Origin: Citrus sinensis
Taxonomy: Eukaryota > Streptophyta > Magnoliopsida > Sapindales > Rutaceae
NCBI RefSeq assembly: GCF_022201045.2
Contig: NC_068560.1
Span: forward strand, 29,715,501 to 29,779,500
Reading direction: 5' to 3'
DNA length: 64,000 nucleotides
The notes below the pieces were generated by a model that was not told the DNA's origin, made no database searches, and saw only the letters and a program-made list of their open reading frames with translations. The position numbers and the translations under genes are program-made. Shown here one piece after another: positions 1-64,000 of the stretch (positions are counted from its first letter, which is position 1; the number at the start of each line of letters is the position of its first letter).

Positions 1-1
1 G

Positions 2-3000
2 GATGCAAATGTGAACTCTATCATAGAATTGAGTTACAACTTTTTGGAAAGTGAGGAAGCTAAGTCATTGTTTCGACTCTGTGGTCTTCTAAATGGTGGT
101 AGTCAAATACCTATAGATGCTTTGATGAGGTGTGGTATGGGTTTGGGGTTGCTTAAAGGTGTTTACACATTGCAAGAAGCAAGGAAAAGGGTACATATGT
201 TGGTAAATTTTCTCAAAGCTTCACGGTTATTGTTGGATGGTGACGCTGAAGAATGTCTTAAAATGCATGACATCATTCATTCTATTGCTGCATCAGTTGC
301 CACCGAGGAGCTTATGTTTAATATGCAAAATGTTGCTGACTTGAAGGAAGAACTAGACAAGAAAACACACAAAGATCCAACTGCTATTTCTATTCCTTTC
401 AGAGGTATATATGAGTTTCCTGAAAGGCTGGAATGCCCGAAACTCAAGTTGTTTGTTTTGTTTTCAGAAAATCTCTCTCTTCGAATCCCAGACCTCTTTT
501 TTGAAGGGATGACAGAACTGCGGGTTTTAAGTTTTACTGGATTTCGTTTCCCTTCATTACCTTCATCAATTGGTTGCCTAATTAGTCTTCGAACATTGAC
601 TTTGGAGAGCTGCCTACTAGGAGATGTCGCAACAATTGGAGATCTGAAGAAATTAGAGATTCTCAGCTTAAGGCATTCTGATGTTGAAGAATTGCCGGGA
701 GAAATTGGCCAGTTAACTCGGTTGAAGTTGCTAGATCTGAGTAACTGTATGAAACTTAAAGTGATCAGACCAAATGTTATATCAAGCTTGTCTCGATTAG
801 AAGAACTATACATGGGTAATAGTTTCACTGAGTGGGAGATTGAAGGACAGAGTAATGCTAGTCTTGTTGAGCTGAAGCAACTATCGAGACTAACCACTTT
901 AGAAGTACATATTCCAGATGCCCAAGTTATGCCACAAGATTTGCTCTCTGTGGAGTTGGAAAGATATAGAATATGTATAGGAGATGTGTGGAGCTGGTCT
1001 GGAGAACATGAAACCTCAAGAAGGTTGAAACTCAGTGCACTAAATAAATGCATTTACTTGGGATATGGGATGCAAATGTTGCTGAAGGGAATTGAAGATC
1101 TCTATCTAGATGAACTGAATGGTTTTCAGAATGCTCTTCTTGAATTAGAGGATGGAGAAGTTTTTCCACTATTGAAGCATCTTCACGTACAAAATGTCTG
1201 TGAGATTTTGTATATTGTCAATTTAGTGGGATGGGGACATTGTAATGCTTTTCCATTGCTGGAGTCATTGTTTCTTCATAATTTGATGAGGTTGGAGATG
1301 GTATATCGTGGCCAACTCACAGAACACTCCTTCAGCAAATTAAGAATAATAAAAGTATGTCAATGTGATAATCTTAAGCATCTCTTCTCATTCCCCATGG
1401 CAAGAAACCTTTTGCAGCTTCAAAAACTAAAAGTGTCCTTTTGTGAGAGCTTGAAATTGATTGTTGGTAAAGAAAGTAGTGAAACACATAATGTCCACGA
1501 GATTATTAACTTCACTCAATTGCACTCCTTAACACTACAATGCCTACCACAACTTACAAGTTCAGGATTCGACCTGGAGAGACCTCTGTTATCTCCGACG
1601 ATATCAGCAACTACTTTGGCATTTGAGGAAGTAATTGCAGAGGATGATTCTGATGAGTCACTATTCAATAATAAGGTGTGATAATATTCTTCATGTTTAA
1701 TTTTGTGGTAATATAAGAAGGAATACATATATGTTCATAATTTTGTATTTGGTTTTTTACGTCAATAAAAATTATCAGATGTTTTTTGAAAGAACAATAA
1801 TTGTTTTGCAGGTCATTTTCCCCAACTTGGAGAAGTTGAAACTTTCCTCAATTAATATTGAGAAAATATGGCACGATCAATATCCACTAATGTTGAATTC
1901 TTGTAGTCAAAATTTAACAAATTTGACGGTGGAGACATGTAGCCATCTGAAATTTCTGTTTCCATATTCTATGGTTGATAGTCTTGTGCGACTCCAACAA
2001 CTTGAGATACGGAAATGTGAGTCAATGGAGGCGGTAATTGACACCACTGATATTGAAATTAATTCAGTTGAATTCCCCTCTTTGCATCATCTTCGGATTG
2101 TTGATTGCCCTAATTTGAGAAGTTTCATCTCCGTAAATTCATCGGAAGAGAAAATCCTCCACACTGACACGCAACCTCTCTTTGATGAAAAGGTACTTTT
2201 TTTATTCACAATATTTCTTCCCTTAATTTAACCTGGCTCTCTTAATTTTTCTCTCAGTGATTATCTTTCCTCATGTCTTTTTATCTTTTTATGCATAACC
2301 AAGCAAAAGTTTTGAGTTATTAATTAATTGATTTCTTCACTTCAGTTAGTACTCCCTCGTTTGGAGGTATTAAGTATTGACATGATGGATAACATGAGAA
2401 AAATATGGCACCACCAGCTTGCTTTGAATTCTTTCAGCAAATTAAAGGCCTTGGAGGTAACAAATTGTGGTAAGCTAGCGAATATTTTTCCAGCTAATAT
2501 TATTATGCGGAGAAGACTCGATAGATTGGAGTATTTGAAGGTAGATGGGTGTGCTTCAGTAGAAGAGATAATTGGAGAGACAAGCTCTAATGGCAATGTT
2601 TGCATGGTGGAGGAGGAGGAGGAGGCCCGTAGAAGGTTTGTATTTCCCAGATTAACTTGGTTGAATCTGAGTTTGCTACCAAGACTCAAAAGTTTCTGCC
2701 CAGGAGTGGATATATCAGAATGGCCATTGTTAAAAAGTTTAGGGGTATTTGGATGTGACAGTGTGGAGATATTATTTGCTTCTCCAGAATATTTTAGCTG
2801 TGGTAGCCAACGGCCCTTGTTTGTGCTAGATCCTAAGGTATGAAATGATATTAGCCCCACTACATTATGTTTATTTGTTGTCCTGTATCTCTTAACAATA
2901 GAACTAGGAATACAAATTCATGTGTGAATTCTGCTAATGAAAACTGATGTAGTGGGATATTATATGAGGCATATATATACTTGACTTGTTCATGATTTGC

Positions 3001-5889
3001 TATGTTCATGAAGCAATATTATGATTTACACCTACTTTGATTATCGGGTACATACTGACATGAACTCGAACTGTATTTTTTCAATGTTTAATACTTTAGT
3101 TCATTTCCAGGTTGCATTTCCCGGCTTGAAGGAGTTAGAGCTGAACAAATTGCCTAACTTGTTGCATCTGTGGAAGGAAAATTCTCAACTCAGCAAGGCT
3201 CTCCTAAATCTTGCCACTCTAGAAATATCAGAATGCGATAAGTTAGAAAAATTAGTACCGTCCTCAGTGTCTCTCGAAAATCTGGTAACTCTGGAGGTAT
3301 CAAAGTGTAACGAGTTGATACATTTGATGACACTCTCAACAGCTGAAAGTCTTGTGAAACTTAACAGAATGAATGTAATTGATTGTAAAATGTTACAGCA
3401 AATCATACTACAGGTTGGAGAAGAAGTGAAGAAGGATTGTATTGTTTTCGGCCAATTTAAATATTTGGGACTTCATTGCCTCCCATGCCTTACGAGCTTT
3501 TGTCTTGGGAATTTTACTCTTGAATTCCCATGCTTGGAACAAGTAATTGTGAGAGAGTGCCCAAAGATGAAGATTTTTTCTCAGGGAGTCTTACACACAC
3601 CAAAGTTACAAAGATTACATCTGAGAGAAAAATATGATGAAGGGCTTTGGGAAGGCAGCCTTAATTCCACCATACAAAAATTGTTTGAAGAAATGGTATG
3701 TACTGATTTACTAAAACTTCTCATGCATCTCCCTTGCACTTCCACATTTTAGCTTATTTTGTTCTTTTTTTTCTCCGCATTTTGTTCCTTTTTTTCTTTG
3801 CGCTAGAGTATTTGTCTTGATTGGCAGTGCAAACAACTAGCACAATCACCCCACAGACAAACATCAGTTACAAATATTTGAGTTAATTTGATAAAATATT
3901 ACATTCTCGAAACTTGAAAAATTTTATCTGAAAAAAAAAAACCTTGAGACCTGGTTTGTATTTGATTAGTGCTTACAAACTTGCTTATTGCTTGGAATCT
4001 AATGCTGTAAAAAAGAATAGGAATGCCTTGTTCGCACAATTGAAACTATTACTATTGCTCTTACTATACTGTTTGTTATCCTCAATCATGATGCTTAGAT
4101 AAGAATCCAGAATCCTAGGGAATTTGCAATCTGAAAATTTATAGTTCCAGGAGTCCTTATCTCTTTGATACATACATCGCTGCATGTGTCGCATAGAGCT
4201 TAGTGGAGTTAACTAAGCAAATTTAACAGGCAGAAAGGAATTTTTTCCATTCTGCTGTTGGCCCAGTCTGCATCTTAAAAAACTTTGTTGCTCTGGAGTC
4301 ATATGCTTAACAATATTTATAATCTTGTAACTGACTTAAGTTATATTTAAATGGACGATCATACTTTTTCATGCATGAAGCTTCTGCATAAAACACAATA
4401 ATAGTTCCAGAACGGCCCCAGTTGGCTTGACTGCTTTTGGTGGAATTTTTTGGGTGCAAATAGAACTCCAAACTTCGCTCAGTTAAATATTCAATCAAAT
4501 ACCTAGTTAAAAAAAAGGCAATTAAATACAAGAGTTACTTATTTATCTTTTTGCCTTTTACTATCTTAGTCTGAATCTTTCAACCTCAGACACTCTTGTT
4601 TTACCCTTTTTTTTTTTCCCCTCTATCTTTTCCTTCTATAGCACACTTATTTCACTTTTTGTTTCTTAAAGCCTTTTTGCTGCATATGCTTTTTTTTTTT
4701 TTTTCAAAATTACATGAATGAAAACCAAACCCCTTCCCAAACCTGGCTCAAAAAACATAGCAATGAATTATAAAACCCATGTAACTTATTTGAGCTACAT
4801 TCATGAATAAATGTCACTCTTGCCCTCTTGCAATCCAATTAAGCAATTTTAGGGAAAGAATTTAATAACCATTTAAGCAAACAATACTGAATCACCACTG
4901 GTTGTTTCTCAAACATGAGATCAAATAGATCCTTCATCCATCCTAGCTGGAGCATCATTGTCAACTATACTTGAGAAAACTCTGAATTTCCAGTATATGC
5001 TTTGATGTAGCTCAATGCCATCTGGAACAATTTATGCTTGAACTTGATTCAAATATTGTAGCTTACGAGGACAGGCCTGTGACAAAAAAACCATTTTATG
5101 GTCATTGTTCCTAAAGTTGTATTCCCATTTATATACTAAAACAGAAACATATAAGCTTTAAAATTGCACATCCTTGTATCACTGCAGTATTCCTATTAGA
5201 GAAGCAAATTGTGACCATTTACATAATTCTTCTTATATTTTAACTGCTATATTTTTGTTCCGGTAGGTTGGATACCATGACAAAGCTTGTTTGAGTCTCT
5301 CAAAGTTTCCTCATTTGAAAGAAATATGGCACGGCCAAGCACTTCCAGTCAGCTTCTTTATCAATTTAAGATGGCTGGTGGTGGATGACTGCAGGTTTAT
5401 GTCGGGTGCTATTCCAGCTAATCAACTCCAGAACTTAATCAATTTGAAAACTCTGGAAGTAAGGAATTGTTATTTTCTAGAACAGGTATTTCATTTGGAA
5501 GAGCAAAATCCCATTGGACAATTTCGGTCACTGTTTCCTAAACTTCGCAATCTGAAGCTCATAAATCTTCCGCAACTTATAAGATTCTGCAACTTTACTG
5601 GGAGGATAATTGAACTGCCCTCCTTGGTCAATCTGTGGATTGAAAATTGCCGTAATATGAAAACTTTCATCTCCAGTTCTACACCTGTAATCATAGCACC
5701 AAACAAGGAACCTCAACAAATGACCTCACAGGAGAACTTACTGGCTGATATACAGCCTCTTTTTGATGAAAAGGTGCTACTTTTCAGTGATTGACCCTAA
5801 AAGTATTTCCTTCATATTTCTTTTCTTCTTTGTTTGCTCTCCTCTTTATAGCTCTATGTAATTTCTTTAGAAACTAAATTTAATGTAAA

Positions 5890-5925
<36 letters not shown>

Positions 5926-8900
5926 GGCTTATCTCTGAGTATGGTAGTAATGCATGTAATAATTGGTCGTAGGTAAAACTTCCTAGTTTGGAGGTACTTG
6001 GAATCTCTCAGATGGATAACTTGAGAAAAATATGGCAAGACCAACTCAGTTTGGATTCCTTTTGCAAATTAAATTGCTTGGTAATACAACGTTGTAAAAA
6101 ATTATTGAGTATATTTCCCTGGAATATGCTTCAAAGACTTCAGAAATTGGAGAAGCTGGAGGTAGTTTACTGTGAGTCTGTACAACGTATATCCGAACTC
6201 CGAGCACTAAATTATGGGGATGCATGTGCTATATCAGTGGCTCAGTTGAGAGAAACACTTCCCATTTGTGTGTTTTCTCTATTGACTTCACTGAAACTAC
6301 GAAGTCTGCCAAGACTGAAATGTTTTTATCCCGGAGTACATATTTCAGAATGGCCAATGTTAAAATATTTGGATATTTCTGGATGTGCTGAATTGGAGAT
6401 ATTAGCTTCGAAATTTCTGAGCCTTGGAGAGACTCATGTGGATGGTCAACACGATAGCCAAACTCAACAGCCTTTCTTCTCTTTTGACAAGGTACTATCT
6501 CTTAACCATGTACATGTTGTGGTAGAATGCAGACTGTATCTTGGTGGTGTTGACCGATTTTCAAAATGAATTATGAAAAGGTCATCTTAGAGGTCTGGAA
6601 ACATAATGTGAACTATAACCCATCCACTATATTCCATCCGACTTTTCTTTATTTGTAAATGATTTAGGCATTTAGCGTCAGGTTTGATCTATATTTTAAA
6701 AGTGATTGCTTTCATCTATATTTTGTGTCTTATGCCAATTGAACCCGTGGGAAAGATAATCTTGTAATAAATTGTTGAATATGTTTCACTCTGATATGCT
6801 TGTGAGACAGTAGAGAATAGACATTTCGTTTAATACTTCATTGGGTTTATCCCCAGGTCGCATTCCCCAGTCTGAAAGAGCTAAGGCTGTCTAGATTGCC
6901 CAAGTTATTTTGGCTGTGCAAGGAAACTTCTCACCCCAGGAATGTTTTTCAAAACGAGTGCAGTAAGTTAGATATATTAGTACCATCCTCAGTGTCTTTT
7001 GGAAATCTGTCAACTCTAGAAGTATCAAAGTGTGGCAGGCTGATGAATTTGATGACGATCTCAACAGCTGAAAGGCTGGTAAACCTTGAAAGAATGAATG
7101 TAACTGATTGTAAAATGATACAGCAAATCATACAACAGGTAGGCGAAGTGGAGAAGGATTGTATTGTTTTCAGCCAACTGAAGTATTTGGGACTTCATTG
7201 CTTACCAAGCCTTAAGAGCTTTTGTATGGGGAATAAGGCTCTTGAATTCCCATGCTTGGAACAAGTAATTGTGGAGGAGTGCCCAAAGATGAAGATTTTT
7301 TCTCAGGGAGTCTTACACACTCCCAAGTTACGAAGATTACAACTCACAGAAGAAGATGATGAAGGGCGTTGGGAAGGAAACCTTAATTCCACCATACAAA
7401 AATTGTTTGTAGAAATGGTATGTGCTGATTTAACAAAATTTCTGATGCAATTCCCTTGCATTTGCACAGTTTTGTTTCATTTTCTTTGCTTCATTTTTCT
7501 AGAGTAGTAGTCTTGATCAGTGGCACAAGCAACTAGCACGTTCCCCTTATAGACAATCACCACAAGCAACTACACATTTTTTATTTAATTTTTTTTCTTT
7601 TTTGGGTAATCTGCTCTTGTTGGTTTAGATAAAATATTAAATTACTGTAAAAAACAAAAAAAACCCCTACATTTCTAGAAACTGGTAAATTATCCTCCAT
7701 TGTTTTTTCATATGAATAAAAGACTTCAAGATCATTAATAGAATTTACCTGGCTCTCTATTGTAAAAAAAAAAAAATTAACATTGCTTGCATATGGTTGG
7801 TGCTCTTGCATACATGCTTAATGTTTAGTATTAGTTCTGGCAAAAAAGCATAAGACGGTTTTGTCTGCCTAATGAAACCTAATAAATAGCCCCATTAAGA
7901 GTCCACAATCCTACCACAACTTGCAATCTGAAAAATTTGTAGTTCTAGGGGTCCTTGTCTGGCTATTGCATATTTCATTCCGTAGATGAAATAGGGGAGT
8001 TAACTAAGTTTAACAAGCAAGACATTGGAACATCTCCCATTCTTCCTTTGCTGCCGCTTGACAAAACTTTGTTGCTCCAGCAATCCTCTGCTTGACAATA
8101 TTTGAGAAATGGATTTATTATGTTTTTTTTTTAAAGGGATTTATGATATGTATTTAAATGTAGGAACTAGGATGTTAACCTTCCATGAAGTTTCAGAATA
8201 GTCCCTGTAAGCTTGACTGCTTTAGGTTGAATGTTATTGCTGCAAACAATAATCCTGTGTTGTACCTAGTATGGGTTTTGATTGGACATGTAGTAGACAA
8301 TTGATCAAACTTACTCATGCACCTGCTAATATTCTGTTTTAATGACCTGAATAGAGAATATAGTAATGATTAAGCAATTGGAAGATTAATCAACATGCAA
8401 TCAACAACAATATATTCAAGACAAGCAATCACATGGTTCACCAAATTGCTAGATCCATAGAGGTCGGCGACTTCACTATAAATAACAAAAAAAGGAATGT
8501 TGCAAAGAGTTGTTGATGTAGGATGGTGAGTACCGGTTACTTTAGTTCTTGGCTTTTTCGCACCATGTGTTTTAATCTTTCAACCTCATAAACACAATTA
8601 TTTTAGGTTTTTTCCTACTTTGTTGCTCTCTCTTTCATCTAGTATAATTGTTTTACTTTTTCTGTTTTCAAGTGTAAAATATATATATAAAGCCAAATTG
8701 CAACAAAAGCTTGCCCATAAAATTATAAATTGTAAAATTAACCCTATTACTAATTTGAGCCACATACATCAACAACTCTTGTCCTCTCGCAATCCAATTA
8801 AGCAATTTTAGGAAAAATGTTTAACAACCAGTTAAAACAAACAATACCAAATTGCAGATGGTCGTTTCTTTAAAAGTTTCTGAGGAATTAATGGTGTGTT

Positions 8901-11900
8901 TTGGGTTGAAGTTTTGTGGCTTTTAATCCACAAATATTGTGAATGAAACCACTACCTGTCAAGTATAAGTGGGTGGGTGGTTGGTAAACAGACCTGCATA
9001 AGTAAAAGCTGGTCTCAACCGAATAGTGCTTTCAAAATTAAATTCAAGCGTGGTAGTTATAAACACACCCCAAGTTCATTATACATCGTACATTTTGAGA
9101 ACTATAATGCTTTATTCATTCTAGCTAGAGCCTAATGGTCGATTAATTTGCTCCACTTGTTTTTTTTCCCTAATATTTTCCCAAAAACAGAAGTATGTAA
9201 GTTTTAAGGGAGATGATGTTTGTATTTTAACTATTGCAATGTTTTGGGTTCATCAGGTTGGATTCTGTGACTTGAAATGTTTGAAACTCTCACTCTTTCC
9301 AAACTTGAAAGAAATATGGCACGTTCAACCACTTCCAGTTAGCTTCTTCAGCAATTTAAGATCATTGGTGATAGATGACTGCATGAATTTCTCGAGTGCT
9401 ATTCCAGCCAATTTGCTACGATCCTTGAACAATTTGGAAAAGTTGGAAGTAACCAATTGCGATTCACTAGAAGAGGTTTTTCATTTGGAAGAGCCAAATG
9501 CAGATGAACATTATGGGTCATTGTTTCCTAAACTTCGCAAGTTGAAGCTTAAAGATCTTCCAAAACTTAAAAGATTTTGCTACTTCGCCAAAGGTATAAT
9601 TGAGCTGCCCTTCTTGTCCTTTATGTGGATTGAAAGTTGCCCTAATATGGTGACATTTGTTTCCAATTCTACATTTGCACACTTGACGGCAACTGAGGCA
9701 CCTCTAGAAATGATCGCAGAGGAGAACATCTTAGCTGATATACAACCTCTCTTTGATGAAAAGGTGATTCATTTCCTTAATTGATTATTTCTATCTTTTT
9801 GTTTTGTGTCGATGACAATAATACTAAATAAGGATACCTTTACACTTCTATTCTTCTTAGTTGACTCTCCTCTTTAAAGTTATATGTTTCTTTATAATCT
9901 AATTTAAGTTTTTGACTCAATTAATTATTTGTTGTTCTGACTCAATGGTAATATTGTAATTATTTGTTGACATCTTTAGGTAGGACTTCCTAGTTTGGAG
10001 GAATTAGGACTCTCACGCATGGATAACTTGAGAAAAATATGGGATGACCATCTTACTTTGGATTCCTTCTGCAAAATAAATTACCTGGGAATACGATACT
10101 GTAATAAGTTATTGAATGTTTTTCCACGGAATATGCTTGGAAGACTGCAGAAATTAAGGTGGTTGTTTGTAGGTAATTGTAATTTAGTGGAAGAAATAGT
10201 TGAACTCCAAGCACTCAGTGATGACTCATGTGCTGTAACAGCAGCTCAATTGAGTGAAACAATCCCTAGTTTTGTGTTGCCTCAATTAATTTCATTGACA
10301 TTATCAAGTCTACCAAGTCTCAAAAGTTTCTACCCGGGAGTTCATATTTCAAAGTGGCCGATGTTAAAGAAGTTGGAGGTGATGGAATGTGCTGAGGTGG
10401 AGATATTTGCTTCTGAATTTCAGAGCCCCCATCAGACTAATGTTGATAGCCCACGTGATATCAAAATTCCACGACCTTTGTTCTCTGTGGACGAGGTTTG
10501 ATCTCTTAACCATGTCCTTGTTTTGGTAGAATTTAACCTGCATCTTGGTGGTGTTTATTAATTTTTCAATATGAATCAATTAAAAGCCATCTTAGAATTA
10601 CTGCAAACATAATGTCAACTATACCATTTACCATTTCTTTATGATTTTTCTATTAATTTTATTGGATTTAGCATCGGATTTAATTTATAGTTTAACAGCA
10701 ATTGATTGGACTTATAATTTTTCTGTTCCTTCTAAGCACTTTAATAAATCATTTAATATTAGTCCATGGAATATGCTTGGAAGGCTACAGCATTAGACAT
10801 TTTTATTTGGTACTGTGGTTGATTTTCAGGTTGCATTCCCTAGTCTGGAAGAGTTAACGTTGTGTGTACTTCCTGATTTGTTGCATCTGTTGGAAGAAAG
10901 TTCTCGACCTAGCAAAGTTTTCCAAAATCTAGCAACTCTAAAAATTTCAGAATGTGGTAAATTAGAAAATTTAGCACCGTCCTCAGTGTCATTCCAAAAT
11001 CTGATGTCTCTGGAAGTTTCAAAGTGTGACGGGTTGATTAATTTGGTGACCCTCTCAACAGCTGAGAGTCTTGTGAAACTTACAACCATGCATATAGCTG
11101 AATGCATGATGATTGAAGAAATCATACAACAGGCTAGAGAAGAAGTGAGAAAGGATTGTTTGTTGTTTAGCCAACTGAAATATTTGGGACTTCATTGTTT
11201 GCCGAGCCTCGTGTGCTTTTGTTTGGGGAATTATGCCCTTGAATTCCCAACTTTGGAAAAAGTAGTAGTTAGAGAATGCCCAAAGATGGAGATTTTTTCT
11301 CAGGGAGTCTTAAGCACACCAAAGCTACAAAGACTTCTACTGACAGAATCAGAGGATGAAGGGCGTTGGGAAGGCAACCTTAATTCCACCATACAAAAAT
11401 TGTTTGAAGAAATGGTATGGATTAATTGATTCCTCAAATTTCCCTTGCTTCTCTGTTACTCATGCACTACTTTATTTTGTTATATTTTTTCTTTCTGTTG
11501 GAGCAGTTGTCTCAATGCCACATATTGATGCCACACATAAAACTAACACAGTGTTGTGCACTGACAATCATAAATTAACAAACACTGTATTTATTAATTT
11601 GGATAATATATTTTATGGTTGTAATAATCCATAATCCTTGTACAACTTGGAATTTGAAAATTTATAGTTCTAGGGGACCTCATCTCTCAGATATGTATCT
11701 TTTGTATGGGGAAGTAAGCTGAGCAAGTTTATCTAGCAAGGCAATGAAACTTTTTCGTACTTTGTTGCCACAGTCGAAAGATTAACAAATCTAAATAATA
11801 TGTAAATGGATGATATAACTATAGCTTAAAGGATGTTCATGTGGCATACAACTATTCTCTGGTCATTGCTCCACTAGTCTTACTCCCTAATAAATTTCTC

Positions 11901-14489
11901 CTAGAACCTGTAAGCTTTAATGTACATATCCTTGTCTGTTAACTTCAATACTTTGGTTTTGGTAGGTTGGACTCTGTGATATAAACTATTTGGAACTCTC
12001 ACAATTTCCACATCTTAAAGAAATGTGGCATCGACAAGCACTTCCGGTCAGCTTCTTCAGCAATCTAAGTTGGCTGGTGGTGGAGGACTGCACATTTTTC
12101 TCAAGCGCTATTCCTGTCAATCTGATGTGGTTCTTGAACAATTTGAAAATTCTGGAAATAAGTAATTGTGATTCACTAGAAGAGGTGTTTCATTTGGAAG
12201 AGCTAAATGCAAATGAACATTTTGGACCGTTGTTTCCTACTCTTCGCAAGCTGAAGCTCAAAAATCTTCCAAAACTCATAAGATTCTGCAACTTTATCGG
12301 GAATGTAATTAGACTGCCCTCCCTTTCCTATATGTGGATTGAAAGTTGCCCTAATATGATAACATTCATCTCCAATTCTTCACCAGTACCCCTGACAGCA
12401 AACAAGGAACCTCATGAAATGACCTTAGAGGAAAACTTCCTGGCAGATATACAACCTCTCTTTGATGAAAAGGTGATTTGTTTTCTTTATTCTATTTATT
12501 TTAAAAATAAATAAAATATCCCTTTACTTTTCTCTTCTTAGTTGACCCTCTTTGTAGCTCTACTTTACTTTAGAATTATTTTTGTTATTTTGACTTACGC
12601 ATTGATTCAATGGTATTATTAATTTTCTTTAGGTAGGACTTCCTAGTTTGGAGGAATTGGCAATCTTAAGTATGGATAGCTTGAGAAAACTATGGCAAGA
12701 TGAACTCTCTTTGCATTCCTTCTACAATTTAAAATTCTTGGGAGTACAAAAGTGCAATAAGTTATTGAATATTTTTCCATGCAATATGCTTGAAAGACTG
12801 CAGAAACTACAGAAGTTGCAGGTGCTTTATTGTAGTTCAGTAAGAGAAATATTTGAACTCCGGGCACTCAGTGGGAGGGACACACACACTATAAAAGCTG
12901 CTCCATTGAGAGAATCAGATGCCAGTTTTGTGTTTCCTCAATTAACTTCATTGAGCTTATGGTGGCTGCCAAGACTGAAGAGTTTCTATCCCCAAGTACA
13001 GATTTCAGAATGGCCAATGTTAAAGAAGTTGGACGTGGGTGGGTGTGCTGAAGTGGAGATATTCGCTTCAGAAGTTTTGAGCCTCCAAGAGACCCACGTG
13101 GATAGCCAACATAATATCCAAATTCCACAATATTTGTTTTTTGTTGACAAGGTATGATCTCTAAACACGTATATGTTTTCGGTAGGGTGCACCATGCATC
13201 TTGATGATGTGCTTAATTTATCTGTATGAAATATGAAATAATCATTTTAGACGGTTTGTAAAATAATGTGACCCATCCAGCCCTGAGTAGTAGCCAGGTG
13301 GTAGCACATCCCTACATATGCTTGGGGTGAAGGGTTTGAATCTCACTGGAACCCTGTTACTAAATTATTTGTTGTTGTAGATATTTCTTCCCAAACATTG
13401 ATGGACTTAGATATGTCCACATGGGAATAGAAAGTTAGGTTGCGTCACAACAAAAGTAATCTAGGGTAGTTGCAATAGACCTCTGATTGTAAATATCATT
13501 ACTCGAAAAGAAAATAAAACATTATTTGAATTATAACCCTGAATTATTGGATCCTGATTTTCCTAATTCATATTTGACTCTGAATGGATTTGATTTATAT
13601 TTTAAGAGTAATTTAGTTGATTTATAGTTTGGGTTCCTTTTTTGCTTATTAAATTACTTGGAGGTATTTATCAATGGAGTGTTCTTGCTCGGAAAACTGT
13701 GGAAACCAGATTTACATTTTCATTTAATACTTAATTTTGTTGATTTCAGGTTGCATTCCCTAGTCTGGAGGAGTTAATGCTGTTTAGGTTGCCAAAGTTG
13801 TTGCATCTGTGGAAGGGAAATTCTCATCCAAGCAAAGTTTTTCCAAATCTGGCAAGTCTAAAACTATCAGAATGTACCAAGTTAGAAAAATTGGTGCCAT
13901 CATCCATGTCTTTCCAAAATCTGACAACTCTGGAGGTATCAAAGTGTGATGGGTTGATTAATTTGGTGACATGCTCAACAGCTGAAAGTATGGTGAAACT
14001 TGTGAGAATGAGCATAACTGATTGTAAATTAATAGAAGAAATCATACATCCAATCAGAGAAGATGTGAAGGATTGTATTGTATTCAGCCAATTGAAATAT
14101 TTAGGACTGCATTGTTTGCCCACCCTCACAAGCTTTTGTTTGGGCAATTACACTCTTGAATTCCCATCTTTAGAACAGGTAATTGTGATGGATTGCCTGA
14201 AGATGATGACTTTTTCTCAGGGAGCCTTGTGCACTCCAAAGCTACACAGATTACAATTAACAGAAGAAGATGATGAAGGTTGTTGGGATGGGAACCTCAA
14301 TAACACAATACAGCAATTGTTCAAGCGAGTGGTATGTATTGATTGATTCACCAATATCTCTTATGCATCACCCTTTCACTTACTTGGTTTGTTTCTTACA
14401 TATAATGTTTCAAATTTGTTCTGCTATTCACCATGCTTATACACATTTTATAACAACAGAATTTTCAGAATTCTAATGAGGAAGATTGA
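2..14489 (+). CDS. CC-NBS-LRR (NLR) disease resistance protein, 3' part, giant LRR region
   Basis: This is the 3' part of a plant intracellular immune receptor of the At4g27190/RPS5-like CNL class; the CC and most of the NB-ARC lie left of the window. Exons: 2-1675, 1812-2192, 2346-2837, 3111-3695, 5267-5773, 5973-6491, 6857-7417, 9257-9763, 9980-10495, 10830-11414, 11966-12472, 12633-13151, 13750-14331, 14460-14489 (ends NFQNSNEED, TGA). Every intron is phase 0 and every exon is open, giving at least 2654 residues in the window. The first exon holds the end of NB-ARC with the MHD motif (KMHDII, about nt 260-275), then classical LRRs. Later exons hold LRRs marked by a [IL]W[HQDK] motif (KEIWH, RKIWQ, LHLWK). 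The family recognises pathogen effectors and triggers cell death. The unusual feature is the number of C-terminal LRR exons, which come from cassette duplication. The tiny last exon is the least certain border. Confidence 0.88.
1812..3695 (+). repeat. LRR exon cassette 0 (A0-B0-C0)
   Basis: This is the first copy of a three-exon LRR cassette in the NLR gene: A0 1812-2192 (127 codons), B0 2346-2837 (164) and C0 3111-3695 (195). A exons end in LFDEK, B exons start VLP/VGLP and carry the KIW motif, and C exons start VAFP and end QKLFEEM. A0 lacks the roughly 42-residue C-terminal stretch present in the later A exons, and B0 has an acidic run (EEEEEA, near 2610), so this copy looks like the most diverged one. 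The LW/IW motif at the same place in A, B and C suggests the three exon types are themselves old duplicates. Confidence 0.85.
3696..5266 (+). repeat. long inter-cassette intron, homologous to 7418-9256 and 11415-11965
   Basis: This is the intron between C0 and A1. Blocks recur in the later inter-cassette introns: an aatttgcaatctgaaaa block with tatagttc(c/t)agg near 4120-4155 matches 7915-7955 and 11640-11675, and the gcttgactgcttt segment near 4425 matches 8210. The duplication unit therefore included introns as well as exons. The three introns are about 1.57, 1.84 and 0.55 kb. No transposon ends or coding sequence were seen in them. Confidence 0.7.
5267..7417 (+). repeat. LRR exon cassette 1 (A1-B1-C1)
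   Basis: A1 is 5267-5773 (169 codons), B1 5973-6491 (173) and C1 6857-7417 (187). C1 is 8 codons shorter than C0 and C2: the LATLEIS segment between the KVFQN-like and ECxKL motifs is missing (near 6954-6960), an in-frame loss of one LRR strand. All borders are phase 0. Confidence 0.85.
5892..5921. repeat. (CT)n microsatellite
   Basis: An uninterrupted CT dinucleotide tract lies in the A1-B1 intron, upstream of the B1 acceptor. It is absent from the homologous A2-B2 and A3-B3 introns. Confidence 0.9.
9257..11414 (+). repeat. LRR exon cassette 2 (A2-B2-C2)
   Basis: A2 is 9257-9763 (169 codons), B2 9980-10495 (172) and C2 10830-11414 (195). It is homologous exon by exon to cassettes 1 and 3. 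The B2 donor reads gag|gtttga, where the B1 and B3 donors read aag|gta, so it is probably a weaker splice site. Confidence 0.85.
11966..14331 (+). repeat. LRR exon cassette 3 (A3-B3-C3)
   Basis: A3 is 11966-12472 (169 codons), B3 12633-13151 (173) and C3 13750-14331 (194). The B3-C3 intron is longer than in the other cassettes because it holds a SINE-like insertion (about 13275-13521). C3 splices to the terminal mini-exon. Confidence 0.85.
13275..13521 (+). mobile_element. tRNA-derived SINE-like insertion in the B3-C3 intron
   Basis: A pol III A-box-like TAGCCAGGTGG lies at 13291-13301 and a B-box-like GGTTTGAATCTC at 13333-13344, about 40 nt apart, as in tRNA-derived SINEs. The 3' side becomes A-rich. 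The homologous B1-C1 and B2-C2 introns read straight across this point (ataatgtgaactata-type sequence), so they give an empty site. Similar short sequences on both sides (ataatgtga / attatttga) could be a decayed target duplication. The ends are approximate and no family could be assigned. Confidence 0.6.
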
Positions 14490-15396
14490 GCTCATCCGGT
14501 ACATCCAATGAAGAAACTATCTGGAGTCAGGCTAGTCTTTACTTCTTAAGAATGAGCACTTTTTTGGTCGGATTGAGAAGTGCCTTATGAATTTACGTTG
14601 AAATTACCTTCACCGATCTGCTTTAGAAAGCTTTTCTTGAAAATTGTACTGCTGCTTTTCGGCTATCGGATGGTTCAGTTTTCAAATATTGAATGACTGT
14701 CAGGATTAAATTTTCTGGTCTGTGGCTGAATTGTTTGTATGATAATCTTGTCAAATCTGGATATGGTAAAAACCTCTTTTTTATCACTTTTGTCTCAATT
14801 CCTTATCAATGATCAAACAGTATACAGATTTGGATGGATCCATAAAATGAGGGATAATTAATATCTAGCACATAAAATGAGGGATGGATCGGGAGCCCTG
14901 ACATTGATCTGACTCCCATCCCCATACAGATTTGGCTCCTGGCGAGGGAACGTATGCGCTTTTAGTGAAAATTATACAAGTTCTTACATTATTTTTCACT
15001 TTTCGGTCCCTATATCACTTGGTTACAAATGGTGGAGATGAAGAGAAATTAATTTTGAGATACTAGGTATTAATTAAATTAATTTTGAGATACTATTTAT
15101 TAATTAAATGTAATTAATATCTAGTAGTAAATTTAACCGCAAATCCAAATAAATTGACTATCGCTTTTCTAACCCCAAAATTCTGAGTAGTCATTATTCA
15201 ACCTTGGCTTTACTTGAACGTTTGATCATAAGTACGTCATAAAAAGTAAAAAATATTTGTCCCAATTTCACAAATTAGTAGATTAAAAAAAAAACAAACA
15301 AACGCATATACACACAATTTACAGATTTCACTTTCACATCAAGAAATCTGGGTATTAGAGTTTGAGGAAGATAATTAATTATCATGTCTGTTGACT
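14490..15396. other. intergenic spacer, NLR 3' side to F-box pseudogene
   Basis: No gene was seen. It holds the NLR 3' UTR and small direct repeats: cataaaatgagggat twice (about 14841 and 14870), and two copies of a 30-bp unit containing aattttgagatacta at about 15048-15107. Confidence 0.7.
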
Positions 15397-17207
15397 CTAC
15401 GGTGAAACTAGGCTTTCTGTATATGTGACGGCATTAGCAACCCAATTACTGCTTCCAAATTGTACAATTTCCCGAGTTTTATGATCACACAAAACCAGGT
15501 CTCCATCATCATTTATCAGCATTACTTCACCATTTGCTCTGAAACCTAAGTACGCCATGCAAATTGTGCTCTTAAATCAACTGTGAGCAGATTAATCCAA
15601 TGCTCTACTGATCCTATATTCTCCATCATCACATACACATTACAAATACCAAGTCCTGTTCTGCTATCTTCACTATGACTTAGAAACAAACAGTGCAATT
15701 GATTTTTCGAGTACCCCAACTGATATTTGTCTATAATCAATATTGTGCGAATGATGTTGATGCGAGATTCTGGTGTCTGCTAGTTCTCTACCAGGATCCC
15801 TCTTCAACTCTCAAATTCACGACCAACAGCATGTTCTCCTCGTAGCTCTTCTAACCAAGCAAAACAATGCCCTGTAAGACTTCCTCTCCACAGACTCTTG
15901 CGCACACATAAATTGGTTAGAGCACGCCGGGTGTTTTCCCAGCGTAAACCCTCCGACGCTCAAGTCAGAAATGTAAGTTTTTTCTTAGGAAACACGGCCA
16001 CTAATCTCGTGGCTCTCTTATGATTTCTCTCTCTCTTTTCAAAGAAAACTCTTCTCTTAAGTTTTAATATCAAAAAGTCTAACCCCTTTACCTTCGCTGA
16101 TTACCCTTTTATAGCCTTCCTTTGAATCCGGCCTTTCCCACGATCCACGTCCGTCACCTCCCTCAACTCTCGGAAGTGGGTGCTTCACTATCGTAGTTGT
16201 GGCTGAGTGGACTACATGCCTTGATTCTCAGATAGGAGTGCTCTTTTCGTCAACCATCATGGACCGGGTCTACCCACCTGTGGTCCCGAGGAGGGTATCT
16301 TCGTGAACGAGCAGAATACTCCTGCCCGTGAAAACCTGCTACCAAACTTCTGCTCATCTGCTCCATTGTAAGGAGGCTGGCTCCTCGTCCAGGGCATGGC
16401 TGGTCTTGTCAAAGCATATCCCCCAAACAAATGATCAGGCAGCTTTCTATCTCTGAACGTTCCATTACCGAAATCGAATGACCTGATAATTTTTTTATCA
16501 GTACCATTTCTCTCTTTTCTCACTGCCAGCCAATGTTGAGCTCCACTTAAGTGCACAGTCGAATTCGAACTCAGTCATGGCGTACGTGGAATATTAGGTT
16601 GAATGTTTTTCAGTGAATGAACTTGAATCTCATTGTGCTCGCGGTGTAATTGTTCAGAAGCAACTTCTCTAGCGTGGACAGTAAGTAAGATCTTGAAGTC
16701 ACCAGTTCTATGACCATAGCCAAATCCTATAATGGCAAAAGTAGCAAATGACCCTTTCATTTCTTTCTTCCAAACAAAAACTAGTTGTAGCAGAGGATCT
16801 ATATTGTTCGTTTTCCCAGTCAAAACTCCTGTGACTTGGAATTTTCTTGTATTTTCTCGTGGAGACATAGGAAAGTGACAACTGTGAAAGGAATTAAACA
16901 ACAAACAAATCAACCCACTACAAGTACTAACAGTTTGCGTCGAATTGATGGGAAATTTAACTTCATCAAACTGAACCAAGTTCTTGTTGCATCGCAAAAA
17001 ATTGTTTTCGAAAAAGTTTCCTCCTTTATATTGAACAAGGTTGCAACTGTTAGTAGATTCACTTAACTTGGCATGCAAGGCTACAAACGCTGGATTAGAT
17101 ATCACAGAGTACCATTGTTTGCTTGCACATTTAAAGCGTGTCAAAATTTTCACTGATAATTTTAAAAGGGTTTCAACCATGGACTTTGCTGGTAAGGATT
17201 TTGACAT
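15397..17207 (-). pseudogene. F-box protein pseudogene, tandem copy of the intact F-box gene
   Basis: Homology to the neighbouring intact F-box gene runs over its whole length in the same orientation (start MSKSLPAK at 17207, end at the TAG complement 15397-15399). Lesions by eye: a net 13-bp deletion near 16866 that removes the FVWNP motif and shifts frame; a small indel near 16787; a 15-bp in-frame loss near 16608; a nonsense TGA at 16575-16577 where the intact copy has Cys; a solo LTR inserted at 15755-16429; and a 1-bp deletion near 15552. The F-box itself is still readable in the first 45 residues. The promoter region is duplicated too (TATA-like tract about 17281-17290). It cannot make a full product. 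Confidence 0.88.
15755..16429. mobile_element. solo LTR (675 bp) with 5-bp target duplication
   Basis: The insert begins TGTTGATG and ends CCAAACA (TG...CA ends). It is flanked by AATGA at 15750-15754 and again at 16430-16434. The intact F-box paralogue has no insert at the matching point (about 18205-18222), which confirms both borders. There is no internal coding region and no second LTR, so it is best read as a solo LTR left by LTR-LTR recombination. It is richer in GC than its surroundings. Superfamily and orientation are unknown, and it is unrelated by eye to the copia LTRs at 36.5 and 41.7 kb. Confidence 0.82.
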
Positions 17208-17863
17208 TGTGGCTTATGTTTGTTCTTGCTTTTCTTTAGAGGGGAATTATGTTTGGGGTAAAATTTAAGCGATGCATTAGTATATATAGAGAGGTAATTA
17301 TTAATTATAAGAAGAACAGTTCAGCAAAGGTGCCATCTCATGAATGAATGATTCCTTATACGCTACTGCTGCAGTTTTTTTTTATGCTGCTTGTAGCTTG
17401 TGTTCCCCCAAATTACCCATCTTTCATGTTCTCTCTGTGACTATTTGGTGACTGAGACAATTTGTAAATACTACAGCTATTACTGATTTTTTACTAAATA
17501 AACTTTTACAACTAGCTGTATGATTTTTTTTAAGTTCTTTGTCGATTTGCATTTATGTTATTTAGCAGCTGCATAGGTGCTCGTGTAACTGTCAGATTTG
17601 TTGACTCTTGCTTTGAAGTTTAAATTATTTGCAGAACAAACGCTAATGCCATGACGTTAAGTTAGTAACATGAGATGTAAGCAATAAGCTGAAAATTTGG
17701 AAAAACAAAGCCAATTGCTTTGGGAATAATTTGCATTACTGAACAATAAGAGAAGAAAATTTCCTTGCTTCAGTTATAAGTGGCACAAACATAATGTACA
17801 AATGTCTCCCCAAAAAAAAAAAAAATTGCAGATATCTCTATCATATCTACTAATTTTGGTACT
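17208..17863. other. spacer between tandem F-box copies
   Basis: The left part (to about 17330) is the duplicated promoter of the pseudogene, matching 19025-19140, including the tatatatagagagg tract. The remainder is AT-rich sequence with no gene, and contains the 3' flank of the intact F-box gene. Confidence 0.65.
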
Positions 17864-19024
17864 TTATGGAGAAACTAGGCTCTCTGTGTAGATGACAGCA
17901 TTAGCAACCCAATTACTGCTTTCACATTGTACAACTTCCTGAGTTTTATGATCATACAAGACAAGCTCCCCATCATCATTTCTCAACATTACTTCATCAT
18001 TTGCTCCAAAACCTAAGTACTGCCATGCAAATTGTGCTCTTAAATCAACTGTGAACAGATTAATCCAATGCTCGACTTCTATATTCTCCTTCATCACATA
18101 CACACTACAAATACCAAGTCCGGCGGTATTATCTTCGGTATGACAAGAAACAAACAAAGCAATAGATTTTTCGAGTATCCCAATTGATCTTTCTCTATGT
18201 ATATGATCAGTATTGTACAAACAGTCGGGCAGCTTTCTGTATCTGAACGTTTCATCACCAAAATCAAATGACACGATAATGTCTTTATTAGTACCATCAC
18301 TCTCTTTTCTTATGGCCATCCAATGTACAGCTCCATTTAAGTGCACAGTCGAATTCGAACTCAGGCATGGAATGCATGGAACATTAGGCTGAATCCTTCT
18401 CCAACAATTGTTTTTCAGTGAATAAACTTGAATGTCACTGAACTCACGGCGAAATTGTTCGGAAGCAACTTCTCTAGCGTGGACAATAAGTAAAATCTTG
18501 AAGTCACTAGTTCTATGATCATAGCCAAATCCTGTAATGGCAAAAGTAGCAAACGAACCTTTCATTTCTTTCTCCCAAATAAAACTAGCGGTGGCAGAGG
18601 ATCTATATTGTTCTTTTTCCCAGTCAAAACTCTTGTGACTTGGAATTTTCTTGTATTTTCTCGTGGAGGGGTTCCAAACAAACATGGGAAAGTGACAACT
18701 GTGAAAAGTATTAAGCAGCAAACAAACCAACCCACTGCAAGAACTAACAATTTGCGTCGAATTGATGGGGAATTTAACTTCATCAAACTGAACCAAGTTG
18801 CTGTTGCATAGCGAAAAATTGTTTTCGGAATAGTTTCCTTCTTTATACTGAACAAGGTAGCATTTGTTAGTTGATTCACTTAACTTGGCATGCAAGGCAA
18901 CAAACGTAGGATTCGATATCACGGAGTGCCATTGTTTGCTTACACATTTAAAGCGTGTTAAAGTTTTGACTGGTAATTTTAAAAGGGTTTCAAGCATGAA
19001 CTTTGCTGGTAAAGATTTTGACAT
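17864..19024 (-). CDS. F-box protein with F-box-associated (FBA) domain
   Basis: This is a single-exon gene of 386 aa, read from ATG (19024) to TAA (17864). An N-terminal F-box spans about residues 3-45 (LPAKFMLETLLKLPVKTLTR, then FKCVSKQWHSVISNP). It is followed by the FBA-type motif FVWNPSTRKYKKIP near residue 115 and a beta-propeller-like C-terminal half. Family role: the F-box docks to SKP1 in an SCF ubiquitin ligase and the C-terminal half selects the substrate, which is unknown here. It resembles the large CPR30/At3g23880-like group, which expands by tandem duplication; its damaged twin lies immediately downstream. Length and motif order are normal for the group. Confidence 0.88.
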   Translation of the reverse strand: MSKSLPAKFMLETLLKLPVKTLTRFKCVSKQWHSVISNPTFVALHAKLSESTNKCYLVQYKEGNYSENNFSLCNSNLVQFDEVKFPINSTQIVSSCSGLVCLLLNTFHSCHFPMFVWNPSTRKYKKIPSHKSFDWEKEQYRSSATASFIWEKEMKGSFATFAITGFGYDHRTSDFKILLIVHAREVASEQFRREFSDIQVYSLKNNCWRRIQPNVPCIPCLSSNSTVHLNGAVHWMAIRKESDGTNKDIIVSFDFGDETFRYRKLPDCLYNTDHIHRERSIGILEKSIALFVSCHTEDNTAGLGICSVYVMKENIEVEHWINLFTVDLRAQFAWQYLGFGANDEVMLRNDDGELVLYDHKTQEVVQCESSNWVANAVIYTESLVSP

Positions 19025-19106
19025 TGTGGCTTATGCTTGCTCTTGCTGTTCTTTGGAGGGAGATTATGTTTGGGATAAAACTCAAGCGATGAATTAGTAT
19101 ATATAC

Positions 19107-19115
19107 TTATATAGA
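19107..19115 (-). promoter_or_regulatory. TATA box candidate of the intact F-box gene
   Basis: On the minus strand the sequence reads CTATATAAG, about 85-90 nt upstream of the F-box ATG. A similar but shortened TATA-rich tract sits at the same place upstream of the pseudogene (about 17281-17290). Confidence 0.5.
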
Positions 19116-21244
19116 GAGGGCAATTATTAATTATAACGTGTGGAGAAAGGAAACGTCGGTGTCCTTATACGATCGGGAAACCTAAATTCGAATCGAGTCC
19201 AAGTTCCGTAAACGTTAAGGTGTCTTGTTTATTATACAAGGATTTTATTTTGATCTCCTTGTCAACAAACATGATCTTATCCTTCCTTACAAAGAATTCA
19301 AATTTATTTAATAATAAATACAATTTATTTGTTAATTAATCAGTGACTCTTTCCTTTCTTATAGGGCCAAAGATTTATCTTCAATTCTCAGTAGAAATTG
19401 CATAGAAGAAGAAAGTACCTTAGTTGAATAATCCCCCATTATTTTATGTGGTAGTGGATTTTGTATTTACTAGGGGAAGTGGGCGAGTGAGAGACGGCTA
19501 AAAGACCGCCCATCATCAGCAAAGCCGAAGTAAATACAATTTTTAAAATCAATTAAAGCAAGATATTTGTACACATAGAGGTATTAGTTAGTATTAATTA
19601 AAATGATAACTGGGATTATTTTCTTAAAGAGTAGTCTCGATTAAATGATGGCTTCGGGCATCTCAGAGTTTTTGTTGTTGGGTTGAATATCAAACTCTAC
19701 CACGATATAAATTATCACTGACTTGGTTAACGAAATTTAAGGAGACAATAATATTGTTTGTAATGTACTAATCTAATTCAAATACCTTTTTGTGATAGAA
19801 AAGAAGTTGTTTCCTTGGCATGCAAGACAGAGATAAATATAAAATCAGTAGTATATGTTTGTGTGGCGTGAGTTGGAATTTGGAAATGCTACGTTTTTCG
19901 TTTTCATATCCAAAAACATCCTAAAATTGTTTTTTTTTTCTTCCAATTTATTATCTCATGAGACTTACAATCAGTTTGAATATTTGTTATAATAATTTTA
20001 CAGATATAAAGATTGACATTAATTACTTAAGATTAACTAATGGAAAAGAAAATAGTTGAATCAAAATAATTCTTTTTAAATTTCTATTTCAGTCGTAGGA
20101 AAATCAAGAAAATAAAAGAAAGTTTCAAGAACTCGCTTATCTCAAATTCACACTTAAATTGTAAAAAATAAAATAAAATTCAATTCAATACCATTCAATT
20201 CAATGTCGAAAAAGTTTAAGGGGACTCTAAAAAATAAGCTAAATTATTAAAAATAAACAATCCCTTAGTTCGACCTATCCACTTCACAGTTTGCCATTGA
20301 TACTAAAAAATGTACCAATGCAATCTCTTAAACATAACTCAAAACAAACAGAAGAGATTAGTATCAATGCAATCTCTTAAACATAACTCAAAACAAACAA
20401 AAGAGATGCAACAAACAGTCAATGATAGGAAAGAAAACATTGACAAAGCTCTCTGGATGTTGAGGAGAAACAGAGGAGTCAAAGGAGCAAGAATTTGTAG
20501 AGAATAATGATTTTCAACTATAGTATAATGAAGGCTTTATGTCGTATGATTGATCCTCCTGGCGGCCATCTATTTGGCAATATTTTTTTTATAATCTTTT
20601 AAGGTTTAATAATTTTACACTTCAATCATATTTCAATATATTTTTATCTTAGTTAATGAGTTATTTGCCCACTATATAGAAATTTTTTTTTATTATGTGA
20701 AATTATTTATTTAACTATTTCATCATCTAAAGAATAAAGACCCGTTTGCGGATTCTAGGGGAATAGGTTGGTTAAAAGACTTATTATTAGAGAGTCGCTT
20801 TACGTTATTTAGTACTGAGAGTAATTATATAGCCATAAACTCTTATACAAACAGACGTGCAAAAATAAAATTAGTTAAATTAAATATTTTAGCCCACATG
20901 ATTTATTTTTATTATTTTATATTTTTATTCAACAATGAATTGACACCACATCTAAGTGGTGCCACGTAAGCAAGGCCCCCACAATCGACAGATTTCATGA
21001 CTCGTCACTCGCACAACTCAGCCACATTTCACCGATATATCCGCCCCAGCCACAGCCGGCTTTGCAACTCAAAGATAAGGCGCGCACGACCCATGCACCG
21101 GAGGCCGACGTCGTTTCGTTCATTTTGATTTGACTGAACCAGAGACTGCATGAGAGAGAAAGATTTCGCGAGTAATAGGCGGTGCTTCAAGTGGAACTTG
21201 AAGTTGAGTAAGGGTTTGGTTTTGTATAATAATACTAGAAAGAA
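19116..21244. other. AT-rich intergenic region
   Basis: No gene was supported. Contents are poly-A/T tracts, one 49-bp-period direct repeat (20316-20407), and a more GC-rich stretch from about 20960 to 21240 that is the likely promoter and 5' UTR of the ferroportin gene. The short ORFs here have no recognisable motifs. Confidence 0.6.
20316..20407. repeat. direct repeat, two copies, 49-bp period
   Basis: Copies at 20316-20358 and 20365-20407 are nearly identical (caatgcaatctcttaaac at the start of each; one g/a difference late in the unit) and are separated by 6 nt. Confidence 0.85.
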
Positions 21245-24200
21245 ATGGCCACGGCCTTGGCCATTAGTCAACCGGTGTCGTTTAATTTGTTCAACGTTTC
21301 CGCCGGGAAAGCTTCTGCTCTATCACAACAACCGCCGTCTCGAATTCGTTATCGCCTCTCTTCTCGCCGATGGTTGAACCTCGACTCCACCTCCGCTTCT
21401 CATCGGTACTTCTTTTATTTGGTTATTTATTTATTTTTAAAATGATATTTGTGGTCTTGTTTGGTTGCTGATAAAATGTGAAGAATTGGAAGGGAGAAAC
21501 TGGAAATTCATGTACTTTTGTATTGCGTTTGCTTCATTGCAGCAAAACGAAGCATTAGTTTTCTTGATACTATGAATTTGCTGAAGTTTGAGCTAAAAAG
21601 ATTTCATTTTTTCTTTTAAGACTCCTTATAATCTCACAATTGTTTGCTTACAGCAATTTCGTTGCTGTTGGAAGTGTATAGAATAATAAGCAGCTGAAAA
21701 TGCAATTTGGTTTAGCGTTTTGGCTTGTATGGTAATGGTATCCGAATGTGTACTTTCCGTCTGAAGTTTTGATTTTTCTTTTGACAGTTTTGTTTCGAGG
21801 TGTTCAATAACGAATACGGAGGTACAATTGGACCATGTTGCTGCCGACGATGAGGTTCGAGAAGATATGTCAACTAATGAAATGGAGTGTCCAGTCTCCG
21901 TTGTTCAGCTCAATTCTGAAATGCTTCAGATCAATTCTGAAATGCTTCAGATGGATTCTTTGACTTTACTGACTGAAGGAACTTTTGTAGATAGTCTTTT
22001 GACAACAATACCTGTACGCGTGATTGCTAGTTGGATCCCTTCTCACTTCTACTTATATCTCAATTTCTTTCCACTCTTGAAAGTATTGGTGTTTATTTCT
22101 CATGTTATTTTATTACATTCTTTGCTGCCTTAGGTTTTATCTGAGGAGGAGCAGAATGCCCTTGCTGCAACTCCAGCCCACCCAGAGGGTTTGTATGGTG
22201 AGAAGCAGTCCCTTTTAGTCTTTATTAAGGCATGTTATTCCCCCTTTTTTTTTTTTAATTGTAAACTGCTCGAGTGGTTGAGATTTTTTCTGTTTCTTGT
22301 GCAATTGGAGTTCTGTGCTTTTTAGAATCTTAGATTGTAAAGAAATTTTTATTCTAGTCCAATGAAACAAATTATCTATGGATTTATAAGTGCTATTAAA
22401 GCCTCTGGATGTGATATTTTTCAGCTCTCTATGCCTGTTGTCTAGCTGGCAATTTGGTGGAACAGCTTTGGAATTTTGCTTGGCCTTCTGCTATTGCATT
22501 GCTTCATCCAAGCCTTCTGCCCGTGGCAGTCATGGGATTCTTTTCCAAGGTTGCGATCTTTTCATTGAAATTATTTGACATTGTAGAATAAGATCATGGG
22601 GAAGATGCTTTCTAAAGACTATTTTGTTAAACAGCTTATACTAATTGTTGGAGGTCCGTTAGTTGGTAAGCTTATGGATCATTCTCCCAGAATACCTGCG
22701 TATATTTGCTTGAATACTGTCCAGGTACTAGCTTATCAAACATTATTTACCTGGAGACTGATTTGCAGCTGAATCTCTTTTGATTTCTTAACAAAATTTT
22801 CTGCTTTTGTAGGCAGCTGCTCAGTTGTTATCTGCAGCTATGATTATTCATGCCCATACTGTTATTCCTACTTCGTCATCCATGCTTCTACATCCTTGGT
22901 TTTTTGTTCTAGTTTTAGCTGGGGCTGTTGAGAGGCTAACTGGAGTAGCTTTGGGTGTTGCTGTGGAACGTGATTGGGCTGTGCTGGTAATTGCTTTCTG
23001 TCCTTTTCTTGTTCCTTTTTATTTGTTAATAACTATTCTTTCAACTGGGAAGTTGAGTGTGTCCTAAGTTTGTATTTTCATGTGAACAGTTGGCAGGGAT
23101 TAACAGGCCTATTGCACTTGCAAAAGCAAATGCTGTTCTTAATCGTATTGATCTGCTCTGCGAGGTGTGTTTGAATTTTGTAATTCTCTATATTTTTAAT
23201 ACATTTTTGAATTTTGTAATTCTCTATATTTTTAATACATTCTTGTAGTTTTTTTTTTTAAAAAAAAACAGTCATGGGTAAGGTTTGCCATGTTACTTGC
23301 AATGAAGAGTACTTGTATTCTTGCAAAGAATTGAGAGCTGCACAGTAATAGACTTAAGATTGTTTATAATGCAGATAGCTGGAGCTTCACTATTTGGTAT
23401 ACTTCTCTCTAAGTATGAACCAGTGACTTGCTTGAAGTTTGCTGCCGGTTTGATAATGTGGTCCTTGCCTGTGATGGTAATTTCTATTCTTCTTTACTCT
23501 GTCTTTCTTGTTCAGGAAATAAGGTGCTGTTTCAGTTTTACTAACATGGTTTCTCAGATTATTCTCACATGGTTTACCAACAAAATTTCATCTGGAGTTC
23601 TTGACCGGGCTAAATGTTCACAAAGCTGTTGTAGAACATCCAATGAAGGGCCTGCGCCTGATGCGGACAATATAGGTAAAGCTTTTTGATGCAAACATTC
23701 AAAGAACATTTAAGGGCCTGTGCCATACTATATCTAACAGTTGCCATCTTCTGGATCACCAGTGGATGTTGGTATTGAAGCTATCAAGCTTGGGTGGAAG
23801 GAGTACATGCAACAGCCAGTTCTTCCTGCAAGTCTTGCATATGTCCTTCTATGCTTAAATGTTGTTCTCACTCCAGGCAGTTTGATGACAGCATTTTTGA
23901 CACAGCGAGGTATTTTTCAAAGTCAACCTCCAAATTCTAGAGCTTCCTTATACAATTTCAAGTGCAAACAAGTGACAAATTCCCATTGATGCATGCATCT
24001 GCAGCAAGCCACAAGTTTCATTAGTTGTAGCTAATTTTCTGGAGAACCATGATTGTTAACAATCAGACCCTGGTTTTGTGGAGGTGTCCATCACTTATTT
24101 GATGTAAAACTTTGCCGGCCTACATTTATCATGAAGTATCACACATATAAAAGCAGCTGACCTTGGTCAGCATTCATAGGATATTCACTGTCTTTTGCCG

Positions 24201-25328
24201 ACCTTGTTCTCGTGTTTTAAAAACATTAATCTGCCTTAAGTGTGACTTTTCATGCAGATAATTTTGATTGAAAATCATATTCTCCATTAGATTTGTTTAG
24301 TTTTCTAAGGCCTTCTCTGTGAAGTTGAAGGGTCCTTGTTTGCTTGAATATGTTATATGAATAACCAAGTGCAAGAGGAGGGTATTGGCTGGCATACTTG
24401 TGACTGCCTTTATTATTTTGTTCTTCTTCTTCCGATCAGTGGAGATCTTTGTAATTCTGTTCAAACCTTGCCATACAACAGCTTTCTTCTGTCTTTTCTC
24501 AGAAATTTCATTTTGACATGGAGGTATTATGTGGCATTTTTTTAACAGGTTTGAATCCATCTATCATTGGGGGATTCAGTGGGCTATGTGCTTCTATGGG
24601 CGTTGCAGCAACATTTTTATCAGCATACCTTGTTCGTCGCCTAGGCATTTTGAAGGTTGCCTCTTATATTTGTCTTTCTCCTTACCAGATTACTAGAATT
24701 TCTGGTTCGGGATGTAATTCTTACAGATACGTTTTTCTTCATATTACCAGGCTGGAGCAGCTGGATTGATATTCCAGGCTTCACTTCTTGCCATGGCAGT
24801 TGCTGTGTACTGGAGTGGATCTTTATCCCAGCAGAACCCTCTTCTTTTCTTCTTGTGCTTGATTGTGAGTATGCCCTTTTATCTTCTTAGTTATAGATGA
24901 CAATTGTTGACAGGACTGAAGAAGATTTTCATTTTCAATATTCTCTGAGCCTCTCAGTAGTTTGTGTCGTGTACTTTGTTGGTTCGTTTTTTTTTTTTCA
25001 AAAAAATACATACAAGACCTGCTTTTGCATGCAGGTATTATCAAGGTTGGGACATATGTCATATGATATTGTGGGAGCACAAATTCTTCAAACTGGTATC
25101 CCATCATCCAAAGCAAATCTCATTGGGACAACAGAGATTTCAGTCGCAAGTTTAGTGGAGTCTGTAATGCTAGGAGTTGCGATAATTGCAAATGATGTTT
25201 CACACTTTGGATTTCTAGCAACCCTGTCACTTCTATCAGTAGTTGGAGCTGCATGGATGTTCTGCCATTGGCTGTTGAATCCAACAGATGAACAAAGAAG
25301 TCTTTTCTCTTTTGACCCTCAGTCTTAA
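21245..25328 (+). CDS. IREG3: ferroportin-like transporter IREG3/FPN3 (solute carrier family 40 member 3), chloroplastic
   Basis: A 13-exon gene, 598 aa: 21245-21405, 21788-22013, 22134-22197, 22425-22549, 22635-22724, 22813-22986, 23090-23164, 23375-23476, 23558-23675, 23763-23909, 24549-24655, 24751-24864, 25035-25328 (TAA). All junctions keep frame. The N-terminus is Ser/Arg-rich and lacks acidic residues, like a plastid transit peptide. It is followed by a variable acidic linker and then many hydrophobic segments typical of ferroportins (for example [50 protein letters not shown]). The length matches Arabidopsis IREG3 (MAR1), a plastid/mitochondrial envelope protein tied to iron handling and aminoglycoside uptake. 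The ATG in GAAATGGCC opens the transit peptide. The longest intron (23910-24548, 639 bp) holds nothing recognisable. Confidence 0.93.
21909..21950 (+). repeat. 21-bp in-frame tandem repeat in ferroportin exon 2
   Basis: Two adjacent 21-bp units (21909-21929 and 21930-21950) encode NSEMLQ twice in the linker between the transit peptide and the membrane domain. They are nearly identical, so the duplication is recent and keeps frame. Confidence 0.85.
23171..23242. repeat. 36-bp tandem duplication in ferroportin intron 7
   Basis: Two nearly identical 36-bp units (ttgaattttgtaattctc at the start of each) lie in the intron between 23164 and 23375. Confidence 0.88.
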
Positions 25329-27954
25329 ATCTTAATGTAAGAACCTGTTTCATTTCCCTTTCCGTCAATTATATTTCAGCTGATTAGTAGTTTTTGCACC
25401 TCACTTGCATAAAATAGGCTGATAACATTTGTTGCATTTTGCATGAGAACTTCATAGTGCGGGGAATTAGTTTTTCTGGTGATATATATATTTATCTTCT
25501 TTGACGTATTTTCCTCTATTTTTACAGTGATCAGTTTCTGCCACACAACAATCATTCAATGTAATTAGGGTCGGAACATTTTCATGGTATACCTCTACAC
25601 CTTCCACATCTACGCCGGTAAATCTTTTATGAAGCTTTAGGTACATCTTCTCCACACAATAGATGATTGTATGGCTTTGTCATATAGTCTGTAACACGCC
25701 CTCTTATAAATGCAAATTAGATGACGTGTTTGAAGCAGGTTTAATTTACCCCATCGTTCCTGCATGTACAAACATTGACTAATTCAATCATATTATATTT
25801 TTTTTCGCCACCAACCAGTTTCTTCTTCTGAATATCTTCTTCACTTGTGTAAATAAATGGTCCATTTTACCCCCACACATTTTTTCTTACACTTTCTAAG
25901 TCGTGTTAAAACTTTCCAAGTTGGAAGTATGAGTTGATGAGTTCAGCTGTTCGTAAACGTCTCATAAAGAAGTCTGTGGCTGGTATTAAAAACCTATCAT
26001 CGTTTTGTTACATCACAGTTGCTGTAAGGAGATTTCAAATTTCAGTCCGCCACAAGACTCAGAAGAATTAATTCTACTATCAATCACGATGGGGACGCTT
26101 TGGCAAAGAATTAAAGATTAGAAAAATGATGTAGGAGCATGTTAGAAAAAGAACAAGCTTGAGTTGATTTGAGCTGAGCTGACTTGATTCGTGATGCTGA
26201 TGTTGAATAGTCGAAAACAGTGCCATTGGTAGTTACATGTGCAGTAGCGTATTGCGGGGTATTGGATTCTGCAACAAACAAGAAGTCCCAGTCTTAACTG
26301 CACGTACCCGTCACGCTGCCTGGACCTAATCACACTTATTACAGCCCTCAAAATCAACCCCTGCCCCTGCATTAAACAAATCAGAACTCACAACAGTAAA
26401 AGCAATAAAGATTCCCCCATCCGATACGGGCTAGCCAAAGAGAATTTGACGCTTCTTGATTACATTATCATAAAATAAAAGCCACTGACGACTGCGTGTG
26501 TTATTCCTCCCTTTTAAAAGTTTTATATAAATATAATCTCAAAAAAAAAAAAAAGTTTTATATAATAAAACAAACGTCTTTTCTTTTCTCTTCATTTCAT
26601 TTCTTTTCAAGTTACAAAGTCCGTCACGTGAATCAACAAGGGGGCACACACAGTCGTAGTACTTGCAGCCACAGCCACAGCCACAGCCCACTACCGCCAT
26701 TTGCCTAAGTAGCTCCCGTGTTTGTCGCGTATACTCTACGCCTATCTCTATAATGAGTGACTGATCTTCGATGTGATACCTCTGTTTTTGAGTCACAGCG
26801 ACAACTTAATTACTTTTGAGAGAATCAAATGCTTTTCTTTTGAGCAAGACGAGAGCTAGATAGAGGCATCAATTTTGAATGGCATTAATCATCATCTAAT
26901 GTAATGGGTTTCTTTTTTCCTTTATCAAAAAGAGAGTAGTAATAGTATAGAGATGGCCTCTCACATTGGAGGTGTGTGTGCGCGCGCGGGCGCGTTGGTA
27001 GTAATTAAATTACTCGTGAGATATGAGAATGAAAAAATGTGAGAGAGCGTGAGATCATGCTTTGTTTGTCTTCGAGCTTTACATTAAACACATTTACATT
27101 TCCCAAAACTCAAAAAAAGAATTTTCCCCAAAACAACACAAAGCCCCACACTCTTTCCAATGACCCCTGAGAAGACACATTTCTAGATCAACATCAATAA
27201 CCCACCTTGAAAATTGAGTCGCCGAGAGAGAAAAGCAAAAAAGAGAGAAAGAAAAGAGATACAGCTTCACCATCCATCAATCCCAATATCATGCTAACAA
27301 AGAAAATCATAAGTAAGAAAGAAAGAAAGAAAGAAACCACCATGTGAATTTTTTGAATTGCAGTTCTGTCAAACAAACAAGACTCCCCAAAACAAACAAC
27401 CTTCCCCATCATTTACAACAATTCAATGCCCCCACATATACACTCATCCATCATTTTCATTTAGACATTAGTGTGAAAAAGTAAATAATATCGCTTTTAA
27501 AAAAAAAAATTCTGTGCCTCAACACTTTCCTGTCCATGATTTTAACATCACTTCTTAATAGTCATGTGCCCTTCAAGCCTATCCGCCCAGTCGTGCTGTA
27601 CATGTAAGCTTCTTGTAATAAAAAAGTTTTTTTTACTATATAAAATTTTTTTTTTAATGAACAAGATGATCAATACGGGAAAAAAAAAATTAATGTTGTT
27701 TTCACCCACAAGTTTTTGTAACTGTTGATGTTAGTTGCCACAGTGACCGTGACTCGAAAGCGCCCATCTTTTCATGTCTATTGACACTGATGGTTGATAT
27801 ATCACTTGCCTTGTTCATGACCTCTTTTGATTTTTGACTCTCTATTTCTATTTCCCTCTCCTTCTCTGTTGCTTCAGAATTTGTCAAGCACTAACCAAAG
27901 TCTAGAAACTCAAAGAGGGAGAGAGGGAGAGATTGAAAAAAAATAATAATAACA
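25329..27954. other. intergenic region between ferroportin and kelch genes
   Basis: It holds the ferroportin 3' UTR, several simple repeats (cagcca repeats near 26668-26690, GT/CG run 26970-26992, gaaa repeats near 27316-27336) and a GA-rich leader just upstream of the kelch ATG (27911-27935). A minus-strand ORF at 27194-27412 is hydrophobic but matches no family I know and looks spurious. Confidence 0.6.
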
Positions 27955-30900
27955 ATGAGTTCTCTGGGTGGTGAAAATGCAAAGAGAGCAGCAATGTGGC
28001 TGTATCCAAAGGTTTTAGGATTTAATCCTCCTGAGAGATGGGGACACTCAGCTTGTTATTCTCATGGGGCTGTTTATATCTTTGGGGTATGCATGATTTC
28101 CAAAACTATCAACTTTTGAATTATATGTTTCATAATTTAGTTGTTGCTTTCTTGATGTTGTATGCTTATTTATTTATTTATTGTTCATTTATTATTCTTT
28201 GGTTATTTTTGGTTAAGGACACACAAACTTTCTTAGTTAGTTCTAGTATTTTTCCATTTTTTTTATTCTTCTTCTTCTGCTTCTTGTCTGGAGTTTGTTC
28301 TTGTTTAGTTTCTTTAATTAGTGTCACAGTTGTTTGGAAGGGCGGAAAGTGCTACTAAGCTTTCTTGATATAGAAATGTTTTTCTGTCCCTGTTTTCATT
28401 ATTATCCTTGCAATGTTTTAATGTGTTATACAAGTAATATGAGACCATAAGAAAAATTTTAAAATATTGATGTCAGTGAAAAAGCTTTTCTATTTTCTTT
28501 CTGATGTTCATGGTTTTTGGATCTTCATCTTCTATATTTTAGAGAAAATAAAAGTTGCAAATTGCACTGTCTGGCCGTAGAAACGTTATTAAGGAAAAGA
28601 ATAATAGTTAACTTTCCATAACGTTATGTTCTACATGTACTGTAAAATCTTTTTATTGGTGTGAAAGAAAATAAAAAATGCTATAAATTAGTTTGCCGAT
28701 GAATGTGAACGTGTTGTGAAATTCTGTTTGAATATTCTAATTGATCAATTTCCTCATTCTGTTTTTTCAGGGATGTTGTGGGGGTTTGCATTTTGGTGAT
28801 GTTCTGATGCTAAATCTTGATACAATGGTTTGGAGCACTCTTGCAACCACAGGCCAGGGGCCTGGCCCAAGGGATAGTCACAGTGCCATCCTTTGGGGGC
28901 ACAAGATGATTGTATTTGGGGGTACAAATGGCTATAAGAAGGTTAATGATCTTCATGTATTGGATCTTGAGTCGAAAGAGTGGATGCGTCCTGAATGCAG
29001 AGGTGCTCCACCTTCTCCTCGTGAAAGTCACACTGCCACGCTTGTTGGTGATGATAAAATGGTGATATTTGGAGGTAGTGGAGAGGGTGAAGCAAATTAC
29101 TTGAATGATTTACATGTTCTAGACCTCAAGACTATGAGATGGGCCTCTCCTGCTGTGAAGGGTGATATTCCTGTCCCTAGAGACAGTCACAGCTCGAATG
29201 TAATTGCTAACAGGCTTTTTGTGTATGGTGGGGATTGTGGCGATCGGTACCATGGAGATATCGACATGCTTGATATGAACTCATTAACTTGGTCGAGGGT
29301 ATGTAATTTCAGAATAATTTACAGAATAATTTCAGCTTGAAAGTTACAGAATAATTTCACTAAATGGAGTAGAATGCTCACTGGTTTTCCTTCTTTTTCT
29401 TTTTTCAAGCAGTTGGCAATTATAGGATCTTCGCCAGGTGTTAGGGCAGGTCATGCTGCCATAAATATAGGGACAAAGGTAAGTCATAAAACCAAAGTGG
29501 TTTGATATCATCCTCTGATTGGCATCTTAGTTTGTGACTTTCTATGTCGCAGCACAGTCAAATGTTTACGCAAACAGCTTCTCATTGTTTACAGGTTTAT
29601 ATCATTGGAGGGGTTGGAGACAAACATTACTACAATGACATTTGGATCCTTAATGTGTCTACTTGCTCATGGAGTCAGCTTGATACTTGTGGCCAACAAC
29701 CTCAAGGGCGATTTTCTCATGCTGCTGTTGTTACTGGCTCAGATATAGTCATCTATGGAGGGTAAGATTATCAGGAAATTAGGAATCTCATATGCATAGC
29801 CTTTGTCCTTTGTATTCACTTCTAAATTTGTTCTTTATTTGTTTCTGCAGATGCGGGGAGGATGAGCGTCCTCTCAACGAGTTATTGGTCTTGCAGCTTG
29901 GAGCAGAGCATCCCAACTATCGTTACAACATTTCCATGTGCAAAATATTTGGAAATCATTGGAACCAAGCAAAGAGAAGATTTCCTGGAGGAGTAGAAAA
30001 TAACTCGGTAATGAATTCATGCTATATGTGAACAAATATGACTTGATGTAGATATTATTGCCTTTCAATACATGGCAGCTTATCGTGTTTGCCATTCAGA
30101 AAACTATATTCCCTGGAAATAATGAAGTGAAAAAGGGAGCTCATGAAACAGAATTAGAAGCCAAGCAAACTTTTCCTCTCAGTTCAGGTTGGCTTTGTAC
30201 AGTTAAATGCTTGCTTACATTTACAAAGAGATAAGTTTCTTCCTTCTTTTTGTTTTGGCGACTTGAATGTTTCATTAATCTTGTAGATACTTTGCAATCA
30301 AAGAAGAGAAGAGCTTTCAATTCAACTACTGTATGGGAAGTTGAATTGGAACAAGAAGAACATTCACTTTCGCTGTCACAGCATTCATCGCCATCGCAAT
30401 CTGATCATGAGCAAACCCCAGTTCCAAAAGTATCAGAATCCCTTGCAGGCTCCCAAGGTTTTTACTTGTTTAATAAGCAGGTGAATCAAATTCCGAAATG
30501 TTTCCAGCCCCGCAATGTTGCAAGTAACCAGAGAGAATTCGGGAATTTGATCCAAAGAACTCCACAAGACCATCAGTTTTCAAGAGAACATCAAAACCAT
30601 AAAAAACCAGAACAATGTCCTCATTCTGTTCATACAGGCGGGCCAGCCACACAACATCCAGCAGATCTGCAATCAATGGAGGCAGGGCCTATTCAGAATC
30701 TGGTAAATTGCTGATGTATTTGATGTCTATGGAAGCTATAAGTCATTACATTTGCAATGTTTTTTTTTGTGTTTTCTTGTTTATTTCCAGTTTTTGCACT
30801 CATTCATGGTTTCCATTTTGGGTTTTTGTCCTTAGATCGGTGCTGACGTCCAAGGCAAAGTTGATGGAGCTTTTGATTCAGGTTTCCTGATGACAGCGAC

Positions 30901-31318
30901 TATTAATGGGAGGATTTTCAGAGGGGTCTTGTTTCCACCTGTAAGTTCTTTTGTTAATGTTGACTTATTAATTAAATTGTATGTTCAATCATTTTTACTT
31001 TGCTTAATGGACTTATTGAACCAGGGACCTGGAATTGTCTCAAGAGGGTCACCATTTACTCAAGCTCCATCTCCACCAAGCCACATGGCTCTTGCTCAAT
31101 CATTTCCAAACTCAAATCACATCGAACGCTTCAAGCCTTCTCAGCAGCCAGTTGGGTTCTCCACACCCAAGTCTGTTCGGAACCACCAGCAAACTCAAGT
31201 GAGTAGACAATTTCCCATCTGTAGATCAACTTCCCCTTTGGCGGAACAGCCTAAACAGAGAAGTGATCTTCAAGGAGTGGTTCTAACTCTGGGAGGACCT
31301 AGAACCGGAGGATCATAG
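27955..31318 (+). CDS. kelch-repeat (galactose oxidase-like beta-propeller) protein
   Basis: Nine exons, 657 aa: 27955-28086, 28771-29298, 29413-29478, 29595-29761, 29851-30007, 30079-30187, 30287-30702, 30836-30940, 31025-31318 (TAG). Residues about 20-340 form kelch repeats with recurrent FGG/YGG and W motifs (HSAILWGHKMIVFGG, HTATLVGDDKMVIFGG, LFVYGG, VYIIGG, IVIYGG), predicting a six-bladed propeller. The C-terminal half is polar and Ser/Gln-rich, then carries a compact segment, DGAFDSGFLMT...RGVLFPPG (about residues 540-560), and a Pro/Ser-rich tail. It resembles the plant At1g18610/At1g74150 group, of unknown function; databases often label such proteins 'tip elongation aberrant 1-like' or 'rab9 effector with kelch motifs'. 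Intron 1 (684 bp) is the longest. A protein-interaction scaffold is only an inference. Confidence 0.88.
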
Positions 31319-32981
31319 AGACAAAAAAGAAATTTTCTTCTGATCAGAATTTTTTTTTTCTCCTCCCCTGTAAATCCTAGTTAATTTGCATCAAGTGCCC
31401 TTATGCCAGCTTTTCCAAGATGTTTACCGTCATTTAGCCTCAAGAATTAAGCTCAGCTTGTGTTCATCTGATTTCAAGAGCTCCTCTGTTACTTCCTCGT
31501 GTTAACGTACCAAGTCTCTATAATTTTTATTTGTTCTAACAAAGTAAAATATTTACAATATCATTCGCTAAATTTCATGGCAGAATCTGAAGATAAGTTG
31601 GGTGGGACAGCAGACAACCGAGCAGTGAGACAACTAACCAAACCTTTCTGTTTTGATGGGATTGGCCATTTCCATCATTTGTTCCCACCATAAAAAAAAT
31701 TGTCTGTCCACGACGCCATACTGTTGCTCTAAATTTAGTGAAACAATAGATGAATACAGTAATGCGAATGATTTAGAGGATGATGTTGTGAGCATTTGCT
31801 TCAAGGAATGTTATCACATTATCACTTATACTAGCATGCTCTTTAGGAGGGCAAACAAATACTGCCGCAACTGTACTAGGGTTCTAATTGTTGGGGGTAT
31901 CGCGCTTCATAGCCCGAAATCTTGTTAGATGGACCCATGTATCAGAGGAGATAATAATTTTGCACAGAAGGTCATGCTAAGTTAATGAGGTACAGTCATG
32001 TCAAATTAGAAGCTGATTCCATTAATGGACCCATTGTGTCATTTATATTCACACTACCATGACTTATCGTAAATTATTGCAAAATGTAACTTAACAAGTG
32101 TCTTGCACAAAATTGTATTAGATGTACTCACGTACAGTGGTATTGCTACGGAGGTACAGTCGGTAAAAAGAAGGCTAACGACAGAGCGCACGGCATCCGG
32201 ACAGAAAGCACCCGCGTATTTCACGCGATACTGTCGGGAGAGGGTGAAAAAAAAAGAAAGTGCTGGTAAAATATCCACCGTCTGATATGTCTGCCACGTC
32301 TGAGAGAAGATGATGATTATGATGATTATGATGATCGTGATGATGAACAGATGATGGGAAAGAAAGGTAAAATCAATCAATCGATTCGGCTGGTGACTTG
32401 TTTGTCACTTGTCAATCTCATAATTTCGGACGAGACATCTCTCCTGACTTTAGTTTTGCATCAGCTGCAGTCCCTTGGTACTCCAATTACCTTTCTCCAC
32501 GTGCCAGTACTTTTTTAATTCCCAACTCTTACTCCAGTAGAAAAATAAATTTACTGCTTCAAAAATCATTTATCTACAGTTCACTTGTGTAGTTGTTTCT
32601 TGTGCGTATGTTCATGCTTCACAGTTCACACGTGTGTGTGTTTTAGAGCAAATCTTAGAAATCTACCAAGCAGTAACTCACATATATTGGGAAGATGTTT
32701 ATTTTATAAGAGAAATTCTCAAACTCAGCCCCTCGTATTCGTATACGAGCGTGCGAGTTCAGTACCATGTGAGTAAGGCCACATTAATGTTTAATTATAA
32801 GTTAGCTGGCTAGTCTCAAATCTGCGTTTTTAATATGGTTCGTTAAGTAAATATATACATAGAATGGTTTCTTTCTGGGGCATCATTGACATAATTTTAC
32901 AATTTGACCAAAAAAAAAAAGAGAAATCTTAGACAAAAGAAATAAGTTCAATTCAGGATATTGAAAATACAAGCACCATGG
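31319..32981. other. intergenic region between convergent kelch and pectinesterase genes
   Basis: The two genes converge, so this stretch holds both 3' UTRs and no promoter is expected for either. A GATGAT/GATTAT imperfect microsatellite lies at about 32309-32354. No coding sequence, RNA gene or transposon ends were seen. Confidence 0.6.
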
Positions 32982-34773
32982 CTATTGAGGCTGCTTGCTA
33001 ATCCAACCATCTTGGTTGATGAAGTATGATGTTGAATATTTATACAACAGCTTGGGATCAATCTTCTTCTCCCAGGAAACGCGATTAGATGTATCAGATC
33101 CTGGACCTTTGCAGTTGACCTCCGCGTACATGAAATTGCCTCTGCATTTTGTCAGAGAATGATAAGGGTTAAATCAATATACATATATATCCCAATCTAA
33201 AATTTAGAAAAGTTTTAAAATCGTGTAGTTTTAACATTTAATTTTATAATGTTACAAAACCCCACGATTTTAAATCTTTCTCGAACTTTAAAATTCAAGA
33301 CTAGAAAATTATTATTATTATTATTCTTAATATTTTAAATGCATACATACTTTTAAATCATTCTAAATAAATTATAAAACCGTGTAGTTTAAGAGAATTA
33401 AAATCTTGACACTATTAAACCCTATGACTTAAAATGTATTTGTATTAAAATATATATATATGAGAGCAACTCGCACTGGAGACGAACTATATATACACGC
33501 ACACATGCAGAAAATTCCTGGCATTGGTGTGAAGTGAACTTATCAACTTACTCTTGTCCTTGCAAATTCCAGGCATTCCATCCTGGAGGAGTTACAACGG
33601 AAGATAGCCATGCGTTGTAAAATATTACTCTAGAATAAGGACCATAGGCTCTTCCAAGATAAGCCTGGCCCGTGCCTGTAACTTCACCGCCTCTAAAAAC
33701 AAAGCCACCGGGATCATTTGCCGATCCTCGGCTTTGAGCTGTGATATAACCAGAACCTCTTCCGCCAATTAACAATCCAGCCGTCGAATTCACTGAGCAG
33801 TCCTGCAGGCGAAAACAGTGAACACATTGGTGAAAATGATTCTATTTAGGCTAAAGCTTTTTTACTTTATTGGGTGAAAATGGTACCTCATAAACAGATT
33901 GGCCATTGCCAAAAATGAAGTCAATAGCTCCCTCAATGTAGCAGCTTTTGAAAAAATGTCGGCCTTGGACATCCCATAATGTATCTTGCACCCCAAGAAA
34001 ACGACAGTCATAAAATGCAGACTTGTCGCCGTAAATTCTTGCCGCGAGAGCTTGTGTTATGTCATTCCCTGCTTGTAACGTGCCCAAATCTCTGCCTCTT
34101 CTATCCAATTCTGCCAGTATCTCTACGGCCAGATTATATGAATTCTGGAGCATAACAGAAAATTAACTATCTCAGACAGACTCTTTGTAATCTTCATTTA
34201 AATGGACTTGTTCGTATAAAAAAAAAAAAAAAAGAATTCAATATCAAAACAAAGAAGAATGTTAAAACATTACGTGATGAAGCAAGCAAAGTTTTTGACA
34301 ATGGCATTGAACCCTTTACCTCAAAAGTGATACCCTTTGCAACCACATTGTCAGCAAATGAAGAGAAAGTAGCACTTGTATCTGTACTTTGATGGTCATC
34401 ATATGTAATTTTTGTGACACCGCTGCCTTCCCCTTCAAGCAAAATACATGGCTTGTTCCGCTGAATTTTTATCTTCTCCCTGCACATGAAAATCTAAAAT
34501 CAGTGAGAATATATACATACGGGAACTGAATTTCTAGTATAGCTTTACATACTTGTAGGTGCCAGCTTTGATGTGAATTTTGATCCATTGACTATTCTCA
34601 GCTGGAATGGAATCAATGGCACTTTGAACAGTTCTGTATTGACTACTTGACTGATCAACAGTGACAGTATATGCGACATTTGACCCTTTGCAATCTTGAT
34701 CAGCTCTAGCAGCCCCAAAAGAAATGGTTGAAATCAATGTGAAAACGAACAAAGATTTTAAAACAGGCCGCAT
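32982..34773 (-). CDS. pectinesterase (pectin methylesterase, CE8), secreted, no pro-region
   Basis: Five exons on the minus strand: 34553-34773, 34320-34479, 33887-34144, 33552-33802, 32982-33141; 349 aa. ATG at 34773 starts a signal peptide ([18 protein letters not shown]). Family motifs in order: GTYKEKI, the QALA region, [14 protein letters not shown] and [13 protein letters not shown]. The acid/base and nucleophile Asp residues (in QDTL and DFIFG) and the Arg of LGR are present. LGRAYG replaces the commoner LGRPW, as in pollen/PPME1-like and other pro-less type II enzymes. The enzyme de-esterifies cell-wall homogalacturonan, releasing methanol. No N-terminal PMEI inhibitor domain is present. 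An in-frame upstream extension to 34827 has no ATG, which supports the start chosen. It runs convergent to the kelch gene. Confidence 0.92.
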
Positions 34774-36249
34774 TCCTTTTGGTGATATAATATCAACAAA
34801 TTGACAAAGAAGCTTCTTGCACAGCAAAGAGAATGATCAGCCCTAGAAGCTTATATGGTATGTGAAAATTGTCGATGAGCAAGATGGGTATATAATATTT
34901 TCGTTAATGTTATTGCCTTCATCAAAATATATGAGTTGCCATATACATTAGATATTGAGAAGGTTTTGAGTGCATATAACCTAAAATAAATGGAGGCAAA
35001 GCAATTAATACATGCAATTAAAGAAATTACAGATTATAGAGACTTTTAAAATCTATTTTCATTTTCTTTGGAAACAAGCACAACATACAAACAAGAAAGT
35101 AATGAATACAATCATTCACGGTAACAATTGTTTCCAAAATATGTGGCACCGAATGAGAAAAAAAAATCCTATTTTACTTTTTTAGGACAAAGAAATTTTG
35201 TTTCTGATTCTTTTTAATTAGGAATAAGATCTCTTCTGTCAATGTAATACTATGTGCGGGTGAAAAAATTAATGTAATTACTAGAGAAAGATTAATGGGG
35301 CTCAGGTTCTTTCTCCATCCACCCACCTTCATTAATTAATTAATATATTATTGGATATCTGTACAAAAAGACCAAAAATAACGAAAATAATTTATTTTAT
35401 ACTTAACTCCTATATTACATAGTAGAAAATTATCTTTGCCATGTATGTAGTGTAAAAAATATATTTATACATAGACCATCATAATCTGTATAGATTAAGT
35501 CATGTTTGAAAATAATGTTGAAACTCTATATAAGGCGTATCTCATAAGTTTTGACAGATAATTTTTGATAAATTTTTTAAAAATTAATTATTTTATAATT
35601 TTTTTATAATTTTGACGGTTGCTAGAAGGTTGCTTTTTTTTTAAGTAGCTAATTAAAGTCACCATATCTTTTTTAAGTTTCTATTATAACCATAATATCT
35701 TAGCAAAAAGATAGCTATGTCTTATTTCCTATAAATCTTAATATGTAAATAAATAGTAATTGAAATTTATTTCTATTTTGATAATTATACAATAAACCGC
35801 TTTCATAATAAAAATTATCAAACGCATATACTCTATTTTTTAAACTCACAGCAACCACAATAATATAGTTTATCAAACACCTAACAACTCTTTCAGTTGA
35901 TAGCTTATTTGATCTGCACAACAAAAGCAACTTATTTCATCAGCCACTGAAATCTCAAACTGACCCTTAGAAATGAAGAGAAATGTACGCACATGGAGGG
36001 ACTAATTTGACACAATTGTAAAACCTCAATAACAATTCGTTATTTATAAAACACATAGGGAACGTTTTGATAATAACCCTTTTATAACTCCAGAGCATAA
36101 GAAACGACAAAGCGTAAGGCAATCTTTGGAGAAAACATGTAAAAATATTTGAATATTGTGTGGCAATGGCCTTATTTTAATTATATTTTATCATGTAACG
36201 TTTATCTAATCGCTGGCTTACTTCTATGTTTGGATAACGAAGCAGAAAG
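34774..36249. other. AT-rich intergenic region, divergent promoters of pectinesterase and PPR genes
   Basis: No coding sequence was seen. It is very AT-rich with many short near-repeats, and must contain the upstream regions of both divergent genes. A minus-strand ORF at 35715-35930 has no recognisable motif. Confidence 0.6.
34888..34896 (-). promoter_or_regulatory. TATA box candidate of the pectinesterase gene
   Basis: On the minus strand ATTATATAC lies about 115-120 nt upstream of the ATG. A second candidate, CATATAAGC, lies at about 34848-34857. One of them is likely the core promoter. Confidence 0.4.
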
Positions 36250-36543
36250 ATGAGCACAAAATTGACCACCACAGATCTTCCTCATCATCTAAAACCTGAA
36301 GAAATTTCAGCAACAAACATACCCACCTCCGAATTTTCCCAGAAAACAATTTTAGACATCTTGAACACAAAATGCCACACTTCTTGGCAACATCTAAAGC
36401 AGGCTCATGCTGTGATATTAAAGAGTGGACACTTTCAAGACCATTATGTGTCTGGCACTTTGGTCAAGTGCTATGCAAATTCTCGCTTCAGCAACTTGGA
36501 ATTGACCTTGAAGGTCTTTAATAGTGTGCATAAACCAAATGTT
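36250..36543 (+). pseudogene. DYW-type PPR gene, 5' fragment, cut off by the copia insertion
   Basis: ATG at 36250 opens a reading frame whose first 98 codons look like the start of a plant PPR protein (HLKQAHAVILKSGH, then YVSGTLVKCYA). The gene frame is lost at 36544, where the copia element begins; a few LTR-encoded residues then run to a stop. The reading frame resumes in the same register after the second target-site copy at 42325-42329, so this and 42325-44038 are one gene split by the element. Confidence 0.88.
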
Positions 36544-37175
36544 TGTTGGAGAATTATGAGAATATGGAGGCAAAGAACAATGAAATTTCTTAGGATTTGA
36601 GACGTGTTTACACACTTTCCTTTAAGGTTTTATTTGCCCTCACCAATCTTGGTTTGCTATAGAGTTTTAATGGCAAATTACCCCCAAGATATATCAAATC
36701 CTGAATACAATCTTTAGCAAATAAGATTGTATTTCCAGAACAAGCATGAAATCTTCAAAATCTGATTTCTAATCTTATTGTATGTCTTTCTTTTTATGAA
36801 TAAGATGTTTATTTGAAAGAATACAACCATTAGAAATGGTACTTCTTCGAAAAAACTCTTTTGGTTTGAGAAAGCATCGATTTACAATTGAAATCTTTTC
36901 AATCTTGCTAACCGTTTTCCAATTGACAACTTTCTGGAAATAAACGGTTAGCCGTTTTCTCAATAAACGGTGAGCCGTTTATTCTAGGACATAAAACATG
37001 CTCTCTGGACTTAAACGGTAAGTCGTTTTCACCATAAACGGTGAGCCGTTTATTCCAGAACAAAAACATGCTCTCTGAACTTAAACGGTTAGCCGTTTTC
37101 TCAATAAACGGCAACCCGTTTTCGTCCAGAATATCAAACCAAACAAACTTGAAAGATGTTACAATCTCTCTTACA
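36544..37175 (-). repeat. copia 3' LTR
   Basis: This is the left-hand LTR, which is the 3' LTR for a minus-strand element. In plus orientation it begins TGTTGGAG and ends CTCTTACA. It is the same length as the other LTR, with no indels seen. Confidence 0.95.
36938..37128. repeat. 70-71 bp tandem array of AAACGG/CCGTTT near-palindromes in the LTR
   Basis: About 2.8 copies of a 70-71 bp unit (taaacgg at 36941, 37012 and 37082). Each unit has two 16-nt near-palindromes of the form AAACGGTTAGCCGTTT (six-base arms, four-base centre), six in all. The same array is in the other LTR at 42087-42277. In element orientation it lies in U3. AACGG/CCGTT is the core bound by plant MYB3R proteins (the MSA element), so a cell-cycle-linked enhancer is possible (inference). 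Confidence 0.88.
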
Positions 37176-37183
37176 ATCCCCAC
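37175..37183 (-). other. polypurine tract next to the copia 3' LTR
   Basis: On the minus strand the tract AGTGGGGAT abuts the start of the 3' LTR (TGTAAGAG), in the usual place for plus-strand DNA priming. Confidence 0.65.
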
Positions 37184-37841
37184 TAGATTGTAATATTTTT
37201 CAGATTTATTAATGATAAACTTATACATACAAAATGTATCTTTCGATTTTAACCTTTAATTAGTGAGTGTATTTCAAAGCATTTACAAGACAATAGTGTG
37301 CTAAGCATTAAACTTTGTCTCTTAAGTAAATACCGGAGATACATCACATATAAGCTATCCCAGATTTCAAAGTTGTGTTCCAATAGTTAGCACTATTCCG
37401 GCCTTGTGCTCTATCTTGGATTCATGAACATTTACAAGATTAAACCATGACCTTGTTAGAAACGGCACCATTTCTTATGTTCACTTAGGTGAAGTTTCAA
37501 ATCATGTCTTTAGCTACTAAAAGACTTGAACTTCATTAAGAGTAAATACTCAACCTCAACCTCGTAGCTATTTGCACCGAATGTCTCGAATGAGATTATT
37601 TATTACTCGGTGTCAAACCAGTCACATAACAACAACTTGTTATTACCCATTTAACTATGGAGTTGCGGTATAACTACTACATAGTTGGGTTACCGTCGTT
37701 GGTGACTTTATTATATAAAGGTTTCAATCCCATTCCATAAGATGTATCCTTAACTAAGTCTCTTGAAAGACCTTTTGTTAAAGGATCTGCTAGGTTCTTA
37801 TTAGTCCTAACATAAACAATATTAATAACACAATCTGCTAT

Positions 37842-40800
37842 TCATTGTTTCACATATTCATGTCTTAAGCTAATATGTCTAGACTTTCCATTATACACTT
37901 TATTATAAGCTCTAGACAATGTAGCTTCACTGTCGCAGTACAAAGAAATAGATGGCATCGGTTGTGGCCACAACATTATATCAAACAACAAATTTCTCAG
38001 CCATTCTGCTTCTTTGCCTGCAGATGCAAGTGCTATAAACTCACTTTCCATTGTTGAATGAGTTATGCACGTTTGTTTCTTTGAAGCCCAAGAAACCGCT
38101 CCTCCAGCAATTGTAAAAATCCAACCAGAAGTGGATTTATTGTCTCTTGTATTGGTTATCCAACTAGCATCTGAATATCCTTCCAGTACTTCAGGATAAT
38201 CATTATAAAACAAACCCAAATTAACGGTCCTTTTAAGATAACCAAGTATCCTACCAATTGCTTTCCAGTGTTCAACACTAGGGTTACTCGTGAATCTTGA
38301 CATTTTGCAAACTGCAAATGCTATATCAAGCCTCGTACAATGCATAGCATACATCAAGCTACCAATTGCACTAGCATATTCTAGTTGAGCTACTATTCGG
38401 CCTGAATTCTCTAGTAATTTAATACTAGAATCATATGGGGTATTAGCTTCTTTAAATTTCAAATAATTGAATTTAAGAAGCACTTTCTCTATATAATGAG
38501 ATTGACACAACGAGTAACCCCCACTATGTTTATTCACTTTGATACCTAAGATAGTATCTACTTCACCAAGATCTTTCATCTTAAATTGTGAAGTTAAATA
38601 CTTCTTTGTATCATCTGCTCCTTGCATATTTGTTCCAAAGATAAGCAAGTCATCAACATACAAGCATATAATCACACCAAAATCATTCGTATATTTAAAA
38701 TATACACATTTATCAGCATTATTATGCTTAAAACCATGTGATAAAATTACCGAATCAAACTTCTCATGCCATTGTTTTGGTGCTTGCTTTAAGCCATAAA
38801 GAGATTTGATTAACTTGCATACCTTTTTCTCATTTCCAGGCAAAACAAATCCCTCAGATTGTTCCATATAGATTTTTTCATCAAGATCACCATTAAGAAA
38901 AGCTGTTTTAACATCCATTTGATGCACATATAAATTGTTCAATGAAGCAATTGCAAATAGCACTCTTATAGAAGTTAACCTAGCTACCGGAGCATATGTA
39001 TCGAAATAGTCAATACCATTTCTTTGCTTAAACCCTTTGGCTACTAATCTAGCCTTAAAAGTTTGCAAAGAACCATTATTATTGTACTTTCTTCTAAATA
39101 CCCATTTGCTGCTAATTGGTTGAGATCCTGGAGGAAGATCAACCAAGACCCATGTTTGATTCGACATTATCGAATCCATTTCATCATTTACCGCCTCTCT
39201 CCAAAAAGAAGCGTCTCTAGAAGACATAGCCTCGCTAAATGTCTTTGGATCTTTTTCAATATTTAACAACAATGGTACTTTGTTAAGTACATTCTTTCTA
39301 TCCCCTTCAACCAAGAAGAGTAGTGCTTGTGATGAAATAAAATCCGGTGCTAAACTTTTTTCTTTCTTTTCACGTTGACTCCTCCTTAGTTCGAAAGATG
39401 TCGTAGACTCTTTCCTTTTATTATTGTTAGTGGAGGTAACAGGAGTATTAACACATGATTGATCAATAATTAATTCTGATTCAATATTAGAATCATGTTG
39501 AAATTTATTCTCAATAAATTCAACATCTCTAGATTCCACAATCACATTAGAATTTAAATCTAACAACCTATAAGCCTTGGAATTTTCAGCATATCCTACG
39601 AAAACACTTTTTATACCTCTAGCACTCAACTTTGACGACTTAGGGTCATGTATTTTATAAAAGGCTAAACAACCCCAGACCCTTAAATACATCAAGTTTG
39701 GTTTTCTTCCTTTCCAAATTTCATAAGAAGATATATGTGTTTTCAAAGATGTAATTCTGTTATGAATATGACATGCAGTGAGTAATGCTTCCCCCCACAA
39801 ATTATTTGGTAGTTTTGCATTAAGGATCATGGAATTTATCATATCCGTGAAGATCCTATTCTTCCTTTCAGCCAAACCATTTTGTTGAGGAGTAAATGGA
39901 GCTGATCTTTGGTGAATAATTCCAACTTCCTCACAATAATTATTAAATTCAATTGAGAAATATTCACCACCTCTATCACTACGAACCATTTTGATTTTCT
40001 TATCTTTTTGGTTCTCAACTTCAGCTTTGAAAATTTTAAATTTATCAAAAGCTTCACTTTTTGTTCTAAGTAAATACACATAAGTGTATCTAGAACAATC
40101 ATCAATAAAAGTGATAAAGTATCTCTTACCTCCTCTTGTTAAAATGCCATTATACTCATAAATATCAGTATGTATCAAATCCAATATTTGAGTATTTCGT
40201 TCAGCTTTAGGAAAAGGTTTCTTAGTTATTTTAGCTTGGATGCAGATTTCACACTTATGACCTTTAACATCATTGCAATTAATCAAACCATGCTTAGACA
40301 TGTATTTCAAAGATCTAAAGTTCAAATATGCTAATCTAGCATGCCAAACATCACAAGACTCAACAATATAAGCTAAGTTGATATTATTATTATTAATGCT
40401 GAGTTTGTACATTCCATCACAAGAATACGCTTTCCCAACAAATAATCCATTCTTTGACACAATACAAGTATTACCCTCAAGCACAATCTTAAGCCCATGC
40501 TTACACATACAACTAGCAGAAATAAGATTCTTCCTAACGGAAGGTACATGAAAGACATTATACAATGTGACTTTTTTTCCAGAAGTGAAGTTGATCTCAA
40601 CTACTCCTTTCCTTGCTACTATGGCTGCATTATTGTTCCCCATGAGAACCATTTGTCCTTCCGTTTCTTCTTTGTATGATAAGAAAAATTTCTTATCATT
40701 ACAAACATGAATTGTTGCACCCGAATCGAGCCACCAATCATAGGACTTAGTTTCAGCCATATTGGTTTCAGTAATCATGCCAATTTGCATTTCAGAAACC

Positions 40801-41666
40801 ATAGCACAAATCTCTTCAGATTTGTTTTCAATAACATTAGCTTTATGGGAATTCACTTCTTCCTTTTTCTTCTTGAATCTGCAATCACTTTGGCGATGAC
40901 CTTTCTTACCACAAAAGAAACAATTTTCAGAAAACTTTTGTGTGCTGGATTTCTTGAATTTCTTGTCATTCTTGACTTTAAAATTCTTTGAGAATTTACT
41001 AGCTTCAACAACATTAACTTTAGTATAATCATGCTTATCCTTGGATTCACGAGACCTAGTCTCTTCTTCAATTACCAAGTGTTTTTGTAATTCTTCTAAA
41101 GTTATGTTCTCTTTACTATGAAGGAGTTTCTTTCTATAATCATTCCAACTTTGAGGCAATTTAGCAATAATAGCCCCAACTTGAAATGATTCAGAAATTT
41201 CAACTTTTAACTCTCGAAACTTAGCAACAATAATTTGTAACTCATGTATTTGATCAAGAATGGATTTTGTGTCTACCATAATAAATTCAAAATATTTAGA
41301 TACAAGGAATTTGTCAGTACCTTTTTTCTCCGTTTTGTATTTGTATTCAAGAGCATTCCAAATTTCCACCGGAGAAGTCATAGAATTGTAGAGATCATAT
41401 AATCTGTTAGAAAGCGTATTGAGTATGTGACCCCGGCATATCAATTCATCATCTTCACGACGTTTCCTTGCAGCCTTAACAACTTCGGTATCATCTTCTC
41501 TTGGTTCTGGAAATGGTTCCAATTTCGGATCAAGAACATATGCCACTTTAAGAACAGTAAGGAGAAAGAACAATTTTCCCTTCCAACGAGTGAAATTAGT
41601 TCCATCAAAACGATCGAGATGGACACTAGGATTCAGAAATGATGTCAAACTCTTCTCAACCTCCAT
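37842..41666 (-). CDS. copia gag-pol polyprotein, C-terminally truncated by a nonsense codon
   Basis: A single ORF of about 1274 aa from ATG 41666. Domains with rough positions: gag/UBN2-like 1-230; zinc knuckle [14 protein letters not shown] about 250; aspartic protease [10 protein letters not shown] about 313; integrase zinc region [10 protein letters not shown]...CEIC about 445-475; integrase core with the D, D and E residues ([25 protein letters not shown]) about 495-610; reverse transcriptase with YVDD about 1010; RNase H (GYSDASW, STMESEF) to the end. The stop TGA (37842-37844) falls after HEYVKQ. The same frame continues without another stop for 54 codons to TAG at 37677-37679 and carries the expected NLADPLTKGL motif, so the tail was lost to a point mutation. 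The second His of the integrase HHCC motif appears as Tyr. Activity in its present form is doubtful. Confidence 0.92.
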
Positions 41667-41677
41667 TTGCACAAAAT

Positions 41678-41690
41678 TAAAACCTTAAAG
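41678..41690 (-). other. candidate self-complementary primer binding site of the copia element
   Basis: In element sense, CTTTAAGGTTTTA starts two bases after the LTR end. It is exactly complementary to the LTR segment at 41769-41781, which reads TAAAACCTTAAAG in the element RNA and lies close to the predicted transcript 5' end. No TGG-starting tRNA 3'-end complement is present between the LTR and the gag ATG, a gap of only 26 nt. Confidence 0.55.
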
Positions 41691-41692
41691 AT

Positions 41693-42324
41693 TGTTGGAG
41701 AATTATGAGAATATGGAGGCAAAGAACAATGAAATTTCTTAGGATTTGAGACGTGTTTACACACTTTCCTTTAAGGTTTTATTTGCCCTCACCAATCTTG
41801 GTTTGCTATAGAGTTTTAATGGCAAATTACCCCCAAGATATATCAAATCCTGAATACAATCTTTAGCAAATAAGATTGTATTTCCAGAACAAGCATGAAA
41901 TCTTCAAAATCTGATTTCTAATCTTATTGTATGTCTTTCTTTTTATGAATAAGATGTTTATTTGAAAGAATACAACCATTAGAAATGGTACTTCTTCGAA
42001 AAAACTTTTTTGGTTTGAAAAAGCATCGATTTACAATTGAAATCTTTTCAATCTTGCTAACCGTTTTCCAATTGACAACTTTCTGGAAATAAACGGTTAG
42101 CCGTTTTCTCAATAAATGGTGAGCCGTTTATTCTAGGACATAAAACATGCTCTCTGGACTTAAACGGTAAGCCGTTTTCACCATAAACGGTGAGCCGTTT
42201 ATTCCAGAACAAAAACATGCTCTCTGGACTTAAACGGTTAGCCGTTTTCTCAATAAACGGCAACCCGTTTTCGTCCAGAATATCAAACCAAACAAACTTG
42301 AAAGATGTTACAATCTCTCTTACA
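41693..42324 (-). repeat. copia 5' LTR (promoter LTR)
   Basis: This is the right-hand LTR, driving minus-strand transcription. Reading minus, the U3 carries the AAACGG/CCGTTT array (about 42277-42087). A TATA-like TCTATAGC follows at about 41811-41818, and the likely transcript start lies 25-30 nt further on, near 41785. Confidence 0.9.
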
Positions 42325-44038
42325 ATGTTTTTGTATGGAATAGTATTCTCAGAGCTTACTTAGAGCATAACGAGCCATGGAGGGTGATATCTTTGTATTC
42401 TGAAATGGTGGGTGTTGATTCTAAGCCTAATAAGTTTACTTATCCAACGGTGTTTAAGGCTTGTAGCATTACTGAAGCTGATAAAGAAGGGGTGCAAGTT
42501 CATGCCCACGTGGTGAAGAATGGACTTTGTGGTGATGTGCACGTAAAAAGTTCTGGAATTCAAATGTATGCTTGTTTTGGTTGTGTAAATAAGGCAAGAC
42601 AGATTCTTGACGATGGTTCAAAATCGGATGTTATTTGTTGGAATGCTTTGATTGATGGGTACTTGAAATGTGGAGATATTGAAGCTGCAAAAGAGTTGTT
42701 TAAGAGTATGAAAGATAAAAATACTGGCTCTTATAATGCAATGATAAGCGGTTTTGCTAGGTTTGGTAGATTTGAAGAAGCAAGAAAATTGTTTAATGAG
42801 ATGAATGATAAAGATGAAATCACATGGAGTGCTATTATTGATGGTTATACCAAAGATGGGTACTATAAAGAAGCATTAGAAGTATTTAATGAGATGCAGA
42901 GAGATAAAATCAAGCCAAGGAAATTTGTTCTCTCATGTGTGCTAGCTGCATGTGCAAGTCTGGGGGCTCTTGATCAAGGGATATGGATTCATGACCATGT
43001 CAAGAGAAATTCTATCTGTGTGGATGCAGTGCTGGGGACTGCTTTGGTTGATATGTATGCTAAATGCGGGCGTCTTGACATGGCATGGAAGGTTTTTGAG
43101 GACATGAAAATGAAAGAAGTATTTACTTGGAATGCCATGATTGGAGGGCTTGCTATGCATGGCAGAGCAGACGATGCAATTGAGCTTTTCTTCAAAATGC
43201 AAAGGGAAAAGATGAGACCAGACAGAATCACTTTTGCTTGTGTTTTAAGTGCTTGTGCTCATGCTGGGATGATTGATCGAGGTCTACAGGCTTTGACTTA
43301 TATGCAGCAAATGTATGGTATTGACCCTGAAGTGGAGCACTACGGTTGTATTGTAGACCTTCTCGGAAGGGCAGGGTATTTAGCTGAGGCAGAGGAAGTT
43401 ATAAGTTCAATGCCAATGGAACCGAATGCAGCTGTTTGGGAAGCACTTTTAGGCGCTTGTAGGAAACACGGAGAGGTTGAATTCGGCGAGAGACTGGGGA
43501 AGATTTTGCTGGAGATGGAACCACAAAATAGTGGACGATATGCCTTGCTATCAAACATCTATGCAAAGGAAGATGCGATGATGTTGCAAAAATGAGGAAG
43601 TTGATGAAGGAAAGAGGAATAAAGACAAATCCGGGAAGTAGTATGATCGATGTGAACGGTGTCATTCATGAATTCAGAACGGGAGACGGATCACACCCAC
43701 AAGTGAAGGAAATTTACTTGATGTTGAAAAAGATCATTGAGAAGCTGAAGATGGAAGGCTATTCACCAAATTCCTCCCAAGTTTTGTTTGATATTGATGA
43801 GGAAGAGAAGGAAACTGCACCCAAGTACCATAGTGAAAAGCTAGCAATTGCTTTTGGATTCATTAACACTAATCCTGGAGCAACCATCCGTGTTATAAAG
43901 AACTTGAGGGTGTGTGAGGACTGCCATTCTGCTACCAAACTTATATTTAAAGTATTCAAGAGGGATATAATTGTGAGAGACCGTGTTCGGTATCATCATT
44001 TTAGAAATGGTAAATGTTCTTGTAATGATTTTTGGTAA
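42325..44038 (+). pseudogene. DYW-type pentatricopeptide repeat protein, 3' part, frameshifted
   Basis: This continues the PPR frame interrupted at 36543. It contains a series of PPR motifs (DVICWNALIDGYLKCGD, NTGSYNAMISGFARFG, EVFTWNAMIGGLAMHG), then E/E+ motifs, a PG box (KTNPGSSMIDV) and a DYW deaminase domain with HSEKLAIAFG and CEDCH, ending CSCNDFW. A 1-bp deletion near 43568 breaks the frame: the first frame stops at 43593-43595, while the DYW part is open in the next frame (GRCDDVAKMRKLM). DYW PPR proteins specify C-to-U RNA editing sites in plastids or mitochondria; the target here is unknown. With both the insertion and the frameshift, this copy is probably dead. The terminal tripeptide is DFW rather than DYW. 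Confidence 0.88.
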
Positions 44039-44195
44039 AGTTCTGAGCCTACATACTTGGACAGACAGTGAGGTTCATTTTTCAGCTGCTAAAACGTCAA
44101 TTCATTCCAATAAACTAAGAAACGCACTGCAAAAAGCTGCACTCTTATTCATACTAGATGTATATGTACTTCATATTTAAGCATAACATAACATT

Positions 44196-44531
44196 TTAAC
44201 AACTTTTCTTAGGCTGCAGGCAGTCATTTGTAAAAACATGGTGAGTCTCGGTCGATGATCCAGAAGGACTCCCATAATTTCCATAACTGCTGTTTGCCTC
44301 ATCTGTGTAGTTGGTGGTGCTCTCAGCTGTGTTGCTAGTTTTGTTATCATTGTTAGCTTGCACAGCAGCAGTCGGAAATGAACCTGCTATTGGTTTTGGC
44401 TTGGCGTCACTTTCAACAGACTGATGCTCAGTTTTCCCAGTCTCCCCCTCCAGTATAAATCTTCTGGCACCAGCTTGAAGATGCAATGATGCCAATCCAA
44501 GGACAAACAGAACTGCAAGCACTTTCTTCAT
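44196..44531 (-). CDS. small secreted protein, unknown function
   Basis: 111 aa from ATG 44531 (MKKVLAVLFVLG) to TAA 44196. Residues 1 to about 24 form a clear signal peptide (LAVLFVLGLASLHLQAGA). The mature part is polar, rich in Ser, Thr, Asn and Glu, and ends with two Cys (NDCLQPKKSC). It has no membrane segment and no domain I recognise. The ORF extends four codons upstream only through a non-ATG codon, and a gtgcag sequence just upstream could be a 5' UTR splice acceptor. It ends 157 bp from the 3' end of the PPR gene, convergent with it. It could be a peptide-hormone precursor or a cell-wall protein; neither is shown. Confidence 0.65.
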   Translation of the reverse strand: MKKVLAVLFVLGLASLHLQAGARRFILEGETGKTEHQSVESDAKPKPIAGSFPTAAVQANNDNKTSNTAESTTNYTDEANSSYGNYGSPSGSSTETHHVFTNDCLQPKKSC

Positions 44532-45051
44532 GATCACCTGCACTTAAATTAATGTAAAAGTCACATGATAACTTATATTAGAAGAAAATAATAATAAATG
44601 AGGCAACTTCAACTCAAATGAGATAGACGATACTTTATCTTCATTCTGTTGAAGTTTCTTTGACGCTGTTGGTTAAAATATTTCTTTGAAGAATAGATTT
44701 TATAGGCTTAAGAGCTTAAATGCATCTGCTTAATCATGATTAGTGTGAAAATAAAATTTTGAATGTAAAATACACTAAGCATGCAACGATGTAGTGGGGT
44801 AATCACAATCTTTTGGCCTCATTGGAAGGACATTTACATTTGTGCTTTATGGTGGGCATTATAGAATTAATTACAGTAAAAAGTAAAATACCATAGTGTC
44901 TTTCCAGTCATCAGCCCCCAGTAAATCCATGAAAATAGCCCTCTGGAGCCCATAAAATTTGCTATAAATTTTAGAAGGGGAGATATTGGCAGTTTGTCAT
45001 CCCTTAAATTCCTCATAAAACCCCTTTGTTAAAACAATACCATATAAGTAA

Positions 45052-45861
45052 GGGTGAGACTATATGCACTCTAAAAAATACTTTGGACACTCATAATTTT
45101 ATATAAATTTTATATTACGAATATACCCATAATGTCATTTACTAATAAGGACAATTTAGTATAAATAAATAAATAAAATTAATCAAGACAAACATATAAT
45201 GCACGTGTGCACCCATGCAATATGTAATGTAACTATAATATTTTAAATCCTATTTTTTATTCACAACAAACGCATTTATTAATTTTTAACTAGTGTTAAT
45301 CCTTAAAACTCAATCAAATCATTCGTCACTCTTATCAAGGAAATCATGACTCGCAAGTTCTCTACTTTTATGATGTGGTAGAAATCATACTAATCAGATT
45401 TTCTCTCAAACTCAATAAAATTCTGCCACTTAATTACTTATTAGAGTGGCATATTTATATTAAATCAATTATTAAACCTAATTATTGGTTATTGTTTGCT
45501 AAAAGCCTGACATAAATTGCTTATTCTTTTGAATCTGAAAAGAAAACAAATGGCTTATTTGTTGTTCAAGATCTGGGAATAATAATGTAAATAATTTGCA
45601 GTACGAACAAGAATTACTGTATAATGAGTAGAGCTTTTATGAAATCGTAGATAAACTAATACTGAAAGCATATAAGAAATTCTTGACTTGGGTGTTTTGG
45701 TGCTATGAATGTATGAAAAAGAAACAAAGAGGAAGCTTTAAGGGTATGTTTAGAATTTTAAGAGTGTAGAGAGTAAAAGTTAAATATTTTAAATATAATG
45801 AATGAGTGTTCAAAGTAAACGAGTATTCTGAGTATTTTTTAGAGTGCAAATAGCCCCTCCC
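45052..45861. mobile_element. non-autonomous Mutator-like TIR element (810 bp) with 9-bp target duplication
   Basis: The element is flanked by perfect 9-bp duplications TATAAGTAA at 45043-45051 and 45862-45870. The ends are inverted repeats: the left starts GGGTGAGACTATATGCACTC and the right, read inward on the minus strand, starts GGGAGGGGCTATTTGCACTC. Both continue TAAAAAATACT, and after a 15-nt extra block on the right both share a CTTTGRACACTCAT segment. No transposase ORF was found. A 9-bp duplication with long TIRs points to the Mutator superfamily. Confidence 0.82.
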
Positions 45862-46082
45862 TATAAGTAATTGAACCAATTTTATGCTTTGAAATACCTT
45901 CACTTTAATGCCATAAATACTCTTGATTCACTGTCTCCGTAATAAATCTCCATATTCCATATTAACATGTTTCTTTCTATTATTTTAAGAAATTTTGTGT
46001 TAAATCATGACCATTAGTTTGCTGAAGAATTGTAAAATAAAACACCTTTGGATACTTTAACTACTCCATTTCCTTCCTTCAG

Positions 46083-46110
46083 TAATAATAATAATAATAA
46101 TAATAATAAT
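46083..46110. repeat. (AAT)n microsatellite
   Basis: An uninterrupted trinucleotide tract upstream of SOQ1. Similar (AAT)n tracts occur at about 57283-57308 and 58304-58323. Confidence 0.9.
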
Positions 46111-46829
46111 CGCTTCCCATATATGATAATAAACAACGGTGGAGGGGGATTCAACATCAAACAGCAGCCACGGAGAAAATAATATCAAAATAGTAAAATC
46201 TAGAGGCCGCAGCATGATAAGTAGAACTTTCATTCGTTTAAGAGAATTGGATTTGCTTTTTCACATATCCAATCAATGATCACTGTTTTTAATCTCATCG
46301 ACCATTACTGCTTTAAATTATGATAACTAGTGAAATAAGAAGACACAGAAGAAGCAAATCAGTGCTGTCATCAATCATCATCATCATTGCCTCGCTCGCT
46401 CATACTATTGAATGCTGTCATGGTGAATTATTATTGTATTTGTACCAAGTCCTCTCCCTGATTTAGATTTTTGTGTCCGCCATTGATGGATTAAATGTTA
46501 CTCGCAAAATGCTTATACTCGGACATGAGAAGTCGAAACAAACCTTTATTAAAATCAAAGCTAAAATGGTCTTGATCATGCTCGCATTGATAAGGCATTG
46601 CCCCAGCCCCTGAAAAATTGTGGTCACCAAATGGGTAACGTTAATGGACTACTAAACAATTTCTCCACCATTTAAAACAGGCTTAAATTTACTCAAATAA
46701 CCCTCCTCCCAAAACCCAACTGCCATCCATTTCGTAAAACAATAAGGGCAAAATCGTCCCAAAGGAACTTAAGTTCGTAACCATTTTTCTCCCCGCAGAA
46801 ACAGTTACGAGTTATCAGTTAACGGCCAT

Positions 46830-49800
46830 ATGATAGCCATGAAGCTGCTGTCATCACCACCGGCTGCATCTTTGTCTCTTCAGACAAAACTCTTCTTCTT
46901 CTCTTCCAACACAAAACAACTGAGACCAAGTTCTGTTTCAAGCGCATTGTTTCAATGTGGAGCAAAACGCACGGTTTTGGGGCGCAGAATGGTGGTTAAG
47001 GCTTGTGTGACCAAAGTGGAGGAGACAGATGTGAATGTTTCATCAGAAAGCAAGTGGGGGAAGGTTTCTGCTGTGCTTTTTGACATGGATGGCGTGTTGT
47101 GTAATAGCGAGGAGCCTTCTAGAAGAGCTGCTGTTGATGTTTTTGCTGAAATGGGAGTTGAAGTTACAGTTGAGGACTTTGTGCCTTTCATGGGAACTGG
47201 TAAATTTGCTTCTTGATTTTCATTGATTAAAATACTAGTTCATAATGTTTGTATTTGATGATAGAATTATTTTTTAATTTTAGTATTGCTAATTATTGGT
47301 TTAAAAAACCCTTTGACCTTGACTGTTAGTGACTTTTGGGATTGAATAATTTAATAGTTTTTGTTTAAATTGAAGACCCATTTGATTTGCGTGTGAAATA
47401 TGAAGTTGCTTTGTGTTTATGGTTTTGAAAAATCAAAATCAGGCCCTTGCGTAATCCCATTGGCATGGCAATGATGACCTATTGATGATCAGTAACACTT
47501 GTGTTTGATGTCTAGGAGCTTGCTGAGCAAGCGTTTTCTGATGTGAAATTGATATAAATTGCTTTTGTTTTTTTTTGGGTTAGTCTTTAAATTCCTAATT
47601 TTGATAAATTGTAATGTAAAGAGAACTGTATTTTACCCTGTGCTGGCAAGTGTGGATGCGATACACCAATATATTCTTTTTGATATATTGACTTGGATTT
47701 CAAAGACACCCCAATCAAATTACATTTTCTTTGCCAATGCACTAGGCGAAGCCAATTTCTTAGGAGGGGTAGCTTCTGTTAAGGGAGTCAAGGGATTTGA
47801 TTCCGAGGCAGCCAAAAAGAGGTTCTTTGAGATATATCTGGATAAGGTGATTAGTCTACCTTTTTGTTTTAATATACATTTGTAGTTTTATTCTAAGGTG
47901 TTTTGCAATGAGAAAAATATCACTCATCTTCAGAGTTGCCTTCACTTCTTGTAGTACGCAAAGCCGAATTCAGGAATAGGATTTCCAGGTGCCCTTGAAC
48001 TTATTAATCAGGTGCGCAAGCAAGTTATTCACAAGTGGCATAATTATATACCTTGTTGGTGAATTGAATGATCAGATAACATAAAGCTGCTGTTTAACAG
48101 TGTAAGAACAAAGGCCTGAAAGTTGCTGTTGCTTCTAGTGCTGATCGTATCAAAGTTGATGCAAATTTAGCTGCTGCTGGTCTACCAGTGTCAATGTAAG
48201 CTTATCATATTCATACTATGTTTTGCATGTTTGTTAGACAGAATTGAATATTCGTATCAAACTCACAGTTTTATAAACTCACAAATATTTTACTGTATTT
48301 GGAAGATGAATTATCACCTTTTCAGCTCAAGGATTTTGTTCTCATTGTATTGTTAGCCTCTTTGCATCAGGTTCGATGCTATTGTGTCAGCAGATGCCTT
48401 TGAGAATTTGAAACCTGCTCCTGATATCTTCTTATCTGCATCAAAGATCTTGAATGTGCCCACCAGTGAGGTATGATAGTAGACTCTTCAGTATCATTCC
48501 TTACTGATAATAAATTGCGAAGCATCTCTTATTTTTGGCATGAAGGAGTTTTTTTTTTTTCCAGTAACTTATTTTTGGCTTCATGTTTTCTATTTTGTCA
48601 TGTCTTATTTTCACTTACAATTTGAAGAAAATTTTTATATTATCTTTTGGGAATACAATTTTTGAGTGTTTGTCGGATGAATTTCCACATCTTTACTCTT
48701 CCAGCTATTTAATGATTTTGATTTTGTTTTAAGAGTTCATTATAATGTTCTTTGGATTTTTAATGTTTTAGAAGCTAATTGAAAATGGATGACTGTTCAT
48801 GTTTGTGAAGAATATTGTTTTATTTTACAAAATTAATCTGTAGCCATTGTCCCCAGTGTATTGTTATTGAAGATGCTCTAGCTGGAGTGCAGGCTGCTAA
48901 AGCTGCACAAATGAGGTAAATGGTCTAACATATCTTGCTCTTTGTAAACTAATGGATACTGTTAATTACTAGGTTTTTCTTTTTTTTTTTTGGGGGTTGG
49001 GTAAATTGTTTTTATTCTATGCTGCTTGCAGATGTATAGCTGTAACAACTACATTATCAGAGGAGAGACTCAAGGAAGCCAGTCCATCACTTATCAGAAA
49101 AGAGATAGGAAGTGTTTCACTTAATGATATTCTCACTGGTGGCGGTGGTTCTTATAGTATGTAGTCCTGAGAATATGTGCAAACATTTTCTTGCACCAGT
49201 ATTGTCAATAATGTAAAATGGTGAAACAACAATGTTCCAATTTTTTTTATAACTATGCTTATGAGTAAGATATATTTTCTTGCAATGCAAATCTTATTTA
49301 CAGTAAATCTTTTTCCTGCTTTCTAAAGATTCACTGTTGTGCTCTGTCAGATTTGCTGAAAATTTAAACTCTTGGTTTAGAATTTTAGTAAGATGGTTGG
49401 TCAAGAACTTTTATTAGAACATTTCTTTACTGATTTTAATCTCCGGCCAATTCTCTCCCAGGGAACAGATAAAATTATTGTATTTTTAACACAATGAATC
49501 CAATAAAGGCATATTACTCCAAAAGCATAACCTAGTTGTTGGATCTGTCACGGTGAAGCAAGAGGTCTAGGAATCAATTATTCTTATAACAACCTTGGAG
49601 GAGGATTAAGTTCAACAATTTTTTTGTTTACCAGGTGGGGTGTAAGAAAAAAGGGGACAAAATCTAATAAATAAATATCATTGCAGATGAGAAGATACAG
49701 GAACACGAGTTATTGCATGCTGCATCACAGAACTCAACAGCTTTGCTCAAAGAAAAAACAGATAATTGGTCCATCCTGGATACAGGTGCCGCCGATGAGA

Positions 49801-52579
49801 AGTGTTCCTCAACTTCAGGGTAAGACATGTTTTATAGGTTCAAATTGACAAAAGCATTCATTCTTGATTGCGACAAAATTAATCTTGGATGTTTTGCCTC
49901 ATTGTCACGTTTTGGGTTGTTTCCCCAAAAAGTCCTAAGTTTCAATTTAACTAGCCCAAACCTAAAGAAAATCTGGTCTCCTCTATCACTTTGCAGGGCC
50001 TTCAACCAAGAAACCAGATTCAAGAGCTATTTTCAACTTTGTATCATTTTCAATCATTAATTAGATGATTTTAAGCTAATCTCATTTATGAGCAGTTCAA
50101 TCTTTCAGCAAGAAAAAATCTGTGACGGAATTCAGTTTTCTAATTAAACAAACAGAACCTTTTGTACAAAATTTCAGCTTGAGGTTGCAGAATTAATTTA
50201 TGGACAGGTTGCAGGGTTCTCGGCGAGAGATATTGAGATATGGAAGTCTTGGCGTTGCATTTTCTTGTCTCTTCTTCACAGTTTCAAACTGGAAGGTATA
50301 ATGAACTTTTTTTAAAGAATGTTGATGTATTTAAATTTGTATTGAATATCAGTATAGTTATCTTGAGTGACTAAAGATATGCTAAATGACATTTGGCATT
50401 ATCTTATTTCTTGTTTTTTTACTGTGTATAAAACTATTTTGCATTTTTAGGCAATGCAATATGCATCTCCTAAAGCTATTTGGAATGTGCTATTTGGAGT
50501 CAACCGTCCATCCTTTGAGCAGACTGAAGGTATCAGTATGTTTCAAATTATACATCTTTATACCATCCAATGGTATTATCATTCCTTTTAGAGTCACCAC
50601 TGCAGAATGCTAACCTTTATTCTGTATAGGAGGATCATCACAATCAGAAAGAATCCAGCAATTTGTAAACTATATATCTGATGTCGAAAACAGGTAAATA
50701 AGACTAGTTTTCATCTTTCAAAGTAAATTATACTAAGATTCAAAATTTATGCTTAATCTGTTTTAACTGTATCTTCTTTTGCTGTGTTAGGAAAACTACT
50801 CCTATTGTACCGGAGTTTCCAGCAAAACTTGATTGGTTGAATACAGCTCCCCTCCAGTTTCGCAGGGTAAATGATTACTCGAACATAAAGACTATCATCA
50901 AATTTTCAAACAACTCCTTGTTTTGTATTTGCTTCCCTCTGATATGGTTGTATCTTAATTTTAGGAAATGGCATGTTGTTGAGATTATGTTTCTTAATAT
51001 GATGGTTGTTCTTATACATTATCAGACAGACACAAAAGAAAGAAAACATAAAATTTATTTTTTACATTTTCCTCGTTTAACCAAAAATTTGTTACAGTGC
51101 TAGACATGTACTATAGCTTTGGCTCTTAACTATTTCTGTTTTTTGGCAGGATTTGAAAGGAAAAGTGGTTCTGCTGGATTTTTGGACCTACTGCTGTATA
51201 AATTGCATGCATGTGCTGCCAGATTTAGAGTTTCTGGAGAAGAAGTACAAAGACATGCCAGTAAAATTCTCTTTCTTCATTTTTCATATCTCAATCCCTT
51301 GGACATTTGATGTTTTCTCATTGCATAAACCTACCCTCTGCTTTGCTTCTCTCTTCTTTTATGCTTTTATCTGATTGCTCAAATTGATTTATTGGGTGAA
51401 GCATATAATCAAGATATTGGCACCAATACAACATCAACTATAATGATTATATGCTTGGGAGAAGGTTGAATGACAGATTAGAGAGTGAGAGAAAGATATC
51501 GGCATCAATACATGCATTTTGCAAGTGTCGACACAATTCTTTTGTAACAATTGTAATTAGTTGACTGATTTATGAGTTGATTGGATTTATGAGTTGATTG
51601 GCCTAATCATTGATCAATGTTTCAGACGTGGCCGTTTCATATGTGTTTATTTGTACAGTTCACTGTTGTTGGAGTACATTCTGCAAAGTTTGATAATGAG
51701 AAAGATTTGGAAGCCATCCGTAATGCAGTACTACGCTATGGCATCTCTCATCCTGTAAGTGCGATAGTTTGAATAGTTTTGACCATTTCAAATTAGGAGT
51801 TTAAAATGCATGTCTTGTTATTCTAGAGTTCTTGATTTTCATAAAATCTTTTCTTCATTTCTTTGCAGAGTCAATGAAATAGTGAAGTTTAATGCATATT
51901 TAGTCTTTTTCTTGATCTAGGTTGTTAATGATGGAGACATGAATTTATGGCGAGAACTAGGTGTGAATTCATGGCCTACATTTGCCGTTGTTGGACCCAA
52001 CGGTAAGCTCCTTGCACAACTAGCAGGTGAAGGCCACAGAAAGGTACTGATTGCTCACCTTTACTTTTCCTGCACATACATTGCTATCCAACTCTTTGTT
52101 GCTCAATATATGCATAACAGTTGGCTATAAGGATGTGCACACCACGTTAGTGGGGGTGCCCTGCTTTGCCCATGCATAATATGTGTTCTGCATTAACGTG
52201 ATTGATAATCTAAATTAGAACTTATTTTCTCCTACAGAATCTGTTCCTGTGCTTGTTATTTCAAGTATAATTTTGTAGAATTATGTATCCTTCTTTTTGG
52301 TATCATTACAGCTGATTAATTCTATTTATTCTTGAAAAGAAAGGAAGTAAAATTATTTGTTCTCTTTCCTTAGGATCTTGACGATTTAGTTGAGGCAGCT
52401 CTTCTATTTTACGGTAAAAAGAAGCTCCTGGACAACACACCACTGCCCCTGAGCTTGGAGAAAGATAGTGATCCTCGCTTGTTCACATCTCCTTTGAAGT
52501 TTCCTGGGAAGCTGGCGATTGATATCCTCAACAACCGTCTCTTCATTTCAGATAGTAACCATAACAGAATAGTAGGTTC

Positions 52580-52615
<36 letters not shown>

Positions 52616-55600
52616 GTTACTAAAAATCAATATGCATGAACTTTTCTTTGCCATGTAACTGTGGCATGTCTAAGTGAATCCGTTTTGATGCGCTTGGATT
52701 GTTAAGCACTTTATCAAATCTGGAGTTCAGGTGGTAACAGACTTAGATGGGAATTTTATTGTCCAAATTGGGAGCTCAGGAGAGGAGGGTCTACGTGATG
52801 GTTCCTTTGATGATGCCACTTTCAATCGTCCTCAAGTAAGAACTAAGCTAAAACCAATTGACCTTCTACAGTATTCCTCTGTCGACATGTGCATTTTCTT
52901 ATCATTATGAGTGGATGCTTGCATTCTAGGTTCTCTCAATGTTGGATGTATGAGCAGTAACTTTCTAGCTATATGCTTCTGTAATCTGTAGGGCCTGGCA
53001 TACAATGCAAAGAAAAATCTGCTCTATGTAGCAGATACTGAAAATCATGCTTTAAGGTATGTGCGGACTTTTGAACTATCCTTTAATTTGTTTGACATCT
53101 TTTCCAGGCTCAATTTCGAGTTGTTAAAATGGCCCCAAAAATTGACATTCTCCTCTTTATTCAAACATAAACTTGCATCTCACTGTGGAATTTATTTAAG
53201 TGACAATTTGGGAATTACACCAATAGTATCATCCTTGTCATCTTCAGTGGAGGAGTTTCAAGCTCATCTTCTTGCATTTCAGGGAGATTGATTTTGTTAA
53301 TGACACAGTGCGAACTCTAGCTGGAAATGGAACTAAAGGTTCTGACTACCAAGGGGGAGAAAAGGGAACTTCTCAGGCAAGATTGGAAATTATGAACCAT
53401 GTGATTCATACTCTAGTTGATTGGATTACATCTTACTTCATATTTAGAAACTTCTACTTGTTTCTCTCAGCTCCTCAACTCCCCATGGGATGTCTGTTAT
53501 AAGCCAATTAATGAGAAGGTTTACATTGCAATGGCCGGCCAGCATCAGATCTGGGAACACAGTACAGTGGATGGTGTAACTAGAGCTTTTAGCGGTGATG
53601 GTTACGAGAGGAACTTGAATGGGTCAAGGTGATTCACAGAATCATGATAGTCAATAGAAGTTGTTATATTCCTTCCAACTCTCTTCTCATTTCCACATTT
53701 CAGATTTCCTATCCTTCTCATGCATAAATAACATTTTGGAAGTGAATGGATGATGCAATTCTTATGTATCATTGTATCACGTCTCCTAAAAATTTCACAG
53801 TAAAGTATTTTCTTTTATTGTTGTAGCTCTTTAAACACATCTTTTGCACAACCTTCTGGAATTTCATTGTCCCCAGGTAATGTGCCGGGATTACTTATTG
53901 CTTTCATATTTGCAGCCATTGTAGAAATTACTTTGTGTTTGAGCCATTGCATTGGAAAATTTTACTTGGATTATTACCTCCAGATTTCATGGAAATTTAT
54001 GTTGCGGATAGTGAGAGTAGCTCCATACGAGCACTCAATCTAAAAACGGGAGGATCCAGATTGCTAGCTGGTGGTGATCCTATTTTCCCAGACAATTTGT
54101 TTAAGGTCATTCAATATGCCAAGAAGCCAGTTTCATCTTAAGATTAAATCTTACTTTTCATGATACAAATGAATGGAATATCCAAACATTAATACTTGAA
54201 GTTTGTTTAGTTCCTGTCTTTGCATTTTGCACCTGATTCTCTTGTTTGTCTTTTACAGTTTGGAGACCAAGATGGAATAGGGTCTGAAGTACTTCTTCAA
54301 CATCCATTAGGTGTCTATTGTGCAAAGAATGGTCAAATTTATGTAGCAGATAGTTACAATCACAAGGTAACAAGATCGTGGGTAAAGATAGTTCAACTGC
54401 TGTGAGCTTGTAACATTTAAACATTAGTTGAATGTTCCAAAAGTTCTTTTGTAATTGATTTTAATCCCTTCTGTTGAGAATTTTTTTTCTTTGTAATTGA
54501 TCAATGATGTTGACTAAATTTAGTCTGTAGATTAACACTTACTCAATGCCTTAATTGTTTTGGGTTGAAATCTCAGATCAAGAAGTTAGATCCAGCTAGT
54601 AATAGGGTCAGTACCCTAGCAGGTATAGGGAAAGCTGGTTTCAAGGATGGAGCAGCATTAGCAGCTCAGGTTAGAAAAAATTTTGTAACCTGTTTTTATG
54701 GTAGCCTGAACTTTCACTTCTGATGAATAAATATGTTTCTTGCAGCTTTCGGAGCCGGCAGGAATCATTGAAGCACAGAATGGTACTGGCTTCTTTTCTA
54801 CTAATAAGGAACAAACAATTTTCAATATTTTCTCGGACTTGTTATTCTTTCTCTCGAAATTGCATGATGTCTTAAAGTAGTTTATGGGGTAATCAACCAC
54901 ACCTCCTGTTTGATCAAGCAGACCCTACACCCTTATCAATTTGAGTGTTTAATTCCTTGCCACGATGCTCCCAGGAATCTTAATGACAAAAAGACTATTC
55001 ATCATCCTTTTGATTTTGTTTCTGAGGAGAAGTAGCTATGCCGTTCATAAGAGGGATCATATTTCATCTTTTAAATAATTGACAAACCATAAACATATGA
55101 AGAAAAAGCGACAACAACATGACCTGATAGTGATGAAAAGTGTCAAGAAACTGATGAGAAAGCGTTGATGCTAAAACCATTCACTGTTTGGATATAGTAT
55201 CTTAACAGATTGTTGAAACTGGTCCCCTTCAAGTAATTTAGGAATTTGATAATTCTGTTTGCTTTTTAAAATGGAATCTGTAATTGAGTTTGAATTTGTG
55301 TGCCTCTTCAAATTCTCAGGAAACCTTTTCATAGCAGATACAAACAATAATATTATCAGATATCTAGACTTGAACAAGGAAGAACCTGAACTTCAAACTT
55401 TAGAGCTAAAAGGAGTTCAGCCCCCAACACCAAAATCCAGATCTCCAAAACGCCTCAGGAGGCGATCATCACCTGACTCTCAGACCATTGTTGTTGATGG
55501 TGGTTTATCCAACGAAGGCAACATTTATCTTAAGATATCATTACCTGAAGAGTACCATTTCTCAAAGGTGGGCGGATATATTCTTGGTCGCATAACGCTT

Positions 55601-56102
55601 CCAACTTTTACATTACTAATTGTAGCATGCTTCTTTTTTGATCTTAATGTTCTGTTTTATAATCCCATATGCAGGAAGCACGCAGTAAATTCAGTGTTGA
55701 TGTGGAACCTGAAAATGCAGTGATTATCGATCCTTTGGATGGAAATCTTAGTCCAGAAGGATCGGCAGTACTTCATTTTAGGAGAATGTCTCCATCAGCG
55801 TCAACGGGGAGAATTAGTTGTAAGGTGTGTCTCCTTTTTCTGTTTATGATAGCAAAAAGGAAAACTGTTAAAAGTTATCAGACTAAATTTGTGGTTGTTA
55901 TTTGTTCTATGGTGGATAATTTGCGTTGTTTTTGTAGGTCTATTATTGTAAAGAAGATGAAGTATGCTTGTACAAACCCCTTCTATTTGAGGTCCCTTTC
56001 CAAGAGGAAGTTCCCAATTCTCCCCCAGCAGAAATTACACTACCTTATGATCTCAAGCCCAAAATTTCGACAAACAGTCTACAGCTACCAGTTGCTCCGT
56101 GA
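46830..56102 (+). CDS. SOQ1: SUPPRESSOR OF QUENCHING 1 (HAD-like / thioredoxin-like / NHL protein), chloroplastic
   Basis: 28 exons, 1089 aa; exon starts 46830, 47746, 47955, 48101, 48371, 48857, 49032, 49687, 50208, 50451, 50630, 50791, 51150, 51659, 51921, 52374, 52731, 52992, 53283, 53471, 53827, 53984, 54259, 54577, 54746, 55320, 55675, 55938; final TGA at 56102. All junctions keep frame. Order: Ser-rich transit peptide; HAD hydrolase from [11 protein letters not shown] (Asp85, Asp87); one membrane span encoded by exon 9 (about 355-372); thioredoxin-like domain with CCINC (Cys465/Cys468); NHL propeller about 560-900 ([46 protein letters not shown]); C-terminal domain. The layout and length match Arabidopsis SOQ1 (1055 aa), a thylakoid protein that prevents slow, qH-type photoprotective quenching through its lumenal Trx and NHL domains. 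Exon 19 uses a GC donor. A second in-frame ATG at 46839 is an alternative start. Confidence 0.95.
52578..52618. repeat. (CT)n microsatellite in SOQ1 intron 16
   Basis: A CT run with one TTT interruption starts about 7 nt after the exon 16 donor (52571). Confidence 0.9.
53377..53470 (+). other. GC-AG intron (SOQ1 intron 19)
   Basis: The donor reads CAG|GCAAGA and the acceptor CTCTCAG. Joining 53376 to 53471 gives [13 protein letters not shown], which fits the family; no GT donor nearby keeps the frame. The strong CAG|GCAAG context is typical of functional GC donors. Confidence 0.85.
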
Positions 56103-58530
56103 CAGTGACATCATCGGAAAAAACCCCTCGTAAGGTCGCAATACAGTTTTCTTGCTCACACTATTATGATGTCTTTTATACTATATTCTATAGGATGAAA
56201 CTGTTGGTGCGCCAAAGAAATAGACTTTCGTTCTTCTTTTTTTTCTTTTTTTGGCTTATAATTGGAGAAATCGATGTAAGGATGACACTCAATGAATTAC
56301 CATGCGATTCTCTGAATAGAGCTTATACCACCTACATTGTTCTAGTAATCTTGCAGACAGCACACCGATGGATTAAGATGTTCAGAACTCCATAAGTTTC
56401 AGGGTCAAGGTGCTGTCATCAAAGCTGTTTGTTACACGATGTGGTCAGTGTTGATCTCTGTATTCATCTGTAGAAACTAAATTTGTTCCAAAGACCAAAC
56501 TTTAGCGCTTACCGGGTCAGTTAATTCTCTGATTCAAAGTGTTGAAACCCCCCACCAACTGCTTTTACTCCAATTATTGATGTATCATTTTCACAATATT
56601 GTCATGGTTCCTGTCTCAGGCCCCTCCATTTTTGCCCACTTTCAGGCGCCAGCTTTTACTTGCAACTCTTTTAATTATTCAATCACAACTTGTCGTCCAT
56701 CTTTTCATTATGATAATGATCAGGATAATTGTGTTTAAGGTAAGCAAAGAATAGATTGCTCACCAAGTCACACTCTCAACTTTCATTGGTTAGCTGATGA
56801 TAATGATGATGATTGAGATGCTGATGCTGTAGTCTCAGTTATTATTTTTATATGAAACTTGCATTACTTTATTGATTCAAATGCGACGGGTTTGCTTCCT
56901 ACTTGCCTATAGCAAACATTATATTTTATTGGACAGAAGAATCAAAATCTTTAGAAAAGCTTCAACCAAAATCATGTGACAAAGCCTACATTTAGTGAAC
57001 TAATTTAAGATCATAAACACATTATTAAAGAATTAACTGACCGCTTAAAACGCGTTAGTCCTACCAAATCCCGTGCTTATCTTGCAGGCGGCCGGCAACT
57101 TCTCTGTCTAGATGCGTACTGCATTTGCTCAAATGTTGGCTGCTCAATGCACTTAATTTTTCTTCATCTCTATCCATTTCTCACGTGAAAGCCAAACTTT
57201 CAACACCACCTATGTGTCCACCTCACACCCACCAAGTTTTTTGTCACATTTTTCAAATTTCTTATGAAGTTCGAGGTCTACAAAAATAATAATAATAATA
57301 ATAATAATTAGAGACGTGTGAGGAGACTCTTAATATAATTAGAACCAAAAGCTCAGTAGTCATAAGATTACAACCGCTGTATCGTATTATTAAATAGATA
57401 TTCAAAGTGAACAATAGAACAATACAGAAAATAATCAGTCCGTGACAGAAGATACAAGGAAAATGGTTTACTTGTCGAATTGAAACTACCATAGATTAGG
57501 AAATAATCAAAGGAAGAAATTAATCATAGTTTAAAACATATAAAATGACAAAAATGTGAATATTATATCAACCTCAATTGAAGAACCCGTGCTGGGGAGC
57601 AATGCATCAACATTCAACGATAACAACTTGTTTGTCTCTGAAGTGATCGGAGGTTCTATCAAGATTTTCCCAAGAAAATACGTATTTTAAGTGCTCTTAA
57701 AATACTTTCCCAAGAAAATAGTTGAGATTGAATTTGAGTCTTTGTTAATTGTTTACTGAGATAACTTGGAATATTATATGTTCAAATAAATTACTGATTT
57801 AACTCCAACAAGTCAAAAATCTATAGAACCCAGAGCAGAGAATCCAAAAAAAAAAAAGCGAAATAACATGTCCTTGCCCCTTGTTGTAAGTATTTGAATT
57901 TTAACTTTTGTGTACGATAACTTTAAAAGTTCGAGAAGCAATGTGAAGATAAATTAAAAAAAAAAATGGGGTACAGTTGCAGAGCTGCATGCATGGCGCA
58001 TCCATCCATCCATCCATCCATCCATCATCCGTCCACTGGTTAGAAACTTTATTTCCTGAATGAAATTGTCAGAATGAGTCACATTTTCTCAGGGGTTTTT
58101 TTTTTTTTTATAATTATTATTTTATTTTGTTTATTTACTTTGAGAAAAAGGGAATAAAAGAAAAAACTGAAAAAGTTAAAATTGTCCAGTGGATTTGAAT
58201 TGAGGCCACAAGTTTCGGTAGTTGTTCAGTATGAGAACACGTAGGGTAGTTCTTGTAATGAGAGAACCAAAGTCTTTGGTACAAATAAAGCGTAGGTGAT
58301 GCGTTAATAATAATAATAATAATATCATACAAAATAAATTTCGTGGAAATAGACATATCCTTGGTCACATTGAAGCCCTGTCTCGTGCGAGGTGGTAGTC
58401 TCTGTCTCTCTGGCATTTCTTACGTAATGGCCCTCGTCGACTATGTGTTCTATGGATTTCGTGTGGACGCAATTAAAATATATGAGACATAAGTATCGTT
58501 ATTTTTCGTTTTTTAGTAGGATCATGCTAC

Positions 58531-58647
58531 GGTACAATTGTGGCACCGTGCCACAGTTGCATCTAGCTGTTGGATGCAGTTGGATTGGTGGAGTCTACTG
58601 ACATCCAACGGCTAGATGCAACTGTGGTACGGTGCCACAGTTGCACC
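58531..58647. mobile_element. fold-back (MITE-like) inverted repeat, 117 bp
   Basis: Arms 58531-58577 and 58601-58647 are inverted copies (by eye about four or five mismatches in 47) around a 23-nt spacer. Each arm also contains a small palindrome-like GGCACCGTGCC. The arms include gttggatg/catccaac. No clear target duplication was found. The RNA would form a long hairpin. Confidence 0.75.
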
Positions 58648-60830
58648 TAAGGTTTCCCCTTTTTAGTGTATGAGTGTATTTTTTTTTTCATTTTTTAAGT
58701 TACGTCCACACAAAATTTATATTTTAACATAATTTCTTAAGTACAGACGATAAAATATTTATATATACTGAGTGGCATATAAACAATATAATTATATGAG
58801 GTGAAATTTAAAATTTTAAAATATACGAATGTTGGCATTAAAAAATAAATTTTAAATTTAGAAGATTAAATATAAATAACTATGAAAACCTTAACGAAAA
58901 CATGAGGAAGAACAAAGAAAATGAAAGTGGGCATGGATTGAATTTGTCCCCAACCTACATATGACTATAGGAACCCTAATTTTTTTTTAAAAAAAATAGA
59001 GGGCACAAGGTGAAGGCCAATTAAGATGATAGAATATTAGAAAGTGCCATTTAATTTGTTGTCTACTGTGCTTTCTTTCACCCACTAATCATTCTTTAGC
59101 ATAAAAACAAATTCCATTTGCCCCACGTCGAAACCCAATGAGTGGATGCCAACAAAGCAGCTTATTGTCCAATAGGTTGTCGACACATCGTTAAGTAATT
59201 TATTAGAATTCTCAAATGCTAATTAAAACCACCCCCAACAAAAAATAAATAAATAAAGTGAAGAACAAGAGGGCCGGGCAGACCGGCCTTGTAAGACACG
59301 ATAAGCAGACAGCGGTCGTGACATGTTTTTTTCTTTTTGTTTTTTCATCGTTTCAATTAATTAATTAATTAATTGATGAAAGATAATCGCAGTGACTACA
59401 AGTGGTACATTCTTTAAAAATAATTAATAACCACTAAATGAAATTAAAGAAATGTTTCACCTGTCGAGGGACGATGGCGTACGTTGTAAAACATTAAAAA
59501 TTAAACACCAAACGCGTGTAAAATTTAAAGTTTTTTTTTTATAACTATTGGTTTAAGATTTATCTAAACAAAAGAGAAGAAATGTGAGGGAAGGGGTTCG
59601 AGCCTCCGCAGTCGCATTGTAGGGATTTAATTTAAATATTCTTCCTTGGAGTCCTTGAGTTCGAGTGAAGACAGTTTTTCTCTCAGGATGGGAGTTTGAC
59701 ATCCCTCGAATATTTGAGAGGGTTAAAAATCTGAGCGGTGTCATATCAGCATTCATATCAATAGGGCTCAATATAAATATATGATTGTACATATCAATTA
59801 TACTCTCATGTAATATGAGTTGTAATTGAACTGTAATTTGAGCAATAGTCTCATATAATAAATAAAAAACAACAAAAGAGAAGAATGAGTCAGCCATTTT
59901 GTCGACCTATTTACTTTATTAATCTTTGCAAGCAAGCAAGTTAAGATGATTGAGACCACATGTTAGTTCAACGAGATTCCTATAAACAAACATAATATTG
60001 GAAGGTTATGAATAACAAAATGTTTTTTTTTTTATTTTTGGGATTTTTGCATATAATTAGAAGAGTTATTCATTAATATTACTATTGTCTTACGTGTGAT
60101 GGCAATTGCTTATCTTTCATGATTATTTTTTTTTTTACAACTCTATTTGTCTTAATTTTAACTTAATGTAATCCCAAAGGATGTTTGATTAAGAAACAGA
60201 AACAAAATTTAAAATTGACAAAAAGTTGTGCGGCAGTAAAAATGCCTTGCTCGTGCGTTAACAAAAGGGTCGCCAGGCCAACTAGAGAGCCTTGCGTGAA
60301 CAATAATGTCGAAACAAGAGAATAATTAAAGCAAATTATTCGTGCCATGAAATATGAAAAAAAATCACATGCCAATCAATTCTCACGTTTATGATGAATG
60401 GGGGCTTGAGTTTTATGAATTCATGGCAGTCAAAAACATAATTGAGCAACAAATAGAGAGATATCTTTTAATGGTGGAACACGATGCGATCAATCAAAAT
60501 GAACGTGATCATGGGTGATGCAATGGCTCTCTTTTGCTTTTGGTCACTTTATTGTTTGAACGAACTTAATAATTGCTTTCAATAAAGTAATTAATTATAA
60601 TTTCATGTTAGATAAGACCATGTTCATAATAATCCCTTAATTTTATTAAAAATTATCAATTATCTGTAAATTATTAAAAACGAGGTCAAAAATATCAACC
60701 ATAAACTATTTCTTATACCAAATTTTAATTATAAAAAGGGCACTATTCCTTTTTTTTGTTGGAGTAGTTTTTATAATAATTTTTTTAATTATATGAGACT
60801 GTTATACGAGAAAATAATTAAGCAAATGCT

Positions 60831-60945
60831 AAGTTAAAATAATTGTAACATACATCTCTCATGTGAACCACACAAATTATGAGTCCTATAATTTTATGTG
60901 GTTCATATGAGAGATGTATGTTATAATTATTGTAACTTAAAGACT
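60831..60945. mobile_element. fold-back (MITE-like) inverted repeat, about 115 bp
   Basis: Arms at about 60831-60876 and 60893-60941 are inverted copies (acatacatctctcatgtgaa versus ttcatatgagagatgtatgt) around a short AT-rich loop. The ends read aagttaaaataatt and, inverted, aagttacaataatt. Target duplication is not clear. It lies about 350 bp upstream of the bHLH start. Confidence 0.7.
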
Positions 60946-61176
60946 CTTAAATAATTAATATTTATAATTATAATATTAATTTATATTAAATTTTATATAA
61001 TAGTGCCTTTGTAGCAATTAATTGTTTCAAGGTGAACACGTCGCATGTCACATGGATAATTTATATAATTATTGAAAAAAAAAAGAAAAAAAGAAGAGAG
61101 GGGGCAATAAATGTGAATAAGCAAAGGACGCGTGTAATCCCGTGACTTTCATTTAAAAGTCTCCGCATTCCCCCTC

Positions 61177-61184
61177 CATATAAC
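61177..61184 (+). promoter_or_regulatory. TATA box candidate of the bHLH gene
   Basis: CATATAAC follows a C-rich tract and lies about 115 nt upstream of the ATG. It is a weak match but in a sensible place. Confidence 0.35.
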
Positions 61185-61295
61185 TAACAAAACCCTCCTC
61201 AATTCTCTCTTCATAAAACCAAAAACAGAATTTTGCATTTTATCAAACCAGCGCAATTTGGATCAATAAAAAAAAAACCATAACAGAATTTGATT

Positions 61296-61970
61296 ATGGA
61301 CTCTTTCGACGAATCAAATTGCGACACGTCGCTCGATATGGAGCCGAAGCGGAAGAAGCGAAGAATAGGGAACAACGACGACGGAGTAGGAGGAGAAGAT
61401 GAGTTGATTCGTCGTCGCCAACGCAATGATGATGATGATGATGATGATTCCCGAAACGCAGCGTATCGGGAGGTTACGAAGCGTTGGAGAACGGATAAGG
61501 AGCAACAGATCTACTCGTCCAAACTTTTCCAAGCGGTCCGCCACGTGCGCCGTCGGAGCTCGTCGGCCAGAACCGGCAAGGCAATCCGAGAAACCGCTGA
61601 TAGGCTGATGGCCGTCTCGGCCAAAGGCGCCACCCGGTGGAGCCGCGCGATTCTCTCGAGTCCCCCCAGTTTGAGGCTCAAGAAGCGGCAGGTTAAAGTG
61701 AGAGTCACCGGCTGTAGCCGGTTGAGGAGGAAGCCGGAGGAAGCGATGAGGAGGAAGAACAAGTTGCCGCCTGTCCAAAAGAAATTGCGCGTGCTCGGCC
61801 GGATGATTCCCGGTTGCCGGAAGGTTTCGTCGTTGAATCTTCTAGAAGAAGCGACTGATTACATCTCCGCCTTGGAGATGCAGGTCCGGGCCATGACTGC
61901 TCTCACCGCTATTCTAGCCGGCTCTTCGCCGGCTGATGATCGGCTTGGCTTGAACGTTGTTAGATCGTAG
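61296..61970 (+). CDS. atypical bHLH transcription factor, AIF type (bHLH147-150 group)
   Basis: An intronless gene of 224 aa from ATG 61296 to TAG 61970, distinctly richer in GC than its surroundings. The N-terminus is acidic/basic with a KRKKRR cluster and a run of seven Asp (about residues 46-52). A conserved block follows (KEQQIYSSKLFQAVRHVRR...RTGKAIRETADRLMAVSAKG..RWSRAI), then a helix-loop-helix (VQKKLRVLGRMIPGCRKVS then LLEEATDYISALEMQVRAM, about 155-205). The basic region lacks the Glu needed for E-box binding, as in ATBS1-INTERACTING FACTORs, which act as non-DNA-binding HLH repressors in brassinosteroid and growth control. Which of the AIF1-4 orthologues it represents cannot be told. 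Confidence 0.9.
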   Translation: MDSFDESNCDTSLDMEPKRKKRRIGNNDDGVGGEDELIRRRQRNDDDDDDDSRNAAYREVTKRWRTDKEQQIYSSKLFQAVRHVRRRSSSARTGKAIRETADRLMAVSAKGATRWSRAILSSPPSLRLKKRQVKVRVTGCSRLRRKPEEAMRRKNKLPPVQKKLRVLGRMIPGCRKVSSLNLLEEATDYISALEMQVRAMTALTAILAGSSPADDRLGLNVVRS

Positions 61971-64000
61971 AAGGCCGTGGCTTTGTCCTGCCAGGTGTTA
62001 TTAGTTTTTTGTTTTTTTTTTTCTCTTTTAATTCTTTATTTTCTACTTTGTTTTTATTTTTATGAGATTTTTATATTCGTGTATTTTATTGTATACATGG
62101 CCTCTTCTTTTTCTTTTTTTTTTTTCCTTTTTTGACCTTTCTTTTGAGCACCACCCTATTTTAATTTTTTTTAATCTTAATATTGGTTAGCTTTTTGTTT
62201 TATTAAGATAGATTAGTTTATTAATCAATTGGGAAATGCCAACTAATTTTGGTTGGACAATCAACCATAACTTTAAGTGAAAAACAAATAGGTTTTCTTC
62301 GGTGCATGTTTCTTAAGCGAAAACGTTTGCTTTCGTATTCCAGAAATTCCAACCAAAGAATTAAAAAAAAAAAAATGATGATCCTTCTTTCAAGTAACCA
62401 AAAAGATGAGTTATCAAATTTCTGATGTGTAAAAATATTGATTAATGTTCACTGTCATCAGTATAATGTTTTTTATATATAAAAATGTAACGTTGTTATA
62501 TTGTATCTTTATTTTCATTACAATGTATTTTATTAATATTTACAATGGGTCTAGTTGAAAATTAGAAGAAAATCATTTTGTATAAAGCACACAATAAATA
62601 GTCTTGAAAACTCAAAACTTTTGAAAAAAAAAAGAAAGAAAGAAAGAAAGATGAGACAACCACTTAATTAATTGCATGATTTGCTAAGTAATGTGATATT
62701 TTTTCAAAATTTGTCACGGCAGAGTTTTGAAAATTAAAGTTTGAATTTTGAAATATGGAATGGGTAGGGTAGGTTGAAAAATGGTAACAAGGGTGGATTC
62801 ATATGAAGTGTAAATGAAAATTTTACGTGTTATTAGATGAATTTATGTAAATTCCAGTGGGTGTGATTTACCGGGAAGAGATCCTCTGACACAAATGGAT
62901 ATTTGTGAGATACGAAATCGCGAATAATGAGGGAACAGTGGGGAAGCACAGCCCCACCAGGTGGCCCTGACAGGAATTAGAAAGTTTATGTTGTTGATGA
63001 AAATGGAGCCAATTTCCAAATTGGTGTTGTGAACAAAACAGCTTCATGACATGTGCCTCGATGGCCCTACTGCAAATGACCACCGACTTTCAGGCCCACC
63101 CTACAACTTTATAAAATGGCTTCCATGTGATCATCAGCTGTTTGTGTAAATGCCTCAAACAAAAACCAAAAGTAAGTACTTGGTGTGTGCACATGCTATT
63201 TGGAGACGAAACATTTATGGTCTAAAGACAAGTTTTAGCCCAGCCCTGCCCCCTCACCAGTAAGCCCCCTTTTCTAATCTCTCCCTCCCTTCTGTTTTCC
63301 TATTAAAAGCCCAACACGTGTGCTTCTGCCAATACCTAGCTGTCAATTTTAGTGGCATCCCTATCAAGGGCTTTATTTATTTATTCATATTTTAAATTTT
63401 TGGAGCCAACATGCATATGTATCTAGGTCATGATGATGGGTATTGGGTTGAATTGAACGACCACACCACACATGATTTGTTCTTTTGTAGATTTTCCCAA
63501 CTCAAAATTGCTTTATTTTGTGTGCTTTCATTTCAAAAATCATACATTTGCCTTTGCACCCCCACACACACAAAACCCCCCATCTATTTTCACATGCTTC
63601 CATGTGCTCTCATTTAAGAAGCCATCTTTTGCTTTCCCTTTTTTGGGCAAGTTACTACTTGTATCGTGCACTGGGACGAACACCTGTTAGGCCTATTTAT
63701 CTGTTGGATTTGATAGCCAGAATCAACCCTTTATTACCATTTTTTTTTTTTCTGTTTGGCCCACTAATTGAAATTTTTTGCATGAAGCTAACTTTGAGGC
63801 TTAACTTACCTGCAATTTCTCATTTTCTTAAAGACTCTAATCAAAAGGAGATACAGAGCCCCCTTTTTTTGAGTCGATTTTTTGTTTGTCAAAAATTGGT
63901 ATGAAACCATGAATTTGAGTAAATGGGACCATAGATTTGTTACTCATAATAGGTTAATACTAGAGCCAAAATCATCTCTGATTTGTGGTACACACTTGAT
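61971..64000. other. intergenic region to the window end
   Basis: It contains the bHLH 3' UTR (T-rich tracts to about 62170), a (GAAA)n tract near 62631-62650, and AT-rich sequence. Short ORFs at 63411-63904 overlap low-complexity CA/CT-rich sequence and show no domain, so I call no gene here. Confidence 0.6.

What the first reader, a model, noticed from the sequence alone, without database searches (positions are those of the whole stretch)
41678..41781. Copia element with a possible self-priming (Tf1-like) reverse-transcription start instead of a tRNA primer site
In element (minus) sense the 5' LTR ends ...CCAACA, and the gag ATG follows after only 26 nt. This leader has no TGG-starting tRNA complement. 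Instead CTTTAAGGTTTTA (41690 to 41678) starts two bases after the LTR. It is the exact 13-nt complement of TAAAACCTTAAAG in the LTR (41781 to 41769), and the match extends imperfectly on the 5' side of the LTR copy. A TATA-like TCTATAGC (about 41818-41811) lies roughly 25-35 nt upstream of that segment, so the complementary stretch would sit at or very near the 5' end of the mRNA. In Tf1 (Schizosaccharomyces, a gypsy-type element) the first bases of the mRNA fold back onto a PBS just after the LTR and prime reverse transcription without tRNA. The same geometry in a plant copia element would be unusual. Seen: the complementarity, its position and the lack of a tRNA PBS. Inferred: its function.
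Basis: partly seen in the sequence, partly recalled or inferred. Interest (0 to 1): 0.88.

Follow-up and report, generated by a model that had tools for sequence, protein, structure and literature searches.

The report
Self-primed copia retrotransposon in sweet orange
This plant jumping element appears to start copying itself with a piece of its own RNA instead of a cell tRNA, a habit already predicted for one plant lineage, but here the primer seems to sit inside the RNA leader in a hairpin rather than at its very tip.

Summary
The 13-nt site 2 nt after the 5' LTR (41690-41678) is the exact complement of LTR segment 41781-41769, and there is no tRNA-type site. In the same genome (Citrus sinensis) four related families (A, the window's; B, C, D) have a 13-15-nt match at the same place although the letters differ between families. 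Shuffled LTRs reach it 0 of 2000 times in each family; 14 control tRNA-Met sites show at most 7 nt. In 45 family-A copies the site hardly varies, and variation starts at nt 14. In an RT tree A-D form one side of a 100/99 branch; 17 of 18 other Citrus copia leaders sampled carry the tRNA-Met site. So self-priming is well supported. It is not new in plant copia: Neumann et al. 2019 predicted it for the TAR lineage. I did not find this internal, hairpin-held self-primer in the papers searched. Its function is inferred, not shown.

The parts
41693..42324 (-). 5' LTR, 632 bp, TG...CA; 5 mismatches to the 3' LTR over 632 aligned bases
36544..37175 (-). 3' LTR
42325..42329 (-). 5-bp target site duplication AACAT (other copy 36539-36543)
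41769..41781 (-). proposed self-primer TAAAACCTTAAAG; expected 3' end at 41769
41678..41690 (-). self-PBS CTTTAAGGTTTTA, exact complement of the primer
41691..41692 (-). AT spacer between LTR end and PBS; an AT also precedes the 3' LTR (37177-37176), fitting 2-nt end trimming by integrase (inference)
41767..41839 (-). predicted hairpin whose 3' arm is the primer; 5' arm 41839-41821; similar layout predicted in families B, C and D
41805..41812 (-).
37176..37184 (-). polypurine tract AGTGGGGA plus T just before the 3' LTR
   Evidence: families B-D alike
37842..41666 (-). gag-pol frame, 1274 codons from the ATG; ends early at a stop compared with relatives that have frames up to 1367 codons

Best explanation
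This is a Ty1/copia retrotransposon, most likely of the TAR lineage, that primes reverse transcription with its own RNA. SHOWN from sequence: a PBS 2 nt after the LTR, perfectly complementary to an LTR segment, with the match kept while the letters change between four families. INFERRED: (1) the transcript starts well upstream, so the primer lies inside the 5' leader, held as the 3' arm of a hairpin; (2) the primer arm leaves the hairpin and pairs with the PBS; (3) a nuclease, probably the element's RNase H as in Tf1, cuts after ...TTAAG (TTAAAG in A), giving a 3'-OH; (4) minus-strand synthesis copies AT and then U5 and the downstream part of R; (5) plus-strand synthesis later copies the 11-15-nt primer tail back into DNA, which rewrites the PBS each cycle and keeps it matched to the primer.
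For: Family-level co-variation: A CTTTAAGGTTTTA (13 nt), B CTTAAGACGTTATTT (15), C CTTAAAACAGATTTA (15), D CTTAAAGCATTAATT (15), each with its exact complement in its own LTR and, in these copies, 2 nt after the LTR end. Swap test: own pairs -17.4 to -20.3 kcal/mol, other pairs -1.3 to -12.8; the true pairing ranks 1 of 24. Shuffles 0 of 2000 in each of 4; 14 of 15 control pieces usable, 3-5 nt, or 4-7 nt with the same freedom of start. 45 A copies: mean non-modal fraction PBS 0.002, primer 0.007, hairpin 5' arm block 0.016, leader after the PBS 0.154. 17 of 18 other Citrus copia leaders have TGGTATCAGAG; A-D are split from them at 100/99. Internal position: TATA at -314 to -316 from the primer 3' end in 11 of 11 B copies, at -224 to -235 in 8 of 13 C copies, at -243 in D. 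Hairpin: primer paired with the upstream arm in 43 of 49 distinct blocks; with the primer fixed and the block shuffled, 11, 0, 4 and 33 of 2000 reach the pairing in A, B, C, D.
Against: No transcript start, cleavage or priming was measured. Family A itself has no clear upstream TATA box. In the other 5 C copies the TATA picture differs: L127 at -128, L125 at about -158, L065 about -306, L122 and L133 none in the piece; D has a second candidate at -142. PMC3601003 (abstract, seen in passages) says plant copia LTRs have a short R region, which a long leader before the primer does not fit well. Folding energy is only mildly below shuffles (mean z -1.15, -1.88, -0.62, -0.35; energy as low in 180, 0, 32 and 410 of 2000), and the A arm pairs slightly better with B's primer than with its own. 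5 of 11 B and 6 of 13 C copies have runs under 11 nt, read here as age. Only four families from one genome were available. The double change in L122 (family C) could be two separate CHG deaminations, because L131 has the primer change alone.
Confidence: 0.75

Rival explanations
1. Exact Tf1 geometry: the primer is the first bases of the mRNA, with TCTATAGC as the TATA box.
For: CTCTATAGC is kept in 41 of 45 family-A copies (my reading of the rows) and its TATA starts 29 nt before the primer; A lacks a clear TATA box further upstream.
Against: Families B, C and D have TATA boxes mostly 224-316 nt before the primer 3' end and no TATA at the corresponding place. The hairpin arm that pairs with the primer lies upstream and would not be transcribed.
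Confidence: 0.15
2. The complementary pair is a structural RNA element (packaging, dimerisation or circularisation) and the true primer is a tRNA bound elsewhere or by an internal segment.
For: Half-tRNA primers exist in other copia lineages (PMC6317226); long-range pairings around the PBS are known in retroviruses (recalled).
Against: The site is exactly where the PBS belongs. Four different sequences cannot fit one tRNA. The longest exact complement to 20 Citrus tRNA genes (6 isotypes only) is 6-7 nt. The sharp boundary at nt 13 fits a copied primer tail.
Confidence: 0.08
3. Chance complementarity in an element that lost its tRNA site by deletion.
For: The leader is short (26 nt).
Against: Same layout in four families, 0 of 2000 shuffles in each.
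Confidence: 0.01

Closest known systems
TAR lineage of plant Ty1/copia (REXdb; includes Houba, Osr-1)
   Same: Copia-type pol, 5-bp TSD, PBS complementary to the element's own 5' LTR; self-priming predicted for the lineage (PMC6317226, abstract, passages, section 13). TAR elements are reported in Citrus, 10 families (PMC6466647, passages).
   Different: [quoted passage not shown] I saw no position relative to the cap and no hairpin. Supplements were not readable here.
Tf1 / Tf1-sushi self-priming (fission yeast, fungi, vertebrates)
   Same: Own RNA pairs with a PBS next to the LTR, 11-15 nt, no tRNA.
   Different: Tf1 is Ty3/gypsy and uses the first 11 bases of its RNA (PMC7175516, passage). 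Here the primer seems to lie well inside the leader and in a hairpin.
Fungal GalEa copia elements with a Conserved Hairpin Site
   Same: Copia elements without a tRNA PBS and with a hairpin near the priming site (PMC5445492, passages).
   Different: There the palindrome includes the last base of the LTR, and the authors report no complementary U5 segment; here a complementary LTR segment exists.

Membership tests
TAR lineage, plant Ty1/copia | Self-primer: at least 10 bp complementary to the 5' LTR, starting 0-5 bp after the LTR (criterion in the PMC6317226 methods passage) | tested here: met
   13 nt at offset 2
TAR lineage, plant Ty1/copia | RT/RH/INT phylogeny inside the TAR clade | tested here: inconclusive
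   No named TAR reference was on hand; in Citrus the four self-priming families split from 17 tRNA-Met rows at 100/99 in RT alone. The B row is a B copy whose own leader was not fetched.
TAR lineage, plant Ty1/copia | Copia-type pol (RVT_2 family) with integrase before RT | tested here: met
   RVT_2 (PF07727), rve (PF00665) and gag domains precomputed for P0008, 98% identical in the RT stretch; order read by eye from the ORF
Tf1-type self-priming (mechanism) | PBS complementary to an element segment, no tRNA site | tested here: met
Tf1-type self-priming (mechanism) | Primer is the first ~11 nt of the mRNA | tested here: inconclusive
   Promoter positions in B, C and D speak against it; no transcript data
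Tf1-type self-priming (mechanism) | RNase H cleavage creates the primer 3' end | not testable with these tools
   needs biochemistry
Tf1/sushi group (membership) | Ty3/gypsy chromovirus pol | tested here: not met
   copia-type RVT_2 polyprotein (aligned with copia RVT_2 rows)
tRNA-Met-primed copia | TGGTATCAGAG-type PBS after the LTR | tested here: not met
   absent in the window leader and in 40 of 40 relative 5' pieces; present in 17 of 18 other Citrus copia leaders
Half-tRNA-primed copia (Bianca, Osser and others) | PBS complementary to an internal tRNA segment | tested here: inconclusive
   longest exact complement 6-7 nt in 20 tRNA genes, but only 6 isotypes (Lys, Ile-TAT, Cys, Asn, Arg, Thr), no Met

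The most novel reading that the evidence does not exclude
TAR-type elements use an internal self-primer. A cut inside the 5' leader releases a capped, structured RNA of roughly 100-290 nt whose 3' tail is held in a hairpin like a tRNA acceptor stem, unfolds onto the PBS and primes. The primer tail is copied into the PBS at every cycle, so hairpin, primer and PBS evolve together and each family invents its own priming code.
Probability: 0.4. Interest if true: 0.72.

Novelty: new variant of a known kind. Interest (0 to 1): 0.52.

Why it matters
Self-priming in plant copia elements has, in what I read, been a prediction from complementarity alone. Co-variation in four families and a sharp boundary of the site turn it into a strong inference. 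If the primer is internal and hairpin-held, self-priming is not one mechanism: an element can mimic a tRNA with its own leader. That would bear on how LTR elements escape dependence on host tRNAs, and on annotation pipelines that look for a tRNA PBS.

Tried and rejected
Rejected: chance; a decayed tRNA-Met site (the word is in none of the 40 relative 5' pieces); compensatory changes inside one family as proof, because in family A both 13-mers hardly vary (both exact in 42 of 45 copies, my reading of the rows) and in B and C several changes sit at CpG or CHG sites that decay by themselves. A first RT tree used L159 as family C; that piece is nearly identical to the tRNA-Met row L149 and belongs to another element, so the tree was rebuilt with L180 from the same element as L064. 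Two scans of viral contigs for relatives in other hosts gave none. L171 (partner of L151) showed no PBS of either type; L151 was left in the tree without a label. Leader and RT pieces of the 18 control elements were paired by distance only, and the 18 fall into about 10 clusters in the tree. Dropped before counts: L129 (its LTR does not align) from the A copies; L089 (31 bases) from the controls; B pieces L071 and L135 and C pieces L075 and L130 lack the LTR segment; L069, L076, L128, L134 and L139 show no readable element start; L048 was missed by the search word.

Full report
Observation. The element lies on the minus strand: 5' LTR 42324-41693, 3' LTR 37175-36544, TSD AACAT, 26-nt leader, ATG at 41666. 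CTTTAAGGTTTTA (41690-41678) begins two bases after the LTR and is the exact complement of TAAAACCTTAAAG (41781-41769). The two LTRs differ at 5 of 632 aligned bases, so the insertion is fairly recent.

Host. The window is G000:C5:29715501-29779500. A protein of the same family comes from a Citrus sinensis contig of 52,308,633 bases, the length of G000:C3, so the host is sweet orange.

Relatives. A gag search of the genome gave 151 matches from 150 scored of 1814 candidates, in identity steps: family A, the window's (about 73-100% in the longer matches), D about 55%, B about 44%, C about 38%. I fetched 40 small 5' pieces: 13 B, 15 C, 1 D (L066), 6 A-like, 5 without a readable element start. Four families show the same anatomy with different letters: A 13 nt, B, C and D 15 nt of perfect complement between the leader and the family's own LTR, starting 2 nt after the LTR end. 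LTR ends were seen by 5'/3' comparison in A, B and D; in C the 3' piece stopped short and the end is inferred from the shared ...ACA-AT. The tRNA-Met word is in none of the 40 pieces. Both 13-mers are exact in 42 of 45 family-A copies (my reading). Older copies have decayed: runs of 11 nt or more remain in 6 of 11 B copies and 7 of 13 C copies that have both parts.

Tests against chance. Dinucleotide shuffles of the upstream 450 nt never reach the observed run (0 of 2000 for each family; shuffle maxima 11, 11, 11, 13). Of 15 control pieces around TGGTATCAGAGCC sites, 14 were long enough; they show 3-5 nt from the TGG and 4-7 nt with the same freedom of start. In a swap test the PBS of each family pairs best with its own primer, and the true assignment is the best of 24.

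Boundary. In 45 family-A copies (one further row, L129, dropped) the 13 PBS columns have a mean non-modal fraction of 0.002 and the primer 0.007; the U5 stretch between them has 0.058, and the leader right after the PBS 0.154 with many small indels. This is what is expected if the PBS is rewritten from a 13-nt primer tail at each cycle, as the PBS of tRNA-primed elements is rewritten from the tRNA end (established retroviral mechanism, recalled). That step is inference.

Lineage. From the 150 RVT_2 hits listed I took 20 RT pieces and 5' pieces for 18 of them. 17 of these 18 5' pieces have a tRNA-Met site; they fall into about 10 clusters. In the corrected tree of 23 rows A, B, C and D are one side of a branch with support 100/99 (the program warns that long branches meet near this group; the B row is a B copy whose own leader was not fetched). 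PMC6317226 (abstract, passages, section 13) states that TAR was predicted to self-prime, that Bianca uses half tRNA-Ile, that Osser, Bryco and part of Gymco-II use half tRNA-Met, and that most elements of the other copia groups use tRNA-Met. PMC6466647 (passages) reports TAR in Citrus. Membership in TAR is therefore likely, but it was not tested against named TAR sequences.

Where the mRNA starts. [quoted passage not shown] In family B a TATA box stands 314-316 nt before the primer 3' end in 11 of 11 copies. In family C TATAAAAA stands at 224-235 nt in 8 of 13; of the other five, L127 has it at 128, L125 a TATATATA at about 158, L065 one at about 306, and L122 and L133 none in the piece. Family D has one at 243 and a second at 142. 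With starts about 30 nt after the TATA (general knowledge), the primer would lie roughly 100-290 nt inside the RNA. Family A has only weak candidates (-179, -74, -42), so its start is open. Against this, PMC3601003 (passages) describes short R regions in plant copia LTRs.

Hairpin. Upstream of the primer all four families share a block from ATC(C/T)TG to TTAAGGA (TTAAAGGA in A). In each, the predicted fold pairs the primer with the start of this block, closed by UCYU/AGGA-type pairs next to a small mismatch. In structural register, read by eye, positions 1-5 above the mismatch pair in all four families, and positions 3, 4 and 5 change on both sides. Across copies, 43 of 49 distinct blocks fold this way (A 21 of 25, B 9 of 9, C 11 of 13, D 2 of 2, the second D block being the 3' LTR of the same element). 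With the primer fixed and the upstream block shuffled, the observed pairing is reached in 11, 0, 4 and 33 of 2000 cases, an energy as low in 180, 0, 32 and 410; the tested region was chosen after seeing the fold. The hairpin is thus moderately supported.

Ends. In all four families an AT follows the 5' LTR end and an AT precedes the 3' LTR start after a G-rich tract. This fits a linear cDNA with two extra bases at each end that integrase trims (inference).

Literature limits. Searches (and for Citrus) and passages of seven papers showed none that describes an internal or hairpin-held self-primer in plant copia elements. The library is open-access only, most listed papers were not opened, and supplements could not be read, so this is not proof of absence.

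Verdict. Self-priming: strongly supported, and of a kind already predicted. Internal, hairpin-held primer: a plausible new variant that needs transcript ends and cDNA ends.

Noticed in passing
36250-36600 (+) and 42384-44038 (+): The element seems to sit inside a DYW-type PPR gene (judged by eye from the translations): the frame breaks off at the TSD on one side and resumes on the other, with a further frame change near 43592.
   Followed up: partly
42079-42285 and 36930-37136: Each LTR holds three 66-nt repeats about 70 nt apart with AAACGG / CCGTTT motifs, upstream of the hairpin, possibly a repeated promoter or enhancer module.
   Followed up: no
37842: The pol frame of this copy stops early near the RNase H end; some relatives have longer uninterrupted frames, so this copy may depend on others.
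   Followed up: no
L066 and L083 (family D): The 5' and 3' LTRs of one D element differ at a stem pair on both sides (A-U against G-C), both at CpG sites, so decay may mimic compensation (output).
   Followed up: partly
33851-34827 (-): Pieces of a pectinesterase-like gene on the minus strand (judged by eye from the translations).
   Followed up: no
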